Assembly: GCF_900111365.1 (NCBI RefSeq) | Contig: NZ_FOGZ01000001.1 | Coordinates: forward strand, 186,001 to 250,000 | DNA: 64,000 nucleotides | Direction: 5' to 3' | Source of the DNA: Propionibacterium cyclohexanicum | GTDB taxonomy: Bacteria; Actinomycetota; Actinomycetes; Propionibacteriales; Propionibacteriaceae | Shown here: piece after piece, positions 1 to 64,000 of the stretch | Layout of the letters: every line of letters begins with the position of its first letter | Position numbering within the stretch: position 1 is the stretch's first letter | Made by a program: the position numbers and the translations under genes | The notes under the pieces: model-generated | Seen by the model: only the letters and a program-made list of their open reading frames with translations | Database searches by the model: none | Told to the model about the DNA's origin: nothing

Positions 1-1
1 G

Positions 2-1615
2 ATGGTCGAGGCCGGCAGCACCGAGGCCACCTGGGAACTCGTGCGCGCCGGGCGCACCGCCCCGACCGAGGAAGTCGTGGCCGGCGGTATCGAGGCCGCC
101 AAGCCCTTCATCAAGACGCTGTGCGATGCGCAGGCCGAGCTGGCCGCCAAGATCAACAAGCAGACCTACGACTTCCCGATCTTCAAGGAGTACGAGGACG
201 ATGTCTGGCAGAAGGTGAACGAGCTCGGCGCCGAGAAGCTCGACAGGATCGAACAGATTGCTGCGAAGCTCGAACGCCAGGAGGCCGAGAGCGAGTTGAA
301 GCATGCCATCCGCGACGAGCTGGTGGCCGACGAGCGCTTCGCGGGGCGAGAGGGCGAGATCTCTGCTGCCTTCAAGGCACTGGAGAAGAAGATCGTGCGT
401 ACCCGGGTGCTGCGCGAGGGCGTGCGCATCGATGGGCGTGGTCCCAAGGACATCCGGGCGCTGTCCGCCGAGGTCGGCGTGATCCCGCGCGTGCACGGTT
501 CGGGCCTGTTCCAGCGCGGCGAAACCCAGGTGCTGGGCATCACCACGCTCAATATGCTCGACATGGAGCAGAAGCTCGACACGCTCGGGTCCACCCACAC
601 GAAGCGCTACATGCACCAGTACGAGATGCCTCCCTACTCCACCGGTGAGACCGGCCGGATCGGCTCGCCCAAGCGGCGTGAGGTCGGCCATGGCGCCCTC
701 GCAGAGCGTGCCATCGTCCCGGTCCTGCCTACTCGCGACGAATTCCCCTACGCGATCCGCCAGGTGAGCGAGGCGATCGGTTCGAACGGGTCCACCTCGA
801 TGGGTTCGGTCTGCGCCTCCACCCTGGCCCTGCTCAACGCTGGCGTGCCGCTCAAGGCTCCGGTGGCGGGCATCGCCATGGGCCTCATGTCGCAGACCGG
901 CGAGGATGGCCAGACCACCTATCTGGCACTCACCGACATCCTGGGAGCTGAGGACGCGCTGGGCGATATGGACTTCAAGGTCGCCGGGACCAGCGAATTC
1001 GTCACCGCCCTGCAGCTTGACACGAAGCTCGACGGCATCCCCGCCGATGTCCTGGCATCCGCCCTGCTGCAGGCCCGCGAGGCCCGCCATACGATCCTCG
1101 GGGTGATCCACGAGGCCATCGACACGCCCGACGAGATGAGCCCCTTCGCGCCGCGCATCCTCACCCTGCACATCCCCACCGACAAGATCGGCGAGGTCAT
1201 CGGGCCCAAGGGCAAGGTGATCAACCAGATCCAGGACGACACCGGCGCCAACATCTCCATCGAGGAGGACGGCACCATCTACGTCGGTGCCGACACCGGC
1301 GAGGCCGCCGAGTCCGCCCGCCAGATGATCAACGGCATCGCCAATCCGACGATGCCCGAGAAGGGCGAGCGCTATCTCGGCACGGTGGTCAAGCTCATGA
1401 GCTTCGGCGCCTTCGTGTCGCTGCTTCCCGGCAAGGACGGCCTGCTGCACATCAGCAAGCTGCGCGGCCTCAATGACGGCAAGCGCGTCGAGAACGTCGA
1501 GGACGTGCTCTCGGTGGGGCAGAAGCTCCAGGTCGAGATCAGCGATGTCGACGACCGAGGCAAGCTCTCGCTCGCCCCGGTGGTGGAGAGCGAGCAACTC
1601 GCCGAACAGGCCTGA
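2..1615 (+). CDS. pnp: Polyribonucleotide nucleotidyltransferase, 3' part of gene
   Basis: PNPase degrades RNA 3' to 5' by phosphorolysis and acts in mRNA turnover. The reading frame is open at the window edge, so the first RNase PH domain is missing; the first ATG (3-5) is internal. About 537 residues remain of a usual 700 or more. Visible in order: the helical linker, the second RNase PH core (from about residue 140, with [10 protein letters not shown]), a KH domain near residue 394 ([11 protein letters not shown]) and a C-terminal S1 domain from about residue 456 ([12 protein letters not shown]). It ends just before a strong hairpin, so it is probably the last gene of its transcription unit. 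Identity is secure; only the N-terminus is unseen. Confidence 0.97.
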
Positions 1616-1630
1616 GCTCCTTCCCCCTGT

Positions 1631-1681
1631 CCCTGTCACTGCGGGCCGGGCACCTCGGGTGCCCGGCCCGCAGTGACAGGG
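1631..1681 (+). terminator. Long perfect hairpin after pnp
   Basis: A perfect inverted repeat of 24 bp pairs 1631-1654 with 1658-1681 around a 3-base loop (TCG). It begins 15 bases after the pnp stop and is followed by GG rather than a T-tract. It probably ends pnp transcription or protects the 3' end. The same hairpin would form on the other strand. Confidence 0.7.
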
Positions 1682-1714
1682 GGCATGACCCGAACAGCCA
1701 GCCGATCCGGGTAA

Positions 1715-2497
<783 letters not shown>

Positions 2498-2501
2498 GCC
2501 G

Positions 2502-3221
2502 ATGTCCGTGCGAACTCGGCGTCGCCGACCACGCGTGCTCGTGGTGGCTCTTGTTGCCGCGATCATCGCCTTCCTCGCGGCGGACCAGGTCGTGCGGATC
2601 CGGGCCGAGTCCCGGATCTCCACCCAGGTGACCAGCCAGATCGGATCGTCCACACCGGTCACCGTGCACCTGGGAGGCTGGCCCTTCCTGGTCTCGGTGG
2701 CCCGCAACGAGCTGGGCTCTGCCCGGCTGTCGATCGGTTCGGCCACGCTGCCGGTGGGCTCGCGCGAGGTCGCGGTGCGCGAGGGCTCGGTGCGCGTGCG
2801 CGGGGTGGCACCGATCCGCAATCTGTCGTCCGCCAGCATCGGGGTGGCCGATGCCCAGGTGGTGATCAGCTGGGACACGCTCACCCGGCTGACCGGGGTG
2901 CAGCTCTCGCTGGCAGGTGAGGGCCAGGTGGCTGCCCAGACGACGCTCAGCGTGCTCGGCACCGAGGTGCAGGCCAGGATCGTGGCCGGCCTGCGGCTGG
3001 GCGATGCCGCAGGCCAGCTTGTTCTTGACGGCCCCGGCGCGCAGGTGGCGGGCGTGCAGGTTCCCCCGCAGATCGTCTCCGGGGCGGTGAACCGGTTGAG
3101 ATCGCGGCTCGTGCTGCCGGCCTTGCCGACGGGTCTGGGTTATTCCGGTCTTTCGGTGGATGCCCGGGGCGTCACGGTGGACGTGCACGGCGAGCATCTG
3201 TCGCTTTCGCAGCTTCGCTGA
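2502..3221 (+). CDS. DUF2993 (LmeA-like) exported lipid-binding protein
   Basis: This 239-residue protein starts with an arginine-rich N-terminus and one hydrophobic segment (about residues 11-28), so it is secreted or membrane-anchored. The rest is a beta-rich domain of the DUF2993 type. The studied relative, mycobacterial LmeA, is a periplasmic phospholipid-binding protein that supports lipomannan elongation; transferring that role here is inference. The ATG start lies 4 bases after the dapB stop, which suggests one transcript. Motifs such as LGGWPFL near the start of the mature domain fit the family. The exact ligand is unknown. Confidence 0.75.
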   Translation: MSVRTRRRRPRVLVVALVAAIIAFLAADQVVRIRAESRISTQVTSQIGSSTPVTVHLGGWPFLVSVARNELGSARLSIGSATLPVGSREVAVREGSVRVRGVAPIRNLSSASIGVADAQVVISWDTLTRLTGVQLSLAGEGQVAAQTTLSVLGTEVQARIVAGLRLGDAAGQLVLDGPGAQVAGVQVPPQIVSGAVNRLRSRLVLPALPTGLGYSGLSVDARGVTVDVHGEHLSLSQLR

Positions 3222-3365
3222 GCCAGATCGCGTGGATCAGCCGCTGCCGATTCGCCGAGTGCGTGACGAGGGCTGGAATACCGCCGATCCTCACATGGTT
3301 GTACGGGCGGTCTCGCCTGTGGGGGTGGGCTCATTGTCAACGGAATCCGTGGCCAGGAGAAGCAC

Positions 3366-5108
3366 ATGAATGTAGCCGAGCAAATCGTCCAGCAACTCGT
3401 CGATGCCGGTGTCACTCGGATCTACGGAATCGTGGGTGATTCCCTCAATCCCATTGTCGATGCGGTGCGGAAGACGGGCGGCTCGAGAAAGGGCGGCATC
3501 GACTGGGTGCATGTGCGTCACGAGGAAGCAGCCGCATTCGCCGCCTCGGCCGATGCACAGCTCACCGGCAAGCTCGCCGTCTGTGCCGGCTCCTGCGGCC
3601 CGGGCAACCTGCATCTCATCAACGGCTTGTACGACGCCCAGCGTTCGGGTGCCCCCGTGCTGGCCATCGCCTCGCACATTCCCAGCGTTCAGATCGGGTC
3701 GAGCTATTTCCAGGAGACCCACCCCGACCGGCTGTTCCTCGAGTGCTCGGTCTACCGCGAGATGATCTCCGATCCTGCCCAGGCGCCGCGCGTGGTCAAC
3801 TCCGCGATCCGTCACGCCATCTCGCTCAACGGCGTCTCGGTACTCACCATTCCCGGTGACATCTCCGCTGAACAGGCCTCTGCCCCCACGCCCATCTACC
3901 GCGAGGCGCGCCATCCCGTGCTCGAGCCCGCACCCGAGGACGTGGAGAACCTTGCCGCGCTGCTCAACAAGGCCAAGAAGGTGGCGATCTTCGCCGGCTA
4001 CGGCGTGCAGGGCGCTCATGATGAGGTCATCGCCTTGGCGCAGGCGCTCAATGCCCCGATCGGTCACAGCCTGCGCGGCAAGGATTTCATCCAGTACGAC
4101 AATCCCTTCGATGTCGGCATGACCGGCCTGCTGGGCTACGGGGCTGCAGCCGAGGGCATGAACGACGCCGATGTCCTGCTCATGTTGGGCACCGACTTCC
4201 CCTACAACCAGTTCCTTCCCGACACGCTGACTGTCCAGGTCGACAGGGAGGCCGAGAAGCTCGGCCGGCGCACTGACGTCAGTTTCCCCATCCAGGCGGA
4301 TGTCAAGGCGCTCGTCACGGCGGTGACGCCCAAGATCGACAAGGGTCGCGACGATCACTTCCTGCAGGCCACGCTCAAGCGCCATGCCAAGATCATGAAG
4401 GCCCCGGTCGGCTCCTACACCCGCAATGCGGAGAACCTCAAGCCGATCCATCCCGAGTTCGTGGCCCACGTGCTCAATGAGGTCGCCGACCAGGACGCCG
4501 TCTTCACCGCCGACACCGGTATGTGCAATGTCTGGACGGCGCGCTATATCGATCCGCTCGGCACCCGCCGTCTCATCGGCTCCTTCTTGCACGGCTCGAT
4601 GGCCAATGCCCTGCCGATGGCGATCGGCGCCCAGGCCTCGCACCCCGGGCGTCAGGTCATCTCGGTCAGCGGCGACGGTGGACTGTCGATGCTGCTCGGC
4701 GAGCTGGTCACTGCCCGCATGCACAACCTGCCGATCAAGGTGATGGTCTTCAACAACTCCACGCTGGGCATGGTCAAGCTGGAGATGCTCGTCGCCGGCC
4801 TGCCCGACTTCGGCACCGATGTGCACGACGTCAACTATGCAGGGGTTGCTGCCGCCATGGGATTCCATGGTGAGCGGGTGGAGGATCCCAAGCGCGTGCG
4901 CGGCGCCATCACCGATGCCCTGGCTGCCGATGGTCCGGCGCTCGTCGAGTTCATCACCGACCCGAATGCCCTGAGCCTGCCGCCCACCATCACGGGCGAG
5001 ATGCTCATCGGCTTCGCCACCGCCATGAGCAAGGTCGTGCTGAATCGCGGAGCCGGCGAGGTGGTGAGCATGGCCACCTCGAATATGCGCAATATTCCGA
5101 GGCCCTGA
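3366..5108 (+). CDS. poxB: Pyruvate oxidase / pyruvate:quinone oxidoreductase
   Basis: This is a thiamine-diphosphate and FAD flavoenzyme converting pyruvate to acetate and CO2, with electrons passed to quinone in PoxB-type enzymes. At 580 residues it matches E. coli PoxB through its length, including CAGSCGPGNLHLINGL, YFQETHP and LGSFLHGSMANALPMAIG. The catalytic Glu lies in VRHEEAAAFAA (about residue 52). The ThDP/Mg motif GDGG is followed about 25 residues later by FNN. The ATG has a clear AGGAGA site six bases upstream. The C-terminal stretch could be the lipid-responsive peripheral membrane segment known in E. coli. An oxygen-using, H2O2-forming oxidase is the alternative, but the sequence looks nearer the quinone-linked type. 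Confidence 0.93.
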   Translation: MNVAEQIVQQLVDAGVTRIYGIVGDSLNPIVDAVRKTGGSRKGGIDWVHVRHEEAAAFAASADAQLTGKLAVCAGSCGPGNLHLINGLYDAQRSGAPVLAIASHIPSVQIGSSYFQETHPDRLFLECSVYREMISDPAQAPRVVNSAIRHAISLNGVSVLTIPGDISAEQASAPTPIYREARHPVLEPAPEDVENLAALLNKAKKVAIFAGYGVQGAHDEVIALAQALNAPIGHSLRGKDFIQYDNPFDVGMTGLLGYGAAAEGMNDADVLLMLGTDFPYNQFLPDTLTVQVDREAEKLGRRTDVSFPIQADVKALVTAVTPKIDKGRDDHFLQATLKRHAKIMKAPVGSYTRNAENLKPIHPEFVAHVLNEVADQDAVFTADTGMCNVWTARYIDPLGTRRLIGSFLHGSMANALPMAIGAQASHPGRQVISVSGDGGLSMLLGELVTARMHNLPIKVMVFNNSTLGMVKLEMLVAGLPDFGTDVHDVNYAGVAAAMGFHGERVEDPKRVRGAITDALAADGPALVEFITDPNALSLPPTITGEMLIGFATAMSKVVLNRGAGEVVSMATSNMRNIPRP

Positions 5109-5127
5109 GTTCCGGCTCCGGCCCACG

Positions 5128-5173
5128 ACGGGGATCGTCCGATCCGGGTTCTGCCCGATCAGGCGATCCCCGT
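5128..5173. terminator. Possible bidirectional terminator between convergent poxB and GNAT gene
   Basis: ACGGGGATCG (5128-5137) is repeated in inverted form at 5164-5173 between and partly inside the converging 3' ends. There is no T-tract on either strand, so the call is tentative. Confidence 0.4.
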
Positions 5174-5695
5174 GTGCATTCTGATCTGCCTGAGCCGAAT
5201 GCTGCCATCGGGCGTCCCGATCTCCCGGTGAGCGCCGTCGGGACCCCAGCCCGCACTGGTGAGGAAACCACGCAGCGCGTCGTCGTTGCTCAACAGCCAC
5301 CAGGTGGCGCGGACGAAACCGTCAGCCGCGAGGGTGTCCACCGCGGCGTGCAGCAGGCGCGAACCGTGGCCCGCGCCCCGATGGCGGGGACTCACCACGA
5401 ACTCGCCCACCAGCCCATCGCGCGGCCCCGCATCCGGATCGTCGCTGGGCCCCACGGCGACGAAGCCGATGGGCTCGGTCTTCATCGCGTCCACTGCCAC
5501 GAGCAGCCGGTAACTGGCGAGCGGAGGATGCACGATGGCCTCCCTCCAGCTGTTCGCCACCTGCGATGGGCTGGGCAGGAACTCGGCCAGGCCCCCCTGT
5601 GACCAGGCCTCTCGCTGCAGGGCCGCGAGCCGGGTGGCCTCGGCGGGCATGGCGAGGCGCACGAAGCCCGCATCGGAATCCGGCTGTTCGTTCAC
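5159..5695 (-). CDS. GNAT-family N-acetyltransferase
   Basis: This 178-residue protein carries a GNAT fold: the strand GLVGEFVVSPRHRGAGHGSRLL holds the acetyl-CoA pyrophosphate-binding signature (R-x-x-G-x-G/A), followed by a helix and the WWLLSNDDALRGF segment. The acceptor cannot be deduced. The GTG start at 5695 is preceded by TATCCT (5702-5707 on this strand) ending six bases upstream, the layout of a leaderless promoter. The frame stays open far upstream through the antisense of rnj, but that extension is an artefact of high GC. The gene is divergent from rnj and convergent with poxB. Confidence 0.85.
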   Translation of the reverse strand: MNEQPDSDAGFVRLAMPAEATRLAALQREAWSQGGLAEFLPSPSQVANSWREAIVHPPLASYRLLVAVDAMKTEPIGFVAVGPSDDPDAGPRDGLVGEFVVSPRHRGAGHGSRLLHAAVDTLAADGFVRATWWLLSNDDALRGFLTSAGWGPDGAHREIGTPDGSIRLRQIRMHTGIA

Positions 5696-5701
5696 CGGCC
5701 C

Positions 5702-5767
5702 AGGATAGTTCCGAGGGTCCGGGCCGCCGTGCCGCGCGCCCGCGCGCAGGACGAGGGCGGCTAGGGT
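5702..5767. promoter_or_regulatory. Divergent leaderless promoters for the GNAT gene and rnj
   Basis: The minus-strand -10 TATCCT (5702-5707) ends six bases before the GTG at 5695. The plus-strand -10 TAGGGT (5762-5767) ends six bases before the GTG at 5774. Both place the transcription start at or next to the start codon. No clear -35 was identified. Confidence 0.65.
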
Positions 5768-5773
5768 TGTTCC

Positions 5774-7459
5774 GTGCCACTTGACGGACTCAAGACCCCA
5801 CCCAAGCTCAAGCCGGACACCCTGCGGATCATTCCGCTGGGAGGCCTGGGCGATGTGGGGCGAAACATGACCTGCTTCGAGCTGAACGGGAAACTGCTGC
5901 TGGTGGACTGCGGCGTGCTCTTCCCCGAGGACAACCAGCCCGGTGTCGACCTCATCCTGCCCGGCCTCGACTACCTGAGCGAGAGGCTCGACGACGTCGT
6001 CGGGCTCGTCCTCACCCACGGCCACGAGGATCACATCGGCGCGGTTCCCTATCTGCTGCGTCAACGGGTGGACATACCGCTGTACGGCAGCAAGCTGACC
6101 CTGGCTCTGGTCGAGGGCAAGCTGCGTGAGCACCGGCTGCGCGACGCCATGCTGCACACCGTGCGGGAGGGCGACCGAGTCGAGCTGGGCGGCTTCGGGC
6201 TGGAGTTCTTCGCCGTGACGCACTCCATTCCCGACGCCATGGCCGTGTGCATCCGCACGAGTGCCGGCACAGTGCTGCACACCGGCGATTTCAAGATGGA
6301 CCAGCTGCCGCTCGATCGCCGGATCACCGATCTGCGCGGTTTTGCCCGGGTGGGGCAGGAGGGCGTGGACCTGCTCATGGCCGACTCCACCAATGCCGAG
6401 GTGCCCGGCTTCACGCCCCTTGAGCGCGACATCCTGCCCTCGCTGGAGCGCGTCTTCTCCGAGTCGAAGCAGAAGATCGTGGTGGCCTGTTTCTCCTCCC
6501 ACGTGCACCGTGTCCAGCAGATCCTCAATCTGGCCGTCAAACACGACCGCAAGGTCTGCTATGTCGGACGCTCCATGCTGCGCAATATGGGCATCGCTCG
6601 AGATCTTGGCTATCTCACGGTGCCGGAGAACACGCTCATCGAGTTGTCGAAACTGCCGGACTTCCCGCCCGAGAAGGTCGTCATCATCTGCACCGGCTCC
6701 CAGGGCGAGCCTCTGGCCGCCCTGTCGAGGATCGCCAACCGGGAGCATCCGGCGATCTCGGTGGTGCCGGGCGACACGGTGCTGTTCGCCTCCTCGCTCA
6801 TCCCGGGAAACGAGAATTCCGTCTACCGGGTGGTCAACTCGCTCACCAGGATCGGGGCGAGGGTCGTGCATCGAGGCAACGCCTTCGTGCATGTCTCGGG
6901 GCATTCCAGTGCCGGGGAGCTGCTCTATGTCTACAACATCGTCCAGCCGCGCAATGCGATGCCCATTCACGGCGAGCCTCGTCATCTGGTGGCCAACGCC
7001 GAGCTGGCCATCGCCACCGGCGTCCCTCGTCCACAGGCGATCGTCGCCCAGGATGGCGATGTCGTCGACCTGCGCGGGGGCCTGGCGCATCTTGTGGGGC
7101 GGGTGGACGCCTCCTATATCTTCGTCGACGGCTCGACCGTGGGTGACGTCTCCGAGAGCAGCCTCACCGATCGGCGGATCCTCGGCGAGGAGGGCTTCAT
7201 CTCGGTTGTCAGCGCGGTCGATATGCGTTCGGGTACCGTCGTGGCCGGCCCGGACGTGTCGGCACGGGGTTTCCTGGAGGATCCGACGATCTTCGACGAG
7301 GTCACCGTCCGCATCAAGGACGCGCTGAGCCAGGCACTGGGGGAGGGGGTCGACGACGTGCACCGGCTCCAGCAGATCGAGCGGCGGGTGGTCGGGCAGT
7401 GGGTGAACACGACCTATCGGCGACGCCCGATGATCGTCCCCGTCGTCATCCCGGTATGA
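5774..7459 (+). CDS. rnj: Ribonuclease J
   Basis: RNase J is a zinc-dependent endonuclease and 5'-3' exonuclease for mRNA decay and rRNA processing. The 561-residue product has the metallo-beta-lactamase motif HGHEDH (about residues 82-87), further metal ligands in TGDFKMDQ and MADSTNAE, the beta-CASP region with VACFSSHVHRVQQ, and the GHSSAGELL and PIHGEPRH motifs. The GTG start comes directly after TAGGGT with a six-base gap, so the mRNA is probably leaderless. With pnp nearby, the left end of the window carries two main RNA-degrading enzymes. The length matches actinobacterial RNase J. Confidence 0.96.
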   Translation: MPLDGLKTPPKLKPDTLRIIPLGGLGDVGRNMTCFELNGKLLLVDCGVLFPEDNQPGVDLILPGLDYLSERLDDVVGLVLTHGHEDHIGAVPYLLRQRVDIPLYGSKLTLALVEGKLREHRLRDAMLHTVREGDRVELGGFGLEFFAVTHSIPDAMAVCIRTSAGTVLHTGDFKMDQLPLDRRITDLRGFARVGQEGVDLLMADSTNAEVPGFTPLERDILPSLERVFSESKQKIVVACFSSHVHRVQQILNLAVKHDRKVCYVGRSMLRNMGIARDLGYLTVPENTLIELSKLPDFPPEKVVIICTGSQGEPLAALSRIANREHPAISVVPGDTVLFASSLIPGNENSVYRVVNSLTRIGARVVHRGNAFVHVSGHSSAGELLYVYNIVQPRNAMPIHGEPRHLVANAELAIATGVPRPQAIVAQDGDVVDLRGGLAHLVGRVDASYIFVDGSTVGDVSESSLTDRRILGEEGFISVVSAVDMRSGTVVAGPDVSARGFLEDPTIFDEVTVRIKDALSQALGEGVDDVHRLQQIERRVVGQWVNTTYRRRPMIVPVVIPV

Positions 7460-7497
7460 GCGGGACGCACATCGAGGCGGATTCGGGGCAGGAAGAT

Positions 7498-7527
7498 TTG
7501 GCTGGCGGCGGCCCGAGACGATAAACT
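7498..7527 (+). promoter_or_regulatory. Promoter of rpmB
   Basis: TTGGCT (7498-7503) and TAAACT (7522-7527) are separated by 18 bases. The start would be near 7534, giving a leader of about 68 nt before the rpmB ribosome-binding site AAGGAG (7591-7596). Confidence 0.55.
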
Positions 7528-7601
7528 TGCCCGGTTGCGTCTCCAGGACGCTGTCCTATTCATCACACATCAGCAGATTCACGAAGAGTCAAGGAGTCAC
7601 C

Positions 7602-7787
7602 ATGGCAGCCGTGTGCGAGATCTGCGGCAAGGGTCCCGGCTTCGGGCACAACGTGCCGTGGTCGAAGAAGAAGACGAATCGTCGCTGGGATCCGAACATT
7701 CAGCGTGTTCATGCCGTTGTCAACGGCACTCCCCAGCGCCTCAACGTGTGCGTCTCCTGCTTGAAGGCCGGCAAGGTCAGCCGCTGA
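7602..7787 (+). CDS. rpmB: 50S ribosomal protein L28, zinc-ribbon form
   Basis: L28 is a structural protein of the large ribosomal subunit. The 61-residue protein begins MAAVCEICGKGPGFGHNV and ends with CVSCLKAGKVSR, so it has the CxxC...CxxC zinc-binding pairs of the C+ form. The ATG at 7602 has AAGGAG five bases upstream. The frame stays open upstream to 7527, but that part lacks family similarity and overlaps the promoter. The gene stands alone with its own promoter and a strong terminator at 7879-7926. Many Actinobacteria carry a second, cysteine-free L28 that is zinc-regulated; none is visible here. Confidence 0.96.
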   Translation: MAAVCEICGKGPGFGHNVPWSKKKTNRRWDPNIQRVHAVVNGTPQRLNVCVSCLKAGKVSR

Positions 7788-7878
7788 CCCAGCCCATTGG
7801 GTAGCCAGCACCGGCAGGTAGCCAATACCGTCGAATAGTTGGCACCGGCGGGTAGCCAGCGCAGCCCAGCGCGATCAC

Positions 7879-7926
7879 GAACACCGGGAGCCCATCCAGT
7901 TCTGACTGGATGGGCTCCCGGTGTTC
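7879..7926 (+). terminator. Perfect hairpin after rpmB
   Basis: Bases 7879-7900 pair perfectly with 7905-7926 (22 bp, loop TCTG). Before it, 7797-7861 contains degenerate copies of GGTAGCCAGCACCGGC. No T-tract follows, as is common in high-GC Actinobacteria. Confidence 0.7.
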
Positions 7927-8126
7927 TGTGCCGTGACCCGCCGACTTCGCAGGACCGCGCAGCCTCGAGCGTGGCACGGGGCCGCCCCTGCCCCTGGCAT
8001 GGTGCGAGCGTGCGGGCGCTGAAGTGCCCCTCGCCCTGTGGCGATGCGCGCAGTTGCCCATCGGGGTGTACACGTGCCCGCCCGCGGCGGCAGGCGCAAG
8101 GACCTACGTGTGCAGCCGCTGGGCGA
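7927..8126. other. Intergenic region between rpmB terminator and tatA-like gene
   Basis: Together with 7788-7878 this makes about 340 bases without a gene. Apart from the hairpin and the short degenerate repeats at 7797-7861, no promoter, RNA or reading frame with coding character was recognised. Confidence 0.5.
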
Positions 8127-8486
8127 CTAATTGCCCAGCGAGGTGATCCCTGGAGCGGCGGAAGCCGGCATCCCAGCGCGCTCCGACACCCCGGTGCTTG
8201 TCTGCGCTGCAGTACTGGCCGGCGCTGCAGTACTGGCCGGCGCTGGGGCGGCAGTCGCTTCCGCGTCAGTGGTCTGGTCCGGCGAGCTGAGACCGGGTGA
8301 GCTCGTCGTGGCCGAGGCACTGGTCTGGAGATGCTGGGTCTCTTGCCTGAATTCTCGCAGCGCCTGGCCTGCGGACTTGCCGAGACCTGCGAGCTTTGAG
8401 CCGCCGAACAAGAAGACCGCAAGGATCAGCAGGACCAGGAGATCCTGCCAGCTGTCCAGCATGAGAACTGGCATTGCTGTGTTCAT
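8127..8486 (-). CDS. tatA: TatA/E-family twin-arginine translocase subunit
   Basis: TatA-type proteins form the pore of the Tat pathway that exports folded proteins. The 119-residue product has a short N-terminus, one membrane helix (about residues 14-31, ending FLFGG), a hinge, and an amphipathic helix (LAGLGKSAGQALREFRQE), the family layout. The remaining two thirds is an Ala/Ser/Thr/Pro-rich tail. It contains a tandem 18-bp DNA repeat (8204-8221 and 8222-8239) encoding the ASTAA blocks. The ATG has GGAGG upstream on the minus strand. No tatB or tatC lies nearby, so the TatA/TatB distinction rests on length and is not certain. Confidence 0.82.
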   Translation of the reverse strand: MNTAMPVLMLDSWQDLLVLLILAVFLFGGSKLAGLGKSAGQALREFRQETQHLQTSASATTSSPGLSSPDQTTDAEATAAPAPASTAAPASTAAQTSTGVSERAGMPASAAPGITSLGN

Positions 8487-8599
8487 ACCGTTCCCTCCTC
8501 GGGAGAGATGTGCGGCCCGATAGTGCCGCTAGGCCGACCCTGCCATCCGATGCTGTGAATGGGCGATGCGGTGCGCAGGCACACCTTCGGCTGTGCAGC

Positions 8600-8653
8600 G
8601 CTGGCGCGGGGAAGCCCTGCGTGTCTGGTGGGCTGGCGCGGGGAAGCCCTGCG
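8600..8653. repeat. Two 22-bp direct repeats between tatA-like gene and recG
   Basis: GCTGGCGCGGGGAAGCCCTG plus CG occurs at 8600-8621 and again at 8632-8653, a 32-bp period. It lies in the divergent intergenic region just upstream of the recG promoter. Its function is unknown. Confidence 0.8.
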
Positions 8654-8677
8654 CGCCTCAGTGTCCGTTCTGCTGGC

Positions 8678-8683
8678 TAGGCT
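8678..8683 (+). promoter_or_regulatory. Leaderless -10 element of recG
   Basis: TAGGCT ends seven bases before the recG ATG at 8691, and there is no Shine-Dalgarno sequence. This supports both the start choice and a leaderless mRNA. Confidence 0.6.
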
Positions 8684-8690
8684 CGAGCCC

Positions 8691-10976
8691 ATGGCAGCCA
8701 GCTCCGAGCAGTCACAGGGGGGACCCGGTGCGCCGGCCAGGCGCCGGGGCACCGAGAGCTCACGGGTCAGCACCTACCGCACCGAGACATTTGCCAGGCT
8801 GGCCACTCCGCTGGCCGAGGTCTTCGGTGCGAAAACGGCGAAAGTGCTCGCCGCCGTGGGCCTGCACGATCTCGACGACCTCATGTACTACGTGCCCAGG
8901 GACTATCTGTCGGGCACCCAGCGCACCGATCTGAGCACCCTCACGGTGGGGGAGCGCGCTGCGGTGGTGGCCGAGGTCGGTGCCAGGGGGGCCGAGGCCA
9001 TCCGCGGCGACCAGAACCGCTGGCGGCTGGAGGCCAGCCTTACCGACGGCACGGGTTTCCTCGGGCTCACCTTTTTCGGGCGCAAGCACATCGTCGACTA
9101 CTGGCTGCGTCAGCTCGGTATGGGGGACCACGGCATCTTCGTGGGCCGTATCGGCGAGTTCCGGGGCGCACTTCAGATGACCCACCCCACCTTCATCATG
9201 CTCGACGCCCAGGGGCAGGTTGTCGGACAGGCCTCCGACGAGCGCCAGCAGATCGCCCGGGTGGTGAGCAAGTCGTCCATGATCGGCATCTATCCGGCCC
9301 GCGCAGCGCTGCCCACCTGGCAGATCGCCGAATGCGTCGGCATCGGGCTCGACCTTCTCAAGGGCATCGCCGACCCCCTTCCCGAGGCGGTGCGATCCGG
9401 CGAGCAGCTGGCCGGGCTATGGCAGGCGTACTGCCTGGTGCACCGGCCCGACAATGCCGAGGACATCGAACGGGGGCGGCGCCGCCTCAAGTTCGACGAG
9501 GCCCTGGCCCTGCAGCTGGCCATGGTGCTGCGCCGCAGCGAGGCCTCGAAGCATCATGCCGCTGCCATTACCGTAGTGCCCGATGGGCTGCTCCACGGCT
9601 TCGACGCCGGGCTTCCGTTCAGCCTCACCGATGGCCAGCGCCGGGTCGGCGAGGAGATCGCCGCCGATATGGCCCGCGGTACGCCCATGCAGCGTCTTCT
9701 GCAGGGCGAGGTGGGCTCGGGCAAGACAGTCGTCGCGCTACGCGCCATGCTCGCGGCAGTCGATGCCGGCCATCAGGCGGTCCTCGTGGCGCCAACCGAG
9801 GTGCTCGCCGAACAGCATGCGGCAACCTTCAGGACGCTGATGGGCCCCTTGGCGCAGGCCGGCACGCTCGGCGCCCCGGCCCAGGCCACTGCACTGACCC
9901 TGCTCACCGGCTCGGTGAATGGCAAGGCGCGAAGCCATGCGCTGTCCGAGATCTCGTCGGGACGCGCCGGCATCGTGGTGGGCACCCATGCCCTGTTCGG
10001 CGCCGACGTTCGCTTCGCCGATCTGGCGCTGCTCGTGATCGACGAGCAGCACCGCTTCGGGGTCGAGCAGCGGGCCGTGCTGGCCGACCGTGCCGATCGA
10101 CAGCCCCACGAGTTGGTGCTCACCGCAACCCCGATCCCCAGGTCGGTGGCCATGACCATCTTCGGTGACCTCGATGTCTCCACCCTCGCCGAGCGGCCGC
10201 GCGGTGCCGGGCAGGTGCAGACCACTGCCGTGCTCACCGCCGTCCATCCCGGGTGGTTGTCGCGGGTGTGGCAGCGACTGCGAGAGGAGGCCCTGGCAGG
10301 TCACCAGTGCTTCGTGATCTGCCCCAGGATCGGCCCCAAGGACGAGATCGGTGAGAGGGCGGACATCAGCGCAGCCAATGCCGAGGAGGTCTACGAGCGA
10401 CTGCGTGGTCACGAACTGTCGGGAATCGAAGTGGGGCTCATGCACGGGCGGCTGAGCGCCACCGCCAAACGCGAGGTGATGCGCGGCTTCGCCCAAGGCT
10501 CACCCCGGGTGCTCGTCGCCACCAGCGTCGTCGAGGTGGGCGTCGATATCGCAGATGCCAGCGCCATGGTCGTGCTCGATGCCGATCGCTTCGGCGTCTC
10601 GGCGCTGCACCAGCTGCGCGGCCGCATCGGGCGAGGCGGACAACCCGCCATCTGCCTGCTGGTCAGCGGGGCCGACCCCCAGTCCCCGGCTGCCGAGCGG
10701 CTCGCCGCCCTGGAATCGAGCAGTGACGGCTTCGAGCTGGCCGAACTCGACCTGGCCCAGCGTCGCGAGGGCGACGTGCTCGGCGCCGAACAATCCGGCG
10801 GGCACAGCACCTTGCGCCTGCTCAGGGTGATCGATGACGAAGACATCGTCGAACGCGCCAAGGTCGTGGCCCAGCGGCTCCATGCCGAGGGCACGCTCGA
10901 GACCGACGACGGCCTGCGCGACATGGTTGCCGCAGTTCACCGGCGCAGCGAGGCCAGCTGGCTCGAGCGTGACTGA
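8691..10976 (+). CDS. recG: ATP-dependent DNA helicase RecG
   Basis: RecG remodels stalled replication forks and branch-migrates Holliday junctions. The 761-residue product has the N-terminal wedge/OB region, Walker A GEVGSGKT (about residue 340), the DEQH box in LLVIDEQHRFGVEQR, the motif TATPIPRS, and the C-terminal helicase motifs with TSVVEVGVDI and QLRGRIGRGG. The ATG at 8691 is preferred to the upstream frame opening at 8559, because that stretch is repeat DNA without family similarity and TAGGCT lies seven bases before the ATG. In many Actinobacteria recG precedes rsmD and coaD, as here, although a divergent gene intervenes. Confidence 0.95.
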   Translation: MAASSEQSQGGPGAPARRRGTESSRVSTYRTETFARLATPLAEVFGAKTAKVLAAVGLHDLDDLMYYVPRDYLSGTQRTDLSTLTVGERAAVVAEVGARGAEAIRGDQNRWRLEASLTDGTGFLGLTFFGRKHIVDYWLRQLGMGDHGIFVGRIGEFRGALQMTHPTFIMLDAQGQVVGQASDERQQIARVVSKSSMIGIYPARAALPTWQIAECVGIGLDLLKGIADPLPEAVRSGEQLAGLWQAYCLVHRPDNAEDIERGRRRLKFDEALALQLAMVLRRSEASKHHAAAITVVPDGLLHGFDAGLPFSLTDGQRRVGEEIAADMARGTPMQRLLQGEVGSGKTVVALRAMLAAVDAGHQAVLVAPTEVLAEQHAATFRTLMGPLAQAGTLGAPAQATALTLLTGSVNGKARSHALSEISSGRAGIVVGTHALFGADVRFADLALLVIDEQHRFGVEQRAVLADRADRQPHELVLTATPIPRSVAMTIFGDLDVSTLAERPRGAGQVQTTAVLTAVHPGWLSRVWQRLREEALAGHQCFVICPRIGPKDEIGERADISAANAEEVYERLRGHELSGIEVGLMHGRLSATAKREVMRGFAQGSPRVLVATSVVEVGVDIADASAMVVLDADRFGVSALHQLRGRIGRGGQPAICLLVSGADPQSPAAERLAALESSSDGFELAELDLAQRREGDVLGAEQSGGHSTLRLLRVIDDEDIVERAKVVAQRLHAEGTLETDDGLRDMVAAVHRRSEASWLERD

Positions 10977-10988
10977 CCGGGCCGGCGT

Positions 10989-11411
10989 TCAGTCCTGCGC
11001 GGGCTCGGGGCCGAAGAAGAAAGCCCGCCCGGTGATCCTGTTGGGCGTGATGCGCACCCAGTTCCTCTTCACGGTCGGTATCCAGGGCAGCAGCGGTGCA
11101 CGCTTCACCCGGGCCAGCTCCTCCTCGTCGGTGATGAGCGCACCCAGCCCCTTGACCACGACGCTCCAGCCGCCCTCCTCGTTCCAGCCGTCGGCCTCGA
11201 AGACGACATGTTCATTGATCGCCAGCTTCTCCAGCTTGGTGCCCGGGGCGCTGCGGAAGACGATGCTCTCGCCGTCGAGGCAGAAGTTGACCGGGAAGAT
11301 CTCTGGGAGATCGCCGGCGGACACCGCAATGCGTCCGACCTCGACGCTGGCGAGGTAGCCCCAGGCGCTGTCTTCGGGGATCTCGGAAACCGGACTCGTT
11401 GTATCAGCCAT
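10989..11411 (-). CDS. Pyridoxamine 5'-phosphate oxidase-like split-barrel flavoprotein
   Basis: The 140-residue protein fits the FMN/F420-binding split-barrel family: a short helix, then a strand beginning GRIAVSAGDLPEIFPVNF, EVVFRSAPGTK-type strands (here ESIVFRSAPGTKLEKL), and the C-terminal ITGRAFFF region. Such proteins bind flavin or F420, and many have unknown substrates. The ATG at 11411 follows TTAGAT (11418-11423 on this strand) by six bases, a possible leaderless start; the upstream open frame is not supported. The gene lies divergent from rsmD and convergent with recG, breaking the usual recG-rsmD adjacency. Confidence 0.78.
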   Translation of the reverse strand: MADTTSPVSEIPEDSAWGYLASVEVGRIAVSAGDLPEIFPVNFCLDGESIVFRSAPGTKLEKLAINEHVVFEADGWNEEGGWSVVVKGLGALITDEEELARVKRAPLLPWIPTVKRNWVRITPNRITGRAFFFGPEPAQD

Positions 11412-11500
11412 GCACTCATCTAACAGCAGGCCACCGCCGATGTCAGGCCGGGAGCAGGGAGTGGCCGCCATCGGCTTTCCATACCCCTGCGAAGCATCGC

Positions 11501-11506
11501 TAGCCT
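11501..11506 (+). promoter_or_regulatory. Leaderless -10 element of rsmD
   Basis: TAGCCT ends six bases before the rsmD ATG at 11513; no Shine-Dalgarno sequence is present. Confidence 0.6.
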
Positions 11507-11512
11507 TGTGGG

Positions 11513-12121
11513 ATGGCCAGGATCATCGCAGGGACGGCCGGGGGAGTGCGCCTGGCGGTGCCGCGGGGCACCACCACGCGCCCGACCACCGACCGGGTGC
11601 GAGAAGCGTTGTTCGCTTCCCTCGCCGTGTGGGCCGGCGGTGCCGCTGAGGGTGCCGGACAACAGCTCGCGGGATTGGCCTTCCTCGATCTGTTCGCCGG
11701 CTCGGGAGCGCTGGGCCTGGAGGCCGCCAGCCGGGGAGCACGCCGGGTGGTGTGGGTCGAGAAGGACCGGGGAGCCGCCGGAGTCATCGCCAAGAACCTG
11801 ACGGTCGCCCGGCTCACGGGCCGCGTGGTCACCGAATCGGTCGCGACCTTCCTGGCCCGCCCGGCGTCCGAGCTCTTCGACGTGGCGCTGCTCGATCCTC
11901 CCTACGGCCTCGCCAACGACGAGATCACGGCCCTGCTGGCAGCGGCAGTGGGCAACGGGCACATGGCGCCCGATGGCCTTGTGGTCGTGGAGCGCGATGC
12001 CCGCACTCCGGCACCACGGTGGCCGCCCGGCCTGAGCCTCGGATGGTCGCGCCGCTACGGTGAGAGCTGTCTGTATTTCTGCCCGCGCGGCGCCGAATCT
12101 GAGAGTGAGCACGATGCCTGA
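11513..12121 (+). CDS. rsmD: 16S rRNA (guanine-N2)-methyltransferase RsmD
   Basis: RsmD methylates G966 of 16S rRNA using S-adenosylmethionine. The 202-residue protein has an N-terminal substrate-binding part (RIIAGTAGG, then the TRPTTDRVREALF motif), the SAM-binding motif DLFAGSGALGLEAASRGA and the catalytic DPPY (LLDPPYGL). It starts at a leaderless ATG. Its stop overlaps the start of coaD by eight bases, a pairing found across bacteria. Confidence 0.94.
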   Translation: MARIIAGTAGGVRLAVPRGTTTRPTTDRVREALFASLAVWAGGAAEGAGQQLAGLAFLDLFAGSGALGLEAASRGARRVVWVEKDRGAAGVIAKNLTVARLTGRVVTESVATFLARPASELFDVALLDPPYGLANDEITALLAAAVGNGHMAPDGLVVVERDARTPAPRWPPGLSLGWSRRYGESCLYFCPRGAESESEHDA

Positions 12122-12599
12122 GTCAGTGAGGGCTGTCTGCCCCGGTTCCTTCGATCCCATCACGAGGGGCCATCTCGACATCATCGAGCGTGCCTGCAGC
12201 ATCTTCGGCGAGGTCATCGTGGCAGTGGGGCGCAATTCCACCAAGAACTATCTGTTCGACTTCGAGGAGCGCCTGGACTTGACGCGCGACGCGGTGGGCC
12301 ACCTCGCCGGGGTGGTCGTCGAGCCGATCGACGGCCTGCTCACCGACTTCTGCCTGCGCCACGAAGCCTCGGTCATCGTCAAGGGAGTGCGGTTCGGATC
12401 GGACTTCGACTACGAGCTGCAGATGGGCCAGCTCAACCGGATTCTCTCGGGCATCGAGACGGTCCTGCTGCCCGCGGGGCGCGAGTACGGAACCATCTCC
12501 TCCACAATGCTGCGCGAGGTCGCCGCGAACCACGGCGACATCGGTCCCTTCGTCACCGAGCGCACCAATGCGGCGGTTCACGCAAAGCTGGGCTACTGA
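12114..12599 (+). CDS. coaD: Phosphopantetheine adenylyltransferase
   Basis: CoaD transfers AMP to 4'-phosphopantetheine in coenzyme A synthesis. The 161-residue protein has the nucleotidyltransferase motif in CPGSFDPITRGHLDII, and the ISSTMLREVA segment near the C-terminus. The ATG at 12114 gives the family length; a GTG at 12105 in the same frame is possible but adds VST without family support. The gene overlaps the rsmD stop by eight bases and is probably translationally coupled to it. Confidence 0.96.
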   Translation: MPESVRAVCPGSFDPITRGHLDIIERACSIFGEVIVAVGRNSTKNYLFDFEERLDLTRDAVGHLAGVVVEPIDGLLTDFCLRHEASVIVKGVRFGSDFDYELQMGQLNRILSGIETVLLPAGREYGTISSTMLREVAANHGDIGPFVTERTNAAVHAKLGY

Positions 12600-12606
12600 G
12601 GGCGCC

Positions 12607-12612
12607 TAGTCT
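12607..12612 (+). promoter_or_regulatory. Leaderless -10 element of yceD
   Basis: TAGTCT ends seven bases before the GTG at 12620, with no ribosome-binding site. Confidence 0.6.
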
Positions 12613-12619
12613 GGCTGGT

Positions 12620-13183
12620 GTGAGTAGCCATCTTGACGCCCGAGCGCCGCTGGTTGTCGACACGCACGAGCTGACCCGCAGCCCTGGTTCGGTGCGGGCG
12701 CTGACCCGTACCGTCCCCGCTCCCGCCGACCTGCACGTCGAGCTCATCGGGGTTCCCGAGGGCGCCGATGTCTGCCTCGACCTCACCCTGGAGGCCGTTG
12801 TCGAGGGTGTCCTGGTCACCGGGACGATCGATGCCCCGCTGGAGGGGGAATGCGCCCGGTGCCTCGACCCGGTCCATGAGAACGGGCACTTCACCATCAC
12901 CGAGCTGTACAACTACCCGGGCCGCGATGCCGGCGATGACGAGTTCTTCCTCGACGGGGAACTGCTCGACCTCGAGCCCGTGCTGCGCGCCGCCGTCGTT
13001 CTGGACATGCCTTTCACGCCACTGTGTCGGCCTGACTGCGCCGGCCTGTGCCCGGTGTGCGGTGCACGGCTCAACGACGAGCCAGAACACGTTCACGCCG
13101 AGCCGGCCGATCCGCGGTGGAGCCGGCTCGGCGAGCTGGGTGTCGAGGAGGACTCCGGCCAGCCGGGCGATGACCCGGTGTGA
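12620..13183 (+). CDS. yceD: YceD-family (DUF177) protein
   Basis: DUF177/YceD proteins are linked to 23S rRNA accumulation and are normally co-transcribed with rpmF. The 187-residue protein has the conserved core with cysteines in CARCLDPV and the C-terminal CRPDCAGLCPVCG cluster, which probably binds a metal. The start is a leaderless GTG. In related Actinobacteria rpmF follows directly; here 5.8 kb of mobile DNA lies between them (13230-18888), while rpmF has its own ribosome-binding site. The ending at TGA (13181-13183) runs into a small tandem repeat. Confidence 0.9.
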   Translation: MSSHLDARAPLVVDTHELTRSPGSVRALTRTVPAPADLHVELIGVPEGADVCLDLTLEAVVEGVLVTGTIDAPLEGECARCLDPVHENGHFTITELYNYPGRDAGDDEFFLDGELLDLEPVLRAAVVLDMPFTPLCRPDCAGLCPVCGARLNDEPEHVHAEPADPRWSRLGELGVEEDSGQPGDDPV

Positions 13184-13229
13184 GCTGACCGATTGGCGTG
13201 AGCTGGGCGATAGGTGCGAGCTGGGCGAC
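13184..13229 (+). repeat. Degenerate tandem repeat at the yceD 3' end
   Basis: Units of about 17 bases related to GCGTGAGCTGGGCGAT follow the yceD stop. Related units (GACTGGCGTGAGCT, GACTGGCGTACC) resume at 18891-18918 on the far side of the mobile island, so the island appears to have split one repeat tract. Confidence 0.6.
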
Positions 13230-13296
13230 CGAGGTGCCTCATTGAAAAGTGAGCGCGTGGGGTGGTGCCTCGCGTTTTGTGAGCGTGGGGCTTGCG
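13230..13296. repeat. Left terminal region of the insertion element
   Basis: It contains GTGCCTC at 13234-13240 and 13265-13271 with GAGCGCGTGGGG between them. In inverted orientation the right ends carry the same order (GTGCCTC, GAGCGCGTGGG, GTGCCTC, TTTGAGCGCG). These are probably transposase-binding sub-repeats. Confidence 0.65.
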
Positions 13297-13952
13297 TTCT
13301 CGGTCCACCCGGTGACCAGGTGCGTCATCGTCACCGTGCGGGCGAACTCCCCGGCGAACGTGGGTCCACAGTGCGCGACGGTGTCCGCCTCGATCACCCC
13401 AGGGGTCGTCGGCGGGGCGTCGCCGACCTTTGACAGGCCGATCGAGTTGCGCAGCAAGGGCGACGGGGTCGTCGAGATGCCCCGCAACTGCATGGCCCGG
13501 CGTGCCGGGGCGAGATACCGGTCGATGGTCGCCGGGCTCATCGCTTCCAACTCGATCAGTGACTCCCCGGTCGCGAAGGGCTTGTCCAGGTCGCCTGCTT
13601 CCTGCAGCAGCGGCAGCCACAGCGGGAGCATCACGGTCAGGTACTTCCCGCACGGCATACCCATCAACGCCCACACGTGCTCCAGCAGTGTCCTCGCGTC
13701 GTCGCTGTAGGTCTTCGGGCGCAGCCGCCTCCGGTCGACCTGATCGGCCGGATCGGGCAGGGGCGGGCCGGTCAACATCCGCCGAGCAGTCGACCGGCCC
13801 ATCCCGGTCGTGGTCATCACCTCGTCAAGGATCAGCGCTTTCTCCGCCTTCGACCCTTTCCGGTACGCAGTCCGGGCTTGTTCGTCACGTGACGCCTCGC
13901 GGCCATCGGAATCGTGCCTTCCACACAGGCAAGCTTCGCGCTCAAAGAACAT
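13239..13952 (-). pseudogene. Truncated DDE (rve-type) transposase
   Basis: The frame encodes the front half of an integrase-core transposase. It has a helix-turn-helix region (ILDEVMTTTGMGRSTARRML), a middle domain with MSPATIDRYLAPARR, and the start of the catalytic core with the first Asp (VIEADTVAHCG) and TMTHLVTGWTEN. After that the similarity stops at about 13297 and runs into the element's left end, so the second Asp and the Glu are lost. The family resembles transposases often filed as ISNCY; this assignment is uncertain. The start could be the ATG at 13952 or a codon nearer ARTAYRKGSK. The fragment cannot be active. Confidence 0.8.
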
Positions 13953-13998
13953 GAGGCACCAACACCACCCACGCGCTCAAACAAGCCGAGGCACGTCG
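13921..13998. repeat. Internal copy of the element's right end
   Basis: The 78 bp here match 18811-18888 in direct orientation with one difference (C at 13941, T at 18831). GAGGCAC occurs at 13953-13959 and 13988-13994. It is the inverted counterpart of the left end and lies over the 5' end of the transposase fragment. Confidence 0.85.
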
Positions 13999-14031
13999 CG
14001 GGCTGTTCTGGACAGCCTCATCCAAGCCGTC

Positions 14032-14037
14032 TAGCGT
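14032..14037 (+). promoter_or_regulatory. Leaderless -10 element of the GT87-like gene
   Basis: TAGCGT ends seven bases before the ATG at 14045 and lies only 34 bases outside the internal element end. Confidence 0.5.
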
Positions 14038-14044
14038 GAGCGTA

Positions 14045-15530
14045 ATGACCCCTCGCGCCCCCACCACCGGATTTCGGACGACCGGGGTGGCTGTGGTGCT
14101 CGGGGCAGTGCTCGGCGCGCAGGACTATCGCTTCGCGATGAACTTTCACGGACGCTACGACATGGATTCCTCTTTCTTCCCAGCGGCCAGGAAAATCGCC
14201 GAAGGGCACTCTCCCTACGAGGTGGCCGGCTACGTCTATTCGCCGCTCTACGCGATTCTGCTCGCGCCCCTCGTCCGCCATCCCCAGGCGGCCGCCATTG
14301 CAACCGCGGCGACGATCATCGCAGGCATCCTCGCCTGCTGGATCGCCGGCTTCGCCTCGACACGAGGCCTCCCTCTGTGGAAACGCGGTCTGGTGGTTGA
14401 CCTGGCGGTTGTGAGCCTCTTGTGGAACGCCAACACACGGTCGACGCTCCTCCAGCTCAATCCGCAGTTCCTCGTTCTGCTGTGTTTGGTCATCGCCGGA
14501 TTCACCGCCCGGTTCAAATCCGGTTTCGCGCTCGGGCTGAGCGCAGCGTTCAAGACGTGGCCAGTAGTCTCGGTCCTCTGGCTTCTCATCGGCAAGCCAC
14601 ATCGCATCCATCGCCTCACCGGCTTTCTCGCCGCTGGCTGCCTGACCGTTCTCATGGCCATCGGAGTCGGTGGTTCCCGTGGTCCTTGGGACATGCTTGC
14701 CGCTGCCACCGGGGCAGCCGACCAGAATGCCAGCGCCTACTCGGTGCCGGGGGCAGCAAGGGTCCTGCTCCATCGGTCGACGCTCGTTGTCGGCTACCTC
14801 ATGTTGGCTTTGCTCGCTGCCATGGTCTTGTTGCGCCCAGGGTCGAGGGCCCTCTCCTTGTTCAATCTGCTGTCCTTGCTCTTGCTGAGTCTGCCGGTCT
14901 CGCACAACACCTATCTGGTCCTTCACCCTGCCGGTCCTGTGGCTGTGGGCTGTCGAAGCCCTGCGCACCAGGAAGCGCACCCCCCTGCTGGTCACCTGCG
15001 TTCTCCTGATCTGGTGGATACTCGCCCAGGTGATTGCGCCCAGGGGAATCTTCGGCCCGCTTCCGATGACGACCCACGCGTATCTCCGCGTCTTCCTCAC
15101 GACTGTGGCGGCAGCAATCGTGAGTATCCTGGCCGCTGCCCATCTGCGCCACGAGCACGACCCGATTCGGCCAAACTCTCCGGACTCGGCAGGTTCAGCC
15201 AATTGGCCCACTCCCGGCTGGCCGGGCCCCCACACGATCAACCCTCATACGACCAACCCCCATCCGATCAACATGGCATGTGGTGATGAGTGTGCACGCA
15301 ATGATCTGGTTCACCGACAACAGCCGACCTGTTTCCCGTGGATACGCAGAAGAAGCGGTTGCGGGCGATGTGACGATGCCGAAACGAGCGCTCCGCAGCA
15401 ACGACCCCGTGCATCACCGGCCCTCCCGATCCGGCACACAACGCGGCCTCGCCCTCATTGTCTCGATCTGCGTGGGGTTTCCTCTTGCGCTGGCTGCTGC
15501 AACAGGCAGCCTCGCCATCCCCCACAATGA
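14045..15530 (+). pseudogene. GT87-like (DUF2029) membrane glycosyltransferase, frameshifted
   Basis: The first part resembles polyprenol-phosphate-mannose-dependent GT-C transferases: an acidic pair after the first helix (GRYDMDSSFFPAARKI), then YVYSPLYAILLAPL and several membrane helices, up to about 14920. There the reading frame changes. The hydrophobic C-terminal part (LPVLWLWAVEAL, LLVTCVLLIWWILAQVIAP) continues one base forward from about 14922. One extra base near 14915-14925 explains this. The second frame stays open to 15530, past the start of the next gene, so the original stop may also be lost. The ATG at 14045 follows TAGCGT by seven bases. A sequencing error is an alternative to true gene decay. 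Confidence 0.7.
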
Positions 15531-16953
15531 CGCTTGGTCGCACTCCAAGATCGCCCGTGTGTTCGCCATGACCGGTCACCTGGAACTTTTGGGCTGGAAC
15601 CGGACAGCCCTTGTCGGGCAGATCGTCGTTCTCGGTCCGCTCGGCCGATCCGTGGTGATCCAGCAGGTATTCGTGGCATGTCTGGCGGTCGTTGCCCTCC
15701 TGGCAAGCTACCTGTTCCTTGCACCGCGGGTGGGCCGCAACCGTGCGCTGTTCGGAACAGCCGTGGCGGGGCTGGTGCCGGAGTTCGGGCTGCTTGCCAC
15801 CTCCTATATGTCCGACATGCCCGCCTTCGCAGCCTTCATGGCGAGCCTTGTCCTCGGAGATCGGGCGCTGAGGCGCCACAGCCAGCTTCTGCTGGCGGCA
15901 TCGCTGGCCGTCGGAATGTGGGGAGTCACCATTCGGGAGCAGGTCCTCGTCGTGCCGGTCAGCATTCTCATCATTGCGGTGCGGGAATGGAAAGGCCGTC
16001 CCCGGCTGCTCGCCGGTCTCCAGGCTGTGGCTCTCGTCGTGGTTCTGGCGGTCTTCGAGCAGTGGCGACGCTCCTTGCCGCTGGGGGACAGCCCGTTACT
16101 CAGGCTGGACCTCACCAACGCGTCCACCACCCTGCTTGAGGCCCTGACAGCGCTCGCTCTGTATCTGCTGCCGGTGGCCCTCCTGCTGGCGCGGCCCATT
16201 GCTTGGTCCGTGCGGGCCCGGTGGGCGGGGGCGGTGAGCGCTCTCGTCATCTTCGCGCTGACCCAGGTCCTCCCACGACCTTTCAGCAGGAATTACATTG
16301 ACCCCTCGGGTTCCTACAGCGACGTCTTCCTCGGCCATCGGGTCGTGTTCTCGGCTCCGGTGTGGACTCTCATTCTCATCGCCACAAGCATTTCGGCCGG
16401 CCTGCTCGTTGGTATCCTGGTGGAACACGGCACCCGCTGGGATCGGCTGACGGCGACGACCGGCATCCTTTTCGGTCTGGGCGTCCTCGGCCAGGCCGCT
16501 GCTGGCCAGCTTCCATTCAGCCGCTATCTCATCCCGGCGGTTCCCCTGCTGTGCAGCGTGCTGCTCGCCACCCGGGTCGGGCCCCGGCGAGTTCTCGGCA
16601 CGACGGGGCTGGCATTCATGCTTGCTCTCACCGTGGCGCTGACATCGAATGCCTTGAGCTACGACGCGGCTCGCTGGCACACGGCGTCGGGTCTGCAGTC
16701 CCAGGGAGTCCGGGCGACCGACATCGACGCGGGCCTGGAATGGCTCGGCTGGCACTCGGATGGGCCGGCACGCTACGGCTCGGGACCCAAGGGAGCGGGA
16801 GGTCTCACCACGCTCTTCCACGACACCCGCGCCTGCTATGTCGTCTCCGCTTCGCCACTCCCGGGCCTCGAAACGATCGCCATCCGCACCTACCGCACTT
16901 TCGCGGTGGTGGGAACATCGAGGCTGTGGATCCAGAAACCGACGAGTTGCTGA
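15376..16953 (+). CDS. Polytopic membrane protein, GT-C glycosyltransferase-like
   Basis: The 525-residue product has about 10-12 predicted membrane helices. An early extracytoplasmic loop carries HNDAWSHSKIARVF, with the Asp placement typical of GT-C (GT39/ArnT-like) sugar transferases that use lipid-linked donors. A soluble C-terminal tail follows (ARYGSGPKGAGG, TRACYVVSASPLPG). The substrate cannot be named. The ATG at 15376 is chosen because it precedes a short basic region before the first helix; in-frame starts reach back to 15280 and none has a good ribosome-binding site. It is part of the island's passenger DNA and overlaps the following yigZ start by 28 bases. Confidence 0.6.
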   Translation: MPKRALRSNDPVHHRPSRSGTQRGLALIVSICVGFPLALAAATGSLAIPHNDAWSHSKIARVFAMTGHLELLGWNRTALVGQIVVLGPLGRSVVIQQVFVACLAVVALLASYLFLAPRVGRNRALFGTAVAGLVPEFGLLATSYMSDMPAFAAFMASLVLGDRALRRHSQLLLAASLAVGMWGVTIREQVLVVPVSILIIAVREWKGRPRLLAGLQAVALVVVLAVFEQWRRSLPLGDSPLLRLDLTNASTTLLEALTALALYLLPVALLLARPIAWSVRARWAGAVSALVIFALTQVLPRPFSRNYIDPSGSYSDVFLGHRVVFSAPVWTLILIATSISAGLLVGILVEHGTRWDRLTATTGILFGLGVLGQAAAGQLPFSRYLIPAVPLLCSVLLATRVGPRRVLGTTGLAFMLALTVALTSNALSYDAARWHTASGLQSQGVRATDIDAGLEWLGWHSDGPARYGSGPKGAGGLTTLFHDTRACYVVSASPLPGLETIAIRTYRTFAVVGTSRLWIQKPTSC

Positions 16954-17552
16954 CTGCGGCTCATGCCGGTCCGGCAAGCGGCGAGCACTATGTGACCGTC
17001 GGCGCACCGCTGCGCCACGAGGTCGAGATCAACCGCTCCCGCTTCATCGCCTGCCTGAGCCGGGTCGGCAGCGAATCCGAGGCGCGCGAGCACATCGTGC
17101 AGCTGCGACACGAGTTCCACGATGCCCGCCACCTGCCCAGCGCGTTCGTCCTTGGGCCTCGGCGCAGCGAGCAGCGCACCAGCGACGACGGTGAGCCAGC
17201 TGGCACCTCAGGCGTCCCGATCCTCCATGCGCTGAGCAACCACGTCTGCCCGACCGGCCGCGCCGAACTCAGCGACGTGCTAGCCGTCGTCGTCCGCTAC
17301 TTCGGTGGCATCAAACTCGGGGCAGGGGGACTGGTCCGCGCCTATGGCGGCATCGTCTCGGCAGCACTCGACCGCGCACGACTGGTTCAACGCATCCACC
17401 TCGTGGTGCTCGCGGTCCACCTGCCCGCCGTCAGTGCCGGGCGACACGAGTCCGCCCTGCGCAGCGGCGGCCTCGACGTGATCTCCACCCAGTGGCGCGA
17501 TGCCGAGTGTGTGCTCGAGATCGGCTGCGAACCACCGGCACTGGACGGGGAC
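16926..17552 (+). pseudogene. yigZ: YigZ/IMPACT-family protein, 3' end removed by IS3
   Basis: YigZ-family proteins have a conserved N-terminal UPF0029 domain. Here it shows INRSRFIACL, FHDARHLPSAFVLG, SDDGEPAGTSGVPIL and VVVRYFGGIKLGAGGLVRAYGG, all typical. The DUF1949 C-terminal domain begins (LAVHLPAVSAGRHESALRSG) but the gene runs into the IS3 left end at 17553. The frame reads a further 40 or so IS-encoded residues to a stop at 17676-17678. No remaining 3' part was found beyond the IS. The GTG at 16926 is the likeliest start, inside the end of the preceding gene. Confidence 0.8.
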
Positions 17553-17616
17553 TGCTGTATGGGTTGGTGGCATCTGTTGTGTGGGGTCGTGAGGTCCTGC
17601 TGGGAGGATGTGGACC

Positions 17617-17904
17617 ATGTCCAAAGCCCGTCCCAGGGAGTTCCGAGATGTCGTGGTGGCTGTTGCTCGTCGTGGTGATGCTCGGGTCGTGCAGATCGTC
17701 AAGGACTTCGGCGTCAGCGGGTCCTGTCTTCGGAACTGGCTCGCCAAGGCCGACGTGGAAGACGGACGGCGGCCCGCAACAACGACAGCGGGATCGGTCG
17801 AGGTGGGTGATCTGAGGCGCCGTAACCGGCTGGCGGAGCAGGAGAACGAGGTCCTGTGGAGGGCGGCTGCGTATCTGTCGCAGGCGAACCTGCCGGGACA
17901 ATGA
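17617..17904 (+). CDS. IS3-family transposase OrfA
   Basis: The 95-residue protein has a helix-turn-helix (VVQIVKDFGVSGSCLRNWL) followed by a coiled-coil-like, charged helix (LRRRNRLAEQENEVL), the standard IS3 OrfA layout for binding element ends. It appears intact. It overlaps OrfB as ATGA at 17901-17904. Confidence 0.85.
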   Translation: MSKARPREFRDVVVAVARRGDARVVQIVKDFGVSGSCLRNWLAKADVEDGRRPATTTAGSVEVGDLRRRNRLAEQENEVLWRAAAYLSQANLPGQ

Positions 17905-18775
17905 TGTACCCGCTCGTGCGTGAGCTGGCCGTCGACGGGATCCCCGGCACGGTCACGTGTCGGGTCCTCAAGCTCGCCCGCCAGTCCTACTACCGTTGGC
18001 TGGCGGCCCCGGTCAGTGAGCGTGAACTCGCCGACGCCTGTGTGGTCAACGCCTTGTTCGATGCTCACCACGATGATCCTGAGTTCGGATATCGGCTGTT
18101 GACCGACGAGGTCCGCAGCCTAGGTCACCAGTGTTGTGACCCGACGGTGTGGCGGATCTGCGCGGAGAACCGGTGGTGGTCGATGGTCGGGAAGAAACGC
18201 GGCGCGAACGGTAAGAGGCCCGGCCCTGCCGCCCATGACGACCTGGTCGAGCGGTAGTTCAGCTCCGCGACCCCGAACCGGTTGTGGCTCACCGACATCA
18301 CCGAACACCCGACCGCAGAGGGAAAGCTCTACCTGTGTGCGATCAAGGACGTGTTCTCCAACCGCATCGTGGGCTACTCCCTCAGCGACCGGATGCAGGC
18401 CCAGATCCCGGTCGACGCGTTGACCATGGCAGTGGCCCGCCGCGGTGACGTGGCCGGCTGCATCGTGCATTGCGACCGCGGGTCGCAATTCCGGTCGCGG
18501 ACGTTCCTCGCTGCGATCTGGCACCACCAGCTGGGCGGATCGATGGGCCAAGTCGGGTCTGCCGGCGATAACGCCGCCATGGAATCCTTCGTCGCCCTGC
18601 TGCAGAAGAACGTCTTGAACCGACGCCGCTGGGCCACCCGGCAAGACCTGAGGCTGGCGATCATCACCTGGATCGAACGGACCTACCACCGCCGCCGCAG
18701 ACAAACCCGACTCGCCCGGTTGACCCCCTCGAGTACGAGACCATCATGACCACAACGGCCCTCCAGGCCACCTAA
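17901..18775 (+). pseudogene. IS3-family transposase OrfB, inactivated
   Basis: The DDE integrase is recognisable: FGYRLLTDEVR, first Asp in WLTDITEH, second in HCDRGSQFRS, and Glu in DNAAMESF. An in-frame TAG at 18255-18257 interrupts the protein between LVER and FSSATPNRLWL. Near 18729 one base is missing, so the expected ending (EYETIMTTTALQAT) is read in another frame and stops at 18773-18775. Either lesion should abolish activity. The start is probably the ATG at 17901 or -1 frameshifting from OrfA; no A-rich slippery run was seen in the overlap. Confidence 0.85.
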
Positions 18776-18810
18776 CCCAATCCGTCACCAAGGCGTCCAG
18801 CAGACCCGAG

Positions 18811-18888
18811 CCACACAGGCAAGCTTCGCGTTCAAAGAACATGAGGCACCAACACCACCCACGCGCTCAAACAAGCCGAGGCACGTCG
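18811..18888. repeat. Solo right end of the insertion element
   Basis: This is a 78-bp copy of 13921-13998 with one mismatch, and no transposase is attached. It is immediately followed by GCGAC (18889-18893), which matches the bases just before the left end at 13225-13229. Confidence 0.85.
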
Positions 18889-18979
18889 GCGACTGGCGTG
18901 AGCTCAAGGACTGGCGTACCATGGTGCGTCGCGTGTTCCTATGGGCGCGCCATCCCATTCATGATCGAGGAGAACTAAC

Positions 18980-19192
18980 GTGGCTGTCCCGAAGCGGAAG
19001 ATGTCCCGCAGCAACACGCGGTCGCGCCGCTCGCAGTGGAAGGCTGCGCCAGTGACGCTTGTGACCTGCCCGAATCCTGCCTGCCGCGCGCAGCACCTGC
19101 CGCACACGGCGTGCCCGAAGTGCCATCAGTATGGCGCTCGCGGCGCCTTCCGTGAAGTCACCGGGAGCCTGAACACTCGTGAATTCGAGTGA
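18980..19192 (+). CDS. rpmF: 50S ribosomal protein L32, zinc-ribbon form
   Basis: The 70-residue protein starts [20 protein letters not shown], the L32 signature, and has a zinc-ribbon pattern CPNPAC...CPKC in the middle. The GTG at 18980 has GAGGAG at 18966-18971. It is followed by rnc, whose start lies inside the rpmF 3' end (14-base overlap). The normal upstream partner yceD is 5.8 kb away because of the inserted island. Expression therefore probably relies on sequence in 18894-18979, where no strong promoter was identified. Confidence 0.95.
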
Positions 19193-19922
19193 GCCCACTT
19201 CGCCTGATTTCGTACAGCTGATCGAGGAGCTCGGCGTCCCGATGGACGCAGGGCTCCTCGATCTCGCGTTGACCCACCGCTCATTCGCCTACGAGAACGG
19301 GCAGATCCCCACCAACGAGCGGCTGGAGTTCCTGGGCGACTCGGTCCTGGGGATCGCTGTCACCGACTATCTCTATCGACGCTTCCCCGATCATCCCGAG
19401 GGACAGCTGGCGAAGATGCGCGCTGCCGTGGTGAGTTCGGTGAGCCTGGCCCGCGTGGCCCGCCGGCTCGGTATCGGCGAGATGGTCAAGCTGGGCCATG
19501 GTGAGCTGAGCACCGGAGGACGCCGCAAGACGAGCATCCTCGCCGACACCACCGAGGCGCTCATCGGTGCGATGTATCTCACCGATCCGTCCGGCGCCGC
19601 CCGATTCGTCCATCACCTGTTCGACCCGCTCGTCGACCTGGCAGAGCACACGGGCGCCGGACTGGACTGGAAGACCTCGCTGCAGGAGGTGTGCGCCACC
19701 TTGGGCGAGAAACCTCCGGAGTACGAGATCACTGAGTCCGGGCCCGACCACGACAAGCGCTTCGTCGCCACCGCCGTAGTGGGCCAGCGCCGTTTCGATC
19801 CTGCCGAGGGACACAACAAGAAGCAGGCCGAGCAGCGCGCCGCCGCCCATGCCTTCGCCGTCCTGGAGCCCGAGACACACGCTGCGCCGGTCCGCCCGCT
19901 CGCACCGGGCACCGCCGTCTGA
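19179..19922 (+). CDS. rnc: Ribonuclease III
   Basis: RNase III cuts double-stranded RNA in rRNA and mRNA processing. The 247-residue protein has the catalytic signature [13 protein letters not shown] (about residues 46-58), a second acidic site in [12 protein letters not shown], and a C-terminal double-stranded RNA-binding domain ending [16 protein letters not shown]. It starts at a GTG inside the rpmF 3' end and is followed seven bases later by mutM, in the common rpmF-rnc-mutM-smc order. Confidence 0.96.
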
Positions 19923-19928
19923 GGCCGG

Positions 19929-20807
19929 ATGCCCGAGCTGCCCGAGGTCGAGACGGTGCGCGCCGGTCTCGAACCGCTGGTCGTGGGGAGAACGGTGAGC
20001 GCCGTTCACGTGCTCGACGCGCGCTGCCTGCGCCGCCACAGCGCAGGCGCCGCGGATTTCTGCCAGCGGCTACGGGGACAGCGGCTTGCAGACGTGCGCC
20101 GACGAGGCAAGTATCTGTGGATCCCGACCGTCGCGGGCGATGTCGTGCTCGCGCATCTGGGCATGAGCGGCCAGTTCCGCCTCGATTCTCCCGGCGACAT
20201 CCTGGAGGCGCACGCCCGCCTGCTCATCGACCTCGACGATGGTTCACAGCTGCGCTTCGTCGACCAGCGGCTGTTCGGGGGGCTCGCGCTGTCGAAGGGA
20301 CCGGTGGCGCTGCCGGCTGAGATCGCCCATATCGGCGCCGATCCCTTCGAGCCGGGCTTCGACCTGGCTGCCGTGGCGGATCGGATGATCGCCCGGCACA
20401 GCACGGTCAAGAGATGCCTGCTCGACCAGACCTTGGTGTCCGGTATCGGCAATATCTACGCCGACGAGGCGCTGTGGCTCTCGCGCACCCACTACGAGCA
20501 TCCCAGCCAGACCCTCTCGACTCGCCGGGCACGGCGCGTGCTGCGCGCCGCGCGGACCGTGATGGCTGCCGCCCTGGCCCAGGGCGGCACGAGCTTCGAT
20601 GCCCTGTACGTCAACGTCAATGGTTCGAGCGGGTATTTCTCGCGTCATCTGGAGGTCTACGGACGCGCCGGCCGGCCCTGCCGCCGGTGCGGATCGACGA
20701 TCGTCCGCGAATCCTTCATGAACAGGTCGAGCTATCTGTGCCCGGTCTGTCAGCCCCTGCCGGCAGCCCACGTCCCCGCACCGGCCCAATCGGGTCCCAA
20801 GAGGTAG
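19929..20807 (+). CDS. mutM: Formamidopyrimidine-DNA glycosylase
   Basis: MutM (Fpg) removes 8-oxoguanine and ring-opened purines from DNA. The start MPELPEVETVRAGL supplies the catalytic proline after Met removal and the adjacent Glu. The helix-two-turn-helix region contains QTLVSGIGNIYADEALW, and the C-terminal zinc finger has four cysteines (CRRCGS from about residue 254, CPVC later). The 292-residue length is normal. A Pro/Ala tail follows the finger. The gene follows rnc at a short gap, so it is probably in the same operon. Confidence 0.96.
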   Translation: MPELPEVETVRAGLEPLVVGRTVSAVHVLDARCLRRHSAGAADFCQRLRGQRLADVRRRGKYLWIPTVAGDVVLAHLGMSGQFRLDSPGDILEAHARLLIDLDDGSQLRFVDQRLFGGLALSKGPVALPAEIAHIGADPFEPGFDLAAVADRMIARHSTVKRCLLDQTLVSGIGNIYADEALWLSRTHYEHPSQTLSTRRARRVLRAARTVMAAALAQGGTSFDALYVNVNGSSGYFSRHLEVYGRAGRPCRRCGSTIVRESFMNRSSYLCPVCQPLPAAHVPAPAQSGPKR

Positions 20808-20818
20808 GTTGATCTTCC

Positions 20819-21421
20819 ATGAGTTCTGAGCCTGTCCACTCGGCCCCGCAGCGGTGGCGACGCCTGCTCGTGCAGTTCATCAGGTTCGGGCTCGTCGGCG
20901 GTTCAGGAGTGGTCGTGAACATGGCGGTGGCCGTGGTCATGAACAAGCTGAATGGCGGTTCGGCCCATGCCGTCGAGGTGCTGTTCCCCATCCCCGGGAC
21001 ATCCTTCAACTTCCGATTCAGCTCCCTGGTCTGGATTGTCAGCTTCCTCATCGCCAACACCTACAACTACCAGCTCAACCGCACGTGGACCTTCCGGGGC
21101 ACCACGCGGGGATGGTGGCTCGGCTTCTTGCAGTTCATGCTCATCGGCGCCGTCGCGGCCTTCGTCGGGCTGATCCTCAAGGCCATGATGATGAGCCCCG
21201 CGTCCGGGCTGGCATTGCGCGGACCATGGTTCGATGGCTGGCAGTTCCGCCCCGGTGGGGCGCTGGTCGATCAGATCGAGGACGCATTCCACTCGCGCGA
21301 ATACGTCAGCCAGGCAGTGGCGATCGTGGTGACAATGCCCATCAACTTCATCGTCAACAAACTCATCACCTTCCGTACCCGCACGCCGGCGCGTCGCCGC
21401 GAGCCGGTCACCACATCATGA
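20819..21421 (+). CDS. GtrA-family membrane protein
   Basis: GtrA-like proteins are small four-helix membrane proteins thought to move lipid-linked sugars or assist cell-surface polysaccharide synthesis. This 200-residue protein has RFGLVGGSGVVVNMAV at the first helix, the family pattern NYQLNRTWTFRG after the second, and NFIVNKLITFR after the last. A longer loop sits between helices three and four. TAGGTT (20805-20810) lies eight bases before the ATG, a possible near-leaderless promoter. Its place between mutM and smc is not typical and may be lineage-specific. Confidence 0.85.
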   Translation: MSSEPVHSAPQRWRRLLVQFIRFGLVGGSGVVVNMAVAVVMNKLNGGSAHAVEVLFPIPGTSFNFRFSSLVWIVSFLIANTYNYQLNRTWTFRGTTRGWWLGFLQFMLIGAVAAFVGLILKAMMMSPASGLALRGPWFDGWQFRPGGALVDQIEDAFHSREYVSQAVAIVVTMPINFIVNKLITFRTRTPARRREPVTTS

Positions 21422-21449
21422 GGGTCCTGGTGACGACGCAGGACGCGCC

Positions 21450-24400
21450 ATGTATCTCAAGAGCCTGACGCTGCGAGGATTCAAGTCCTTCGCCTCGGCG
21501 ACCACCCTGGCCTTCGAGCCGGGCATTACTGCCATTGTCGGGCCGAATGGCTCCGGCAAGTCGAACATCGTGGATGCGCTTGCCTGGGTGATGGGCGAAC
21601 AGGGCGCCAAGCACCTGCGCGGCGCCAAGATGGACGACGTGATCTTCGCCGGTACGACCGGGCGGGCGGCGCTGGGCCGCGCCGAGGTCACCTTGACCAT
21701 CGACAACACCGATGGCGCGCTGCCGATCGACTACACCGAGGTCACCATCTCCCGCACCCTGTTCCGCACCGGCGGGTCCGAGTACGCCATCAACGGACAC
21801 CCGGCCCGCTTGCTCGACGTGCAGGAACTGCTCTCGGACACCGGTATGGGCCGCGAGATGCATGTCATCGTCGGCCAGGGCCAACTCGAGCAGATCCTCG
21901 CCTCCGACCCCCGGATGCGGCGCGGCTACATCGAGGAGGCCGCCGGGGTGCTCAAGCACCGTCGCCGGCGGGAGAAGGCGCTGCGCAAACTCGAGTCGAC
22001 CGGGGCGAATCTGGAGCGGCTCAACGACCTCATCGGCGAGATCCGTCGTCAATTGAAACCGCTGGGGCGTCAGGCGGCCGTGGCCCGCAAGGCCGGAATC
22101 GTCCAGGCCGAGCTGCGCGATGCGAGGGCACGCCTGCTGGCCGATGAGCTGACCCGTGAGACCCTCGCCCTGGACAGCGAGCGACGCAGTGAGCGCGAGG
22201 CCGCCCTGGCCCGCGAGCAGGCCCAGGCGCAGCTGGACACGGCGCAGCGGGCCGAGCGCACCGCCGAGCAGGAACTCGCACGGCTCGCACCGCAGATGTC
22301 CGGGGCCCAGGAGCAGTGGATGCGCGCCGCCACGCTCTCAGAACGCAATCGGGCCACCGCCTCGGTGAGCGCCGAACGGATGCGTCGCGATGCCGAGCCC
22401 CAGCGACTCCCGGGGCGGGACCCTGGCGAGCTCGAGGACCAAGCGGCGCAGCTGGCGCGCCAGGAACAGACCAGGGCCGAGGAGGCGCACCTGGCCCGTC
22501 ACCGCCTGGAGCAGGCCCAGGCGGATCGGCTGGCGGCCGAGAGGGCCCACGAGCTGGCCGAGGAACAGTTCGCCGAGCAGCTGCGGGCACTTGCCGACCG
22601 CCGGGAGGGACGCGCCAGGCTCAACGGCCAGATTGCCTCGCTCGAGTCGCGGCTGGCAGCCGGCGGCGACGAGGCAGGCCGGCTGACGCGCCGTCGCGAC
22701 GAGGCACAGGCGCGTGCCGCGCAGGCCGAGGCTTCCTTCACGTCGCTGCAGGCCAGGATCACCGAGCTGGGGGCCAACGAATCAGAACTGGACGCCCGCC
22801 ATGAACAGGCCAGTGCTGCTGTACGGGAACTCGAGGAAGCCCACGGGGCAGTGCGTTCGCGGACCCTCGAGGCCGAGGGCCGGGCGTTGGCCCTGCGTGC
22901 CCGCCTGGAGGCCCTGGAGCTGGGACTGCACAGCACCGACGGCGCCAGCAGCCTGGTGAGCGCCGAAATCGAGGGGATCACGGGGGAGCTGTCGGCGGCC
23001 CTCGCAGTGGAGCCCGGCTGGGAGGCCGCGTTGGCGGCCGCTCTGGGGACGGCGAGCGAGGCACTGGTGGTGCGCGATCCCGGCACCGCCGTTCGGGTGG
23101 TCAACGATCCCGCTGTGCGCGAGCTGGGCCGGCTGGGGCTCGTGATCGCCCAAGCCCCGCCCATGCCACCCGGCCCGGACGAAGGCCGTGACCCCATGAC
23201 CTTGCCAGCCGGGGCGGTGCCGTTGCTCGACCTGGTGAGCGCCGAACCCCAGCTGTCCGGAGCACTGCACCAGTTGCTGCACCAGGTCGTTGCCGTGGAG
23301 GATCTCGCCATGGCGACCCGGCTCATCTCGGCGCACCCCCAGCTGCGCGTCGTCACCCGGCGCGGGGAGCTCCTGTCACGCTGGTTCGCGGCCGGGGGCG
23401 GTGAACGCGAGCACAGCTCGATCGAGCTGCAGGCCGATGTGGAGCGCACCCGTGGCGAGCTTCACGAGGCCGAGGGCGAGGCGGCCCAGCTCGGTGGCAC
23501 GGCTCACGACCTCGACGAGCAGCTGGCCCGGGCACGCCTCGTGGCCGACCGGGCGCTGGAGCAGCTCAACGAATCCGATGCCGCCATCTCCTCGTTGGCC
23601 GAACAGCTGTCCGGTCTGGGCCAGACGGCCCGCGCCGCACGCCAGGAAGCTGCTCGCGCCGACGAGGCCCTCGCGAAGGCCGCCGAGCGGCGCGTCCACG
23701 ATGAGCAGGAACTGGCGGTGGTGCGAGAGCGCCTGAAACGCGTCGGCGAGGACGGTGCCTTTGCCGAACCCGACCCCAGCGGGCGAGATGAGACAGCGGT
23801 GCAGGCCGGCCGTTGTCGTCAGGCCGAGACGGACGCACGGCTCGCACTGCGCACCGCCGAGGAACGCCTCGCGGCGCTCGCCGGACGCGCCGATGCCCTG
23901 CGGCGTGCCGCCTCCCAGGAGCGCGCCGCCCGCACCCAAGCGGCTGCCCGGGCCGAGCGGATCCGCCGTGAGCAGGCGGTGGCGCGGGCGGTCAATACGG
24001 CCACCGGGTGGCTCGGCCAGGAGCTTGCCCGTCTCGGTGAGGCCGCCGCAGCGCAGCGCGAACAGGCCGAACAAGCCCGAGCCGGCGCCGAGGCGGCGCT
24101 GGCCGCAGCCCGCACCCAGCGGCGCGAGTGTGCGGCTGCGCTCGAGGAATTGGTGGCGCAGGCCCATCGCGGGGAAGTCGCCCATCTCGAACAGCGCATG
24201 AAGATCGAGGCACTCACCGCGAAGGCCATGGACGAGTTGGGCCTTCAGGCCGACGTGCTCATCGCGGAATTCGGACCCGACAAGCTCGTCCCGGTGCTCG
24301 TGAAGCCCGACGGGAGCCCCTTCGAAGCTGACGAGGAGCGCCCCGCCCCGGTGCCCTTCGACCGCGAAAGGCAGACCAAGAGGCTGCGGGCAGCCCAGCG

Positions 24401-25010
24401 CACACTCGAGCAGTTGGGGCGCATCAACCCGCTGGCACTCGAGGAATTCGATGCGCTCAACCAGCGTCATCAATTCCTCGCCGAGCAGCTCGCCGATCTG
24501 CGAGCCACCCGCAAGGACCTCCAGTCGCTGATCGAGGAGGTCGACGAGCGCGTCCAGCAGGTCTTCGCGCAGGCCTACGCCGATGTGGAGCGCACCTTCG
24601 CGCAGATCTTCCCTCGCCTGTTCCCCGGGGGCGAGGGCCGCCTCGTGCTCACCGATCCGGGGGACCTGCTCGAGGCCGGCGTCGACATCGAGGCGCGCCC
24701 TGCCGGCAAGAAGGTCAGGCGCATGTCACTGCTGTCGGGCGGAGAGCGCTCGCTCGTCTCGGTCGCCTTCCTGTTCTCACTGTTCATCGCCCGCCCCAGC
24801 CCCTTCTACATCCTCGATGAGGTCGAGGCGGCCCTGGATGACGTGAATCTCTCGCGACTGCTCGGCATCTACGAAGAACTGCGGAAGGATTCTCAGCTTC
24901 TCGTCATCACCCATCAGAAGCGGACCATGGAGATTGCCGACGCCCTGTACGGCGTGACGATGCGCGGTGACGGTGTGACTACGGTCATCTCCCAGCGACT
25001 GGCGGGCTGA
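21450..25010 (+). CDS. smc: Chromosome segregation protein SMC
   Basis: SMC is the ATPase of the condensin-like complex that compacts and separates chromosomes. The 1,186-residue protein begins MYLKSLTLRGFKSFA and has Walker A GPNGSGKSN (about residue 31). Long coiled coils rich in Ala, Glu, Arg and Gln flank a hinge at about residues 505-640 (start LAVEPGWEAALAAALG). The C-terminal ABC signature LLSGGERSLVSVAFLF and Walker B FYILDEVEAALDD follow. Codon use is strongly GC-biased through the coils. The ATG has no strong ribosome-binding site. scpA and scpB are not in the window. Confidence 0.96.
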   Translation: MYLKSLTLRGFKSFASATTLAFEPGITAIVGPNGSGKSNIVDALAWVMGEQGAKHLRGAKMDDVIFAGTTGRAALGRAEVTLTIDNTDGALPIDYTEVTISRTLFRTGGSEYAINGHPARLLDVQELLSDTGMGREMHVIVGQGQLEQILASDPRMRRGYIEEAAGVLKHRRRREKALRKLESTGANLERLNDLIGEIRRQLKPLGRQAAVARKAGIVQAELRDARARLLADELTRETLALDSERRSEREAALAREQAQAQLDTAQRAERTAEQELARLAPQMSGAQEQWMRAATLSERNRATASVSAERMRRDAEPQRLPGRDPGELEDQAAQLARQEQTRAEEAHLARHRLEQAQADRLAAERAHELAEEQFAEQLRALADRREGRARLNGQIASLESRLAAGGDEAGRLTRRRDEAQARAAQAEASFTSLQARITELGANESELDARHEQASAAVRELEEAHGAVRSRTLEAEGRALALRARLEALELGLHSTDGASSLVSAEIEGITGELSAALAVEPGWEAALAAALGTASEALVVRDPGTAVRVVNDPAVRELGRLGLVIAQAPPMPPGPDEGRDPMTLPAGAVPLLDLVSAEPQLSGALHQLLHQVVAVEDLAMATRLISAHPQLRVVTRRGELLSRWFAAGGGEREHSSIELQADVERTRGELHEAEGEAAQLGGTAHDLDEQLARARLVADRALEQLNESDAAISSLAEQLSGLGQTARAARQEAARADEALAKAAERRVHDEQELAVVRERLKRVGEDGAFAEPDPSGRDETAVQAGRCRQAETDARLALRTAEERLAALAGRADALRRAASQERAARTQAAARAERIRREQAVARAVNTATGWLGQELARLGEAAAAQREQAEQARAGAEAALAAARTQRRECAAALEELVAQAHRGEVAHLEQRMKIEALTAKAMDELGLQADVLIAEFGPDKLVPVLVKPDGSPFEADEERPAPVPFDRERQTKRLRAAQRTLEQLGRINPLALEEFDALNQRHQFLAEQLADLRATRKDLQSLIEEVDERVQQVFAQAYADVERTFAQIFPRLFPGGEGRLVLTDPGDLLEAGVDIEARPAGKKVRRMSLLSGGERSLVSVAFLFSLFIARPSPFYILDEVEAALDDVNLSRLLGIYEELRKDSQLLVITHQKRTMEIADALYGVTMRGDGVTTVISQRLAG

Positions 25011-25150
25011 ACGGCCGCTGGGAGGGTGCCCGGCAGCCGGCTTGCAGCTCGGCGCGGGCGGCGGACACCTGAGATCCCTCCGTGTCGGCTCATACTTGAT
25101 GCGTAGTGTCCTTCGACCGTGAGGTTCATCATCGAAACCTGGGAGCTGAC

Positions 25151-25351
25151 ATGTCCGTTTTCATCCTCGCGCTGATCGCCGCGCTCGCGCTGGCGGTGGC
25201 CGTGGGTGCGGTCGTGGCCATCGGCATCCAGGGCTACTACCGTGATCGCAACCCCCGCCTCGCCCGCCTGCTGCATCGCATCGCCCGGCTCCTCAACGGC
25301 GAGCCACCTCCCGTGAGCACCGGCCTCGAGGACGCGTCGCCGAAGCATTGA
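25151..25351 (+). CDS. Small single-helix membrane protein
   Basis: This 66-residue product has one strong membrane helix (about residues 2-25, FILALIAALALAVAVG) followed by a basic, amphipathic region (YYRDRNPRLARLLHRIARLL) and a short tail. The ATG at 25151 has GGGAG about seven bases upstream. TAGTGT at 25103-25108 could be the -10 of its promoter. An in-frame GTG at 25106 would overlap that promoter, so it is less likely. It lies between smc and ftsY. I do not recognise the family; a role at the membrane is all the sequence supports. Confidence 0.65.
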   Translation: MSVFILALIAALALAVAVGAVVAIGIQGYYRDRNPRLARLLHRIARLLNGEPPPVSTGLEDASPKH

Positions 25352-25386
25352 GGCCCTGGCTCCGGCTCGTCCGTCGACCCGTCCCG

Positions 25387-25392
25387 TAGACT
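25387..25392 (+). promoter_or_regulatory. Leaderless -10 element of ftsY
   Basis: TAGACT ends six bases before the ftsY GTG at 25399; no Shine-Dalgarno sequence is present. Confidence 0.6.
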
Positions 25393-25398
25393 GCGGGG

Positions 25399-26550
25399 GT
25401 GGATTGGGTCTTCTGGATCATCATGGCCGGGATCGCCTTGGCGGTCATCGTCTCTCTCGCGTCGATCTATCTGGGACGCGACAAGAAGGCCGTCGAGGCC
25501 GAGCCGCCTGTCGGGCAGGTGGAATCGGGGCCGGGTACGTCCCCGGCGGCACCCGAGGGTGGCATCGCCACGCTCGCCCCCGCATCCGAAACCCCCGCGC
25601 CGCCGGAACCGGTCCGGGAGATCCCCGAGGCGCCCGCCTCGCGGCTGGTCAGGCTGCGGCGCCGGCTCGCCACCTCCAACAATGCGCTGGCCAGGGCACT
25701 CGCCGAGCTACTGAGTGCCGACCGGATCGACGAGGACACCTGGGACGACTTCGAGTCCACCCTCATCACCTCCGATCTCGGGGTGGGACCCAGCACCGAA
25801 CTCGTCAAGAAGCTGCGTAGCGAGCTCGCTGTCGAGGGCATCTCCGAACCTGCGGCGGCCCGCGATGTGCTGCGCGCCGAACTCGTCGCCCTCGTCGATC
25901 CCACCCTCGAGCGCAGCCTCACCCTCGATCACGAACCGGGGCTGCCCGCCGTCATCATGCTCGTAGGGGTCAACGGCACCGGTAAGACCACCACCGTCGG
26001 CAAGCTCGGCCGGATGCTCGTGGCCCAGGACAAATCCGTGCTCTTCGGGGCAGCCGACACCTTCCGGGCAGCTGCCGCCGAACAGCTCGGCACCTGGGGC
26101 GAGCGGGTCGGGGTGCAGACTGTGCGCGGCGAGGAGGGGGCGGACCCCGCCTCCGTGGCATTCAACGCCGTCGACGAGGCCATCACGCAGCACGCCGATG
26201 TCGTGCTCATCGACACGGCCGGCCGGCTGCACACCAAGGTCGGTCTCATGGACGAGCTCGGCAAGGTGAAGCGCGTCATCGAGAAGAAGGCGCCGGTCGG
26301 CGAGGTGCTCCTGGTGCTCGACGCGACCACCGGGCAGAACGGGCTGACGCAGGCGCGGATCTTCGCCGAGGTCGTCAATGTCACCGGCATCGTCCTCACC
26401 AAGCTCGACGGCTCCGCCAAGGGTGGCATCGTCGTCCAGGTGCAGCGCGAACTGGGCGTCCCGGTCAAGTTCATCGGTCTGGGCGAGGGTCCCGACGATC
26501 TGGCACCCTTCGACGCCGAGCAGTTCGTCGACGGCCTCCTCGGCCAGTGA
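25399..26550 (+). CDS. ftsY: Signal recognition particle receptor FtsY
   Basis: FtsY receives SRP-ribosome complexes at the membrane. The 383-residue protein begins with a hydrophobic helix (residues 2-21), as in other actinobacterial FtsY proteins. A short Pro/Glu-rich acidic linker, the N domain and the SRP GTPase G domain follow: GVNGTGKTTTVGKL (about residue 191), DTFRAAAAEQLGTWG, DTAGRLHTK, TKLDGSAKGG and the C-terminal GEGPDDLAPFD. The GTG start is leaderless. Its partner gene ffh follows about 110 bases downstream, from a separate promoter. Confidence 0.96.
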   Translation: MDWVFWIIMAGIALAVIVSLASIYLGRDKKAVEAEPPVGQVESGPGTSPAAPEGGIATLAPASETPAPPEPVREIPEAPASRLVRLRRRLATSNNALARALAELLSADRIDEDTWDDFESTLITSDLGVGPSTELVKKLRSELAVEGISEPAAARDVLRAELVALVDPTLERSLTLDHEPGLPAVIMLVGVNGTGKTTTVGKLGRMLVAQDKSVLFGAADTFRAAAAEQLGTWGERVGVQTVRGEEGADPASVAFNAVDEAITQHADVVLIDTAGRLHTKVGLMDELGKVKRVIEKKAPVGEVLLVLDATTGQNGLTQARIFAEVVNVTGIVLTKLDGSAKGGIVVQVQRELGVPVKFIGLGEGPDDLAPFDAEQFVDGLLGQ

Positions 26551-26661
26551 GCCTCTCCTCGGTGTCCGACCGCGGGAGCGCGGGCGGACCAGCCAGGGGC
26601 CGGGGCCGCGCCGCAGCGCCACGTATTCTTGTCATCACACTTGCGACCAAGGAATGAGCCT

Positions 26662-28254
26662 GTGTTCGACACACTCCAGGACCGCCTCGCCGAGACCTTC
26701 AAGTCATTGCGGGGCAAAGGGCGTCTCACCGACGCCGACATCGACTCCACCGCGCGCGAGATCCGCATCGCGCTGCTGGAGGCCGATGTCGCGCTCCCGG
26801 TCGTCAAGGAGTTTGTCTCCCGCGTCAAGGAGCGTGCCCACGGCGCCCAGCTGTCCAAGGCGCTCAACCCCAGTCAGCAGATCATCAAGATTGTCAATGA
26901 CGAGCTCATCGCCATCCTCGGCGGCTCCACCCGCACGATCCGCTTCTCGAAGGGCACGGAGGTCACCGTCATCCTGCTTGCCGGCCTCCAAGGTGCCGGT
27001 AAGACCACTCTGGCCGGCAAGCTGGGCCGGTGGCTCAAGGAACAGGGACACAGCCCGCTGCTCGTCGCGGCCGATCTCCAGCGCCCCAACGCCGTGCAGC
27101 AGCTGCAGGTGGTGGGCAAGCGGGCCGGTGTCCCGGTCTTCGCCCCCCAGCCGGGCAATGGCGTGGGCGATCCGGTGGAGGTGGCCAGGCAGTCGCTGGA
27201 GGAAGCCCATCACAAGCTCTACGACGTCGTCGTCGTCGACACCGCAGGCCGACTGGGCGTCGACGAGGAGATGATGGCCCAGGCCAGCCGGATCAAGGCC
27301 GCCGTCAGTCCGAACGAGACGCTGTTCGTCGTCGACGCGATGATCGGCCAGGATGCCGTGAACACCGCGAAGGCATTCGAGCAAGGAGTCGGCATCGATG
27401 CCGTCGTGCTCTCGAAACTCGACGGGGATGCCCGCGGTGGTGCGGCCCTGTCGATTGCCCGGGTGATCGACAAGCCCATCATGTTCGCCTCGAACGGCGA
27501 GCAGCTCGGCGATTTCGATCTCTTCCACCCCGACCGGATGGCCAGCCGCATCCTCGGCATGGGCGACGTCCTCACACTCATCGAGCAGGCCGAGAAGACC
27601 TTCGACGCGCAGGAGTCGCGGGCCAGCGCCGAGAAGCTCATGCGGGGACGCGGGGAGTTCGGCCTGCAGGACTTCCTCAACCAGCTCAAGCAGATCCGCA
27701 AGATGGGTCCGCTGTCGAAGATCTTCGGCATGCTGCCGGGCATGGGCGCGCAGATGAAGGATGCGGTGGACAATCTCGACGAGCGCGAGGTCGACCATCT
27801 GGAGGCCATCATCTTGTCGATGACGCCCGCCGAGCGGGCCGATGTGTCCATCCTCAACGGCTCGCGACGCGCACGGATCGCCAGGGGCGCGGGTGTCGAG
27901 GTGCACGACGTGAACCAGCTCGTCAACCGCTTCGTCGAGGCTCGCAAGATGATGCAGTCGATGGGCCCGATGATGGGAGGGGGACGGGGTGCGATGCCCG
28001 GTCTGCCTTCCGCGATGGGCGGCGGCCACCAGGCGCGCACCAGCAAGAAGAAGAGCAAGAAGAAGGGCAAGAACGGCGCTCCGGTGCGTCGCGGTGCCCA
28101 GCGCAACGCACCGGATGCCGGCCAGGGCAGTGCACCAGCCGGTGGCATGGCCTCGCCCGGTGGCCAGGCTCTTGGCCCGTTCGGCGCCCCGTCGCCCGGT
28201 GCCGCCGGGGACTTCGAGCTGCCTCCTGAACTGCGCAAGTACTTCGACAAGTGA
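26662..28254 (+). CDS. ffh: Signal recognition particle protein Ffh
   Basis: Ffh binds signal peptides and SRP RNA and targets nascent membrane proteins. The 530-residue product has the N domain, G domain (GLQGAGKTTLAGKLG near residue 108, ADLQRPNAVQQL, DTAGRLGVDEEMM, SKLDGDARGGA) and a methionine-rich M domain (KMGPLSKIFGMLPGMG, MMQSMGPMMGGG). The lysine- and glycine-rich tail is long. The GTG at 26662 matches the usual start (VFDTLQDRLAETFKSLRGKG) and lies after AAGGAA at 26649-26654. TATTCT (26624-26629) could be the -10, so unlike ftsY it has a short leader. Confidence 0.96.
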   Translation: MFDTLQDRLAETFKSLRGKGRLTDADIDSTAREIRIALLEADVALPVVKEFVSRVKERAHGAQLSKALNPSQQIIKIVNDELIAILGGSTRTIRFSKGTEVTVILLAGLQGAGKTTLAGKLGRWLKEQGHSPLLVAADLQRPNAVQQLQVVGKRAGVPVFAPQPGNGVGDPVEVARQSLEEAHHKLYDVVVVDTAGRLGVDEEMMAQASRIKAAVSPNETLFVVDAMIGQDAVNTAKAFEQGVGIDAVVLSKLDGDARGGAALSIARVIDKPIMFASNGEQLGDFDLFHPDRMASRILGMGDVLTLIEQAEKTFDAQESRASAEKLMRGRGEFGLQDFLNQLKQIRKMGPLSKIFGMLPGMGAQMKDAVDNLDEREVDHLEAIILSMTPAERADVSILNGSRRARIARGAGVEVHDVNQLVNRFVEARKMMQSMGPMMGGGRGAMPGLPSAMGGGHQARTSKKKSKKKGKNGAPVRRGAQRNAPDAGQGSAPAGGMASPGGQALGPFGAPSPGAAGDFELPPELRKYFDK

Positions 28255-28269
28255 CAGGTACGTCGGCTG

Positions 28270-29415
28270 GTGACAGACAACTCGGCAGGTGAGTTCCATG
28301 CGATGATCGCGGCCTCGCCGGCAGGTTCCGGCAGATCCGTGGGCGGTGCGTGGCATGTGCACGGCGTCGTGCTCCCCGAGGAGCAGCCGCGTGATCTGTG
28401 GATCGACGACGGGCGGGTGGTCGAGGGCCCCGTCGCGGGAGCGCGGGAGCTTGACCGGCACTGCTGGGTGCTTCCTGGCTTCGTCGACGCGCACTGTCAC
28501 ATCGGACTTGGGCCCCAGGGAGCAGTGAGCATCGGCGACGCCCGCCAGCAGGCCCGCACCGACCGCGACGCCGGTACGCTGCTGGTCCGCGATGCCGGAT
28601 CGCCCATCGACACGCATCTGTTCGACAACGAGCCCGACCTGCCGCGGCTCATCAGGGCCGGGCGCCACATCGCCCGGCCGCGCCGCTATCTGCGAGGATT
28701 CGCCGTCGAGATCGAACCCGAACAGCTGATCGACGAGGTGGACCGCCAGGCCCGCCGCTCGGACGGCTGGGTCAAGCTGGTGGGCGACTGGATCGACCGC
28801 GGCACGGGCGACCTGGCGCCGCTGTGGGAGCCAGCCATCGCGGCGCGCGCCATCGGGCGGGCCCACGAGCTGGGCTGCCGGGTCACGGCACACTGCTTCG
28901 GCGAGCAATCCGTGGCCGAACTGGTGGGGGCTGGAATCGACTGCATCGAACATGGCACCGGGGTGAGCCCGGCGGTCATCGACGAGATGGCGCGGCGCCA
29001 GGTGGCTATGGTCCCCACCCTTGTCAACATCGAGAACTTCCCGGCGATCGCCGACTCGGGCCAGGCGCGCTATCCGCGATACGCCCAGCACATGCGAAAG
29101 CTCTATCACGGGCATCTGGACCGGATGCGGGCCGCACGGGAGGCCGGCGTGCCCCTCTATGCCGGCACGGACGCCGGAGGCACCATCCATCACGGCCGGA
29201 TCGGCGACGAGATCGTCGCGCTCGGACAGCTGGGTGACGCGCAGTTCGCGCTCGGTGCGGCGTCCTGGCGCTCTCGGGGCTGGCTCGGCGCGCCCGGGCT
29301 GGGGGTGGGGGAGAGTGCCGATCTGGTGATCTTCGACGCTGACCCGCGCCCCGACCTGAGGGTGTGCCGGCGTCCGTGCGCCGTGATGCTGAGAGGTCGT
29401 CTGCGGTCGCGCTGA
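28270..29415 (+). CDS. Metal-dependent amidohydrolase
   Basis: The 381-residue protein fits the amidohydrolase superfamily (imidazolonepropionase/prolidase-like branch). A small N-terminal beta-sandwich segment with [16 protein letters not shown] precedes the metal site [13 protein letters not shown] holds the probable bridging lysine, with histidines in VTAHCFGE and CIEHGTG and the catalytic Asp in YAGTDAGG. The C-terminal segment returns to the sandwich ([12 protein letters not shown]). Substrate is unknown. It starts 15 bases after ffh and ends before the rpsP promoter, so it is probably expressed with ffh, though functionally unrelated. The GTG at 28270 is tentative, since no strong ribosome-binding site is visible. 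Confidence 0.82.
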
Positions 29416-29611
29416 CGGCGGGTCCGGGGTGAATTCTCGCCCGTCCCCACAATCTGGCACAATGGACGATGCATCTGTGCCATGGTGCCCTCTCACGCCA
29501 TGCGCATGGAGACCACTGGACGGCTTCGACGTGTCCCCACGCGCCGGATCGCGGCCACCAAACCCGTCCCGGGGCAGTTCCCGGGCATTCGTCACAGGAG
29601 AAACCACACTC

Positions 29612-30052
29612 GTGGCCACCAAGATTCGTCTCAAGAGGTTCGGCAAGATCCGCGAGCCGCACTACCGCGTCATCGTCATCGACTCGCGCGCCAAGCGCGA
29701 CGGCCGGGCCATCGAGGTGCTCGGCCAGTACCATCCGAAGAGCGATCCCTCGGTCATCAAGATCGATTCCGAGCGCGCACAGTACTGGCTCGGCGTCGGC
29801 GCCCAACCCACCGAGGCCGTTGTCGCGCTGTTCAGGCGCACGGGGGACTGGCAGAAGTTCACCGGCGACGATTCGATCCCCTCGGGTGTCGACGAGCAGC
29901 CGGCCAAGCCCGACAAGCTGGCCGCTTTCAACGCCGCCCTGGCCGAGGCCGATGGTGAGCCCACCGCCAGCGCCATCAGCACCAAGAGGTCCAAGGGCGC
30001 CGGCGAGGACGCCCCGGCCGCCGATTCCGAGCCCGCTGCCACCGAGGCCTGA
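29612..30052 (+). CDS. rpsP: 30S ribosomal protein S16
   Basis: The 146-residue protein begins [20 protein letters not shown], the S16 signature, and has a C-terminal Ala/Lys/Asp-rich extension common in Actinobacteria. The GTG at 29612 follows AGGAG at 29596-29600 with a rather long spacing of 11 bases. The 196 bases before it contain CACAAT (29457-29462), a possible -10, leaving a leader of about 140 nt. It heads the conserved rpsP-khpA-rimM-trmD operon. Confidence 0.95.
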
Positions 30053-30054
30053 GC

Positions 30055-30309
30055 GTGCTGTCGCAGGCTTTGGAACATCTCGTCTCGGGGATCGTCACGC
30101 ATCCCGGCGACGTGGTGGTCCGGGACAAGGAGTTGCGTCGCGGCAGGATGCTCGAGGTGCGCGTCCACCCCGACGACATCGGCAAGGTCATCGGTCGGCA
30201 GGGGCGCACTGCGACGGCGCTGCGCACGGTCATGTCTGCCCTGGCCGGACACGAGCAGTTGCGCATCGACTTCGTCGACGTCGAGCGCCACGGCCCGCGT
30301 CGGCGCTGA
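30055..30309 (+). CDS. khpA: KH-domain RNA-binding protein KhpA
   Basis: KhpA is a single-KH-domain RNA-binding protein (84 residues) usually encoded between rpsP and rimM. The GxxG loop is in VIGRQGRTATALRTVMSAL. The GTG start is two bases after the rpsP stop, so translation is probably coupled. In Firmicutes, KhpA and KhpB act together in cell elongation; the actinobacterial role is less clear. Confidence 0.93.
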   Translation: MLSQALEHLVSGIVTHPGDVVVRDKELRRGRMLEVRVHPDDIGKVIGRQGRTATALRTVMSALAGHEQLRIDFVDVERHGPRRR

Positions 30310-30315
30310 GGCGCC

Positions 30316-30864
30316 ATGGCGGGCACGGTGGAGATCGTCGTCGCCGTCGTGGGCAGGCCCCACGGCGTGCGCGGCGAGGTGAGCCTCACGCTGCGCACCG
30401 ACGAGCCCGAGAGGCGTCTGGGGCCCGGCCAGAACCTTCTCGTCGAGGGTTCGCGCCGGGCCCTGCGCATCGCCTCGAGGAGCTGGTCAGCTGGCCATCT
30501 GTTTGTCAGCTTCGAGGGGGTCGGCGACCGCACGAGTGCAGAAGAGCTGCGCGGTGCCGTCCTGCTGGCCGAGGTACCCGCCGAGGAGACTCCCGAGCAC
30601 GACGACGAGTACTACGACCGCCAGCTCGTGGGACTGGACGTGCGTGACGCCCAGGGAACGTCCGTGGGCACCATCGGCGAGGTTCTCCATATGCCTGCCC
30701 AGGACCTGTTGAGCGTGCGTACCGACGCCGGTGCCCGGCTCGTGCCCTTCGTCTCGGCGCTGGTCCCGCTGGTCGACCTCGCGCAGGGTTTCGTCCAGCT
30801 GGCCGATGTCCCCGGGCTGGTGGACGACCGGGCAATCGACGACGGTAGTGGTGGCGGTGAGTGA
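30316..30864 (+). CDS. rimM: Ribosome maturation factor RimM
   Basis: RimM binds S19 and helps 16S rRNA 3'-domain maturation in the 30S subunit. The 182-residue protein starts [20 protein letters not shown], the family signature, and has the C-terminal PRC-barrel region ([28 protein letters not shown]). It lies six bases after khpA and overlaps trmD by eight bases. Confidence 0.95.
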
Positions 30865-31609
30865 GGAGCGGGCGGCGCGCCCGGCACTGCGCCTGGACAC
30901 GATCAGCATCTTCCCGCAGTACTTCGATGTGCTGCGGCTCAGCCTCATCGGCAAGGCCCTGGCCGCCGGGCTCATCGAGCTTCACACCCACGATCTGCGC
31001 GAGTTCACCCACGACCGCCACCGCACCGTCGACGACACCCCCTATGGCGGTGGGGCGGGCATGGTCATGAAGCCCGAACCGTGGGGTGAGGCGCTCGATG
31101 CGCTGCTCGGGAGCTGTCCGCCGGGCACGGAGCGGCCGGTCCTCGTCTTCACCACGCCCTCCGGCGAGCCCTTCACCCAACGGGTTGCTGGGCAGCTGGC
31201 CAGTGCCCCCAGACTCGCCTTCGCCTGCGGACGCTACGAGGGCATCGACAAGCGGGTCATGGTCTGGGCTCGCGAGTACTTCGAGGTGCGCGAGCTGAGC
31301 CTGGGCGACTACGTTCTCAACGGCGGCGAGGTGGCGGCGCTCGCCATGATCGAGGCGATCGTGCGGCTGGTCCCCGGGGTGATCGGGAACCCGGAGTCGC
31401 TGGTCGAGGAGTCGTACTCACCGCACACCGAGGGGATGCTGGAGTACCCGGTGTACACCAAGCCTGCGCGCTGGCGCGGGCTCGACGTGCCGCCAGTGCT
31501 GCTGTCGGGCGACCACGGCGCGGTTGACGACTGGCGGGCGGCCCGCTCCCTGGAGACCACTCGGGCGCGCCGTCCCGATCTGCTGGGCCAGCCACCCTCA
31601 CGCAGCTGA
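30857..31609 (+). CDS. trmD: tRNA (guanine-N1-)-methyltransferase TrmD
   Basis: TrmD makes m1G37 in tRNA, preventing frameshifts. The 250-residue protein shows [11 protein letters not shown] at the start, [17 protein letters not shown], the trefoil-knot SAM site ([30 protein letters not shown]) and VLLSGDH near the end. The GTG at 30857 overlaps the rimM stop; GTGs at 30848 and 30851 are possible but give a longer, unconserved N-terminus. It is the last gene of the operon and converges with the hydrolase gene. Confidence 0.95.
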
Positions 31610-31623
31610 GTGCTGCCCCGGCG

Positions 31624-32340
31624 TCAACGACCCGGGTGCGATGCGCCGGCACGACGCGCGAGCCAGCGGGCGCACAGCCCGGGCCAGGGCTCGGCTTGCG
31701 AATGCTCGGCCAGGCCCAGTCCGTGTGCCCCGTGCTCGAAGACGTGCAACTCCACCGGCACTCCCGCGCGCCGGCAGGCAGCGGTGTAGCGCAGTGAGTG
31801 GGAGACCGGAACGCTCGGGTCGTCGGCGGTGTGCCATATGAAGGCCGGCGGGGTGGCGGCGCCTACCACGGTGTCCACGCTGAAATGGGTTCTCGTCGCG
31901 TCGTCCGGCGTGGGGCCGAGCAGGTTTGCGGTCGACAGCTCATGGCCCTGGGCGTCCATCGCGATGACGGGATAGCCGAGTACGCTGAAGGCCGGGGGCA
32001 CGGCGGCGCAGCCGTAGGCCTGCGGGGTGGAGCACATCGCTGCAAGGTGGCCTCCTGCAGAGAACCCGGCGATCCCGACCGTGCGGCCACGCCAGGACGG
32101 CTGGCGGCGCAGCTCGTCGAAGGCCTCCATTGCGGCATCGAAAGGCGCCGGATGCCGCTGCCCCACCGGGTAGTCCAGCACTGCTGCGCTGACTCCCACC
32201 GAGGCGAACCAGCGGGCCACCGGCTCCCCCTCGTGATCGGCGATCATCTCGTAGGCCCCGCCCGGCGCGATCGCCACTGCCAGACCCAGGTCCGCGTCCC
32301 GATCGGCGTCGATCCGGAAGCTCACCTCGCATCTGGGCAT
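31624..32340 (-). CDS. Alpha/beta hydrolase, esterase-like
   Basis: This 238-residue protein fits the alpha/beta hydrolases of the BD-FAE/acetylxylan esterase-like group. It has an N-terminal oxyanion-type AIAPGGAYE, the nucleophile elbow GFSAGGH (Ser), the Asp in HTADDPSVP and the His in EHGAHGLGL. The substrate is unknown, with short acyl esters on sugars as the family tendency. The ATG at 32340 follows TAGTCT (32347-32352 on this strand) by six bases, a leaderless start. It is divergent from sdhC. Confidence 0.82.
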   Translation of the reverse strand: MPRCEVSFRIDADRDADLGLAVAIAPGGAYEMIADHEGEPVARWFASVGVSAAVLDYPVGQRHPAPFDAAMEAFDELRRQPSWRGRTVGIAGFSAGGHLAAMCSTPQAYGCAAVPPAFSVLGYPVIAMDAQGHELSTANLLGPTPDDATRTHFSVDTVVGAATPPAFIWHTADDPSVPVSHSLRYTAACRRAGVPVELHVFEHGAHGLGLAEHSQAEPWPGLCARWLARRAGASHPGR

Positions 32341-32346
32341 GCCCTG

Positions 32347-32454
32347 AGACTAGCAACGTCGAGACGCCCGGTGACCAGCAGATGAGAAGGCCAACCGCGC
32401 AGCCGCGCACCAGCGCGAGGCGGTGTCTCGAACGAGGAGGGCGTGATCTAGTGT
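32347..32454. promoter_or_regulatory. Divergent leaderless promoters of the esterase gene and sdhC
   Basis: The minus-strand TAGTCT (32347-32352) ends six bases before the ATG at 32340. The plus-strand TAGTGT (32449-32454) ends six bases before the GTG at 32461. Neither gene shows a Shine-Dalgarno sequence. Confidence 0.62.
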
Positions 32455-32460
32455 GTTGCC

Positions 32461-33197
32461 GTGGCAACTCTAACTACTCTCTCCGCGGACACGACCCCGC
32501 AGAGCAGGGCGCTTCGGTCGTCGGTGACCAAGAAGTTCGCGATGTCGATCACCGGAATGATCTTGGTCGCCTTCCTGCTCATGCACATGTTCGGCAACCT
32601 GAAGCTGCTCATCAGTGGTGCGGACTTCGACGCCTACGCCCATTACCTGAGGCACTTTCTCGAGCCGGTTCTCCCTCCGTACTTCTTCCTCACGATCTTC
32701 CGGCTGGTTATCGCCGCGGCCGTCCTCATTCATGTCGTCATGGCGCTGCACCTGGTGATCCGTGACACTGTTCGGCATGCGCATTCGGCTGGTCTGAGCG
32801 TGCGCCGGTACACGATGCGCCGCTACCTCGAGGGCAGCTTCGCGGCACGCACGATGATCTGGAGCGGGCTCATCGTCTTGCTGTTCATCCCCTTCCATCT
32901 GTTCATGTTCACTGACCAGATCATCAAGATCGGCTACTCCGATCCGTCGACGCCGTCCCATCTGCGAGTGGTCTTCGCCTTCCAGAACTGGGGCATCTAC
33001 GCGATCTACTTCGTCGCCATGGCGGCGGTCTCCCTGCACGTGTGGCACGGGTTCTACTCGGCCATGTGCACACTGGGCTGGCGCGTGGGGCACTCCTCGA
33101 CGGTGGTCATCAAGGCATGCTCCTGGATCGTCGCCTTTCTCATCTTCGCCGGGTTCATGTTGGTCCCGACCCTCATCGCGTTTGGAGTGATCAACTC

Positions 33198-33201
<4 letters not shown>
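32461..33201 (+). CDS. sdhC: Succinate dehydrogenase cytochrome b subunit
   Basis: This 246-residue protein is the single membrane anchor of a Bacillus/Wolinella-type complex (type B). It has five membrane helices and histidines suited to binding two b hemes ([38 protein letters not shown]). It passes electrons between the SdhAB head and menaquinone. The GTG start is leaderless and is the first codon of the sdhCAB operon; its stop overlaps sdhA as GTGA. In propionic fermentation the same enzyme type can run as fumarate reductase; the direction cannot be read from sequence. Confidence 0.93.
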
Positions 33202-35230
<2,029 letters not shown>

Positions 35231-35234
<4 letters not shown>

Positions 35235-35998
35235 AGCTGACACTGAACATCTGGCGCCAGGCGAACGCGGAGTCCACCGGCGCGATGAAGACCTACCAGA
35301 TCGACGGCATCAGCCCCGACATGTCCTTCCTGGAGATGCTCGATCAGCTCAACGAGGATCTCACCGAGAAGAACGAGGAGCCGGTTGCCTTCGACTCGGA
35401 CTGTCGTGAGGGCATCTGCGGCATGTGCGGCGTCGTCATCAACGGCACAGCCCATGGCCGCGGTGTCTCTCCGGTGCGCACCACCACGTGCCAGCTCCAC
35501 ATGCGCTGGTTCAAGGATGGCGACACCATCACCATCGAGCCCTGGAAGGCCGGCGCATTTCCGGTCGTCAAGGACCTTGTCGTGGACCGCTCCGCCCTCG
35601 ATCACATCATCGAAGCCGGCGGCTTCGTGTCGGTGAACACCGGCGCCGCGCCGGACGCGCATGCCACGCCCATCTCGAAGTTCAAGGCGGATCGGGCCTT
35701 CGATGCAGCCACCTGCATCGGCTGTGGCGCCTGCGTGGCGGCCTGCCCGAACGGCTCGGCCATGCTGTTCACCTCGGCGAAGGTGGCCCATCTGGCCAAC
35801 CTTCCCCAGGGGCAGCCCGAGCGCAAGCTGCGTGTCAAGAACATGATGGCCCAGCACGATGCCGAGGGGCTGGGGCACTGCACGAATATCGGCGAGTGCG
35901 CGGCCGTGTGCCCCAAGGGCATCACGCTGGACAGCATCACCCAGCTGAACCGCGACTTCATCGCGTCGCTGTTCAGCGGTGTCGGCAAGGCCCAGTAG
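35231..35998 (+). CDS. sdhB: Succinate dehydrogenase iron-sulfur subunit
   Basis: The 255-residue protein carries the three electron-relay clusters: [2Fe-2S] ligands in [11 protein letters not shown] with a later Cys (TTCQLH), [4Fe-4S] in [16 protein letters not shown], and [3Fe-4S] in [15 protein letters not shown]. It links SdhA to the cytochrome b anchor. The GTG at 35231 overlaps the sdhA stop (GTGA) and has GGAG upstream. It is the last operon gene, followed by a strong hairpin. Confidence 0.96.
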
Positions 35999-36004
35999 GA
36001 CGAC

Positions 36005-36051
36005 CGGCAGGTCAGGAGGCGGGTTCTCGCTACTCGCCTCCTGACCTGCCG
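36005..36051 (+). terminator. Hairpin terminator of sdhCAB
   Basis: CGGCAGGTCAGGAGGCG (36005-36021) pairs perfectly with 36035-36051 around a 13-base loop, seven bases after the sdhB stop. There is no T-tract. Confidence 0.75.
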
Positions 36052-36108
36052 TGATGCCCGGTCACTCGACGGCGAGTCGTCGGCGCCCGGGCATCCACCG
36101 GCGAGTGA

Positions 36109-36138
36109 TTGGTGTCAGCGCTCCTGGTGTGCAAGAAT
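36109..36138 (+). promoter_or_regulatory. Putative promoter of rplS
   Basis: TTGGTG (36109-36114) and AAGAAT (36133-36138) are 18 bases apart. Transcription would start near 36145 and leave a leader of about 100 nt before rplS. Confidence 0.45.
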
Positions 36139-36244
36139 GGCTGGTCGTTGCGGTTCATGGCTCCTGCCACGGGGGGACTGCCCAGAACCCAGCACCAATC
36201 GTGATCTGTCAACGGGTGACCTGTGGCACCGGCGAGGAAACACT

Positions 36245-36601
36245 ATGACCAACAGCCTCATTGCCGCGCTCGACGAGGAATCATTGCGCGATGACATTCC
36301 TGCCTTCCGCGTCGGCGATTCGGTGCGAGTCCACGTGAAGGTGGTCGAGGGCAACAAGTCCCGCATCCAGGTCTTCGCCGGTGTGGTCATCTCCCTCGAT
36401 GGGGCAGGTGTGCAGGAGACCTTCACGGTGCGCAAGGTGTCCTATGGATGCGGCGTGGAGCGTACCTTCCCCTTGCACAGCCCGATCATCGACCACATCG
36501 AGGTCGAGCGTCGCGGTGATGTGCGACGCGCCAAGCTCTACTACCTGCGCGGTCTGCGCGGCAAGGCCGCGAAGATCAAGGAGAAGCGCGAGAACGCGTG
36601 A
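36245..36601 (+). CDS. rplS: 50S ribosomal protein L19
   Basis: The 118-residue protein has the L19 pattern ([62 protein letters not shown]). The ATG at 36245 follows GAGGAAA by six bases. Its stop overlaps the start of lepB as GTGA, the common rplS-lepB coupling in Actinobacteria. Confidence 0.96.
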
Positions 36602-37386
36602 GCCAGCCGGCTGCGGCACCCGATCCGAACGGTGCCACCGACAAGCCGAAGAAACCCCAGCGCAAGCAGGGTTTCTTCGGCTTTCTGGGCGAGTTCGCGC
36701 TCATCGTCCTCATCGCCTTGGTGATCTCGGCGCTCATCCGCAGCTTCCTCGTGCAGCTGTTCATCATTCCCTCGGCCTCGATGGAGAACACCTTGGCCAT
36801 CGGCGACCGCGTCGTCGTGGTGAAGACCGCAAGCTATCACCGCGGTGACGTGGTGGTCTTCAAGGATCCCGACAACTGGCTGGAGAGCACCCCAGTGTCG
36901 GTGGGTCCCGTCCGCGAGGTCTTCGAGTTCCTCGGTATCGCACCCGCGTCGTCCACCGACCATCTGGTCAAGCGGGTGATCGGTGTCCCCGGTGACCACG
37001 TGCGCTGCTGCACCGCGACCGGACAGATCGCGGTCAATGGGGTGGCGCTCGACGAGCGCTCCTATCTCTACTCGGCCAATGGAGTGCAGGTGCGACCCAG
37101 CGACATCAACTTCGATGTCGTCGTGCCCGCCGGAGAGGTCTTCGTGCTGGGCGACAATCGCAGTGACTCGCGGGACTCGCGATACCACCTGTGCGATGCT
37201 GTCGGGGCGAACCAGACGCCGGGTCAGAACGCCTTTGTGCCCGAGTCCGATATCACGGGGCCAGTGGTGGGCATTGCGATGCCCTTCGACCGGCTGACCC
37301 GCTTCCACATCCCGGCAAGCTTCGCCTCGGTGCCTGCCCCGGGTCCCGCGCCGGCCACCCCGGTCGTCACCGAGAAGCCCTGCTGA
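36598..37386 (+). CDS. lepB: Signal peptidase I
   Basis: LepB cleaves signal peptides of exported proteins. The 262-residue protein has a cytoplasmic Lys/Pro-rich N-terminus, one membrane helix (about residues 32-55), the Ser nucleophile in [10 protein letters not shown] (about residue 60), the general-base Lys in [11 protein letters not shown] (about residue 124), and box [13 protein letters not shown] proline-rich tail follows. The GTG overlaps the rplS stop. Confidence 0.95.
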
Positions 37387-37395
37387 CCTGCACCG

Positions 37396-38031
37396 ATGAG
37401 CGGTGCCGCACTCGTCTCCCGCTACGAGACCGCGCTGTGCGCGGCAGGTCTTGGCCCGGTGGCGGGCGCTGACGAGGCTGGGCGCGGGGCCTGTGCCGGC
37501 CCTCTGGTCGCTGCTGCGGTTGTCTTGGACGACCGCCCCGAGTGTCGAATCGAAGGCCTGCGCGACTCCAAGCTGCTGCGTCCGGCGGCCCGAGAGCGGC
37601 TCTACGGCCAGATCACCGAGAAGGCCGTGTCATGGGCTGCCGTGAGCGTCGAGCCCCGTGAGTGCGATCGGCTCGGTATGCAGGAGGCCGACCTGCAGGG
37701 CTTGCGGCGGGCGCTGTGCCGTCTCGGCACGGTTCCCGGATTCGTCATCACCGATGGCTTCGGGGTGGAAGGGCTCACGGTGCCCGCACTGGGCATGTGG
37801 AAGGCGGATCAGGTGTGCGCCGCCGTGGCGGCGGCATCGATCATCGCCAAGGTGACCCGGGACAGGGTCATGGTGGCGGCGGACAGCGACTTTCCCGGTT
37901 ATGGCTTCGCGATCCACAAGGGCTACCCGACGGCTGAGCACCAGCGTCGGCTGGAAACCCTGGGGCCCTGCGCGCTGCACAGGCGCAGCTACGCGAACGT
38001 CCGGAGAGCGGCTAGGCTGGTCGAACCATGA
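37396..38031 (+). CDS. rnhB: Ribonuclease HII
   Basis: RNase HII removes ribonucleotides and RNA from RNA-DNA hybrids. The 211-residue protein has the catalytic Asp-Glu pair in GADEAGRGACAGPLVAAAV, later acidic residues (FVITDGF, SDFPGYGFAIHKGYPT), and KADQVCAAVAAASIIAKV. It begins nine bases after lepB and overlaps the DUF2469 start as ATGA. Confidence 0.95.
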   Translation: MSGAALVSRYETALCAAGLGPVAGADEAGRGACAGPLVAAAVVLDDRPECRIEGLRDSKLLRPAARERLYGQITEKAVSWAAVSVEPRECDRLGMQEADLQGLRRALCRLGTVPGFVITDGFGVEGLTVPALGMWKADQVCAAVAAASIIAKVTRDRVMVAADSDFPGYGFAIHKGYPTAEHQRRLETLGPCALHRRSYANVRRAARLVEP

Positions 38032-38342
38032 GCAGCGCCGATGATCTGGATGCCTACGAGAGCAAGCTCGAGCTTGATCTGTACCGCGAGTACAAGGACG
38101 TCGTCAACATCTTCAAGTACGCCGTGGAGACCGAGAGGCGCTTCTACCTGTGCAACGCCGTCGATCTCAAGGTGCGTACCGAGGGCGGCGACGTGTACTA
38201 CGAGGTGTCGATGCGCGATGCGTGGGTGTGGGACATGTACCGGCCCACACGTTTCGTGAAGTCGGCGAAGGTGCTCACCTTCCGCGATGTCTCCATCGAG
38301 GAGATCCAGCACAGCGACCTGGAGGTTCCCGAGGGGGACTGA
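38028..38342 (+). CDS. DUF2469 protein
   Basis: This 104-residue acidic protein (start SSADDLDAYESKLELDLYRE, later FKYAVETERRFYLCN and DVYYEVSMRDAWVWDMY) belongs to DUF2469, a small actinobacterial family normally found between rnhB and yraN, as here. Function is unknown. Besides the ATGA overlap with rnhB, TAGGCT (38013-38018) lies nine bases upstream, so it may also have its own near-leaderless promoter. Confidence 0.92.
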   Translation: MSSADDLDAYESKLELDLYREYKDVVNIFKYAVETERRFYLCNAVDLKVRTEGGDVYYEVSMRDAWVWDMYRPTRFVKSAKVLTFRDVSIEEIQHSDLEVPEGD

Positions 38343-38481
38343 TCCGCGGCGGCCACCAACCAACAGGCGTCATCGAGGGCGTCAAGCCCTGTGGATGATG
38401 GCCCCGAGCCTTGTCCCCGGCAAGCGGGCACATGGTGTGGAGTCGCCGGATTCACCAACACTCCTGGCGGAGGTGGTGATC

Positions 38482-38856
38482 ATGGCGACGGTGAGCACAG
38501 TTGTCACCGGGAGGATGGGTGAGGACGCGGCGGTCGGGTATCTACGAGGGCTCGGCTGGCAGATCCTGGCCCGCAACTGGCGCTGCCCGGCTGGCGAGCT
38601 CGACGTCATCGCGCGAGAACCAGGCGGCGGGCACGACGACACTGTGGTCTTCGTCGAGGTGAAGCTACGCACTGGGGTGGGTTTCGGCGATCCGCTGGAG
38701 GCCATCACGGCGGCGAAGATGAGGCATCTGCGCCGGTGCGCCGCGAGCTGGCTGGCGGCCAACGGACCGGTGTCGGCGATCCGGATCGACGCCATCGGCA
38801 TCACGAAGCTCCCGGGCCGGATGCCGCTCATGCGTCATGTGCGGGGGCTGACGTGA
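38482..38856 (+). CDS. yraN: YraN/UPF0102 nuclease-fold protein
   Basis: UPF0102 proteins share a restriction-endonuclease-like fold and commonly sit beside comM and dprA. The 124-residue protein has GEDAAVGYLRGLGWQILARN, the active-site-like Asp in CPAGELDVIAR, and the Glu-x-Lys pair in VVFVEVKLR. The ATG at 38482 follows GGAGG (38469-38473). An upstream in-frame ATG at 38398 is less likely. The stop overlaps comM as GTGA. Confidence 0.9.
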   Translation: MATVSTVVTGRMGEDAAVGYLRGLGWQILARNWRCPAGELDVIAREPGGGHDDTVVFVEVKLRTGVGFGDPLEAITAAKMRHLRRCAASWLAANGPVSAIRIDAIGITKLPGRMPLMRHVRGLT

Positions 38857-40391
38857 CCACCGGGTCGGCGTGGTCCGTGGCGCTGGTCGGGGTGCAGGGG
38901 ACTCCCGTCGAGGTGGAAGCAGCCCAGGGCGCGGGCTTGCCCCGCACCGTCCTCGTCGGGCTGCCAGACGCTGCGCTCTACGAGGCCCGCGACCGTTGCC
39001 GGGCAGCGGTATTCGGCGCCGGCCTGAAATGGCCCGAGAGCCTGGTCACCATCAATCTGACTCCTGCCAACCTTCCCAAGGCCGGCAGTCACTATGACGT
39101 GGCCATCGTTGCCGCCGTGCTCGCCTGTGCCGCCATTGTGCCGCCGGCGATCGCCGCGCGTACCGTGCTGCTCGGCGAACTGGGCCTCGACGGGCGGGTG
39201 CGGCCGGTGCGTGGGATCCTGCCTGCCCTGCTTGCCGCCCGGCAGGCGGGCTTCGAGACAGCCGTGGTGCCTGCCGGGCAGGTGCGCGAGGCCAGCCTCG
39301 TCGAGGGGCTCACGATCTGGGGTGTCAGCGATCTGGCTCAGCTCGTGGAGGTGCTGCACGGCCGTCCCGTGTGCACCACCGCGCCCGAGGAGGCAGGACC
39401 TCCCGATCCGCAGACCCCGTGTCCGGACATGGCCGATGTCGCGGGTCAGGACGAAGGCCGCTGGGCGGTGGAGGTGGCTGCCGCCGGCGCGCACCATCTG
39501 TTCATGCATGGCCCGCCCGGAACTGGCAAGACGATGCTCGCCCATCGGCTTCCGGGGCTGCTGCCCGATCTGGACGACGAGCGGGCACTGGAGGTGTCGG
39601 CCATCCATTCGCTGGCCGGTCTCGAACTCGGCAATGGCCTGGTGCGCCGCCCGCCCTTTGCCGACCCCCATCACAATGCCACGGTCGCCGCCATCGTCGG
39701 CGGTGGTGCGCGGGTCGCCCGCCCTGGTGCCATCTCGCTGGCCCACCGGGGGGTTCTCTTCCTCGACGAGGCCCCTGAGTTCTCGCCGCGCGTCCTCGAG
39801 GCCCTGCGCACTCCACTCGAGTCGGGATGGGTCACCATCGCCCGCAGCGGCGCCACGGTACGCTACCCGGCTCGCTTCCAGCTGGTGCTGGCGGCCAATC
39901 CCTGTCCGTGCGGGCACCATGGCGTGGCGGGCCGCAGCTGCCGGTGCACACCCATGACCGTGCGCCGCTACGCCCAGCGGCTGTCCGGACCCGTCCTCGA
40001 CCGGGTCGACATCCATGTCCATCTCAGCGCCCAGGGGGCCATCGGGCTGAAGGCGGCCCAGGAGTGCACTGCCGAGTCCTCGGAGGTGGTGCGCCAGCGC
40101 GTGCTGGAAGCCCGCGACAGGCAGGCGCGCCGGCTGCGCGGCAGCCCATGGCATACGAATGCGGAACTGCCGGGCACCATCGTGCGCAACGAGCTTCCCG
40201 CTCCCCACGACATCGGCATCATCGACGCCGCCGTGGACCGGGGGCTGCTCAGCACCCGGGGCGTCGACAAGGTGCTGCGCGTCGCATGGACGCTGGCCGA
40301 TCTCGCCGGGCATGATCGCATCGCCAGTGATGATCTCGCCGCGGCGATGGGGCTGAGGAGCGGCTCCTGGCTGAGCGGGGCAGCATCATGA
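38853..40391 (+). CDS. comM: ComM/YifB-family AAA ATPase
   Basis: ComM-type ATPases promote branch migration during natural transformation. The 512-residue protein starts with the N-terminal S5-like domain (VEVEAAQGAGLPRTVLVGLPD), then a Mg-chelatase AAA core with Walker A GPPGTGKTMLAHRLPG and Walker B GVLFLDEAPEFSP. The sequence NPCPCGHHG, with a four-Cys pattern completed by CRC, follows, then the C-terminal chelatase domain. It overlaps yraN upstream and dprA downstream, forming a tight cassette. Confidence 0.93.
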   Translation: MTTGSAWSVALVGVQGTPVEVEAAQGAGLPRTVLVGLPDAALYEARDRCRAAVFGAGLKWPESLVTINLTPANLPKAGSHYDVAIVAAVLACAAIVPPAIAARTVLLGELGLDGRVRPVRGILPALLAARQAGFETAVVPAGQVREASLVEGLTIWGVSDLAQLVEVLHGRPVCTTAPEEAGPPDPQTPCPDMADVAGQDEGRWAVEVAAAGAHHLFMHGPPGTGKTMLAHRLPGLLPDLDDERALEVSAIHSLAGLELGNGLVRRPPFADPHHNATVAAIVGGGARVARPGAISLAHRGVLFLDEAPEFSPRVLEALRTPLESGWVTIARSGATVRYPARFQLVLAANPCPCGHHGVAGRSCRCTPMTVRRYAQRLSGPVLDRVDIHVHLSAQGAIGLKAAQECTAESSEVVRQRVLEARDRQARRLRGSPWHTNAELPGTIVRNELPAPHDIGIIDAAVDRGLLSTRGVDKVLRVAWTLADLAGHDRIASDDLAAAMGLRSGSWLSGAAS

Positions 40392-41533
40392 AGCAGTGGT
40401 CCCGCGAACGCCTCGCCAGGGCCGCACTGAGCCACATCTGCGAGCCAGCCAAACCCGGACTTGCCCGATTGGTCGAGGAGCAGGGTGCCGAACAGGTCTA
40501 CCAGGGCCTGCGGGCCCTGGGAGACGACAGCGCCTGGGCCCGGCGTGCCGCAGCACTCGATGTCAGTGATCTGATGAGGGCGGCCGAGCACTGCGGGCTG
40601 CGTCTCGTGGTGCCCGGGGACCAGGAGTGGCCCTCCCGGCTGGCAGATCTGGACCGGCTCGTGCCGGTCGGCGAGATGTCCGGGTCGGCGATCGCGCTAT
40701 GGGCCAAGGGCCCAGCTCGCCTGGACGAGCTGTGCGAGGACGTCCATCGGCCGGTGGCGATCGTCGGTGCGCGCAGCTCGACCCGCTATGGCGAGGCCGT
40801 GGCCACCGAGCTCGCGGCGCGGCTGTCCGGGGAGTTCCCGGTGATCAGCGGGGGAGCCTACGGCATCGACATCGCGGCCCACCGGGGTGCCCTGGCTGCG
40901 GGAGGGACGACGGTGGCCGTCATGGCCGGCGGACTGGACGCCTGGTATCCGCGGGGCAACAGCGCGGTCCTTGATCGCATCACCCGCCAAGGGCTGGTGA
41001 TCAGCGAGCTCGCGCCCGGCATTCGGCCCACCCGGGCAGGCTTCCTGGCACGCAATCGGCTCATCGCAGCGCTGGGGGTGGCGACGGTGGTCGTGGAGGC
41101 CGCAGCACGCTCCGGTGCACTCAATACGGCACATTGGACGACGGCGCTGTCACGAGTGCTCGCTGCTGTCCCCGGTCCGGTGAGCTCGGCGCTGAGCGAG
41201 ACCCCGCATCGACTCATCCGCGATGCCGAAGCAGTGCTCGTCACCGGCGCCGACGATGTCCGTGCACTCATCACCCCGGTCGGCGAGCAGGACGAGTTGC
41301 CACTGGTGGGCAGGGCCCGGGAGCTCGATGACCTCGACCCCACTCTGCTCGCGGTGCGCGAGGCTCTGCCGGCGCGCGGGGAGGCCACCTTCGACGAGAT
41401 CTCCGTCGCCTCGGGAATCGGCGTTGCGGCATGCCAGGGTGCCCTGGTGCGTCTGGAACTGGCAGGGCTGGTCAGTCAACCTGGCCCGGGCCGGTGGAGA
41501 CTCATGCGCCCAGGCTGTGCCACGACTCAGTAG
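40388..41533 (+). CDS. dprA: DNA processing protein DprA
   Basis: DprA loads RecA on incoming single-stranded DNA. The 381-residue protein has an N-terminal helical part, then the Rossmann-like core with AIVGARSSTRYGEAVA, ISGGAYGIDIAAHRGAL, TVAVMAGGLDAWYPRGN and RNRLIAALG, followed by a winged-helix C-terminus (FDEISVASGIGVAACQGALVRLEL). It overlaps comM by four bases and converges with the OsmC-like gene, with a 7-base 3' overlap. Confidence 0.93.
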   Translation: MKQWSRERLARAALSHICEPAKPGLARLVEEQGAEQVYQGLRALGDDSAWARRAAALDVSDLMRAAEHCGLRLVVPGDQEWPSRLADLDRLVPVGEMSGSAIALWAKGPARLDELCEDVHRPVAIVGARSSTRYGEAVATELAARLSGEFPVISGGAYGIDIAAHRGALAAGGTTVAVMAGGLDAWYPRGNSAVLDRITRQGLVISELAPGIRPTRAGFLARNRLIAALGVATVVVEAAARSGALNTAHWTTALSRVLAAVPGPVSSALSETPHRLIRDAEAVLVTGADDVRALITPVGEQDELPLVGRARELDDLDPTLLAVREALPARGEATFDEISVASGIGVAACQGALVRLELAGLVSQPGPGRWRLMRPGCATTQ

Positions 41534-41979
41534 TCCTCCAGCAGGACACGAACGCCGCGATCCCCGGCGAGGAGCTTGGAGACCGGACAGCGCCTGTGGG
41601 CCATGGCGACAAAGCGTTGCGCCCGGTCTCGGTCGAGCCCCTCGATGGCCACGTAGGCAGTCGGGGTGAAGAAGTACTGGCCATTCGGTTCGCGGTGCAA
41701 CTCCACCTCCACGCGCACCCGGCTGGTGGCGTCGACGTGATTGCGCTCCAGCACGGAGATCACCGTCGCGTTGAGACAGGTGCTCCACGCCATCGCGAGG
41801 AACTGTTCCGGGTTCGCACCCGCCTCGGGGTGGCCTGGTGCCCCGGTCGGGACACGGGTGCCGGTCTCGGTCTCCTCGACGCGTCCCGCAATACCCCCGG
41901 TGTTCACCACGACCGCCCGGTAGAGCGGGGGATCCTCCACAGCGGCACAACGATCCGGAAGGCTGGCGGCGGTGTCCAT
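41527..41979 (-). CDS. OsmC/Ohr-family peroxiredoxin-like protein
   Basis: OsmC/Ohr proteins reduce organic hydroperoxides using two conserved cysteines. The 150-residue protein has both, in AMAWSTCLNATV (about residue 68) and HRRCPVSKLL (about residue 131), with NPEQFL before the first helix. The ATG has GAGGAG about seven bases upstream on the minus strand. Mycothiol or lipoyl proteins may supply electrons; this cannot be read from sequence. OsmC versus Ohr subfamily is not resolved. Confidence 0.85.
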   Translation of the reverse strand: MDTAASLPDRCAAVEDPPLYRAVVVNTGGIAGRVEETETGTRVPTGAPGHPEAGANPEQFLAMAWSTCLNATVISVLERNHVDATSRVRVEVELHREPNGQYFFTPTAYVAIEGLDRDRAQRFVAMAHRRCPVSKLLAGDRGVRVLLEDY

Positions 41980-42109
41980 GAGACGGTCTCCTCGGCTCGG
42001 CTCGGCGCGAGCGATTCGCTGGCGGGCACTTCCCGCCGTAACCCATCATCACCCCGTCGAGGTCGATTCCCCGGCGCGCGGCGCGAGGCGTGCCCGCAAT
42101 GAGATGGGT

Positions 42110-42138
42110 TTGTGGGCCGGGGCCTGCTTGCATAGGGT
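42110..42138 (+). promoter_or_regulatory. Putative promoter of the trpB2 gene pair
   Basis: TTGTGG (42110-42115) and TAGGGT (42133-42138) are spaced by exactly 17 bases. The start would be near 42145, with a leader of about 87 nt. The rest of 41980-42231 shows no other feature. Confidence 0.5.
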
Positions 42139-42231
42139 CGAAACGGCCCCGCTTCTCGGCGTGGGCTCCCGACTCGAGATCGGGCGGCACCGGCGGCCGG
42201 TCACCTGCCGATGATGCAGTGGAGGGATTCC

Positions 42232-43560
42232 GTGAACCACGACCACGAGCTTCGATATCCCGAGGCGCAAGAAGCCATCCGCCCCCTTGGTGAGGAAGTG
42301 CCGTCGAGCGTCCCTCGCCAGTGGTACAACCTCAATGCCGACTTTCCCGAGCCCCTCGCGCCAGCGCTCAACCCCGCCACCGACGAGCCAGTGACGCCCG
42401 CCGATCTGGCACCGCTGTTTCCTATGGGGCTGATCGCCCAGGAGGCGAGCACACAGCGCTACATCGACATTCCGCAGGCCGTCCGCGAGGTCTACGCGCT
42501 GTGGCGCCCGAGCCCCTTGCGACGGGCGCTGCGCCTGGAACGCAGCCTCGGCACGAGGGCCAAGATCTACTACAAGTACGAGGGTGTCAGTCCCACCGGC
42601 TCCCACAAGCCCAATACCGCTGTCCCGCAGGCCTACTACAACAAGGTGGAGGGGATCGACCGGCTCACCACCGAGACGGGTGCCGGCCAGTGGGGTGCCT
42701 CGCTGGCATTCGCCTGCGCACTGTTCGGGATGCACTCGCAGACCTGGCAGGTGCGGGCCTCCTACGACGAGAAGCCCTATCGCCGCTATCAGATGGAGGT
42801 GTACGGATCGAGCTGCCATCCCTCGCCCTCGCGCCTGACCCGCGCCGGGCGCGAACTCCTGGCACGTCTGCCCGACACGACCGGGTCGTTGGGCATGGCG
42901 ATCAGCGAGGCCGTGGAGACGGCAGCCGGTGATCCGCGCACCCACTATGCGCTGGGTAGCGTGCTCAACCACGTGATGATCCATCAGAGCGTGATCGGCC
43001 TGGAGCTCCTCGATCAGCTGGCGCAGGTCGGCGAATCCCAGGCCGACATCGTCTTCGGATGCGCAGGCGGCGGCTCGAATCTGGCAGGCCTCACCTTCCC
43101 CCTCATCGGACGCAATCTGCGCGAGGGCGGCACCACGCGTTTCGTCGCCTGTGAGCCGGCCGCCTGCCCGTCCATCACTGCGGGCGAGTTCCGCTACGAC
43201 TTCGGAGATGTCGCGGGCCTCACCCCCAAGCTCATGATGTACACGCTGGGCACCGACTTCGTGCCTCCGGCGATCCACGCCGGCGGGCTGCGCTACCACG
43301 GCATGAGCCCGATGGTCTCCCATGCCATCCACCTGGGCCTCATGGATGCCGTGGCCATCGACCAGGACCATTCTTTCCGCGCCGGCGTGGCCTTTGCCAG
43401 GGCCGAGGGGATCATCCCCGCTCCCGAATCGACCCATGCCATCGCCGCCGCGCTGGACTACGTGACGAGCTCGGCCGTAGCGGGCGAGGTCGTCGTCATC
43501 GGGGTCTCCGGCAACGGGGTCCTCGATCTGCCCGCCTATGCAGGAAGGAATCGCACGTGA
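42232..43560 (+). CDS. TrpB2-type PLP-dependent tryptophan synthase beta-like protein
   Basis: This 442-residue protein matches the TrpB2 branch of beta-type tryptophan synthases. The PLP lysine is in TGSHKPNTA (about residue 125), with ETGAGQWGASLAFAC, RYQMEVYGS and the phosphate-binding GCAGGGSNLAG. TrpB2 enzymes can join serine and indole without a TrpA partner, but their real substrates are often uncertain. The GTG at 42232 has GGAGGG five bases upstream; ATGs at 42211 and 42214 precede that site and are less likely. It overlaps a NafY/NifX-like gene, a pairing worth noting because no other trp gene is nearby. Confidence 0.88.
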   Translation: MNHDHELRYPEAQEAIRPLGEEVPSSVPRQWYNLNADFPEPLAPALNPATDEPVTPADLAPLFPMGLIAQEASTQRYIDIPQAVREVYALWRPSPLRRALRLERSLGTRAKIYYKYEGVSPTGSHKPNTAVPQAYYNKVEGIDRLTTETGAGQWGASLAFACALFGMHSQTWQVRASYDEKPYRRYQMEVYGSSCHPSPSRLTRAGRELLARLPDTTGSLGMAISEAVETAAGDPRTHYALGSVLNHVMIHQSVIGLELLDQLAQVGESQADIVFGCAGGGSNLAGLTFPLIGRNLREGGTTRFVACEPAACPSITAGEFRYDFGDVAGLTPKLMMYTLGTDFVPPAIHAGGLRYHGMSPMVSHAIHLGLMDAVAIDQDHSFRAGVAFARAEGIIPAPESTHAIAAALDYVTSSAVAGEVVVIGVSGNGVLDLPAYAGRNRT

Positions 43561-43952
43561 GCGACAACGACGAAACCACCGAGCCCGCCGCACCGCAGAA
43601 ATGGGTGGTGGCGATACCCGTCACTCCTGATGAGTTCGTTGACCCACGGTTCGGCCGCGCCCCCGATGTCGCCATCGCCACCGTTGAGGACGGCGCGGTG
43701 GTGGACTGGCGGGTCGAGCACGTGGGCTGGGATGTCCTGCACGACAGCTCCGAGCACGGCCAGCACCATGCGCGCGTCGTGCGGTTCATGGTGGCCAATC
43801 ACGTGACCGCTGTCGGGGCCACCGAGATCGGCGGAGGGATGCTGCACTCCCTCCACAAGCTGGGGCCGCAGATCGTGCTCGGCGTGCCCACCACTATGCG
43901 TGCGCGTGATGCCGTCGTGGCGATCGTCCGGCGCCTGGGCGAGGACGACTGA
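43557..43952 (+). CDS. NifX/NafY-like (dinitrogenase Fe-Mo cofactor biosynthesis fold) protein
   Basis: The 131-residue protein has the RNase H-like fold of the NifX/NafY/NifB-C family. A strand (WVVAIPVTPDEF) is followed by VDPRFGRAPDVAIATVEDG, then HHARVVRFMVANHVTAVGA and a glycine-rich turn (EIGGGMLHSL). Such stand-alone proteins occur in many bacteria without nitrogenase, and no nif genes are seen here. The start GTG overlaps the TrpB2 stop (GTGA), so both should be made together. Its ligand is unknown; a metal cluster or small cofactor is a guess from family. Confidence 0.8.
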   Translation: MSDNDETTEPAAPQKWVVAIPVTPDEFVDPRFGRAPDVAIATVEDGAVVDWRVEHVGWDVLHDSSEHGQHHARVVRFMVANHVTAVGATEIGGGMLHSLHKLGPQIVLGVPTTMRARDAVVAIVRRLGEDD

Positions 43953-43986
43953 GACCTCCATCCCGGCGGGAGCCGGGCGCTGGGCG

Positions 43987-44823
43987 TCAGGCTGTGACGG
44001 TGCCAGTGACCAGCAACACGATGATGAGGGCAGCCAGGACGACGCGATAGACGATGAATCCGGTGAACGAGTTCTTCGACACGAAGCGCAGCAACCAGGC
44101 GATGGACGCATAGGCCACCACGAGCGAGACCACGGTGCCGACGATCGTCGCCGTCCAGCCGACGGTGCTTGAGACCGCGCTGGCCTGGCTCACCGCTTCG
44201 AGCCCGCCTGCTGCGACGAGCGCGGGGATGCCCAGGAAGAAGCTCAGGCGGGTCGCCGAGACCCGATCCAGGCCCCGGAACATTCCGGCCGAGATGGTGG
44301 CTCCGGAGCGAGAGATACCGGGGAACAGCGGGGAGAGTGCCTGGAACAGGCCGATGATGAGACCGTCCTTCCAGGTGACGTCCTCGATGGAGCGATGGAG
44401 ATTGTCCATCCGGTCGGCGATCGCCATGACGATGCTCCACGCGATGAGGGCGCCGGCCACGACCCACATCGAGCGCAGTGTCGTCTCGATGGCGTTCTTG
44501 AAGAGAAGTCCTACGACGGCCACGGGGATCGAGCCGAGAATGACGGCCCAGCCCATCCGATAGTTGGGGTCGGTGCGTGCCTGCGCATTGCCCAGCCCGC
44601 GGAACCACGCCGCGATGATCGCGACGATGTCCTTCCTGAAGTAGATGATGGCGGCGATGATGGCACCCACCTGGATGATGGCGGTGAAGGCGGTCATGCC
44701 GGCGGAGTCGATCTGGTACCCGAGGAGCTTCTCGACCAGGTTGAGATGGCCGGTACTGGAGACTGGCAGGAACTCGGTGATTCCCTCGACAATGCCCAGG
44801 AGGATGGCGTGGAACAGGTTCAT
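43987..44823 (-). CDS. uppP: Undecaprenyl-diphosphatase
   Basis: UppP (BacA) recycles undecaprenyl pyrophosphate for peptidoglycan synthesis. The 278-residue membrane protein has the first conserved region GIVEGITEFLPVSSTGHL and the second in SPLFPGISRSGATISAGM, with about eight helices. The ATG at 44823 is chosen because it directly precedes NLFHAILLGI; the upstream in-frame codon is out of family. TAGCCT (44873-44878 on this strand) is a possible -10. Confidence 0.94.
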   Translation of the reverse strand: MNLFHAILLGIVEGITEFLPVSSTGHLNLVEKLLGYQIDSAGMTAFTAIIQVGAIIAAIIYFRKDIVAIIAAWFRGLGNAQARTDPNYRMGWAVILGSIPVAVVGLLFKNAIETTLRSMWVVAGALIAWSIVMAIADRMDNLHRSIEDVTWKDGLIIGLFQALSPLFPGISRSGATISAGMFRGLDRVSATRLSFFLGIPALVAAGGLEAVSQASAVSSTVGWTATIVGTVVSLVVAYASIAWLLRFVSKNSFTGFIVYRVVLAALIIVLLVTGTVTA

Positions 44824-44878
44824 TCGGGACCCTTGCATGGTAGGCGGCGCCAGACGGCGATGACAGCGACCAAGGCTA

Positions 44879-45257
44879 GACCACGCGGCCGTGGATCAGT
44901 GGCACCGAACAGGTTGGGTGCGCCCTCAGTCCGGATCATCGACCTCCCGGACTTCCCGACGCAGCCGAGCAGGCCAGCTCCCGCGCCCGGGGGCCCAGCA
45001 GCAGGCCGAGAACAGGGATCGGTCGACGAGGTCCGGACGCGAAGCACCGGTGGACGATGTGGCGCGGACGGTGAGCTGGCGTCGTTGCCGGCCGGCCATC
45101 GGCTCGAACAGCAATTCGTTGGATCGCCGGGGCGCTGGATCTTCGGGCGATCCGGTCTGACAGACAGGCCGCTCGGAGCTGAGCCGCAGCGCGCCATGGA
45201 GCTCGTCCTCATGGTGGTCGATCCTGGAGGGCGCCCCCGGGGCGGAAAGACAATGGG
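44879..45257. other. Gene-free region between uppP and tRNA-Leu
   Basis: Apart from the probable uppP -10 (44873-44878) next to its left edge and the two hairpins at 45258-45344, I see no gene, RNA or repeat in this region. Open frames on both strands are arginine-rich and lack coding character. Confidence 0.5.
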
Positions 45258-45344
45258 CTCGAGCCCACGCCGCGTGGACCCGAGCCACCACCCTCGAAGA
45301 CGCCCGCGCCCAGGTCACTCGAGCCCACGCCGCGCGGGCCCGAG
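45258..45344 (-). terminator. Two related hairpins downstream of tRNA-Leu
   Basis: CTCGAGCCCACGCCGCG begins two imperfect hairpins, 45258-45284 and 45318-45344, 60 bases apart. Both end in CCCGAG, so each can fold with a small loop. Reading the minus strand they follow the tRNA gene, so they could act as tandem terminators. Confidence 0.45.
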
Positions 45345-45390
45345 ACATCCACATTCGGCACGGGCCACATTCCGTACCAGATCACAAGGG

Positions 45391-45478
45391 TGTCCGAGAG
45401 AGGACTTGAACCTCCATGCCCTTTTAATCGGGCACTAGCACCTCAAGCTAGCGCGTCTACCTATTCCGCCACCCGGAC
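45391..45478 (-). tRNA. tRNA-Leu (anticodon GAG)
   Basis: The 88-base gene folds as a class II tRNA. The acceptor stem GTCCGGG (45478-45472) pairs with CTCGGAC (45398-45392) using one G-T wobble, and the D arm is GGCGGAATAGGTAGACGC. The anticodon arm CTAGC-TTGAGGT-GCTAG reads GAG. A long variable arm and the T arm GGTTCAAGTCC follow. CCA is not encoded. TAGTCT at 45511-45516 on this strand is a likely -10. Confidence 0.95.
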
Positions 45479-45717
45479 ATGCACCACGGTCGCCCGCGAC
45501 GCCAGAGCAGACTAGCACCAAAACGGCGCGGAACGCGAATGGCCGTCGTCCGGGCTCCCGGCGGCACACGGCGGGAGCCCGCAGAGGACAGCTCCGGGCC
45601 TGCCTGCCCGTCCTGGCGTCTGCGCTGTCCGGACTGTGGTGGACTGCTGGGCGCCGCGGCTATCATCTGCGGAACGGCGCTGCCCGCTCGGTGGTCGCGA
45701 CCGTCGAAGGAGGCACC

Positions 45718-45969
45718 ATGGACTTCCAGCCCACCCTCTACATCGCGTCGAGCGAACTCACCCGTCAGCTGCGCGCGGGTGTCGAGTTCGAGGTCCAGAA
45801 GATCAAACTTCCCCGGTGGGTCTCTCGCAACCAGGTCCGACGGCTGCTCACGGAGCAGGCCCAGCACGATGACTGGGAACTGTCCCGGGTGCGGCGCTAC
45901 CGCGACGGCTCCCGCGAGATCTGGCTGCGCCGCAAGATCATCCGCGCTCGCCTGACTGTCTTCGCGTGA
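45718..45969 (+). CDS. DUF5703 protein
   Basis: This basic 83-residue protein belongs to a small actinobacterial family of unknown function. Characteristic parts are FEVQKIKLPRWVSRNQVRRLL, ELSRVRRYRDGSREIWLRRK and a hydrophobic end. The many arginines suggest nucleic-acid or membrane-surface contact, which is speculation. The ATG at 45718 has GGAGG five bases before it, and TATCAT (45661-45666) could be the -10. Confidence 0.85.
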   Translation: MDFQPTLYIASSELTRQLRAGVEFEVQKIKLPRWVSRNQVRRLLTEQAQHDDWELSRVRRYRDGSREIWLRRKIIRARLTVFA

Positions 45970-46023
45970 GCCCGCCGGGCCGATCTGTTCTCGCGGGGGA
46001 ACCGGACGATGTGCGGGTGCAGT

Positions 46024-47013
46024 TCAGCGTGGGGTGCCCATCTCCTGGGTCTGGCGCCCCTGATTCGGTCCTCCGGTGACATCGTCGAGGGCATGCACGA
46101 TCGGCTCGGGCAGGTGCACGTCATCGAGCCCCAGATAGCCCGACAACTGTTCCGCAGTGCGTGCGCCGAGCAGCGGAGCGGTGACTCCCGGGGCGTCGCG
46201 GACCCACAGCATGGCGACCTGGGCCGGCGTGAGTCCCAGGCCGTCAGCTGCGCGCACCACTGCGTCGGTCACCGAGCGGCTGCGCGACTCCAGATAGGGT
46301 TCCACGAACCAGCTGAAGTGGTCTCGGGCACCTCGCGAATCGCGCGGGGTTCCCGTGCGGTACTTGCCGGTGAGCACGCCGCGTCCAATGGGCGACCATG
46401 CCAGCAGCCCCATCTCGTGATGGGCCAGCGCGGGAATCACCTCGATCTCGGCGCGCCTGGCGAGCAGCGAGTACTCCACCTGGCCGCTGATCAGGCCGGC
46501 ACGTCCGGGAACCGCGTGCTGCCAGGCGGCCGCGGTGCCGATCTGCCAGCCGATGTAGTTGCACACCCCCACATAGCGCACCATGCCGGAACTCACTGCC
46601 ACATCGAGCGCAGCGAGGGTCTCGTCGATGGGCGCGGAGCCCCAGGCATGCACCTGCCACAGATCGATGTGATCGGTGTGCAGCCGGCGCAGCGAGCCCG
46701 CCAGGTCATCCAGCAGCGCCTTTCTCGACGTGTCGACGACACGATGGGTGCCCTTGCGTCCGAACCCCGCCTTGGTTGCTATGACGAGGTCATCGCGTGC
46801 GATGACGGTGTGCATGAGCCGGCCGAGGATCTCCTCTGCCACCCCGTCCCCATAGGCGGGAGCGGTGTCCACGAGATTGCCGCCTGCCTCGGTGAAGCTG
46901 GCGAGAAGCTCGGTGGCGGCATCCAGGCCGGTATCGCTTCCCCAGGTCATGGTGCCCAGGCCCAGCCGGCTCACCTCGAGGCCGCTGCCGCCGACCGTGC
47001 GCGTGCGCATCAT
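46024..47013 (-). CDS. Aldo/keto reductase
   Basis: The 329-residue NADPH-dependent oxidoreductase has the (beta/alpha)8 family marks: LGLGTMTWG at the start, the catalytic Asp and Tyr in LVDTAPAYGDG, Lys in VIATKAGFG and His in LWQVHAWGS, plus GVCNYIGWQ. The substrate is unknown; the closest pattern is the YhdN/Tas-like group. ATGs at 47013 and 47010 are equivalent, with GAGGACGGGGG just upstream. It is divergent from mshC and converges with the DUF5703 gene. Confidence 0.9.
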   Translation of the reverse strand: MMRTRTVGGSGLEVSRLGLGTMTWGSDTGLDAATELLASFTEAGGNLVDTAPAYGDGVAEEILGRLMHTVIARDDLVIATKAGFGRKGTHRVVDTSRKALLDDLAGSLRRLHTDHIDLWQVHAWGSAPIDETLAALDVAVSSGMVRYVGVCNYIGWQIGTAAAWQHAVPGRAGLISGQVEYSLLARRAEIEVIPALAHHEMGLLAWSPIGRGVLTGKYRTGTPRDSRGARDHFSWFVEPYLESRSRSVTDAVVRAADGLGLTPAQVAMLWVRDAPGVTAPLLGARTAEQLSGYLGLDDVHLPEPIVHALDDVTGGPNQGRQTQEMGTPR

Positions 47014-47045
47014 GCCCCCGTCCTCGTGGATGACTATGTCTGGAG

Positions 47046-47068
47046 AGCCTAGTGCGAGCCGGTAGGTT
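47046..47068. promoter_or_regulatory. Divergent promoters of the aldo/keto reductase gene and mshC
   Basis: TAGGCT on the minus strand (47046-47051) gives the reductase mRNA a leader of about 25 nt. TAGGTT on the plus strand (47063-47068) ends six bases before the mshC ATG, so that mRNA is probably leaderless. Confidence 0.6.
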
Positions 47069-47074
47069 GGAGCC

Positions 47075-48331
47075 ATGCACGCTTGGCGCCAGGTAGAGGT
47101 CCCTGCAGTTCCCGTCACCCCCGCCCCCTACGGACTTCCCGAAACGGCGTCCCTGGTCACCACCGATGCCCGCCGCCTCGTGCCCGTCGGCCCGGCACGA
47201 GGGGAGGCCGGGCTCTATGTGTGCGGCATCACCCCCTACGACGCGACGCACCTGGGACATGCCTTCACCTATGTGAGTTTCGACGTGCTCAACCGGGTCT
47301 GGCGCGATCTGGGGCTGAGGGTCCACTATGTGCAGAACGTCACGGACGTGGACGACCCGCTGCTGGAGCGTGCCGAGCAGACTGGCGCCGACTGGCGGGA
47401 GCTGGCCGCCTCGCAGATCGACCTGTTCCGCAGCGACATGGAGGCGCTGCGCGTCTTGCCGCCGCAGTGGTACGTGCCCGCCACTGAGACGATCGGCGAG
47501 GTCGTCGAGCTCGTCGAGACATTGCGTGCCGAAGGCAGCGTGTACCGGATCGACGATCCTCAGTATCCCGACTGGTATTTCCGGACCGACCAGGCCGCCG
47601 GCTTCGGTGAGGTCAGCCATCTGAGCCGCGAGCAGATGCTCGCCGAGTTCGAGGAACACGGCGGAGACCCCCACCGTCCCGGCAAGCACGATGCGCTGGA
47701 CTGTCTGGTGTGGCGCATGGAACGGCCAGGGGAACCTGCCTGGGATTCGCCCCTGGGGCGCGGGCGGCCAGGATGGCACATCGAGTGCACGGCCATTGCG
47801 CTCAACAGACTCGGCAGTGAGTTCGCGGTACAGGCCGGCGGACGAGACCTGGCGTTTCCCCATCACGAGATGTGCGCGGCAGAGGCCATGAGTGCCACGC
47901 ACCGGCCCTTCGCCCTCAACTACGCCCATGTCGGCATGGTCGGGCTCAATGGGGAGAAGATGAGCAAGTCCCGCGGAAACCTGGAGCTGGTGAGCCGCCT
48001 GGTCGACACAGGGGTCGACCCGATGGCCATCCGCCTGGCGCTTCTGGCACACCACTATCGCAGCGACTGGGACTGGACGACAGCCGATCTGGAAGGTGCC
48101 CAACGTCGTCTCGATGCCTGGCGCGCCGCCGCTCACGCACCGCGGGGCACAGCGTCCGAGCCGGTGATCGCCGATGTGCGCTACAGCCTGCTCAACGACC
48201 TCGACACGCCCACTGCGCTCGCAGTCATCGACGAGTGGACCTCTGCCGTGCTCGCCGACGAGGGCCACGATCTCGCCGCACCGGGCGAGATGGCCGCCGC
48301 CGCGGACGCCCTGCTCGGCATCGCACTCTAA
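47075..48331 (+). CDS. mshC: Cysteine--1-D-myo-inosityl 2-amino-2-deoxy-alpha-D-glucopyranoside ligase
   Basis: MshC joins cysteine to GlcN-inositol in mycothiol synthesis, a thiol restricted to Actinobacteria. The 418-residue protein is CysS-related: the zinc Cys and HIGH-like motif in CGITPYDATHLGHAF, further zinc ligands in GWHIECTA and the HHEMC segment, and the KMSKS loop (about residue 295). It is distinguished from CysRS by length, the start region and the missing anticodon-binding domain. The ATG is leaderless. Confidence 0.93.
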   Translation: MHAWRQVEVPAVPVTPAPYGLPETASLVTTDARRLVPVGPARGEAGLYVCGITPYDATHLGHAFTYVSFDVLNRVWRDLGLRVHYVQNVTDVDDPLLERAEQTGADWRELAASQIDLFRSDMEALRVLPPQWYVPATETIGEVVELVETLRAEGSVYRIDDPQYPDWYFRTDQAAGFGEVSHLSREQMLAEFEEHGGDPHRPGKHDALDCLVWRMERPGEPAWDSPLGRGRPGWHIECTAIALNRLGSEFAVQAGGRDLAFPHHEMCAAEAMSATHRPFALNYAHVGMVGLNGEKMSKSRGNLELVSRLVDTGVDPMAIRLALLAHHYRSDWDWTTADLEGAQRRLDAWRAAAHAPRGTASEPVIADVRYSLLNDLDTPTALAVIDEWTSAVLADEGHDLAAPGEMAAAADALLGIAL

Positions 48332-48428
48332 GGATCTGGGCTGTCAGGACTTGAGCTGCAAGAACTTGAGCTGCAAGGAGCTCAACCGCGGGCACCCACC
48401 CCGCCTGGCAAGCCGTGGCACAACGGAG

Positions 48429-48490
48429 AATTGGGTCGTGCGCTGCGTCCAGCGGTGTCATCCGCTGGTGAGTGTCCGCACGACCCGATT
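48429..48490. terminator. Bidirectional terminator between mshC and ftsH
   Basis: Bases 48429-48442 pair with 48477-48490 (14 bp, one wobble), and inside it 48449-48455 pairs with 48462-48468. The structure lies between the converging 3' ends. Before it, ACTTGAGCTGCAAG occurs twice in tandem (about 48350-48380). Confidence 0.65.
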
Positions 48491-48505
48491 CCTGTCCTGG
48501 GCGCC

Positions 48506-50593
48506 TCAGCCGATCTGCGTCTGCCCGCCGGGCGGCACCATCTGCGGCACATCGGCACCGGGCATCGGGCTCTCCTCGAGCTGTGCCAGCCGTGCGGGAC
48601 GCTCGATGCCGGCGGCCGCGTAGACCTCGCTCTCGTCAAGGGTTTCCTTGGCGAGCAGCGTTGTCGCCACAGCGTCCAGCTGGGCCCGGTGCTCGCGTAG
48701 CAGCGAGACCGCGCGCTCCTGGCATTCTCCGATGATCCGGCGGACCTCGGCGTCCACGGTCGCAAGGGTCGAGTCACTGATGCCCAGCTGGCGGGGGTCG
48801 ACCTCGTCGTTGAGCACCGTGACCGGACCGATCTCGTGGCTCATGCCCCACTTGCCCACCATCTGGCGGGCGATGGCGGTGGCCTGGTTGAGATCGGATT
48901 CGGCGCCGGTGGTCGTGACACCGAAGACGGCATCCTCGGCAGCCATTCCACCGAGGGCACCGACGATCCGTCCGCGCAGGTACTCCTCGTCATACCCATA
49001 GCGGTCGGTGTCGGGGGTGGACAGCGTGACCCCCAGTGCCTGGCCACGCGGGATGATCGAGACCTTGCGCACCGGGTCGGCGCCCTTCTGGAGCATGCCG
49101 AGCAGCGCGTGGCCGGACTCGTGGTAGGCGGTGCGGCGCTTCTCGTCGTCGGGGATGACCACCGATCGCGCCACGCCGAGCTGGATCTGCTCCAGCGCAT
49201 TGGTGAAGTCGCGCTGGTATACGACAGTGTCGGCACGACGGGCCGCTTGGAGGGCTGCCTCGTTGGCCAGATTCGCCAGCTCGGCACCGGTCATGCCGGG
49301 TGTCGCCGCAGCGACCGCGGCCAGGTCCACATCGTCGGCCACCGGGATATTGCGGGTGTGCACCTTGAGAATCGATTCGCGGCCCTTCTGGTCCGGCGAG
49401 CTGACGGTGATGACCCGGTCGAACCGCCCCGGGCGAGTGAGGGCCGGGTCGAGCACGTCGGCGCGATTGGTCGCGGCCATGACGACGACTCCCTCCGTGC
49501 CGTCGAAGCCGTCCATCTCAGTGAGGATCTGGTTGAGGGTCTGCTCTCGCTCGTCGTTGCCGCCCAGCGAACGATTGGATGCCCGGGAGCGGCCGATGGC
49601 ATCGATCTCGTCGACGAAGATGATCGACGGGGCGGCCTTGCGGGCCTCGTCGAACAGCTGGCGGACGCGCTGCGCGCCGACGCCGACGATCATCTCGATG
49701 AACTCGCTGGCCGAGGCGCTGAAGAAGGGAACCTCTGCCTCGCCCGCGGTGGCCCGGGCCAGCAGCGTCTTGCCCGTTCCGGGCTGGCCCTCCAGGAGCA
49801 CGCCCTTGGGGGATCGGGCTCCCACCCGACGATATTTCTCGGGATTGCGCAGGAAGTCGACAATCTGTCGGACCTCGGCCTCCACCTCGTCGATCCCCGC
49901 GATATCGGAGAAGTTGACCCGCACGGTGTCCTTCTGGACGGGCTTCACCTCTCTGTTCATCCCCAGCCCGCCCAGTCCGCCCCCCTTGGTCATCCGGTTG
50001 GCGAACCACAGATACGCCCCGATGAGCAGGATCCATGGGCCGAAAGCCATGAGCAGGCTCATGAGCGGACTTGTCTGGCTGATCACCGAGATGGCCGAGA
50101 CCGTCACCCCATGGCTGTTGAGCATCTCCAGGAGGTTGTCGTTCGCCCAGGTGGGGCGCTCGGTCGTGAACTGCGTGTAGTTCTCGCCGCGCTTGGAGTC
50201 GGAGCTGTCCGGCACCACTGCCGGCGACTTGAGCACTCCGTCGATCGAATCGCCCTTGGCGTGCACCGATTTCACGTTGCCGGCCTGCACCTGGGCGACG
50301 AACTCGTTGTAGCTGATGGTGGGTGGCGCCTGCATGGCATTGAACCAGCTGACCAGCGCGAAGAAGACCACCAGCAGGAGCAGCCAGGGCACCCAGCGCT
50401 GCCAGGCAGGACGCTTCGGCTTGTCTCCGCCGGGCTTGTTCGGAAGGCCTTCGGTGTGCCAGGGCTTGGGGGATTCCAGTGGGGGCGGCCCGGAGGGCGC
50501 CTCACTGCTCCACCGCTTACCATTGGACGCGTCGGGATCGTGGTTCTGGTCCTGCTCACGCGCCTGGGCCGGTGGTGATGTCGGTTTGGACAC
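48506..50593 (-). CDS. ftsH: ATP-dependent zinc metalloprotease FtsH
   Basis: FtsH degrades misfolded membrane and regulatory proteins. The 695-residue protein has a long polar N-terminal part, membrane helices at about residues 68-87 and 174-196, the AAA core with Walker A EGQPGTGKTLLARA (about residue 265; the usual GPPGTGKT has Gln for the first Pro), IIFVDEIDAIG and AATNRADVLDPALTRPGRFDR. The zinc motif is in AYHESGHALLGM (about residue 490). The C-terminal tail is short. The GTG at 50593 has AAGGAGG five bases upstream. TAGGAT (50621-50626 on this strand) is the likely -10. It is divergent from hisE. Confidence 0.95.
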   Translation of the reverse strand: MSKPTSPPAQAREQDQNHDPDASNGKRWSSEAPSGPPPLESPKPWHTEGLPNKPGGDKPKRPAWQRWVPWLLLLVVFFALVSWFNAMQAPPTISYNEFVAQVQAGNVKSVHAKGDSIDGVLKSPAVVPDSSDSKRGENYTQFTTERPTWANDNLLEMLNSHGVTVSAISVISQTSPLMSLLMAFGPWILLIGAYLWFANRMTKGGGLGGLGMNREVKPVQKDTVRVNFSDIAGIDEVEAEVRQIVDFLRNPEKYRRVGARSPKGVLLEGQPGTGKTLLARATAGEAEVPFFSASASEFIEMIVGVGAQRVRQLFDEARKAAPSIIFVDEIDAIGRSRASNRSLGGNDEREQTLNQILTEMDGFDGTEGVVVMAATNRADVLDPALTRPGRFDRVITVSSPDQKGRESILKVHTRNIPVADDVDLAAVAAATPGMTGAELANLANEAALQAARRADTVVYQRDFTNALEQIQLGVARSVVIPDDEKRRTAYHESGHALLGMLQKGADPVRKVSIIPRGQALGVTLSTPDTDRYGYDEEYLRGRIVGALGGMAAEDAVFGVTTTGAESDLNQATAIARQMVGKWGMSHEIGPVTVLNDEVDPRQLGISDSTLATVDAEVRRIIGECQERAVSLLREHRAQLDAVATTLLAKETLDESEVYAAAGIERPARLAQLEESPMPGADVPQMVPPGGQTQIG

Positions 50594-50707
50594 GGAATCC
50601 TCCTTTTACCTGCTCCACTGATCCTAAACGGCTGGGGAGGACCAACTCTTCCCGCGGGGGCTGTGAACGAGCTGAGGGACGGAGTGGGAGCCGGCCGGCC
50701 TGTGCAC

Positions 50708-50713
50708 TAGGCT
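50708..50713 (+). promoter_or_regulatory. Leaderless -10 element of hisE
   Basis: TAGGCT ends six bases before the hisE GTG at 50720; there is no Shine-Dalgarno sequence. Confidence 0.6.
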
Positions 50714-50719
50714 TGCCGC

Positions 50720-50986
50720 GTGAGTAAGACCTTCGACCAGTTGTTCGGTGAATTGACCCACCTCGCGGACCTCAAGCCCGAGGGCTCGGGCACGGTGGCG
50801 AAGCTGGCGGAGGGCACCCATGCCATCGGCAAGAAGGTCGTCGAAGAGGCCTCCGAGGTCTGGCTGGCCGCCGAGTACCAGTCGCGCGAGGAGACCGCCG
50901 AGGAGATCAGTCAGCTTCTCTACTGGTGCCAGGTCATGATGATCGACCAGGGCCTGGGGCTCGAGGACATCTACCGCTATCTGTGA
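50720..50986 (+). CDS. hisE: Phosphoribosyl-ATP diphosphatase
   Basis: HisE hydrolyses phosphoribosyl-ATP to phosphoribosyl-AMP, the second step of histidine synthesis. The 88-residue protein is a small all-helical MazG-like enzyme with [19 protein letters not shown] and [18 protein letters not shown], whose acidic residues bind Mg. The GTG is leaderless. hisG follows at 51035, so the two first-step enzymes are paired, as is common in Actinobacteria. Confidence 0.95.
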
Positions 50987-51034
50987 TCCGGGCTGCACCC
51001 CGCAGCGCTCCCGAACTCTTCCGAAGGATTCCTC

Positions 51035-51898
51035 GTGACCGAGCAGCACTTGATCCGGATCGCCGTCCCCAATAAGGGGGCACTGTCCGAAGCCGCCGCC
51101 CAGATGCTGCGCGAGGCAGGTTATGCCCAGCGCACCGACTCCAAGGAACTCGTCCTCATCGACGAGGCCAACGGCGTCGAGTTCTACTATCTTCGGCCTC
51201 GCGACATCGCGGTATACGTCGGCGAGGGCACGCTGGACCTGGGCATCACCGGACGAGACATGCTCATTGACTCCGGGGCGGCAGCCAGCGAGATCCTCGC
51301 GCTCGGCTTCGGGGTGAGTCGCTTCCGCTTCGCGGCACCGAAGGGAGCCCAGTACTCGCTCGAAGACCTCCAGGGCCGACGGATCGCCACGAGCTATCCG
51401 GGCCTGCTGGAGCGCTATCTGTCCGAGCACGGCCTGAGCGCTCGGCTGGTGCACCTCGATGGTGCCGTCGAGTCGAGCATCGCCCTTGGTGTCGCCGACG
51501 CCATCGCCGACGTCGTCGAGACCGGGACAACCCTGCGCAAGGCGGGGCTTGAGCTGTTCGGCGAGCCGATCCTGCGCTCCGAGGGCATCCTCATCAAGCG
51601 CAACAACGGCGAGGTGGATGCCGTGGCGCTCGACCATCTCAGCCGGCGGCTGTCCAGCGTGCTCGTGGCACGCAACTATGTGCTGATGGACTATGACTGC
51701 CCCAGCGAGCTGCTGGACAGGGCCAGTGAGCTCACTCCCGGATTCGCCTCGCCGACGGTCTCGACGCTGGCCCGGCAGGGTTGGGTAGCGGTGCGGGCCA
51801 TGGTTCCCCGTGCCGATGCCCAGCGTCTCATGGACGAGCTGTGGGATCTGGGCGCCCGGGCGATCCTCGTCACCGATCTGGCAGCCTGCCGGCTGTGA
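51035..51898 (+). CDS. hisG: ATP phosphoribosyltransferase, long form
   Basis: HisG commits PRPP and ATP to histidine synthesis. The 287-residue protein is the long, homohexameric type with a C-terminal histidine-sensing ACT-like domain (SPTVSTLARQGWVAVRAMV to the end). The catalytic part includes IAVPNKGAL, DLGITGRDML, RIATSYPGL and the PRPP loop with GAVESSIALGVADAIADVVETG. The GTG has a modest AAGGAT site upstream. It probably shares the hisE transcript. Confidence 0.95.
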   Translation: MTEQHLIRIAVPNKGALSEAAAQMLREAGYAQRTDSKELVLIDEANGVEFYYLRPRDIAVYVGEGTLDLGITGRDMLIDSGAAASEILALGFGVSRFRFAAPKGAQYSLEDLQGRRIATSYPGLLERYLSEHGLSARLVHLDGAVESSIALGVADAIADVVETGTTLRKAGLELFGEPILRSEGILIKRNNGEVDAVALDHLSRRLSSVLVARNYVLMDYDCPSELLDRASELTPGFASPTVSTLARQGWVAVRAMVPRADAQRLMDELWDLGARAILVTDLAACRL

Positions 51899-51955
51899 AT
51901 CAGCTGCCCGGCCGCCCGCTGGCGTGGCGAGCGAGAGCCCACGGCGGGAATCTGC

Positions 51956-52459
51956 TCATTCGATGCCGTGCTTGCGCAGGATCTCGGTGATCTCTGCATC
52001 GTCCTCACTGCCCAGAATGGCGGTGTCTTGGCCCTTGTGACCCCGCGATGCCGCTGGGCCGGCGGGCGGCCGGGCGATGGCGGCGCCGGGCGGAGCTGAG
52101 ACAGCAGACGGCGCATCCAGCCGGCCGGTTTCACGGCGTTGCCTTGCCTGCCCACGGGTCAGCGGCGGGATCCGGGCGCTGACCAGGTAGAGGACGACTC
52201 CGACGGCCAGTGTGGCGATGCCGATCCACATCTGCGTGGTGAGGCGCTGGGCCACGATCCAGCCGAGCACGGCGCGCACGCCGCCCAGTAACAGGCTGAG
52301 TATGCCGGTGATCCACAATCCCACGATGGCGAGGGTGCCGCTGAGGCCGCGCAGCACGGCGCGGCCGCTGTGCATCCTGCGCCAGCCGAACACGGCCCAC
52401 ACCACGCCGGCCCCGGCCAGGACGATCGTCACGATGATCGCGAAGACTTCGGAGGTCAT
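51956..52459 (-). CDS. Three-helix membrane protein of unknown function
   Basis: The 167-residue protein has three predicted membrane helices (about residues 5-25, 38-62 and 75-95) and a cytoplasmic, basic then Pro/Ala-rich tail ending DDAEITEILRKHGIE. I do not recognise a named family; similar membrane proteins near hisG occur in Actinobacteria. CAGGCT on this strand ends about six bases before the ATG and might be a variant leaderless -10. It converges with hisG. Confidence 0.6.
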   Translation of the reverse strand: MTSEVFAIIVTIVLAGAGVVWAVFGWRRMHSGRAVLRGLSGTLAIVGLWITGILSLLLGGVRAVLGWIVAQRLTTQMWIGIATLAVGVVLYLVSARIPPLTRGQARQRRETGRLDAPSAVSAPPGAAIARPPAGPAASRGHKGQDTAILGSEDDAEITEILRKHGIE

Positions 52460-52528
52460 GCACCAAGCCTGTCACAGTCCACGACGAGGCATAGAGGACT
52501 CAGCACTCACAACGGGCACGTAGCATGT

Positions 52529-52571
52529 GATGCACGGTCTCGCGCGGCATCGATGCACGGTCTCGCGCGGC
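52529..52571. repeat. Two 20-bp direct repeats before the amidase gene
   Basis: GATGCACGGTCTCGCGCGGC occurs at 52529-52548 and 52552-52571, a 23-bp period. TAGCAT just before (52521-52526) could be a -10, which would put the repeats in the leader or at the start of transcription. Confidence 0.75.
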
Positions 52572-52620
52572 GTGGATGGATCCTGCATGCGCTGCGCCAC
52601 CCAGACGAGGAGTCGCCCAG

Positions 52621-53436
52621 ATGGACATCGCCCTTGGGCAGCTGAAGCTCGCTGCCGACGCTGAGACCAATCTTGCCCAGATCACCGCTTCGGCCGAACA
52701 GGCGGCGGCCTCGGGAGCGCGCATGCTCGTGGTGCCGGAGGGACTCACGGCGCGCGACAGCGCGGACCCCTATGCTGGCGCGAACCACCCCCAGTCCCTC
52801 GACGGGCCGCTTGTCAGCGGTATCCGGGCAGTGAGCGCACGCCTCGGCCTGGCAATCGCCGGGAGCCTGCACACACCTGTCCCCGGCGCGCGGGTGGCCA
52901 ACACCGGATTCATTGTCGATGGCGGTGAGCTGGTGGCCTGCTACCGGAAGATCCATCTCTACGACGCCTTCTCGGCCCGCGAATCGCGCCATGTGCAGCC
53001 CGGGGTCGACGAGCCGCCGGTGGTCGAGATCGACGGACTGCCGATCGGCCTCATGATCTGCTACGACCTGCGCTTCCCCGAGACGGCCCGCAGCCTGGCA
53101 GTGCGCGGGGCCCAGCTCATCGTGATGCCCGCGGCGTGGGCAGCCGGTCCGCTCAAGGAGATGCACTGGCAGGTGCTCGCCATGGCACGCGCTGTGGAGA
53201 ATACCGTCTACCTGGCCGCCTGCTCGGAGGTGAGCTCGGTGAACATCGGGCGCAGCCTGCTCGTCGATCCGCTGGGGGTCGTCGTGGCGGCTGCGGGGAC
53301 TGGCCCTGAGCTGCTCATCGGCCACGTCGATCCCGGTGCGCTGGCCCGGGCGCGCACTGTGCTCCCGGTGCTCGCCAATCGCGAGTATCGGGACCCGCAG
53401 CTTCGGTCGGCCGGCGGTCATCGCGGGCCTGCCTGA
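52621..53436 (+). CDS. Nitrilase-superfamily carbon-nitrogen hydrolase
   Basis: The 271-residue protein has the Glu-Lys-Cys triad of the family: VVPEGLTAR, CYRKIHLYDAFSARES and LMICYDLRFPETAR. It most resembles the Nit1/Nit2 branch (deaminated-glutathione or omega-amidase-like enzymes), so a small amide such as 2-oxo-amide is a reasonable but unproved substrate. The ATG at 52621 follows GAGGAG (52603-52608) with a long spacing of about 12 bases and gives the family start DIALGQLKL. The open frame before it is not conserved. Confidence 0.88.
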   Translation: MDIALGQLKLAADAETNLAQITASAEQAAASGARMLVVPEGLTARDSADPYAGANHPQSLDGPLVSGIRAVSARLGLAIAGSLHTPVPGARVANTGFIVDGGELVACYRKIHLYDAFSARESRHVQPGVDEPPVVEIDGLPIGLMICYDLRFPETARSLAVRGAQLIVMPAAWAAGPLKEMHWQVLAMARAVENTVYLAACSEVSSVNIGRSLLVDPLGVVVAAAGTGPELLIGHVDPGALARARTVLPVLANREYRDPQLRSAGGHRGPA

Positions 53437-53474
53437 GGACCGGCCGGCCCCGGCTGCGCGATCCGCGGTGCCGA

Positions 53475-53504
53475 TTCGGCATGGGCTCGCTCACCGGCTA
53501 GTAT
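53475..53504 (+). promoter_or_regulatory. Promoter of infC-rpmI-rplT
   Basis: TTCGGC (53475-53480) and TAGTAT (53499-53504) are separated by 18 bases. Transcription would start near 53511, about 205 bases before infC. Confidence 0.55.
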
Positions 53505-53510
53505 GGTTGG

Positions 53511-53715
53511 GTTGTTCGGCGCCCATGGCGCTCGACCCCGCAAGTGGAGGCCTGGGCTTCCCACCTGTTCCCGATCGCTCGGGCAGGTCAGTGATGTTGC
53601 CGTCACCCGGCCTGGCCGGTGATGGCTGCCTCGGCGTTCCCAGGCCTTCGTCCACGGGCGAAGGCCTTTTCCATGTGCGCGGGCGACACTGACGGCTACA
53701 TCATTGGAGGACACA
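53511..53715 (+). promoter_or_regulatory. infC leader with terminator/antiterminator structure
   Basis: AGGCCTTCG (53642-53650) pairs with CGAAGGCCT (53659-53667) and is followed by T's (53667-53670), an intrinsic terminator inside the leader. The upstream AGGCCTGGG (53548-53556) is complementary to CCCAGGCCT (53639-53647), which overlaps the terminator's left arm, so the two helices exclude each other. Another helix (about 53602-53622) lies between. This fits attenuation of the infC operon, as known for L20/IF3 leaders elsewhere. Whether it matches a catalogued leader family was not checked. AGGCCT is itself a palindrome present three times, so alternative pairings exist. Confidence 0.6.
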
Positions 53716-54399
53716 ATCAGCAACGAACCCCGTATCAACGAGCGGATCCATGTTCCCGAGGTCCGGCTCGTCGGGCCCAACGGCGAACAGATCGGCATCG
53801 TCCGCGTCGAGCAGGCGATGCAGCTTGCCCGTGAGCACGATCTCGACCTGGTCGAGGTTGCGGCAGAGGCACGCCCCCCGGTGTGCAAACTCATGGACTA
53901 CGGCAAGTTCAAGTACGAGAGCGCCCAGAAGGAACGCGAGTCCCGGCGCAACCAGTCGAACACCGTTCTCAAGGAAATGAAGCTCCGTCCCAAGATCGAC
54001 GACCACGACTACGAGACGAAGAAGGGCCATGTCGTGCGCTTCTTGCGCGGTGGCGACAAGGTCAAGGTCACGATCATGTTCCGTGGCCGAGAGCAGTCGC
54101 GTCCGGAACTGGGACACAATCTGCTGCGCAAGCTGGCCGAGGACGTGAAGGACGACGGCTTCGTGGAGCAGTCACCCAAGCTCGAGGGCCGCAACATGCA
54201 CATGGTGGTGGCACCGACGCGCAAGAAGAGCGAGGCCCGTGCCGGCCAGGCGCAGGAGAGGGCCCGCCGACAGGCCCAGCGTGAGGCCGATGCGGCTATC
54301 GACAAGGCGGCAGAGGCTCAGCTGCGCGAGGCGGCCAAGGGCCAGCCGAAGAAGAAGCGGGGTCCCTCCGACAACCTGGACTCCGATATCGACCTGTAG
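53716..54399 (+). CDS. infC: Translation initiation factor IF-3
   Basis: IF-3 keeps the 30S subunit free and checks the start codon. The protein begins [19 protein letters not shown] and has the N domain, linker ([19 protein letters not shown]) and C domain with [19 protein letters not shown] basic, Ala-rich C-terminal tail of about 50 residues is longer than in E. coli. The likely start is ATC at 53716: GGAGG (53706-53710) lies five bases before it and no ATG, GTG or TTG fits. A TTG at 53704 is in frame but overlaps the ribosome-binding site. Rare AUU/AUC starts in infC allow autoregulation in other bacteria. Confidence 0.92.
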
Positions 54400-54495
54400 C
54401 ACCCAGCCTCAGCCCATGAGGCGACGACGTGACCTCGAGGCCACAGTGAAACGAGACGCCCGGCTCGCCGGGCCAGGCAAGAAATGGAGCGAGAA

Positions 54496-54690
54496 GTGCC
54501 CAAGATGAAGACGCATTCCGGTGCGAAGAAGCGGTTCCGCGTCACCGGGACGGGCAAGCTCATGCACGCTCGCGCCGGCAAGGCGCATCTGAACGAGCAC
54601 AAGCCCAGCCGGCGTACCCGGCGGCTGTCCGTCGATGCGGTGCTCTCACCGGCCGACGCCAAGAAGGCCCGCAAGCTGCTCGGCAAGTGA
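54496..54690 (+). CDS. rpmI: 50S ribosomal protein L35
   Basis: The 64-residue protein has the L35 pattern ([20 protein letters not shown], then [14 protein letters not shown]). GTG at 54496 is chosen because it gives the standard N-terminus and GGAG lies six bases upstream. It lies between infC and rplT in the conserved operon. Confidence 0.95.
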
Positions 54691-54737
54691 CCGACGCCTC
54701 CACCAGACATCTGCATCATCACAGCTAGGAGTAACAC

Positions 54738-55109
54738 ATGGCACGCGTCAAGCGCGCAGTGAACGCGAAGAAGAAGCGTCGCGAAATGATGGAGAGCGTC
54801 GCGGGTTACCGCGGACAGCGCTCCCGCCTCTATCGCAAGGCCAAGGAACAGTCACTGCACTCGGGCGTCTACGCCTTCCGTGACCGTCGCGCCAAGAAGG
54901 GTGACTTCCGCGCACTGTGGATCCAGCGCATCAATGCTGCGGCCCGTGAGCAGGGAATCACGTACAACCGCTTCATCTACGGCCTCAAGGCAGCGCAGGT
55001 CGAGGTGGATCGCAAGATCCTCGCCGATCTCGCCGTCACCGACCCCGCCGCCTTCGCGGCCCTGGTCGAGATTGCCAAGCAGAATCAGTCGGCCCCTCAG
55101 GCTGCCTGA
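54738..55109 (+). CDS. rplT: 50S ribosomal protein L20
   Basis: The 123-residue protein has the L20 signature ([16 protein letters not shown], then [16 protein letters not shown] and [17 protein letters not shown]). The ATG follows AGGAG. L20 is the autoregulator of the infC operon in other bacteria, which makes it the natural candidate to act on the leader at 53511-53715. Confidence 0.96.
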
Positions 55110-55117
55110 GAAAACCA

Positions 55118-55942
55118 ATGGTGCTGGACCGATTCGACGAGCCGGACGCCGTGCCCCCCCTCGGTAAGGGCGCGTTGCGTTCGGCTCGTCGTCTCGCGCA
55201 GCGCAAGGCGCGCGCCGAGACAGGGCAGTTTCTCGTCGAGGGCGTCCAGGCGGTCCGCGAGGCGCTCGACCGCCCCGGCGACGTCATCCGCCTCATCGTC
55301 GACGATCCCGTCTCGCACGCGGAACTGGTCGCCCATGCGCTCTCTGCGCAGATCGAGGTGACCCGCGCCCCGCGCGAAGTGATGGGCGCGCTGAGCGACA
55401 CCGTGACGAGCCAGGGCATCATCGCCGTCTGCCGCTGGCGCCCGGCCGAGCTCTCGAAGATCACGGCACCCCGGCTGGTGGTGATCTGCGCCCAGGTGCG
55501 TGATCCCGGCAATGCCGGGACCGTCGTACGCTGCGCCGACGCATTCGGGGCCGATCTCGTGGTCCTCACCCAGGGTTCGGTCGACATCACGAACCCCAAG
55601 ACGGTGCGGGCCTCGGTCGGCAGCATCTTCCACCTGCCGATCGTCACTGGCATGCCGCTGGTGGACGCGATCGCCTGGGCCCACCGGCACGCGATGAGGG
55701 TGCTGGCCGCCGACGCCTCGGGCTCGGCCCTGGACGAGTTCGGCGCCGGCGGCGGCCTCGACGCACCGGTCGCCTGGCTCATGGGCAATGAGGCCTGGGG
55801 TCTGCCATCCGAGGAGATCGCCCTTGCTGACCAGGTGGTGGCGGTACCGATGTGGGGACGCGCCGAGAGCCTCAATCTGTCGACCGCTGCGGCGATCTGC
55901 CTCTATGCCACCGCGAGCGCCCAACACAGGACCGGACGCTGA
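55118..55942 (+). CDS. SpoU/TrmH-family RNA 2'-O-methyltransferase
   Basis: The 274-residue protein has an N-terminal substrate-binding domain (RRLAQRKARAETGQFLVEGV) and the SPOUT knot motifs VRDPGNAGTVVRCADAFGAD, WLMGNEAWGLP and VPMWGRAESLNLSTAAAI. It probably methylates a ribose in rRNA; the site is not deducible. It lies nine bases after rplT, in the common rplT-tsnR-pheST layout. Confidence 0.9.
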   Translation: MVLDRFDEPDAVPPLGKGALRSARRLAQRKARAETGQFLVEGVQAVREALDRPGDVIRLIVDDPVSHAELVAHALSAQIEVTRAPREVMGALSDTVTSQGIIAVCRWRPAELSKITAPRLVVICAQVRDPGNAGTVVRCADAFGADLVVLTQGSVDITNPKTVRASVGSIFHLPIVTGMPLVDAIAWAHRHAMRVLAADASGSALDEFGAGGGLDAPVAWLMGNEAWGLPSEEIALADQVVAVPMWGRAESLNLSTAAAICLYATASAQHRTGR

Positions 55943-55944
55943 GG

Positions 55945-56067
55945 ATGGCCGAGACGGTGATCGTCGTCCTCATCCTCGCCGCCGCTGTGGCAGCAGGACT
56001 GCTCGCCTGGTTGGGTGGCCGTGCCGCCCGTCGCGAGGCCAGCGGCCGCTTCCGCGGGCAGCGCTGA
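55945..56067 (+). CDS. Small 40-residue membrane protein
   Basis: This short gene begins two bases after the methyltransferase stop, with GAGG just before its ATG. The product has one membrane helix (about residues 4-25, VIVVLILAAAVAAGLLAWLGG) and an arginine-rich end (RAARREASGRFRGQR). Coupling to the upstream gene and a typical small-membrane-protein composition support it. No family was recognised, and chance is not excluded at this size. Confidence 0.5.
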   Translation: MAETVIVVLILAAAVAAGLLAWLGGRAARREASGRFRGQR

Positions 56068-56209
56068 TTCCCTCAGCCAACGGTCCCGCCGGGTTCGCCG
56101 CACACGGGCCTGGCAGCCAGCAGGGGGGGCTGTGCTCCTAGACTGGGGCAGGTCCGTCCACCGTCCACCAGGATCGGCGTGGACAACGAAAGATGCACGA
56201 GGGGAGCCC

Positions 56210-57304
56210 ATGTCAGGGCCAGACAGTCCGAGCGAGCCGCTTGACGCGGCACAGGTCGAATCCATGGTCGAGGCCGCACTGCGCGCCATCGCCGCCGCCA
56301 CGGATTCCGCACAGCTGAAACAGGTGCGCGCCGAGCACGCCGCCGACCGGTCGCCCCTGGCGCTGGCCAATCGCCAGATCGGTGCCCTGGCACCCCAGTT
56401 GCGCAAGGAAGCCGGCAAGCTCATCGGCACGGCGCGCAGCCGCGTCAATGAGGCGCTCACCGCCAAGGCTGCGCAGCTTGCCCAGGTGGAGCTCGATGCG
56501 AAGCTGCAGGCCGAATCCGTCGATGTCACGCTTCCGGTGCGCGAGCACCCGGTGGGAGCCGTGCACCCCCTCACGGCGCTCATCAACCAGATGTGCGATG
56601 TCTTCGTGGCGATGGGCTGGGAGGTGGCCGAGGGACCCGAACTGGAGGCGGAGTGGCTCAACTTCGATGCCCTCAACTTCACCCCCGAGCATCCGGCGCG
56701 GTTCATGTCGGACACCCTGTTCGTCGATCCGCCCAGCGATCACAAGCTGATGCGCACCCAGACCAGTCCGGTGCAGATGCGCACCCTGTTGTCCCACGAA
56801 CTGCCCGTCTACGTCGTGAGCCCCGGCAAGGTCTTCCGAGCCGACGAGTACGACGCCACTCATCTGCCGGTCTTCCACCAGCTGGAGGGGTTGGCCGTCG
56901 ACAAGGGCATCACGATGGGCCACCTCAAGGCCACGCTCGATCACCTCGCCGTCGCCATGTTCGGTGACATCCGTACCCGACTGCGTCCGCACTATTTCCC
57001 TTTCACCGAACCCAGCGCCGAGATCGACCTGCAGTGCTTCGTCTGCCACGGGGACTCGGTCGGCAATCCCGAGCGCCCCTGCCGTACCTGCAAGTCCGAG
57101 GGCTGGATCGAATGGGGCGGCTGCGGGGTGGTCAACCCGCGGGTGCTAGAGGCAGCTGGGGTCGACACCGAGGTCTACTCGGGATTCGCCTTCGGTATGG
57201 GTGTCGATCGCACCGTGATGTTCCGCAACAACGCGCCGGATCTGCGCGACTTCGTCGAGGGCGACGTGCGATTCAGCCGGTCACTACAGGGAGGAGCACG
57301 ATGA
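56210..57304 (+). CDS. pheS: Phenylalanine--tRNA ligase alpha subunit
   Basis: The 364-residue protein has the N-terminal coiled coil, then class II motifs: motif 1 region HPLTALINQMCDVFVAMGWE, motif 2 in KVFRADEYDATHLPVFHQLEG and motif 3 in FAFGMGVDRTVMFR. A CxxC pair (CFVCHGD, CRTCKSEGWIE) is typical of actinobacterial PheS. The ATG has GGGGAG upstream. TAGACT (56139-56144) is the likely -10, leaving a 60-nt leader without T-box features. It overlaps pheT as ATGA. Confidence 0.95.
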   Translation: MSGPDSPSEPLDAAQVESMVEAALRAIAAATDSAQLKQVRAEHAADRSPLALANRQIGALAPQLRKEAGKLIGTARSRVNEALTAKAAQLAQVELDAKLQAESVDVTLPVREHPVGAVHPLTALINQMCDVFVAMGWEVAEGPELEAEWLNFDALNFTPEHPARFMSDTLFVDPPSDHKLMRTQTSPVQMRTLLSHELPVYVVSPGKVFRADEYDATHLPVFHQLEGLAVDKGITMGHLKATLDHLAVAMFGDIRTRLRPHYFPFTEPSAEIDLQCFVCHGDSVGNPERPCRTCKSEGWIEWGGCGVVNPRVLEAAGVDTEVYSGFAFGMGVDRTVMFRNNAPDLRDFVEGDVRFSRSLQGGAR

Positions 57305-59829
57305 AGGCGCCGATGAGCTGGCTGCGCGAGCTGGTTGAACTGCCCCATGGGGTGACCACCGCCCAGGTGGCCGATGCCTTCACCCGCACCGGCCTGCAGG
57401 TGGAGCACGTCGAGGCCTTCGGCGATCAGGTCCGGGGCCCGGTGGTGGTCGGCCGCGTGATGTCGTTCGTCGAGGAAGCCCAGCGCAACGGCAAGACCAT
57501 CCGCTGGTGTCGCGTCGACTGCGGTGCCGAGCACAATCTGTCCTCCCACAACCCCGACATCACCGGCGCCCGCGGGATCGTCTGTGGTGCCGCCAACTTC
57601 GATGCGGGCGACTACGTCGTCGTGGCCCTGCCGCCGGCCGTGCTGCCCGGCGATTTCGCGATCTCTGCCCGCAAGACCTATGGCCACATCTCCGACGGCA
57701 TGATCTGTGCCGAGGACGAGCTGGGGCTGGGCGCCGACCACGAGGGCATTCTCGTGCTGCCGCCCGGTGAGGCGGCGAGGGCCGGGCTCGGCTCGGACGC
57801 GATGGCGCTGCTCGGGGCCCCCGACGAGGTCCTCGACATCGACGTGACACCCGATATGGGCTACTGCCTGTCGATGCGCGGCCTTGCCCGCGAGGCCGCG
57901 CAGGCATTCGACGTGCCGTACAACGACCTGTACTCCCGCCAGGTGCCCCCGCCATGCCAGGATGCCTACCGGGTGCGTGTGGAATCCGACGACTGCCCGC
58001 TGTTCGTCAACCTGTTGATCCGTGACGTCGACTCGACGGCGCCCACGCCCAGCTGGATGCGTCACCGGCTCGCGGCCAGCGGGATGCGTTCGATCAATCT
58101 GCCGGTGGACATCACCAACTACGTGATGCTCGAGTCGGGCCAGCCCTTGCACGCCTACGACGAGGACAAGCTGCTCGGTCCCATCGTGGTGCGCAAGGCG
58201 GCACCCGGTGAGACACTGACCACCCTCGACGGGGTGCGCCGCGAACTGCGCGCCGAGGATCTCGTCATCGCCGACGATTCCGGCCCGATCGGGCTGGCCG
58301 GCGTCATGGGCGGCGAGACCACCGAGGTGACCGAGGCGACGACGAGCATCGTCATCGAGGCCGCGCACTTCGCACCGGGCACCACCGGGCGCAGCTACCG
58401 ACACCACAAGCTGCCCAGCGAGGCCTCCAAACGCTTCGAGCGCGATGTCGACCCCGGCGTGCCCTGCGCCGCGGCCCGGATGGCGGCACGGCTGCTCGCC
58501 GAGCTGGCCGGTGGGCAGATCGCCGACGGCGCGACTGTCGCCGGAGCGGTGCCCATCGCACCGAGCCAGGTCATCGATGCGAACTTGCCCGCGCGCATCC
58601 TGGGCGCCAGGGTGGACGCATCGCGGGTCGCTGCGGTGCTCACCGCATCCGGCGTCAACGTCACGAAGCGCGGGGACCGCCTGCACCTGGTTCCGCCCAG
58701 CTGGCGCACCGATCTGGTCGACCCCTATGACTATGTCGAGGAGATCGGACGCAAGCTCGGCCTCGACGTCATCGAGCCCCAGCTCCCGCGGGCGCTGCCC
58801 GGCTCGGGACTGAACCGCGAGCAGCGAGCCCGGAGGGCCGTCGTTGAGGCGGTCGCCCAAGCTGGCTTCGTCGAGGTCATCACGCTGCCCTTCGTCGGGG
58901 CCGACGAGATCGAGCGGCTCGGGGTGCCGCAGGACTGTGAGCTGCGCCGCCTGGTGAGATTGGCCAATCCGCTTGCCGACACCCAGCCCTTCTTGCGCAC
59001 AAGCCTGCTGCCGGGACTGTTCGCTGCCGCATCCCGCAACTCCTCCCGTAGCCAAGACGACCTTGCACTGTTTGAGCAGGGTTCGGTGTTCTGGGCCAGG
59101 CAGGCCGGGGCGGCCCCGATGCCGCCGGTCTCGCACCGCCCCGGCGCCGAGCAGATCGCGGCGCTCGACGAGTCGCTGCCGGATCAGCCGCGGATGCTCG
59201 CGGCACTGGTCAGCGGCCAGTGGTTGGCCGCCAGCTGGCGTGGTCCGGCAGTTGCGGCCGACTGGACTCATGCCGTCCTGGTGGCCCAGACGGCTGCCGA
59301 GACGCTGGGGGCCGAGCTGGTGCGCTCGGCGGCTGCCATCGCGCCATGGCATCCAGGTCGCTGCGCGCGGTTGTCGGTTCGCGACGCGCAGGGGGAGCTC
59401 GTACACATCGGCGCCGCGGGGGAACTCCATCCCACGGTCATCGAAGCCTTCGGACTGGCGCCTCGCACCTGCGCCGTCGAGCTCGACCTCGATCTGCTCA
59501 TCGACTCGGCACCGCGTTCCGGCGAGGTCGTCGCCCTCTCGCCCTTCCCGCTGACCAAGGAGGACGTGGCGCTCATCGTCGATGCCGATGTGGCGGCAGG
59601 CGAAGTCGAGCAGACCCTGGTGGCAGGCGGCGGGACACTGCTCGAATCGGTGAGTCTCTTCGATGTGTACACCGGACCGCAGGTCGGCCAGGGCAAGAAA
59701 TCGCTGGCCTACAACCTGCGGATGCGCCACCCAGAACGGACACTGACCGGTGCGGAAGCCACGCAGGTGCGCGATGCCGCGGTCAGCGCCGTCGAGGAGC
59801 GCTTCGGGGCGGTGCTGCGCCAGGCCTAG
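57301..59829 (+). CDS. pheT: Phenylalanine--tRNA ligase beta subunit
   Basis: The 842-residue subunit has the EMAP/OB-like domain (VVGRVMSFVEEAQRNGKTIRWC), B3/B4 editing domain (SINLPVDITNYVMLESGQPLHAYD), the B5 domains, the catalytic-like core and the C-terminal anticodon-binding ferredoxin fold (FPLTKEDVALIVDADV to the end). It starts at an ATG overlapping the pheS stop, so both subunits of the a2b2 enzyme should be made in balance. Confidence 0.95.
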   Translation: MKAPMSWLRELVELPHGVTTAQVADAFTRTGLQVEHVEAFGDQVRGPVVVGRVMSFVEEAQRNGKTIRWCRVDCGAEHNLSSHNPDITGARGIVCGAANFDAGDYVVVALPPAVLPGDFAISARKTYGHISDGMICAEDELGLGADHEGILVLPPGEAARAGLGSDAMALLGAPDEVLDIDVTPDMGYCLSMRGLAREAAQAFDVPYNDLYSRQVPPPCQDAYRVRVESDDCPLFVNLLIRDVDSTAPTPSWMRHRLAASGMRSINLPVDITNYVMLESGQPLHAYDEDKLLGPIVVRKAAPGETLTTLDGVRRELRAEDLVIADDSGPIGLAGVMGGETTEVTEATTSIVIEAAHFAPGTTGRSYRHHKLPSEASKRFERDVDPGVPCAAARMAARLLAELAGGQIADGATVAGAVPIAPSQVIDANLPARILGARVDASRVAAVLTASGVNVTKRGDRLHLVPPSWRTDLVDPYDYVEEIGRKLGLDVIEPQLPRALPGSGLNREQRARRAVVEAVAQAGFVEVITLPFVGADEIERLGVPQDCELRRLVRLANPLADTQPFLRTSLLPGLFAAASRNSSRSQDDLALFEQGSVFWARQAGAAPMPPVSHRPGAEQIAALDESLPDQPRMLAALVSGQWLAASWRGPAVAADWTHAVLVAQTAAETLGAELVRSAAAIAPWHPGRCARLSVRDAQGELVHIGAAGELHPTVIEAFGLAPRTCAVELDLDLLIDSAPRSGEVVALSPFPLTKEDVALIVDADVAAGEVEQTLVAGGGTLLESVSLFDVYTGPQVGQGKKSLAYNLRMRHPERTLTGAEATQVRDAAVSAVEERFGAVLRQA

Positions 59830-59887
59830 GTCACCGTGCCGAGCTGGTAGCGGAGCGGGCTAGTGGTGGCGAAGCCGGCTGCGACCA

Positions 59888-59950
59888 CAATCGGGCGGCA
59901 GAGCCGGGGCACCCTGCATAGTGGTGTGGCGGGCCCTGCGTGCCCGATTG
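59888..59950. terminator. Possible terminator between pheT and the lacI-type gene
   Basis: CAATCGGGC (59888-59896) is repeated in inverted form at 59942-59950, with weaker pairing between. It separates converging genes and has no T-tract. Confidence 0.4.
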
Positions 59951-59964
59951 GGCTTGTCGGAGCC

Positions 59965-61044
59965 CTACTCGACAGAAGTGGCAGGAACCACTGATGCTTG
60001 CGCTCTGGTCGACCCGCGCTCGACGAGCGTCGTCGTGAGCACGGTGCCGACGCACGGGCCCCCGTCGATCATGTCGACGAGCTGGACGACCATACGGCGC
60101 CCGATCTCCTCGAAGGGCTGGCGGATCGTCGTGAGTGGCGGGTCCGTGATCGTTGCGAAGGGTGAGTCGTCGAAACCGATGAGCTGGATGTCGTCAGGAA
60201 CGAGCCACCCGCGCTCGCGGATGACCTTGAGGGCCCCGGCGGCCATGGCATCCGAGCTGGCAAAGATGCCGTCGACCGCAGGCCTCCCGTTCGGGCGGCT
60301 GTACCGGGGATCGTCGAGAAGGCGCTGCGCGGCGTCCTCTCCGCTCGCCGATGAGTAGTCGCCGTGGACGATGAGGCCTCGGTCGTAGTCCTGCCCGACG
60401 ACATCGAGGAATCCGGCGATCCGGTCGCCCGTGCCGGACGGCCCTTTGGGCCCGGCGATCATCGCGATGCGCTGGGCGCCGGCGCTTACGAGGCACTGGG
60501 CGGCCATTCGAGCGCTTTCGAAGTCGTCCACGTGCACATAGCCGACGCCGGCACTCCTGCGCGGCGGCTGCTCGGCGACGACTGTGGGCACCTGTGCTGC
60601 GACGAGCGAGCGGATCAGGCGTGCGGCACCCGCGTGCCAGGAGACCAGCAGGACGCCGTCCGCGTGACCCGCCTGCAGGTAAGCGAGGTTGCGAGCTTCT
60701 TCCTGGGGATTGTCGGTGGTCATGAGGATGAACGACAGCCTTCGACGGCCGAGCTCGTCGGCCACGGAGCGCAACAGTGTCGCGAAGTTCGGGTCTTCGA
60801 ACAGGAGCCGCTGCGGCTCCCCGAGGAGAAATGCGACCGAGTTCGCCCGGCCCATGGCGAGGCCACGCGCGTGGACGTTGGCCACGTAGCCGGTCTCGCG
60901 CACCGCCGCCTGGACACGGCCGGCGGCCTCCGGGCTGACCCAGTGCCCGCCATTGAGGACGCGGGAGACCGTCGCTCGAGAGACTCCGGCCGCCGTTGCC
61001 ACATCGCGGATGGTCGGCCGGTGCCTCTCGGGCTGGGTGCTCAT
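59965..61044 (-). CDS. LacI-family transcriptional regulator
   Basis: The 359-residue protein has an N-terminal helix-turn-helix (TIRDVATAAGVSRATVSRVLNGG), a hinge helix and a periplasmic-binding-protein-like sensor domain (GVLLVSWHAGAARLIRSLVA, GIFASSDAMAAGALKVI, LIGFDDSPFATITDPPLTTI). It is the third gene after GH43 and the MFS transporter on the same strand, four bases after the transporter stop. It is thus a likely local repressor for the same sugar. Confidence 0.92.
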   Translation of the reverse strand: MSTQPERHRPTIRDVATAAGVSRATVSRVLNGGHWVSPEAAGRVQAAVRETGYVANVHARGLAMGRANSVAFLLGEPQRLLFEDPNFATLLRSVADELGRRRLSFILMTTDNPQEEARNLAYLQAGHADGVLLVSWHAGAARLIRSLVAAQVPTVVAEQPPRRSAGVGYVHVDDFESARMAAQCLVSAGAQRIAMIAGPKGPSGTGDRIAGFLDVVGQDYDRGLIVHGDYSSASGEDAAQRLLDDPRYSRPNGRPAVDGIFASSDAMAAGALKVIRERGWLVPDDIQLIGFDDSPFATITDPPLTTIRQPFEEIGRRMVVQLVDMIDGGPCVGTVLTTTLVERGSTRAQASVVPATSVE

Positions 61045-61048
61045 GGTT

Positions 61049-62326
61049 TCAGACTACGGCGACGCTCTCGACTGGCGGGCGCACTCGGTCGGAGCGCATG
61101 AGCAGGGCCCCTCCGCTCACGAGAACGGCGATCGCGATGGCCAGGATCAGATATGCGTGCCGGAAGCCCAACGACGTGTACAGGGCACCCATTCCCAGGG
61201 AGAAGATCGAGACGCCGATCTGCTTGGCTGTGCCGAAGCCGTACATGTAGACGGTCGCTGAGACTTTCTTGTCGAAGACCGAGGTGATGTACTTCATGAC
61301 CGAGATCAGCATGAAGGGCATCTCGAGCGATGCGAGCAGGCGCCAGAACACGAGCATGTACACGTTGGGGATGAAGGCACAGCCCAGGACGCGGACGAAG
61401 AGGATCGTGCCGTAGATGACCAGGCCGCGTTTGGCGCCGATCTTGTTGATGAACCACGGCATGACGATCATGAACAGCGCCTCGAGTAGAATCTGCACGG
61501 AGACCACACGCGAGAACAAGGCCTCGCCCTGGGCGAGGGTCCCCATGCCCTGGTCCACGAAGTGCCCGGAGAAGTAGTTGGCGAACTGTTGGTCGAAGAC
61601 GTCGTACATGGTCGCCGAGCCGATGATCAGTATCGCGAAGCCCCAGAAGCTGCGGTTTCGCCAGGTGTTCGCCGCGAAGTCCTCCTTCGTCACTTCCACG
61701 CTCTCTTGGGCGCTGTGCACCTCAGCGACTCCCTCGGCGCGCTCGACGGCGTCGCGCGGGACGTGGACGAGGCTGATGAGCGCGATCAGCATGCCGCCGC
61801 AGAACGTCATTGCCCAGAAGATCGAAGACTGGCCGGAAGTGAACATGAAGCCGCCGACGAAGGAGGCAGTGGCACCGGCCAGGGAGCCGAACAGGCGTGC
61901 GTGCCCGTACTCGAATCGGTAGGCGCGCGACGAACGCTCGTTGTAGGCCTCTACGATTCCGACGCCGCCGTTGAGGCACAGGCTCAGATAGACGCCGGCG
62001 ACGACGGCTCCGAGCACGGCATTGCTGCGCAGGATGGGCAGAAACACCCAGTTGAACAGCGGCCCCGCGAAGAGAATGCATACGGTGACGAAGTAGAAGA
62101 GCTGCTTGCGCAACCCGAGTCTGTCCTGCAGCGGGCCGAAGACTGGTTGCAGGACGAGCGCCGCGAGGGCAGCGACGGTGTTGAGCAGACCGATGTTCGT
62201 GGCGTTGATGTGGGCCACGTCCTGCAGCCACATGGGCAGGAACGTCGCGGACAGCTGCCAGGTGGCGAAGTAGAAGAAGTACAGCAGCCCGAAGTTCCAG
62301 AAAACCGGTCGCTTCAGAGTGTTCAT
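61049..62326 (-). CDS. MFS transporter, oligosaccharide-type
   Basis: The 425-residue protein has 12 predicted membrane helices and resembles the sugar:proton symporters of the MFS. It shows the family loop after helix 2 (FGPLQDRLGLRKQLF) and an acidic, charged linker in the middle (VEVTKEDFAANTWRN). Its ATG overlaps the GH43 stop as ATGA, so enzyme and transporter are translated together. The substrate is inferred to be a product or substrate of the GH43 enzyme, for example arabinose or arabino-oligosaccharides. Confidence 0.85.
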   Translation of the reverse strand: MNTLKRPVFWNFGLLYFFYFATWQLSATFLPMWLQDVAHINATNIGLLNTVAALAALVLQPVFGPLQDRLGLRKQLFYFVTVCILFAGPLFNWVFLPILRSNAVLGAVVAGVYLSLCLNGGVGIVEAYNERSSRAYRFEYGHARLFGSLAGATASFVGGFMFTSGQSSIFWAMTFCGGMLIALISLVHVPRDAVERAEGVAEVHSAQESVEVTKEDFAANTWRNRSFWGFAILIIGSATMYDVFDQQFANYFSGHFVDQGMGTLAQGEALFSRVVSVQILLEALFMIVMPWFINKIGAKRGLVIYGTILFVRVLGCAFIPNVYMLVFWRLLASLEMPFMLISVMKYITSVFDKKVSATVYMYGFGTAKQIGVSIFSLGMGALYTSLGFRHAYLILAIAIAVLVSGGALLMRSDRVRPPVESVAVV

Positions 62327-63333
62327 CAGATCTCGGCCCCCTTGCCGGTGATGATCTCAGTGCTCGTAGGTGTCCAGCGTGTGTCGGGCGCGGGTCGCCC
62401 GAACTGGGGGGAACCCTGTTCGTCCCAGGTCACGCGCCCGATGCGGGCATGACGGTTGGGGTCGAAGAGCGGGTCGCCCACGATTTCGGTGTAGTTGCGG
62501 GCGTGATAGACGATGAGGTCATCGGCCCCGTTCTCGGACGTTGTGAACGAGTTGTGGCCAGGGCCGTACTGGTGGGCGTCCGGGGCGCTCTTGAAGATGG
62601 GCTGTGCAGACTTGGTCCACGAGTTCGGATCCTCGAGGTCGGCACGCAGATCTGCCCGCAGCAGGCCGACCGCGTACTCGGGGCCAGTGCCGCTGGCGGA
62701 GTAGGTGAGGAAGATTCGGTTGTCGTGGATGAGGACGGCGGGACCCTCGTTGACGGCGAAGCGCACCCTCTCCCAGTCGAGCTCTGGATGGCTCAGCAAG
62801 GACGGCCGGTCGGCCAGGGTCCAGGGGTTCGACATCCGGGCGATGTAGATGTTCGAGTGCCCCTCGATCGCCAGGTCCTGTTGGGCCCAGACGAGGTACT
62901 GGACTCCATCGCGCGTGAAGGTCGTCGCGTCCAGGCTGAACGTGTCGCCGGTGTCTACAAGGCCCCGTTCGATCCATGTGCCTGTCAGCGGGTCATCGTC
63001 CTCGCACTGCAGGCAGTAGATGCGGTGGTTGAACGTGTCGTCGCTGATCTTTGTGTCCGGAGCGGCGGCGAAGTAGACAGTCCACGTGCCTGCGACGCGG
63101 TGCAGCTCGGGGGCCCAGATGAGGTGGCTGAGCGGACCCGAGGAGTGAGCGCGCCAGATGGTCTTCTCCGGCGCCGCTTGAAGAGCGTCGAGACGCGCTG
63201 CTCGTCTCAGTGTGATCCGGTCATATCTGGGATATGACCCTGTGAAGTAGTACTGCACGCCGTCCGCCCGATCGTCCCTGAGGACGAACGGATCGGCGCG
63301 TTGCAGCACGAGTGGATTGATGTAGTCGGTCAC
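62326..63333 (-). CDS. Glycoside hydrolase family 43, arabinofuranosidase-like
   Basis: The 335-residue, single-domain five-bladed propeller begins VTDYINPLVLQRADPFVLRD, where RADPF supplies the catalytic base Asp. Further landmarks are HLIWAPELH, SLDATTF (second Asp), NEGPAVL (acid Glu) and YGPGHNSF. No signal peptide is present, so it acts in the cytoplasm on imported oligosaccharides. The GTG at 63333 fits the family start; the open frame extends upstream to 63471 without similarity. GH43 members cleave arabinose or xylose residues; the subfamily was not determined. Confidence 0.86.
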   Translation of the reverse strand: MTDYINPLVLQRADPFVLRDDRADGVQYYFTGSYPRYDRITLRRAARLDALQAAPEKTIWRAHSSGPLSHLIWAPELHRVAGTWTVYFAAAPDTKISDDTFNHRIYCLQCEDDDPLTGTWIERGLVDTGDTFSLDATTFTRDGVQYLVWAQQDLAIEGHSNIYIARMSNPWTLADRPSLLSHPELDWERVRFAVNEGPAVLIHDNRIFLTYSASGTGPEYAVGLLRADLRADLEDPNSWTKSAQPIFKSAPDAHQYGPGHNSFTTSENGADDLIVYHARNYTEIVGDPLFDPNRHARIGRVTWDEQGSPQFGRPAPDTRWTPTSTEIITGKGAEI

Positions 63334-63421
63334 GATGACCTGAGCCCCCTTGCTCCGCGTGTGAACCCTTGTACCGGAACGAATCGTCGGCAACGATGCC
63401 TCCGAGTCAACCTGAATGCGG

Positions 63422-63477
63422 TTACAGGAAACGTTAGGCGTAATGCGGGGATCTGCGCAACCGTATTTCAACTGAAA
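63422..63477. promoter_or_regulatory. Candidate LacI-type operators upstream of the GH43 operon
   Basis: TTAC-N4-AACGTT-N4-GTAA (63422-63443) is a symmetric dyad centred on CG, typical of LacI-family sites. A second dyad, TTTCA-AC-TGAAA, lies at 63466-63477. On the minus strand TTGACT (63405-63410) could be the -35; the -10 is unclear. The regulator bound is presumed to be the operon's own LacI protein. Confidence 0.45.
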
Positions 63478-63632
63478 CTGTGACCGGTCTCAGTTCGGAC
63501 ACAGCAGCGTCCGCCCAGCGGAGCGCTACGGACAGGGCACGCAGGTTTGCCGGTGACCCTCTGCACGGCCAGGTGACTGAGTCGTGTCGATCAAGTGGGT
63601 CGAGTGGACGGAGGAAGTCTCCTCGCCTGCGC

Positions 63633-64000
63633 TCAACCCACTCGCGTCTCCTCGCAGTACTCCGCTATGCGCCCCAGTGCCTCGCGCAACATCTTCTCCT
63701 CGGGTAGCGCGACGAGCCGGAAGTGGTCGGGATCCGGCCAGTTGAATCCGCGTCCATGACTGATGAGGATCTTCTTGCGTTTGAGCAGACCCAGCGCCCA
63801 GTCCTCGTCGTCAGTGATCGGGAAGCGCTGCGGGTCGAGGCGGGGGAACAGATAGAGCGCGCCGCTGGCCGGTACGCAGCTGACCCCCTCGATCTCGTTG
63901 AGCATGCTCGCGGCCAGCTCGATCTGTTCGTGGAAGCGGCCGCCGGGTGCCACCAGATCGTCGATCGACTGATAGCCGCCCAGACAGGTCTGGATGGCGT
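63633..64000 (-). CDS. Class I aminotransferase, C-terminal part (AlaA-like)
   Basis: Only the last 122 codons or so are in the window; the 5' end continues beyond 64000. Visible are YQSIDDLVAPGGRFHEQ, the small-domain strand ASGALYLFPRLDPQRF and ILISHGRGFNWPDPDHFRLV, which contains the Arg that binds the substrate carboxylate. This pattern matches glutamate-pyruvate aminotransferases (AlaA/AlaT), but the PLP lysine is outside the window. An imperfect hairpin with GTGGGT/ACCCAC ends (about 63595-63642) overlaps the stop and may terminate transcription. Confidence 0.85.
   Translation of the reverse strand, partial: AIQTCLGGYQSIDDLVAPGGRFHEQIELAASMLNEIEGVSCVPASGALYLFPRLDPQRFPITDDEDWALGLLKRKKILISHGRGFNWPDPDHFRLVALPEEKMLREALGRIAEYCEETRVG

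Follow-up and report, generated by a model that had tools for sequence, protein, structure and literature searches.

The infC-rpmI-rplT operon is regulated by ribosomal protein L20 in both Escherichia coli and Bacillus subtilis (PMC10931766, PMC6097659). In E. coli, L20 exerts autogenous control over rpmI-rplT, and infC is separately under IF3; the rpmI-rplT operators act on translation through a long-range pseudoknot rather than through a leader terminator (PMC10931766). The L20_leader RNA (RF00558), described as restricted to Firmicutes (PMC6097659), stands 5' of infC-rpmI-rplT or of rpmI-rplT. It possesses a competing terminator and antiterminator, with the binding site at a two-helix junction 5' of the switch.

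How the IF3-L35-L20 operon is autogenously controlled has been established for E. coli and Bacillus; in the literature we found, it has not been for actinobacteria, the phylum to which Streptomyces and the tubercle bacillus belong. For Streptomyces it is accepted that IF3 regulates itself through the AUC start codon of infC (PMC5472188). Among open-licence papers we found no description of a switch in the actinobacterial infC leader. Here we describe such an RNA, its two competing folds, and a gene-order argument about the protein it senses. Sequence comparison strongly supports the view that the infC leader has the anatomy of an attenuator with competing terminator and antiterminator. It also offers a clear case of one operon placed under unrelated RNAs in different phyla.

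The window analysed is a stretch of 64,000 nucleotides from Propionibacterium cyclohexanicum; all features given below lie on its forward strand. The infC gene, encoding IF3 (53716-54399), starts with AUC behind a Shine-Dalgarno sequence, UGGAGGA (53705-53711). It is followed by rpmI, for bL35, with a GUG start (54496-54690), assigned from sequence and tblastn co-location, and by rplT, for bL20, the proposed autogenous regulator (54738-55109), likewise placed by tblastn co-location. Transcription of the operon is predicted to start at about 53511, because a putative -10 element, TAGTAT, lies at 53499-53504. This box is absent from the output of a generic sigma-70 scan; a TANNNT box occurs at the equivalent position in the leaders of relatives, and in Streptomyces parvulus the Rfam family Scr1601 begins just past a -10-like box, TAACCT.

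The leader opens with P0 (53516-53535), an accessory and variable hairpin seen in local folding. Hairpins are common at this position among relatives, and we found no covariation supporting P0 in their leaders. The switch itself begins with arm A (53542-53556), identified by conservation and pairing tests, which consists of a conserved AAG-U-GGAG sequence and the loop of P1; its AAG and GGAG positions are near-invariant among 35 leaders. Arm A can pair either with arm B, giving P1, or with the 5' arm of the terminator, giving the antiterminator, so that P1 and the antiterminator compete for it. P1 spans 53544-53562 (5' strand 53544-53551, 3' strand 53556-53562, U53545 bulged) and rests on folding and covariation. 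Adjoining it is P2 (ACCUG...CAGGU, 53563-53588), assigned from conservation and a covariance model. The P1-P2 junction is the most conserved part of the leader and is likely to be where a protein binds. Beyond this core, a stable predicted hairpin of unconserved sequence, P3 (53599-53626), separates it from the terminator. The GGAGG within arm A (53546-53550) resembles the infC Shine-Dalgarno sequence, with no start codon behind it.

A first-pass annotation had pointed to a T-tailed hairpin at 53642-53670, 45 bases before infC, and to the complementarity of its left arm with 53548-53556. Both are borne out. The hairpin, AGGCCUUCGUC-CACG-GGCGAAGGCCU, is 26 nt long (53642-53667) with 11 base pairs, and its U-tail runs from 53668 to 53670, ahead of the AUC at 53716; sequence, folding and covariation mark it as an intrinsic terminator. 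The tail is short, UUUU including the last base of the stem, and falls under the rule of at least five T used in our terminator scan, whereas the terminators of relatives often have 5-6 U. The annotation also suggested that other terminators in the window lack T-tracts; under the same rule a 17-kb scan found nine terminator-like sites against 4.8 expected. The match of 53548-53556 with 53639-53647 is exact, and the complementarity extends to 12 pairs, two of them G-U, between 53545-53556 and 53639-53650. The antiterminator 3' strand therefore takes up almost all of the terminator's 5' arm.

Folding predictions fit this competition. The predicted fold of the 205-nt leader is more stable than those of dinucleotide shuffles (z -3.35). 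If folding is limited to the first 60-odd nucleotides, arm A pairs with 53556-53562 to form P1, and P2 adjoins it; in folds of the window RNA the antiterminator is predicted for transcripts ending at 53651 and 53660 and the terminator for one ending at 53672. With either helix enforced on 53511-53690, the antiterminator and terminator states come to -90.7 and -94.1 kcal/mol, a calculated difference of about 3 kcal/mol that should be near enough for switching. Of 226 leaders, 166 gave a reliable call of a T-tailed terminator. Several of the misses are Streptomyces leaders in which the algorithm picked another hairpin. The f74 rpmI leaders and several Acidimicrobiia-like leaders have no clear T-tailed terminator; in such leaders, chiefly outside the class, control may be translational or Rho-dependent.

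How widely is this leader distributed? The comparison drew on eighty named actinobacterial infC loci, genomes of the same genus and family, and further loci from the class and phylum. The leader recurs throughout these sets, apart from the exceptions described below. The core has the consensus AAGYGGAG-loop-CUCCCACCYG-P2-CRGGU. A strict pattern, AAGYGGAG-loop-CUCCCACC-P2, occurs in 97% of 229 infC upstream regions, whereas its frequency in Markov shuffles is 0.1% and in reverse strands 0%; the sample of 229 was partly selected by the model, but loci fetched by the infC protein alone carry the motif too. R1, a covariance model of the P1-P2 core, has one good match in the genome of P. cyclohexanicum (window 53540-53590, 45.6 bits; next best 18.8). 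Within the class it finds sites in 245 of 395 genomes and 94 of 124 genera, and a genome with a match nearly always has just one. Fourteen class genomes without an R1 match were sampled: 13 have the motif before infC, and the fourteenth has a diverged form recognized by eye. Essentially every Actinomycetes infC locus that we fetched has the core 5' of infC, and other classes of the phylum have it as well. Of 14 fetched matches from beyond the class, 13 lie 5' of infC or of rpmI-rplT. On this sequence evidence the leader is an RNA class spread over the actinobacterial phylum, Streptomyces and mycobacteria included.

The remaining phylum match (L249) was rejected as a chance hit inside a transporter coding region, as were two weak second copies of the core (L174 and L176, 26-29 bits), also within coding regions; R1 matches below about 30 bits therefore need gene context. 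Upstream of infC, three distant AT-rich loci (L268, L272 and L282) show by eye a diverged P1, AAGUNG...CNCACC, with other stem sequences. What the whole phylum has in common may be just AAGU-stem-CACC-P2-GGGU. In several distant members of the phylum, for example L274 and L275, no leader motif was seen.

The two competing pairings had been proposed as mutually exclusive, with covariation in relatives as the test, and compensatory changes are indeed found. In 102 model-aligned matches, 99.8% of cells in P1 are paired, with changes on both sides at four of its five pairs. Across 17 gap-poor leaders, mostly of the same family, pairing holds in 100% of cells for P1 and in 92.3% for the antiterminator, against at most 51% for slid versions of the latter. 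In these 17 leaders the terminator is paired in 100% of cells, with both-side changes at six of ten pairs. For P2 the evidence from R1 comes from the four outer pairs only, the inner part of the helix being one column out in the structure supplied to the model.

The strongest test requires no alignment. Terminators were located independently of arm A, and the pairing of each arm A with the terminator of its own leader was compared with that of shuffled partners. In 106 distinct actinobacterial leaders the mean energy for own partners is -15.06 kcal/mol, against -12.67 (sd 0.24) for shuffled ones, and none of 20,000 shuffles reached the own-partner value. The effect appears in the Propionibacteriaceae alone (z -5.6) and in the remainder (z -6.5). 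Pairing between arm A and the terminator is more than chance. For 72% of leaders, no other window between core and terminator pairs with arm A as well as the terminator arm does. The same pairing is made by different sequences in different lineages: GCCUGAC/GUCAGGC in Propionibacteriaceae, CCAAG/CUUGG in another group of that family and GGCUCC/GGAGCC in Streptomyces. A further candidate, a helix closing P0-P1-P2 by pairing the 5' end with the 3' flank of P2, did no better than shuffles (z -1.5) and was rejected.

Is this RNA a form of the Firmicutes L20_leader? The two share their operon position and a competing terminator and antiterminator, and the site predicted here, the P1-P2 junction, would likewise present L20 with two adjoining helices 5' of the switch. 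They differ in having no detectable similarity in sequence or by covariance model. RF00558 gave no match in the genome of P. cyclohexanicum at E<=1, none in the window leader at E<=10 and none at the gathering threshold in 14 relatives. As judged from these searches, the actinobacterial leader is analogous, and as far as tested not homologous, to L20_leader. Nor did T-box or metabolite riboswitches appear: at Rfam gathering thresholds the whole window yields one tRNA only, and at E<=10 the leader matches only Scr1601 and one unrelated sRNA model.

Scr1601 (RF02830) provides an experimental trace of the same RNA. The model matches the S. parvulus leader over its full length (192.8 bits), from immediately after the TAACCT box to the terminator U-tract. 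Because Scr1601 runs from promoter to U-tract, its detection amounts in effect to an earlier sighting of a prematurely terminated transcript. On the window leader it scores 20.7 bits, below its gathering threshold of 100. R1 identifies the homologous position before infC in both the window and locus L013 (1744-1794, 52.5 bits), and Scr1601 is homologous as the Streptomyces infC leader with the same P1-P2 core; it differs in its listing as an sRNA, which describes neither a function nor a switch, and in having a model specific to Streptomyces. In L013, Scr1601 covers exactly the infC leader (1700-1915), from transcription start to U-tract. Were Scr1601 and its relatives primarily trans-acting sRNAs, as the Rfam filing implies, the terminator would merely end an independent sRNA gene. 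We consider this highly improbable: the RNA always lies in cis, about 65 nt upstream of the first gene of the operon, and its antiterminator covaries. Furthermore, data from S. ambofaciens place scr1601 in a UTR and call it a possible misclassification (PMC8388888). The entry looks like a misfiled attenuator, and we reinterpret this Rfam small RNA as an attenuated leader.

A second trace comes from Mycobacterium tuberculosis, in which the infC 5' UTR is 326 nt long and the ratio of UTR to coding reads is 2.6 in growing and 4.9 in stationary cells (PMC3207917). These ratios are what an attenuator would give, and the leader described here offers a ready explanation for so abundant a UTR. We presume the two to be homologous: the M. 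tuberculosis UTR is long and abundant relative to the coding sequence, and mycobacterial-type loci (L157 and L162) can be compared. Arnvig et al. (2011), on the other hand, proposed homology with the infA 5' UTR and described no structure or switch (PMC3207917). A leader shared by infA and infC was not borne out by our search, since R1 found one site each, and no second core, in the mycobacteria-like genomes searched.

Which protein does the leader sense? The first-pass annotation had named L20, the level of IF3 or translation of the leader itself. Gene order favours the first. Downstream of infC, rpmI and rplT are present in 135 of the 136 loci with enough sequence. The exception is genome G665, in which infC lies elsewhere, with a UUG start, no leader and no rpmI or rplT behind it, and rpmI-rplT stands behind the motif AAGUGGAAGUGGCCGCUUCCCACC, where R1 gives a weak match (15.9 bits) at the right position. 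In about 16 genomes of three families in the same deep order, the motif precedes rpmI by 167-335 nt and infC does not intervene (leaders L286, L288-L290, L292, L294-L296, L300, L302-L306, L308 and L311). In genomes of the order that retain infC in the operon (L298 and L307), R1 matches upstream of infC instead. A terminator is retained in several leaders of the rpmI-only lineage, and its 5' arm (GGCCGCU) is complementary to arm A (AGCGGCC). Because this complementarity does not vary within the lineage, the shuffle test is uninformative there.

Where infC has moved away, the leader has remained at rpmI-rplT, and it therefore belongs to those genes; this argues for L20, their regulator in E. coli and B. 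subtilis, or for L35. This comparison, in which one relocated infC (that of G665) was inspected, favours L20 or L35 over IF3. Sensing of IF3, or of free 30S subunits carrying it, by the same attenuator might be suspected from the position of the leader 5' of infC in nearly all loci and from the Shine-Dalgarno-like GGAGG in arm A, which could bind a 30S subunit. We regard it as unlikely, given that the order of G665 keeps the leader at rpmI-rplT without infC, that the relocated infC has no leader, and that a separate feedback by IF3 already operates at the AUC start (PMC5472188). That codon begins infC in nearly all of the 229 loci examined. In five Acidimicrobiia-like loci (L239, L243, L247, L248 and L250) infC apparently starts with AUA, another codon that IF3 discriminates against; the core is present there, with no obvious T-tailed terminator. 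L35, alone or together with L20, fits the gene order too, in that the leader stays with rpmI as well as rplT. This reading is quite unlikely, however, as L35 is not known as an autogenous regulator, whereas L20 is, in two phyla.

Translation of the leader is likewise disfavoured. In that scheme a small upstream reading frame, read by the ribosome, would choose between the structures. Actinobacteria do use leader peptides elsewhere, and this leader contains small reading frames, but on both strands, as any high-GC leader would. Arm A and its loop together measure 8-21 nt, in most leaders 9-15 and in one 31, and these lengths fall in all frames, so that across leaders we found no conserved short frame running through the switch; the GGAGG of arm A has no conserved start codon behind it, and the only ATG frame (53503) begins upstream of the predicted transcription start. 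Control by a leader peptide is thus very improbable.

Sequence and covariation support the three helices, their mutual exclusion, the terminator, the distribution of the leader and its tie to rpmI-rplT. The competing, covarying terminator and antiterminator uphold the annotation's reading of regulated read-through into infC-rpmI-rplT. It is probable, on this comparative evidence, that L20 attenuates transcription of its own operon, as in Bacillus but with an unrelated RNA, and that IF3 is set separately. Transcription would start near 53511, and P1 and P2 would fold first. As the polymerase advances, arm A would leave P1 and pair with 53639-53650, and the resulting antiterminator would block the terminator so that the operon is transcribed. 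We infer that excess L20 would bind the conserved P1-P2 junction and stabilize P1, keeping arm A within it; 53642-53652 would then be free, the terminator would form, and transcription in the cell would stop at about 53670. The level of IF3 would be set at translation, through the AUC start codon.

Known L20 sites mimic 23S rRNA. In the 23S rRNA of P. cyclohexanicum, no stretch resembles arm B, CUCCCACC, within one mismatch. AAGUGG and AAGCGG strings do occur there, but with no matching partner strand, and mimicry on that basis was rejected. We lean towards the view that this phylum-wide leader, unrelated in sequence to known L20 sites, attenuates rpmI-rplT through a ligand that reads the tandem P1-P2 junction without evident 23S mimicry, which would make it a third independently evolved L20 operator, or the first for L35.

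The gene 5' of infC in the window (52576-53436) encodes a carbon-nitrogen hydrolase of nitrilase-like type; in other actinobacteria a DUF1844-like gene or a divergent lysX occupies this spot, and the leader is kept whatever the upstream neighbour.
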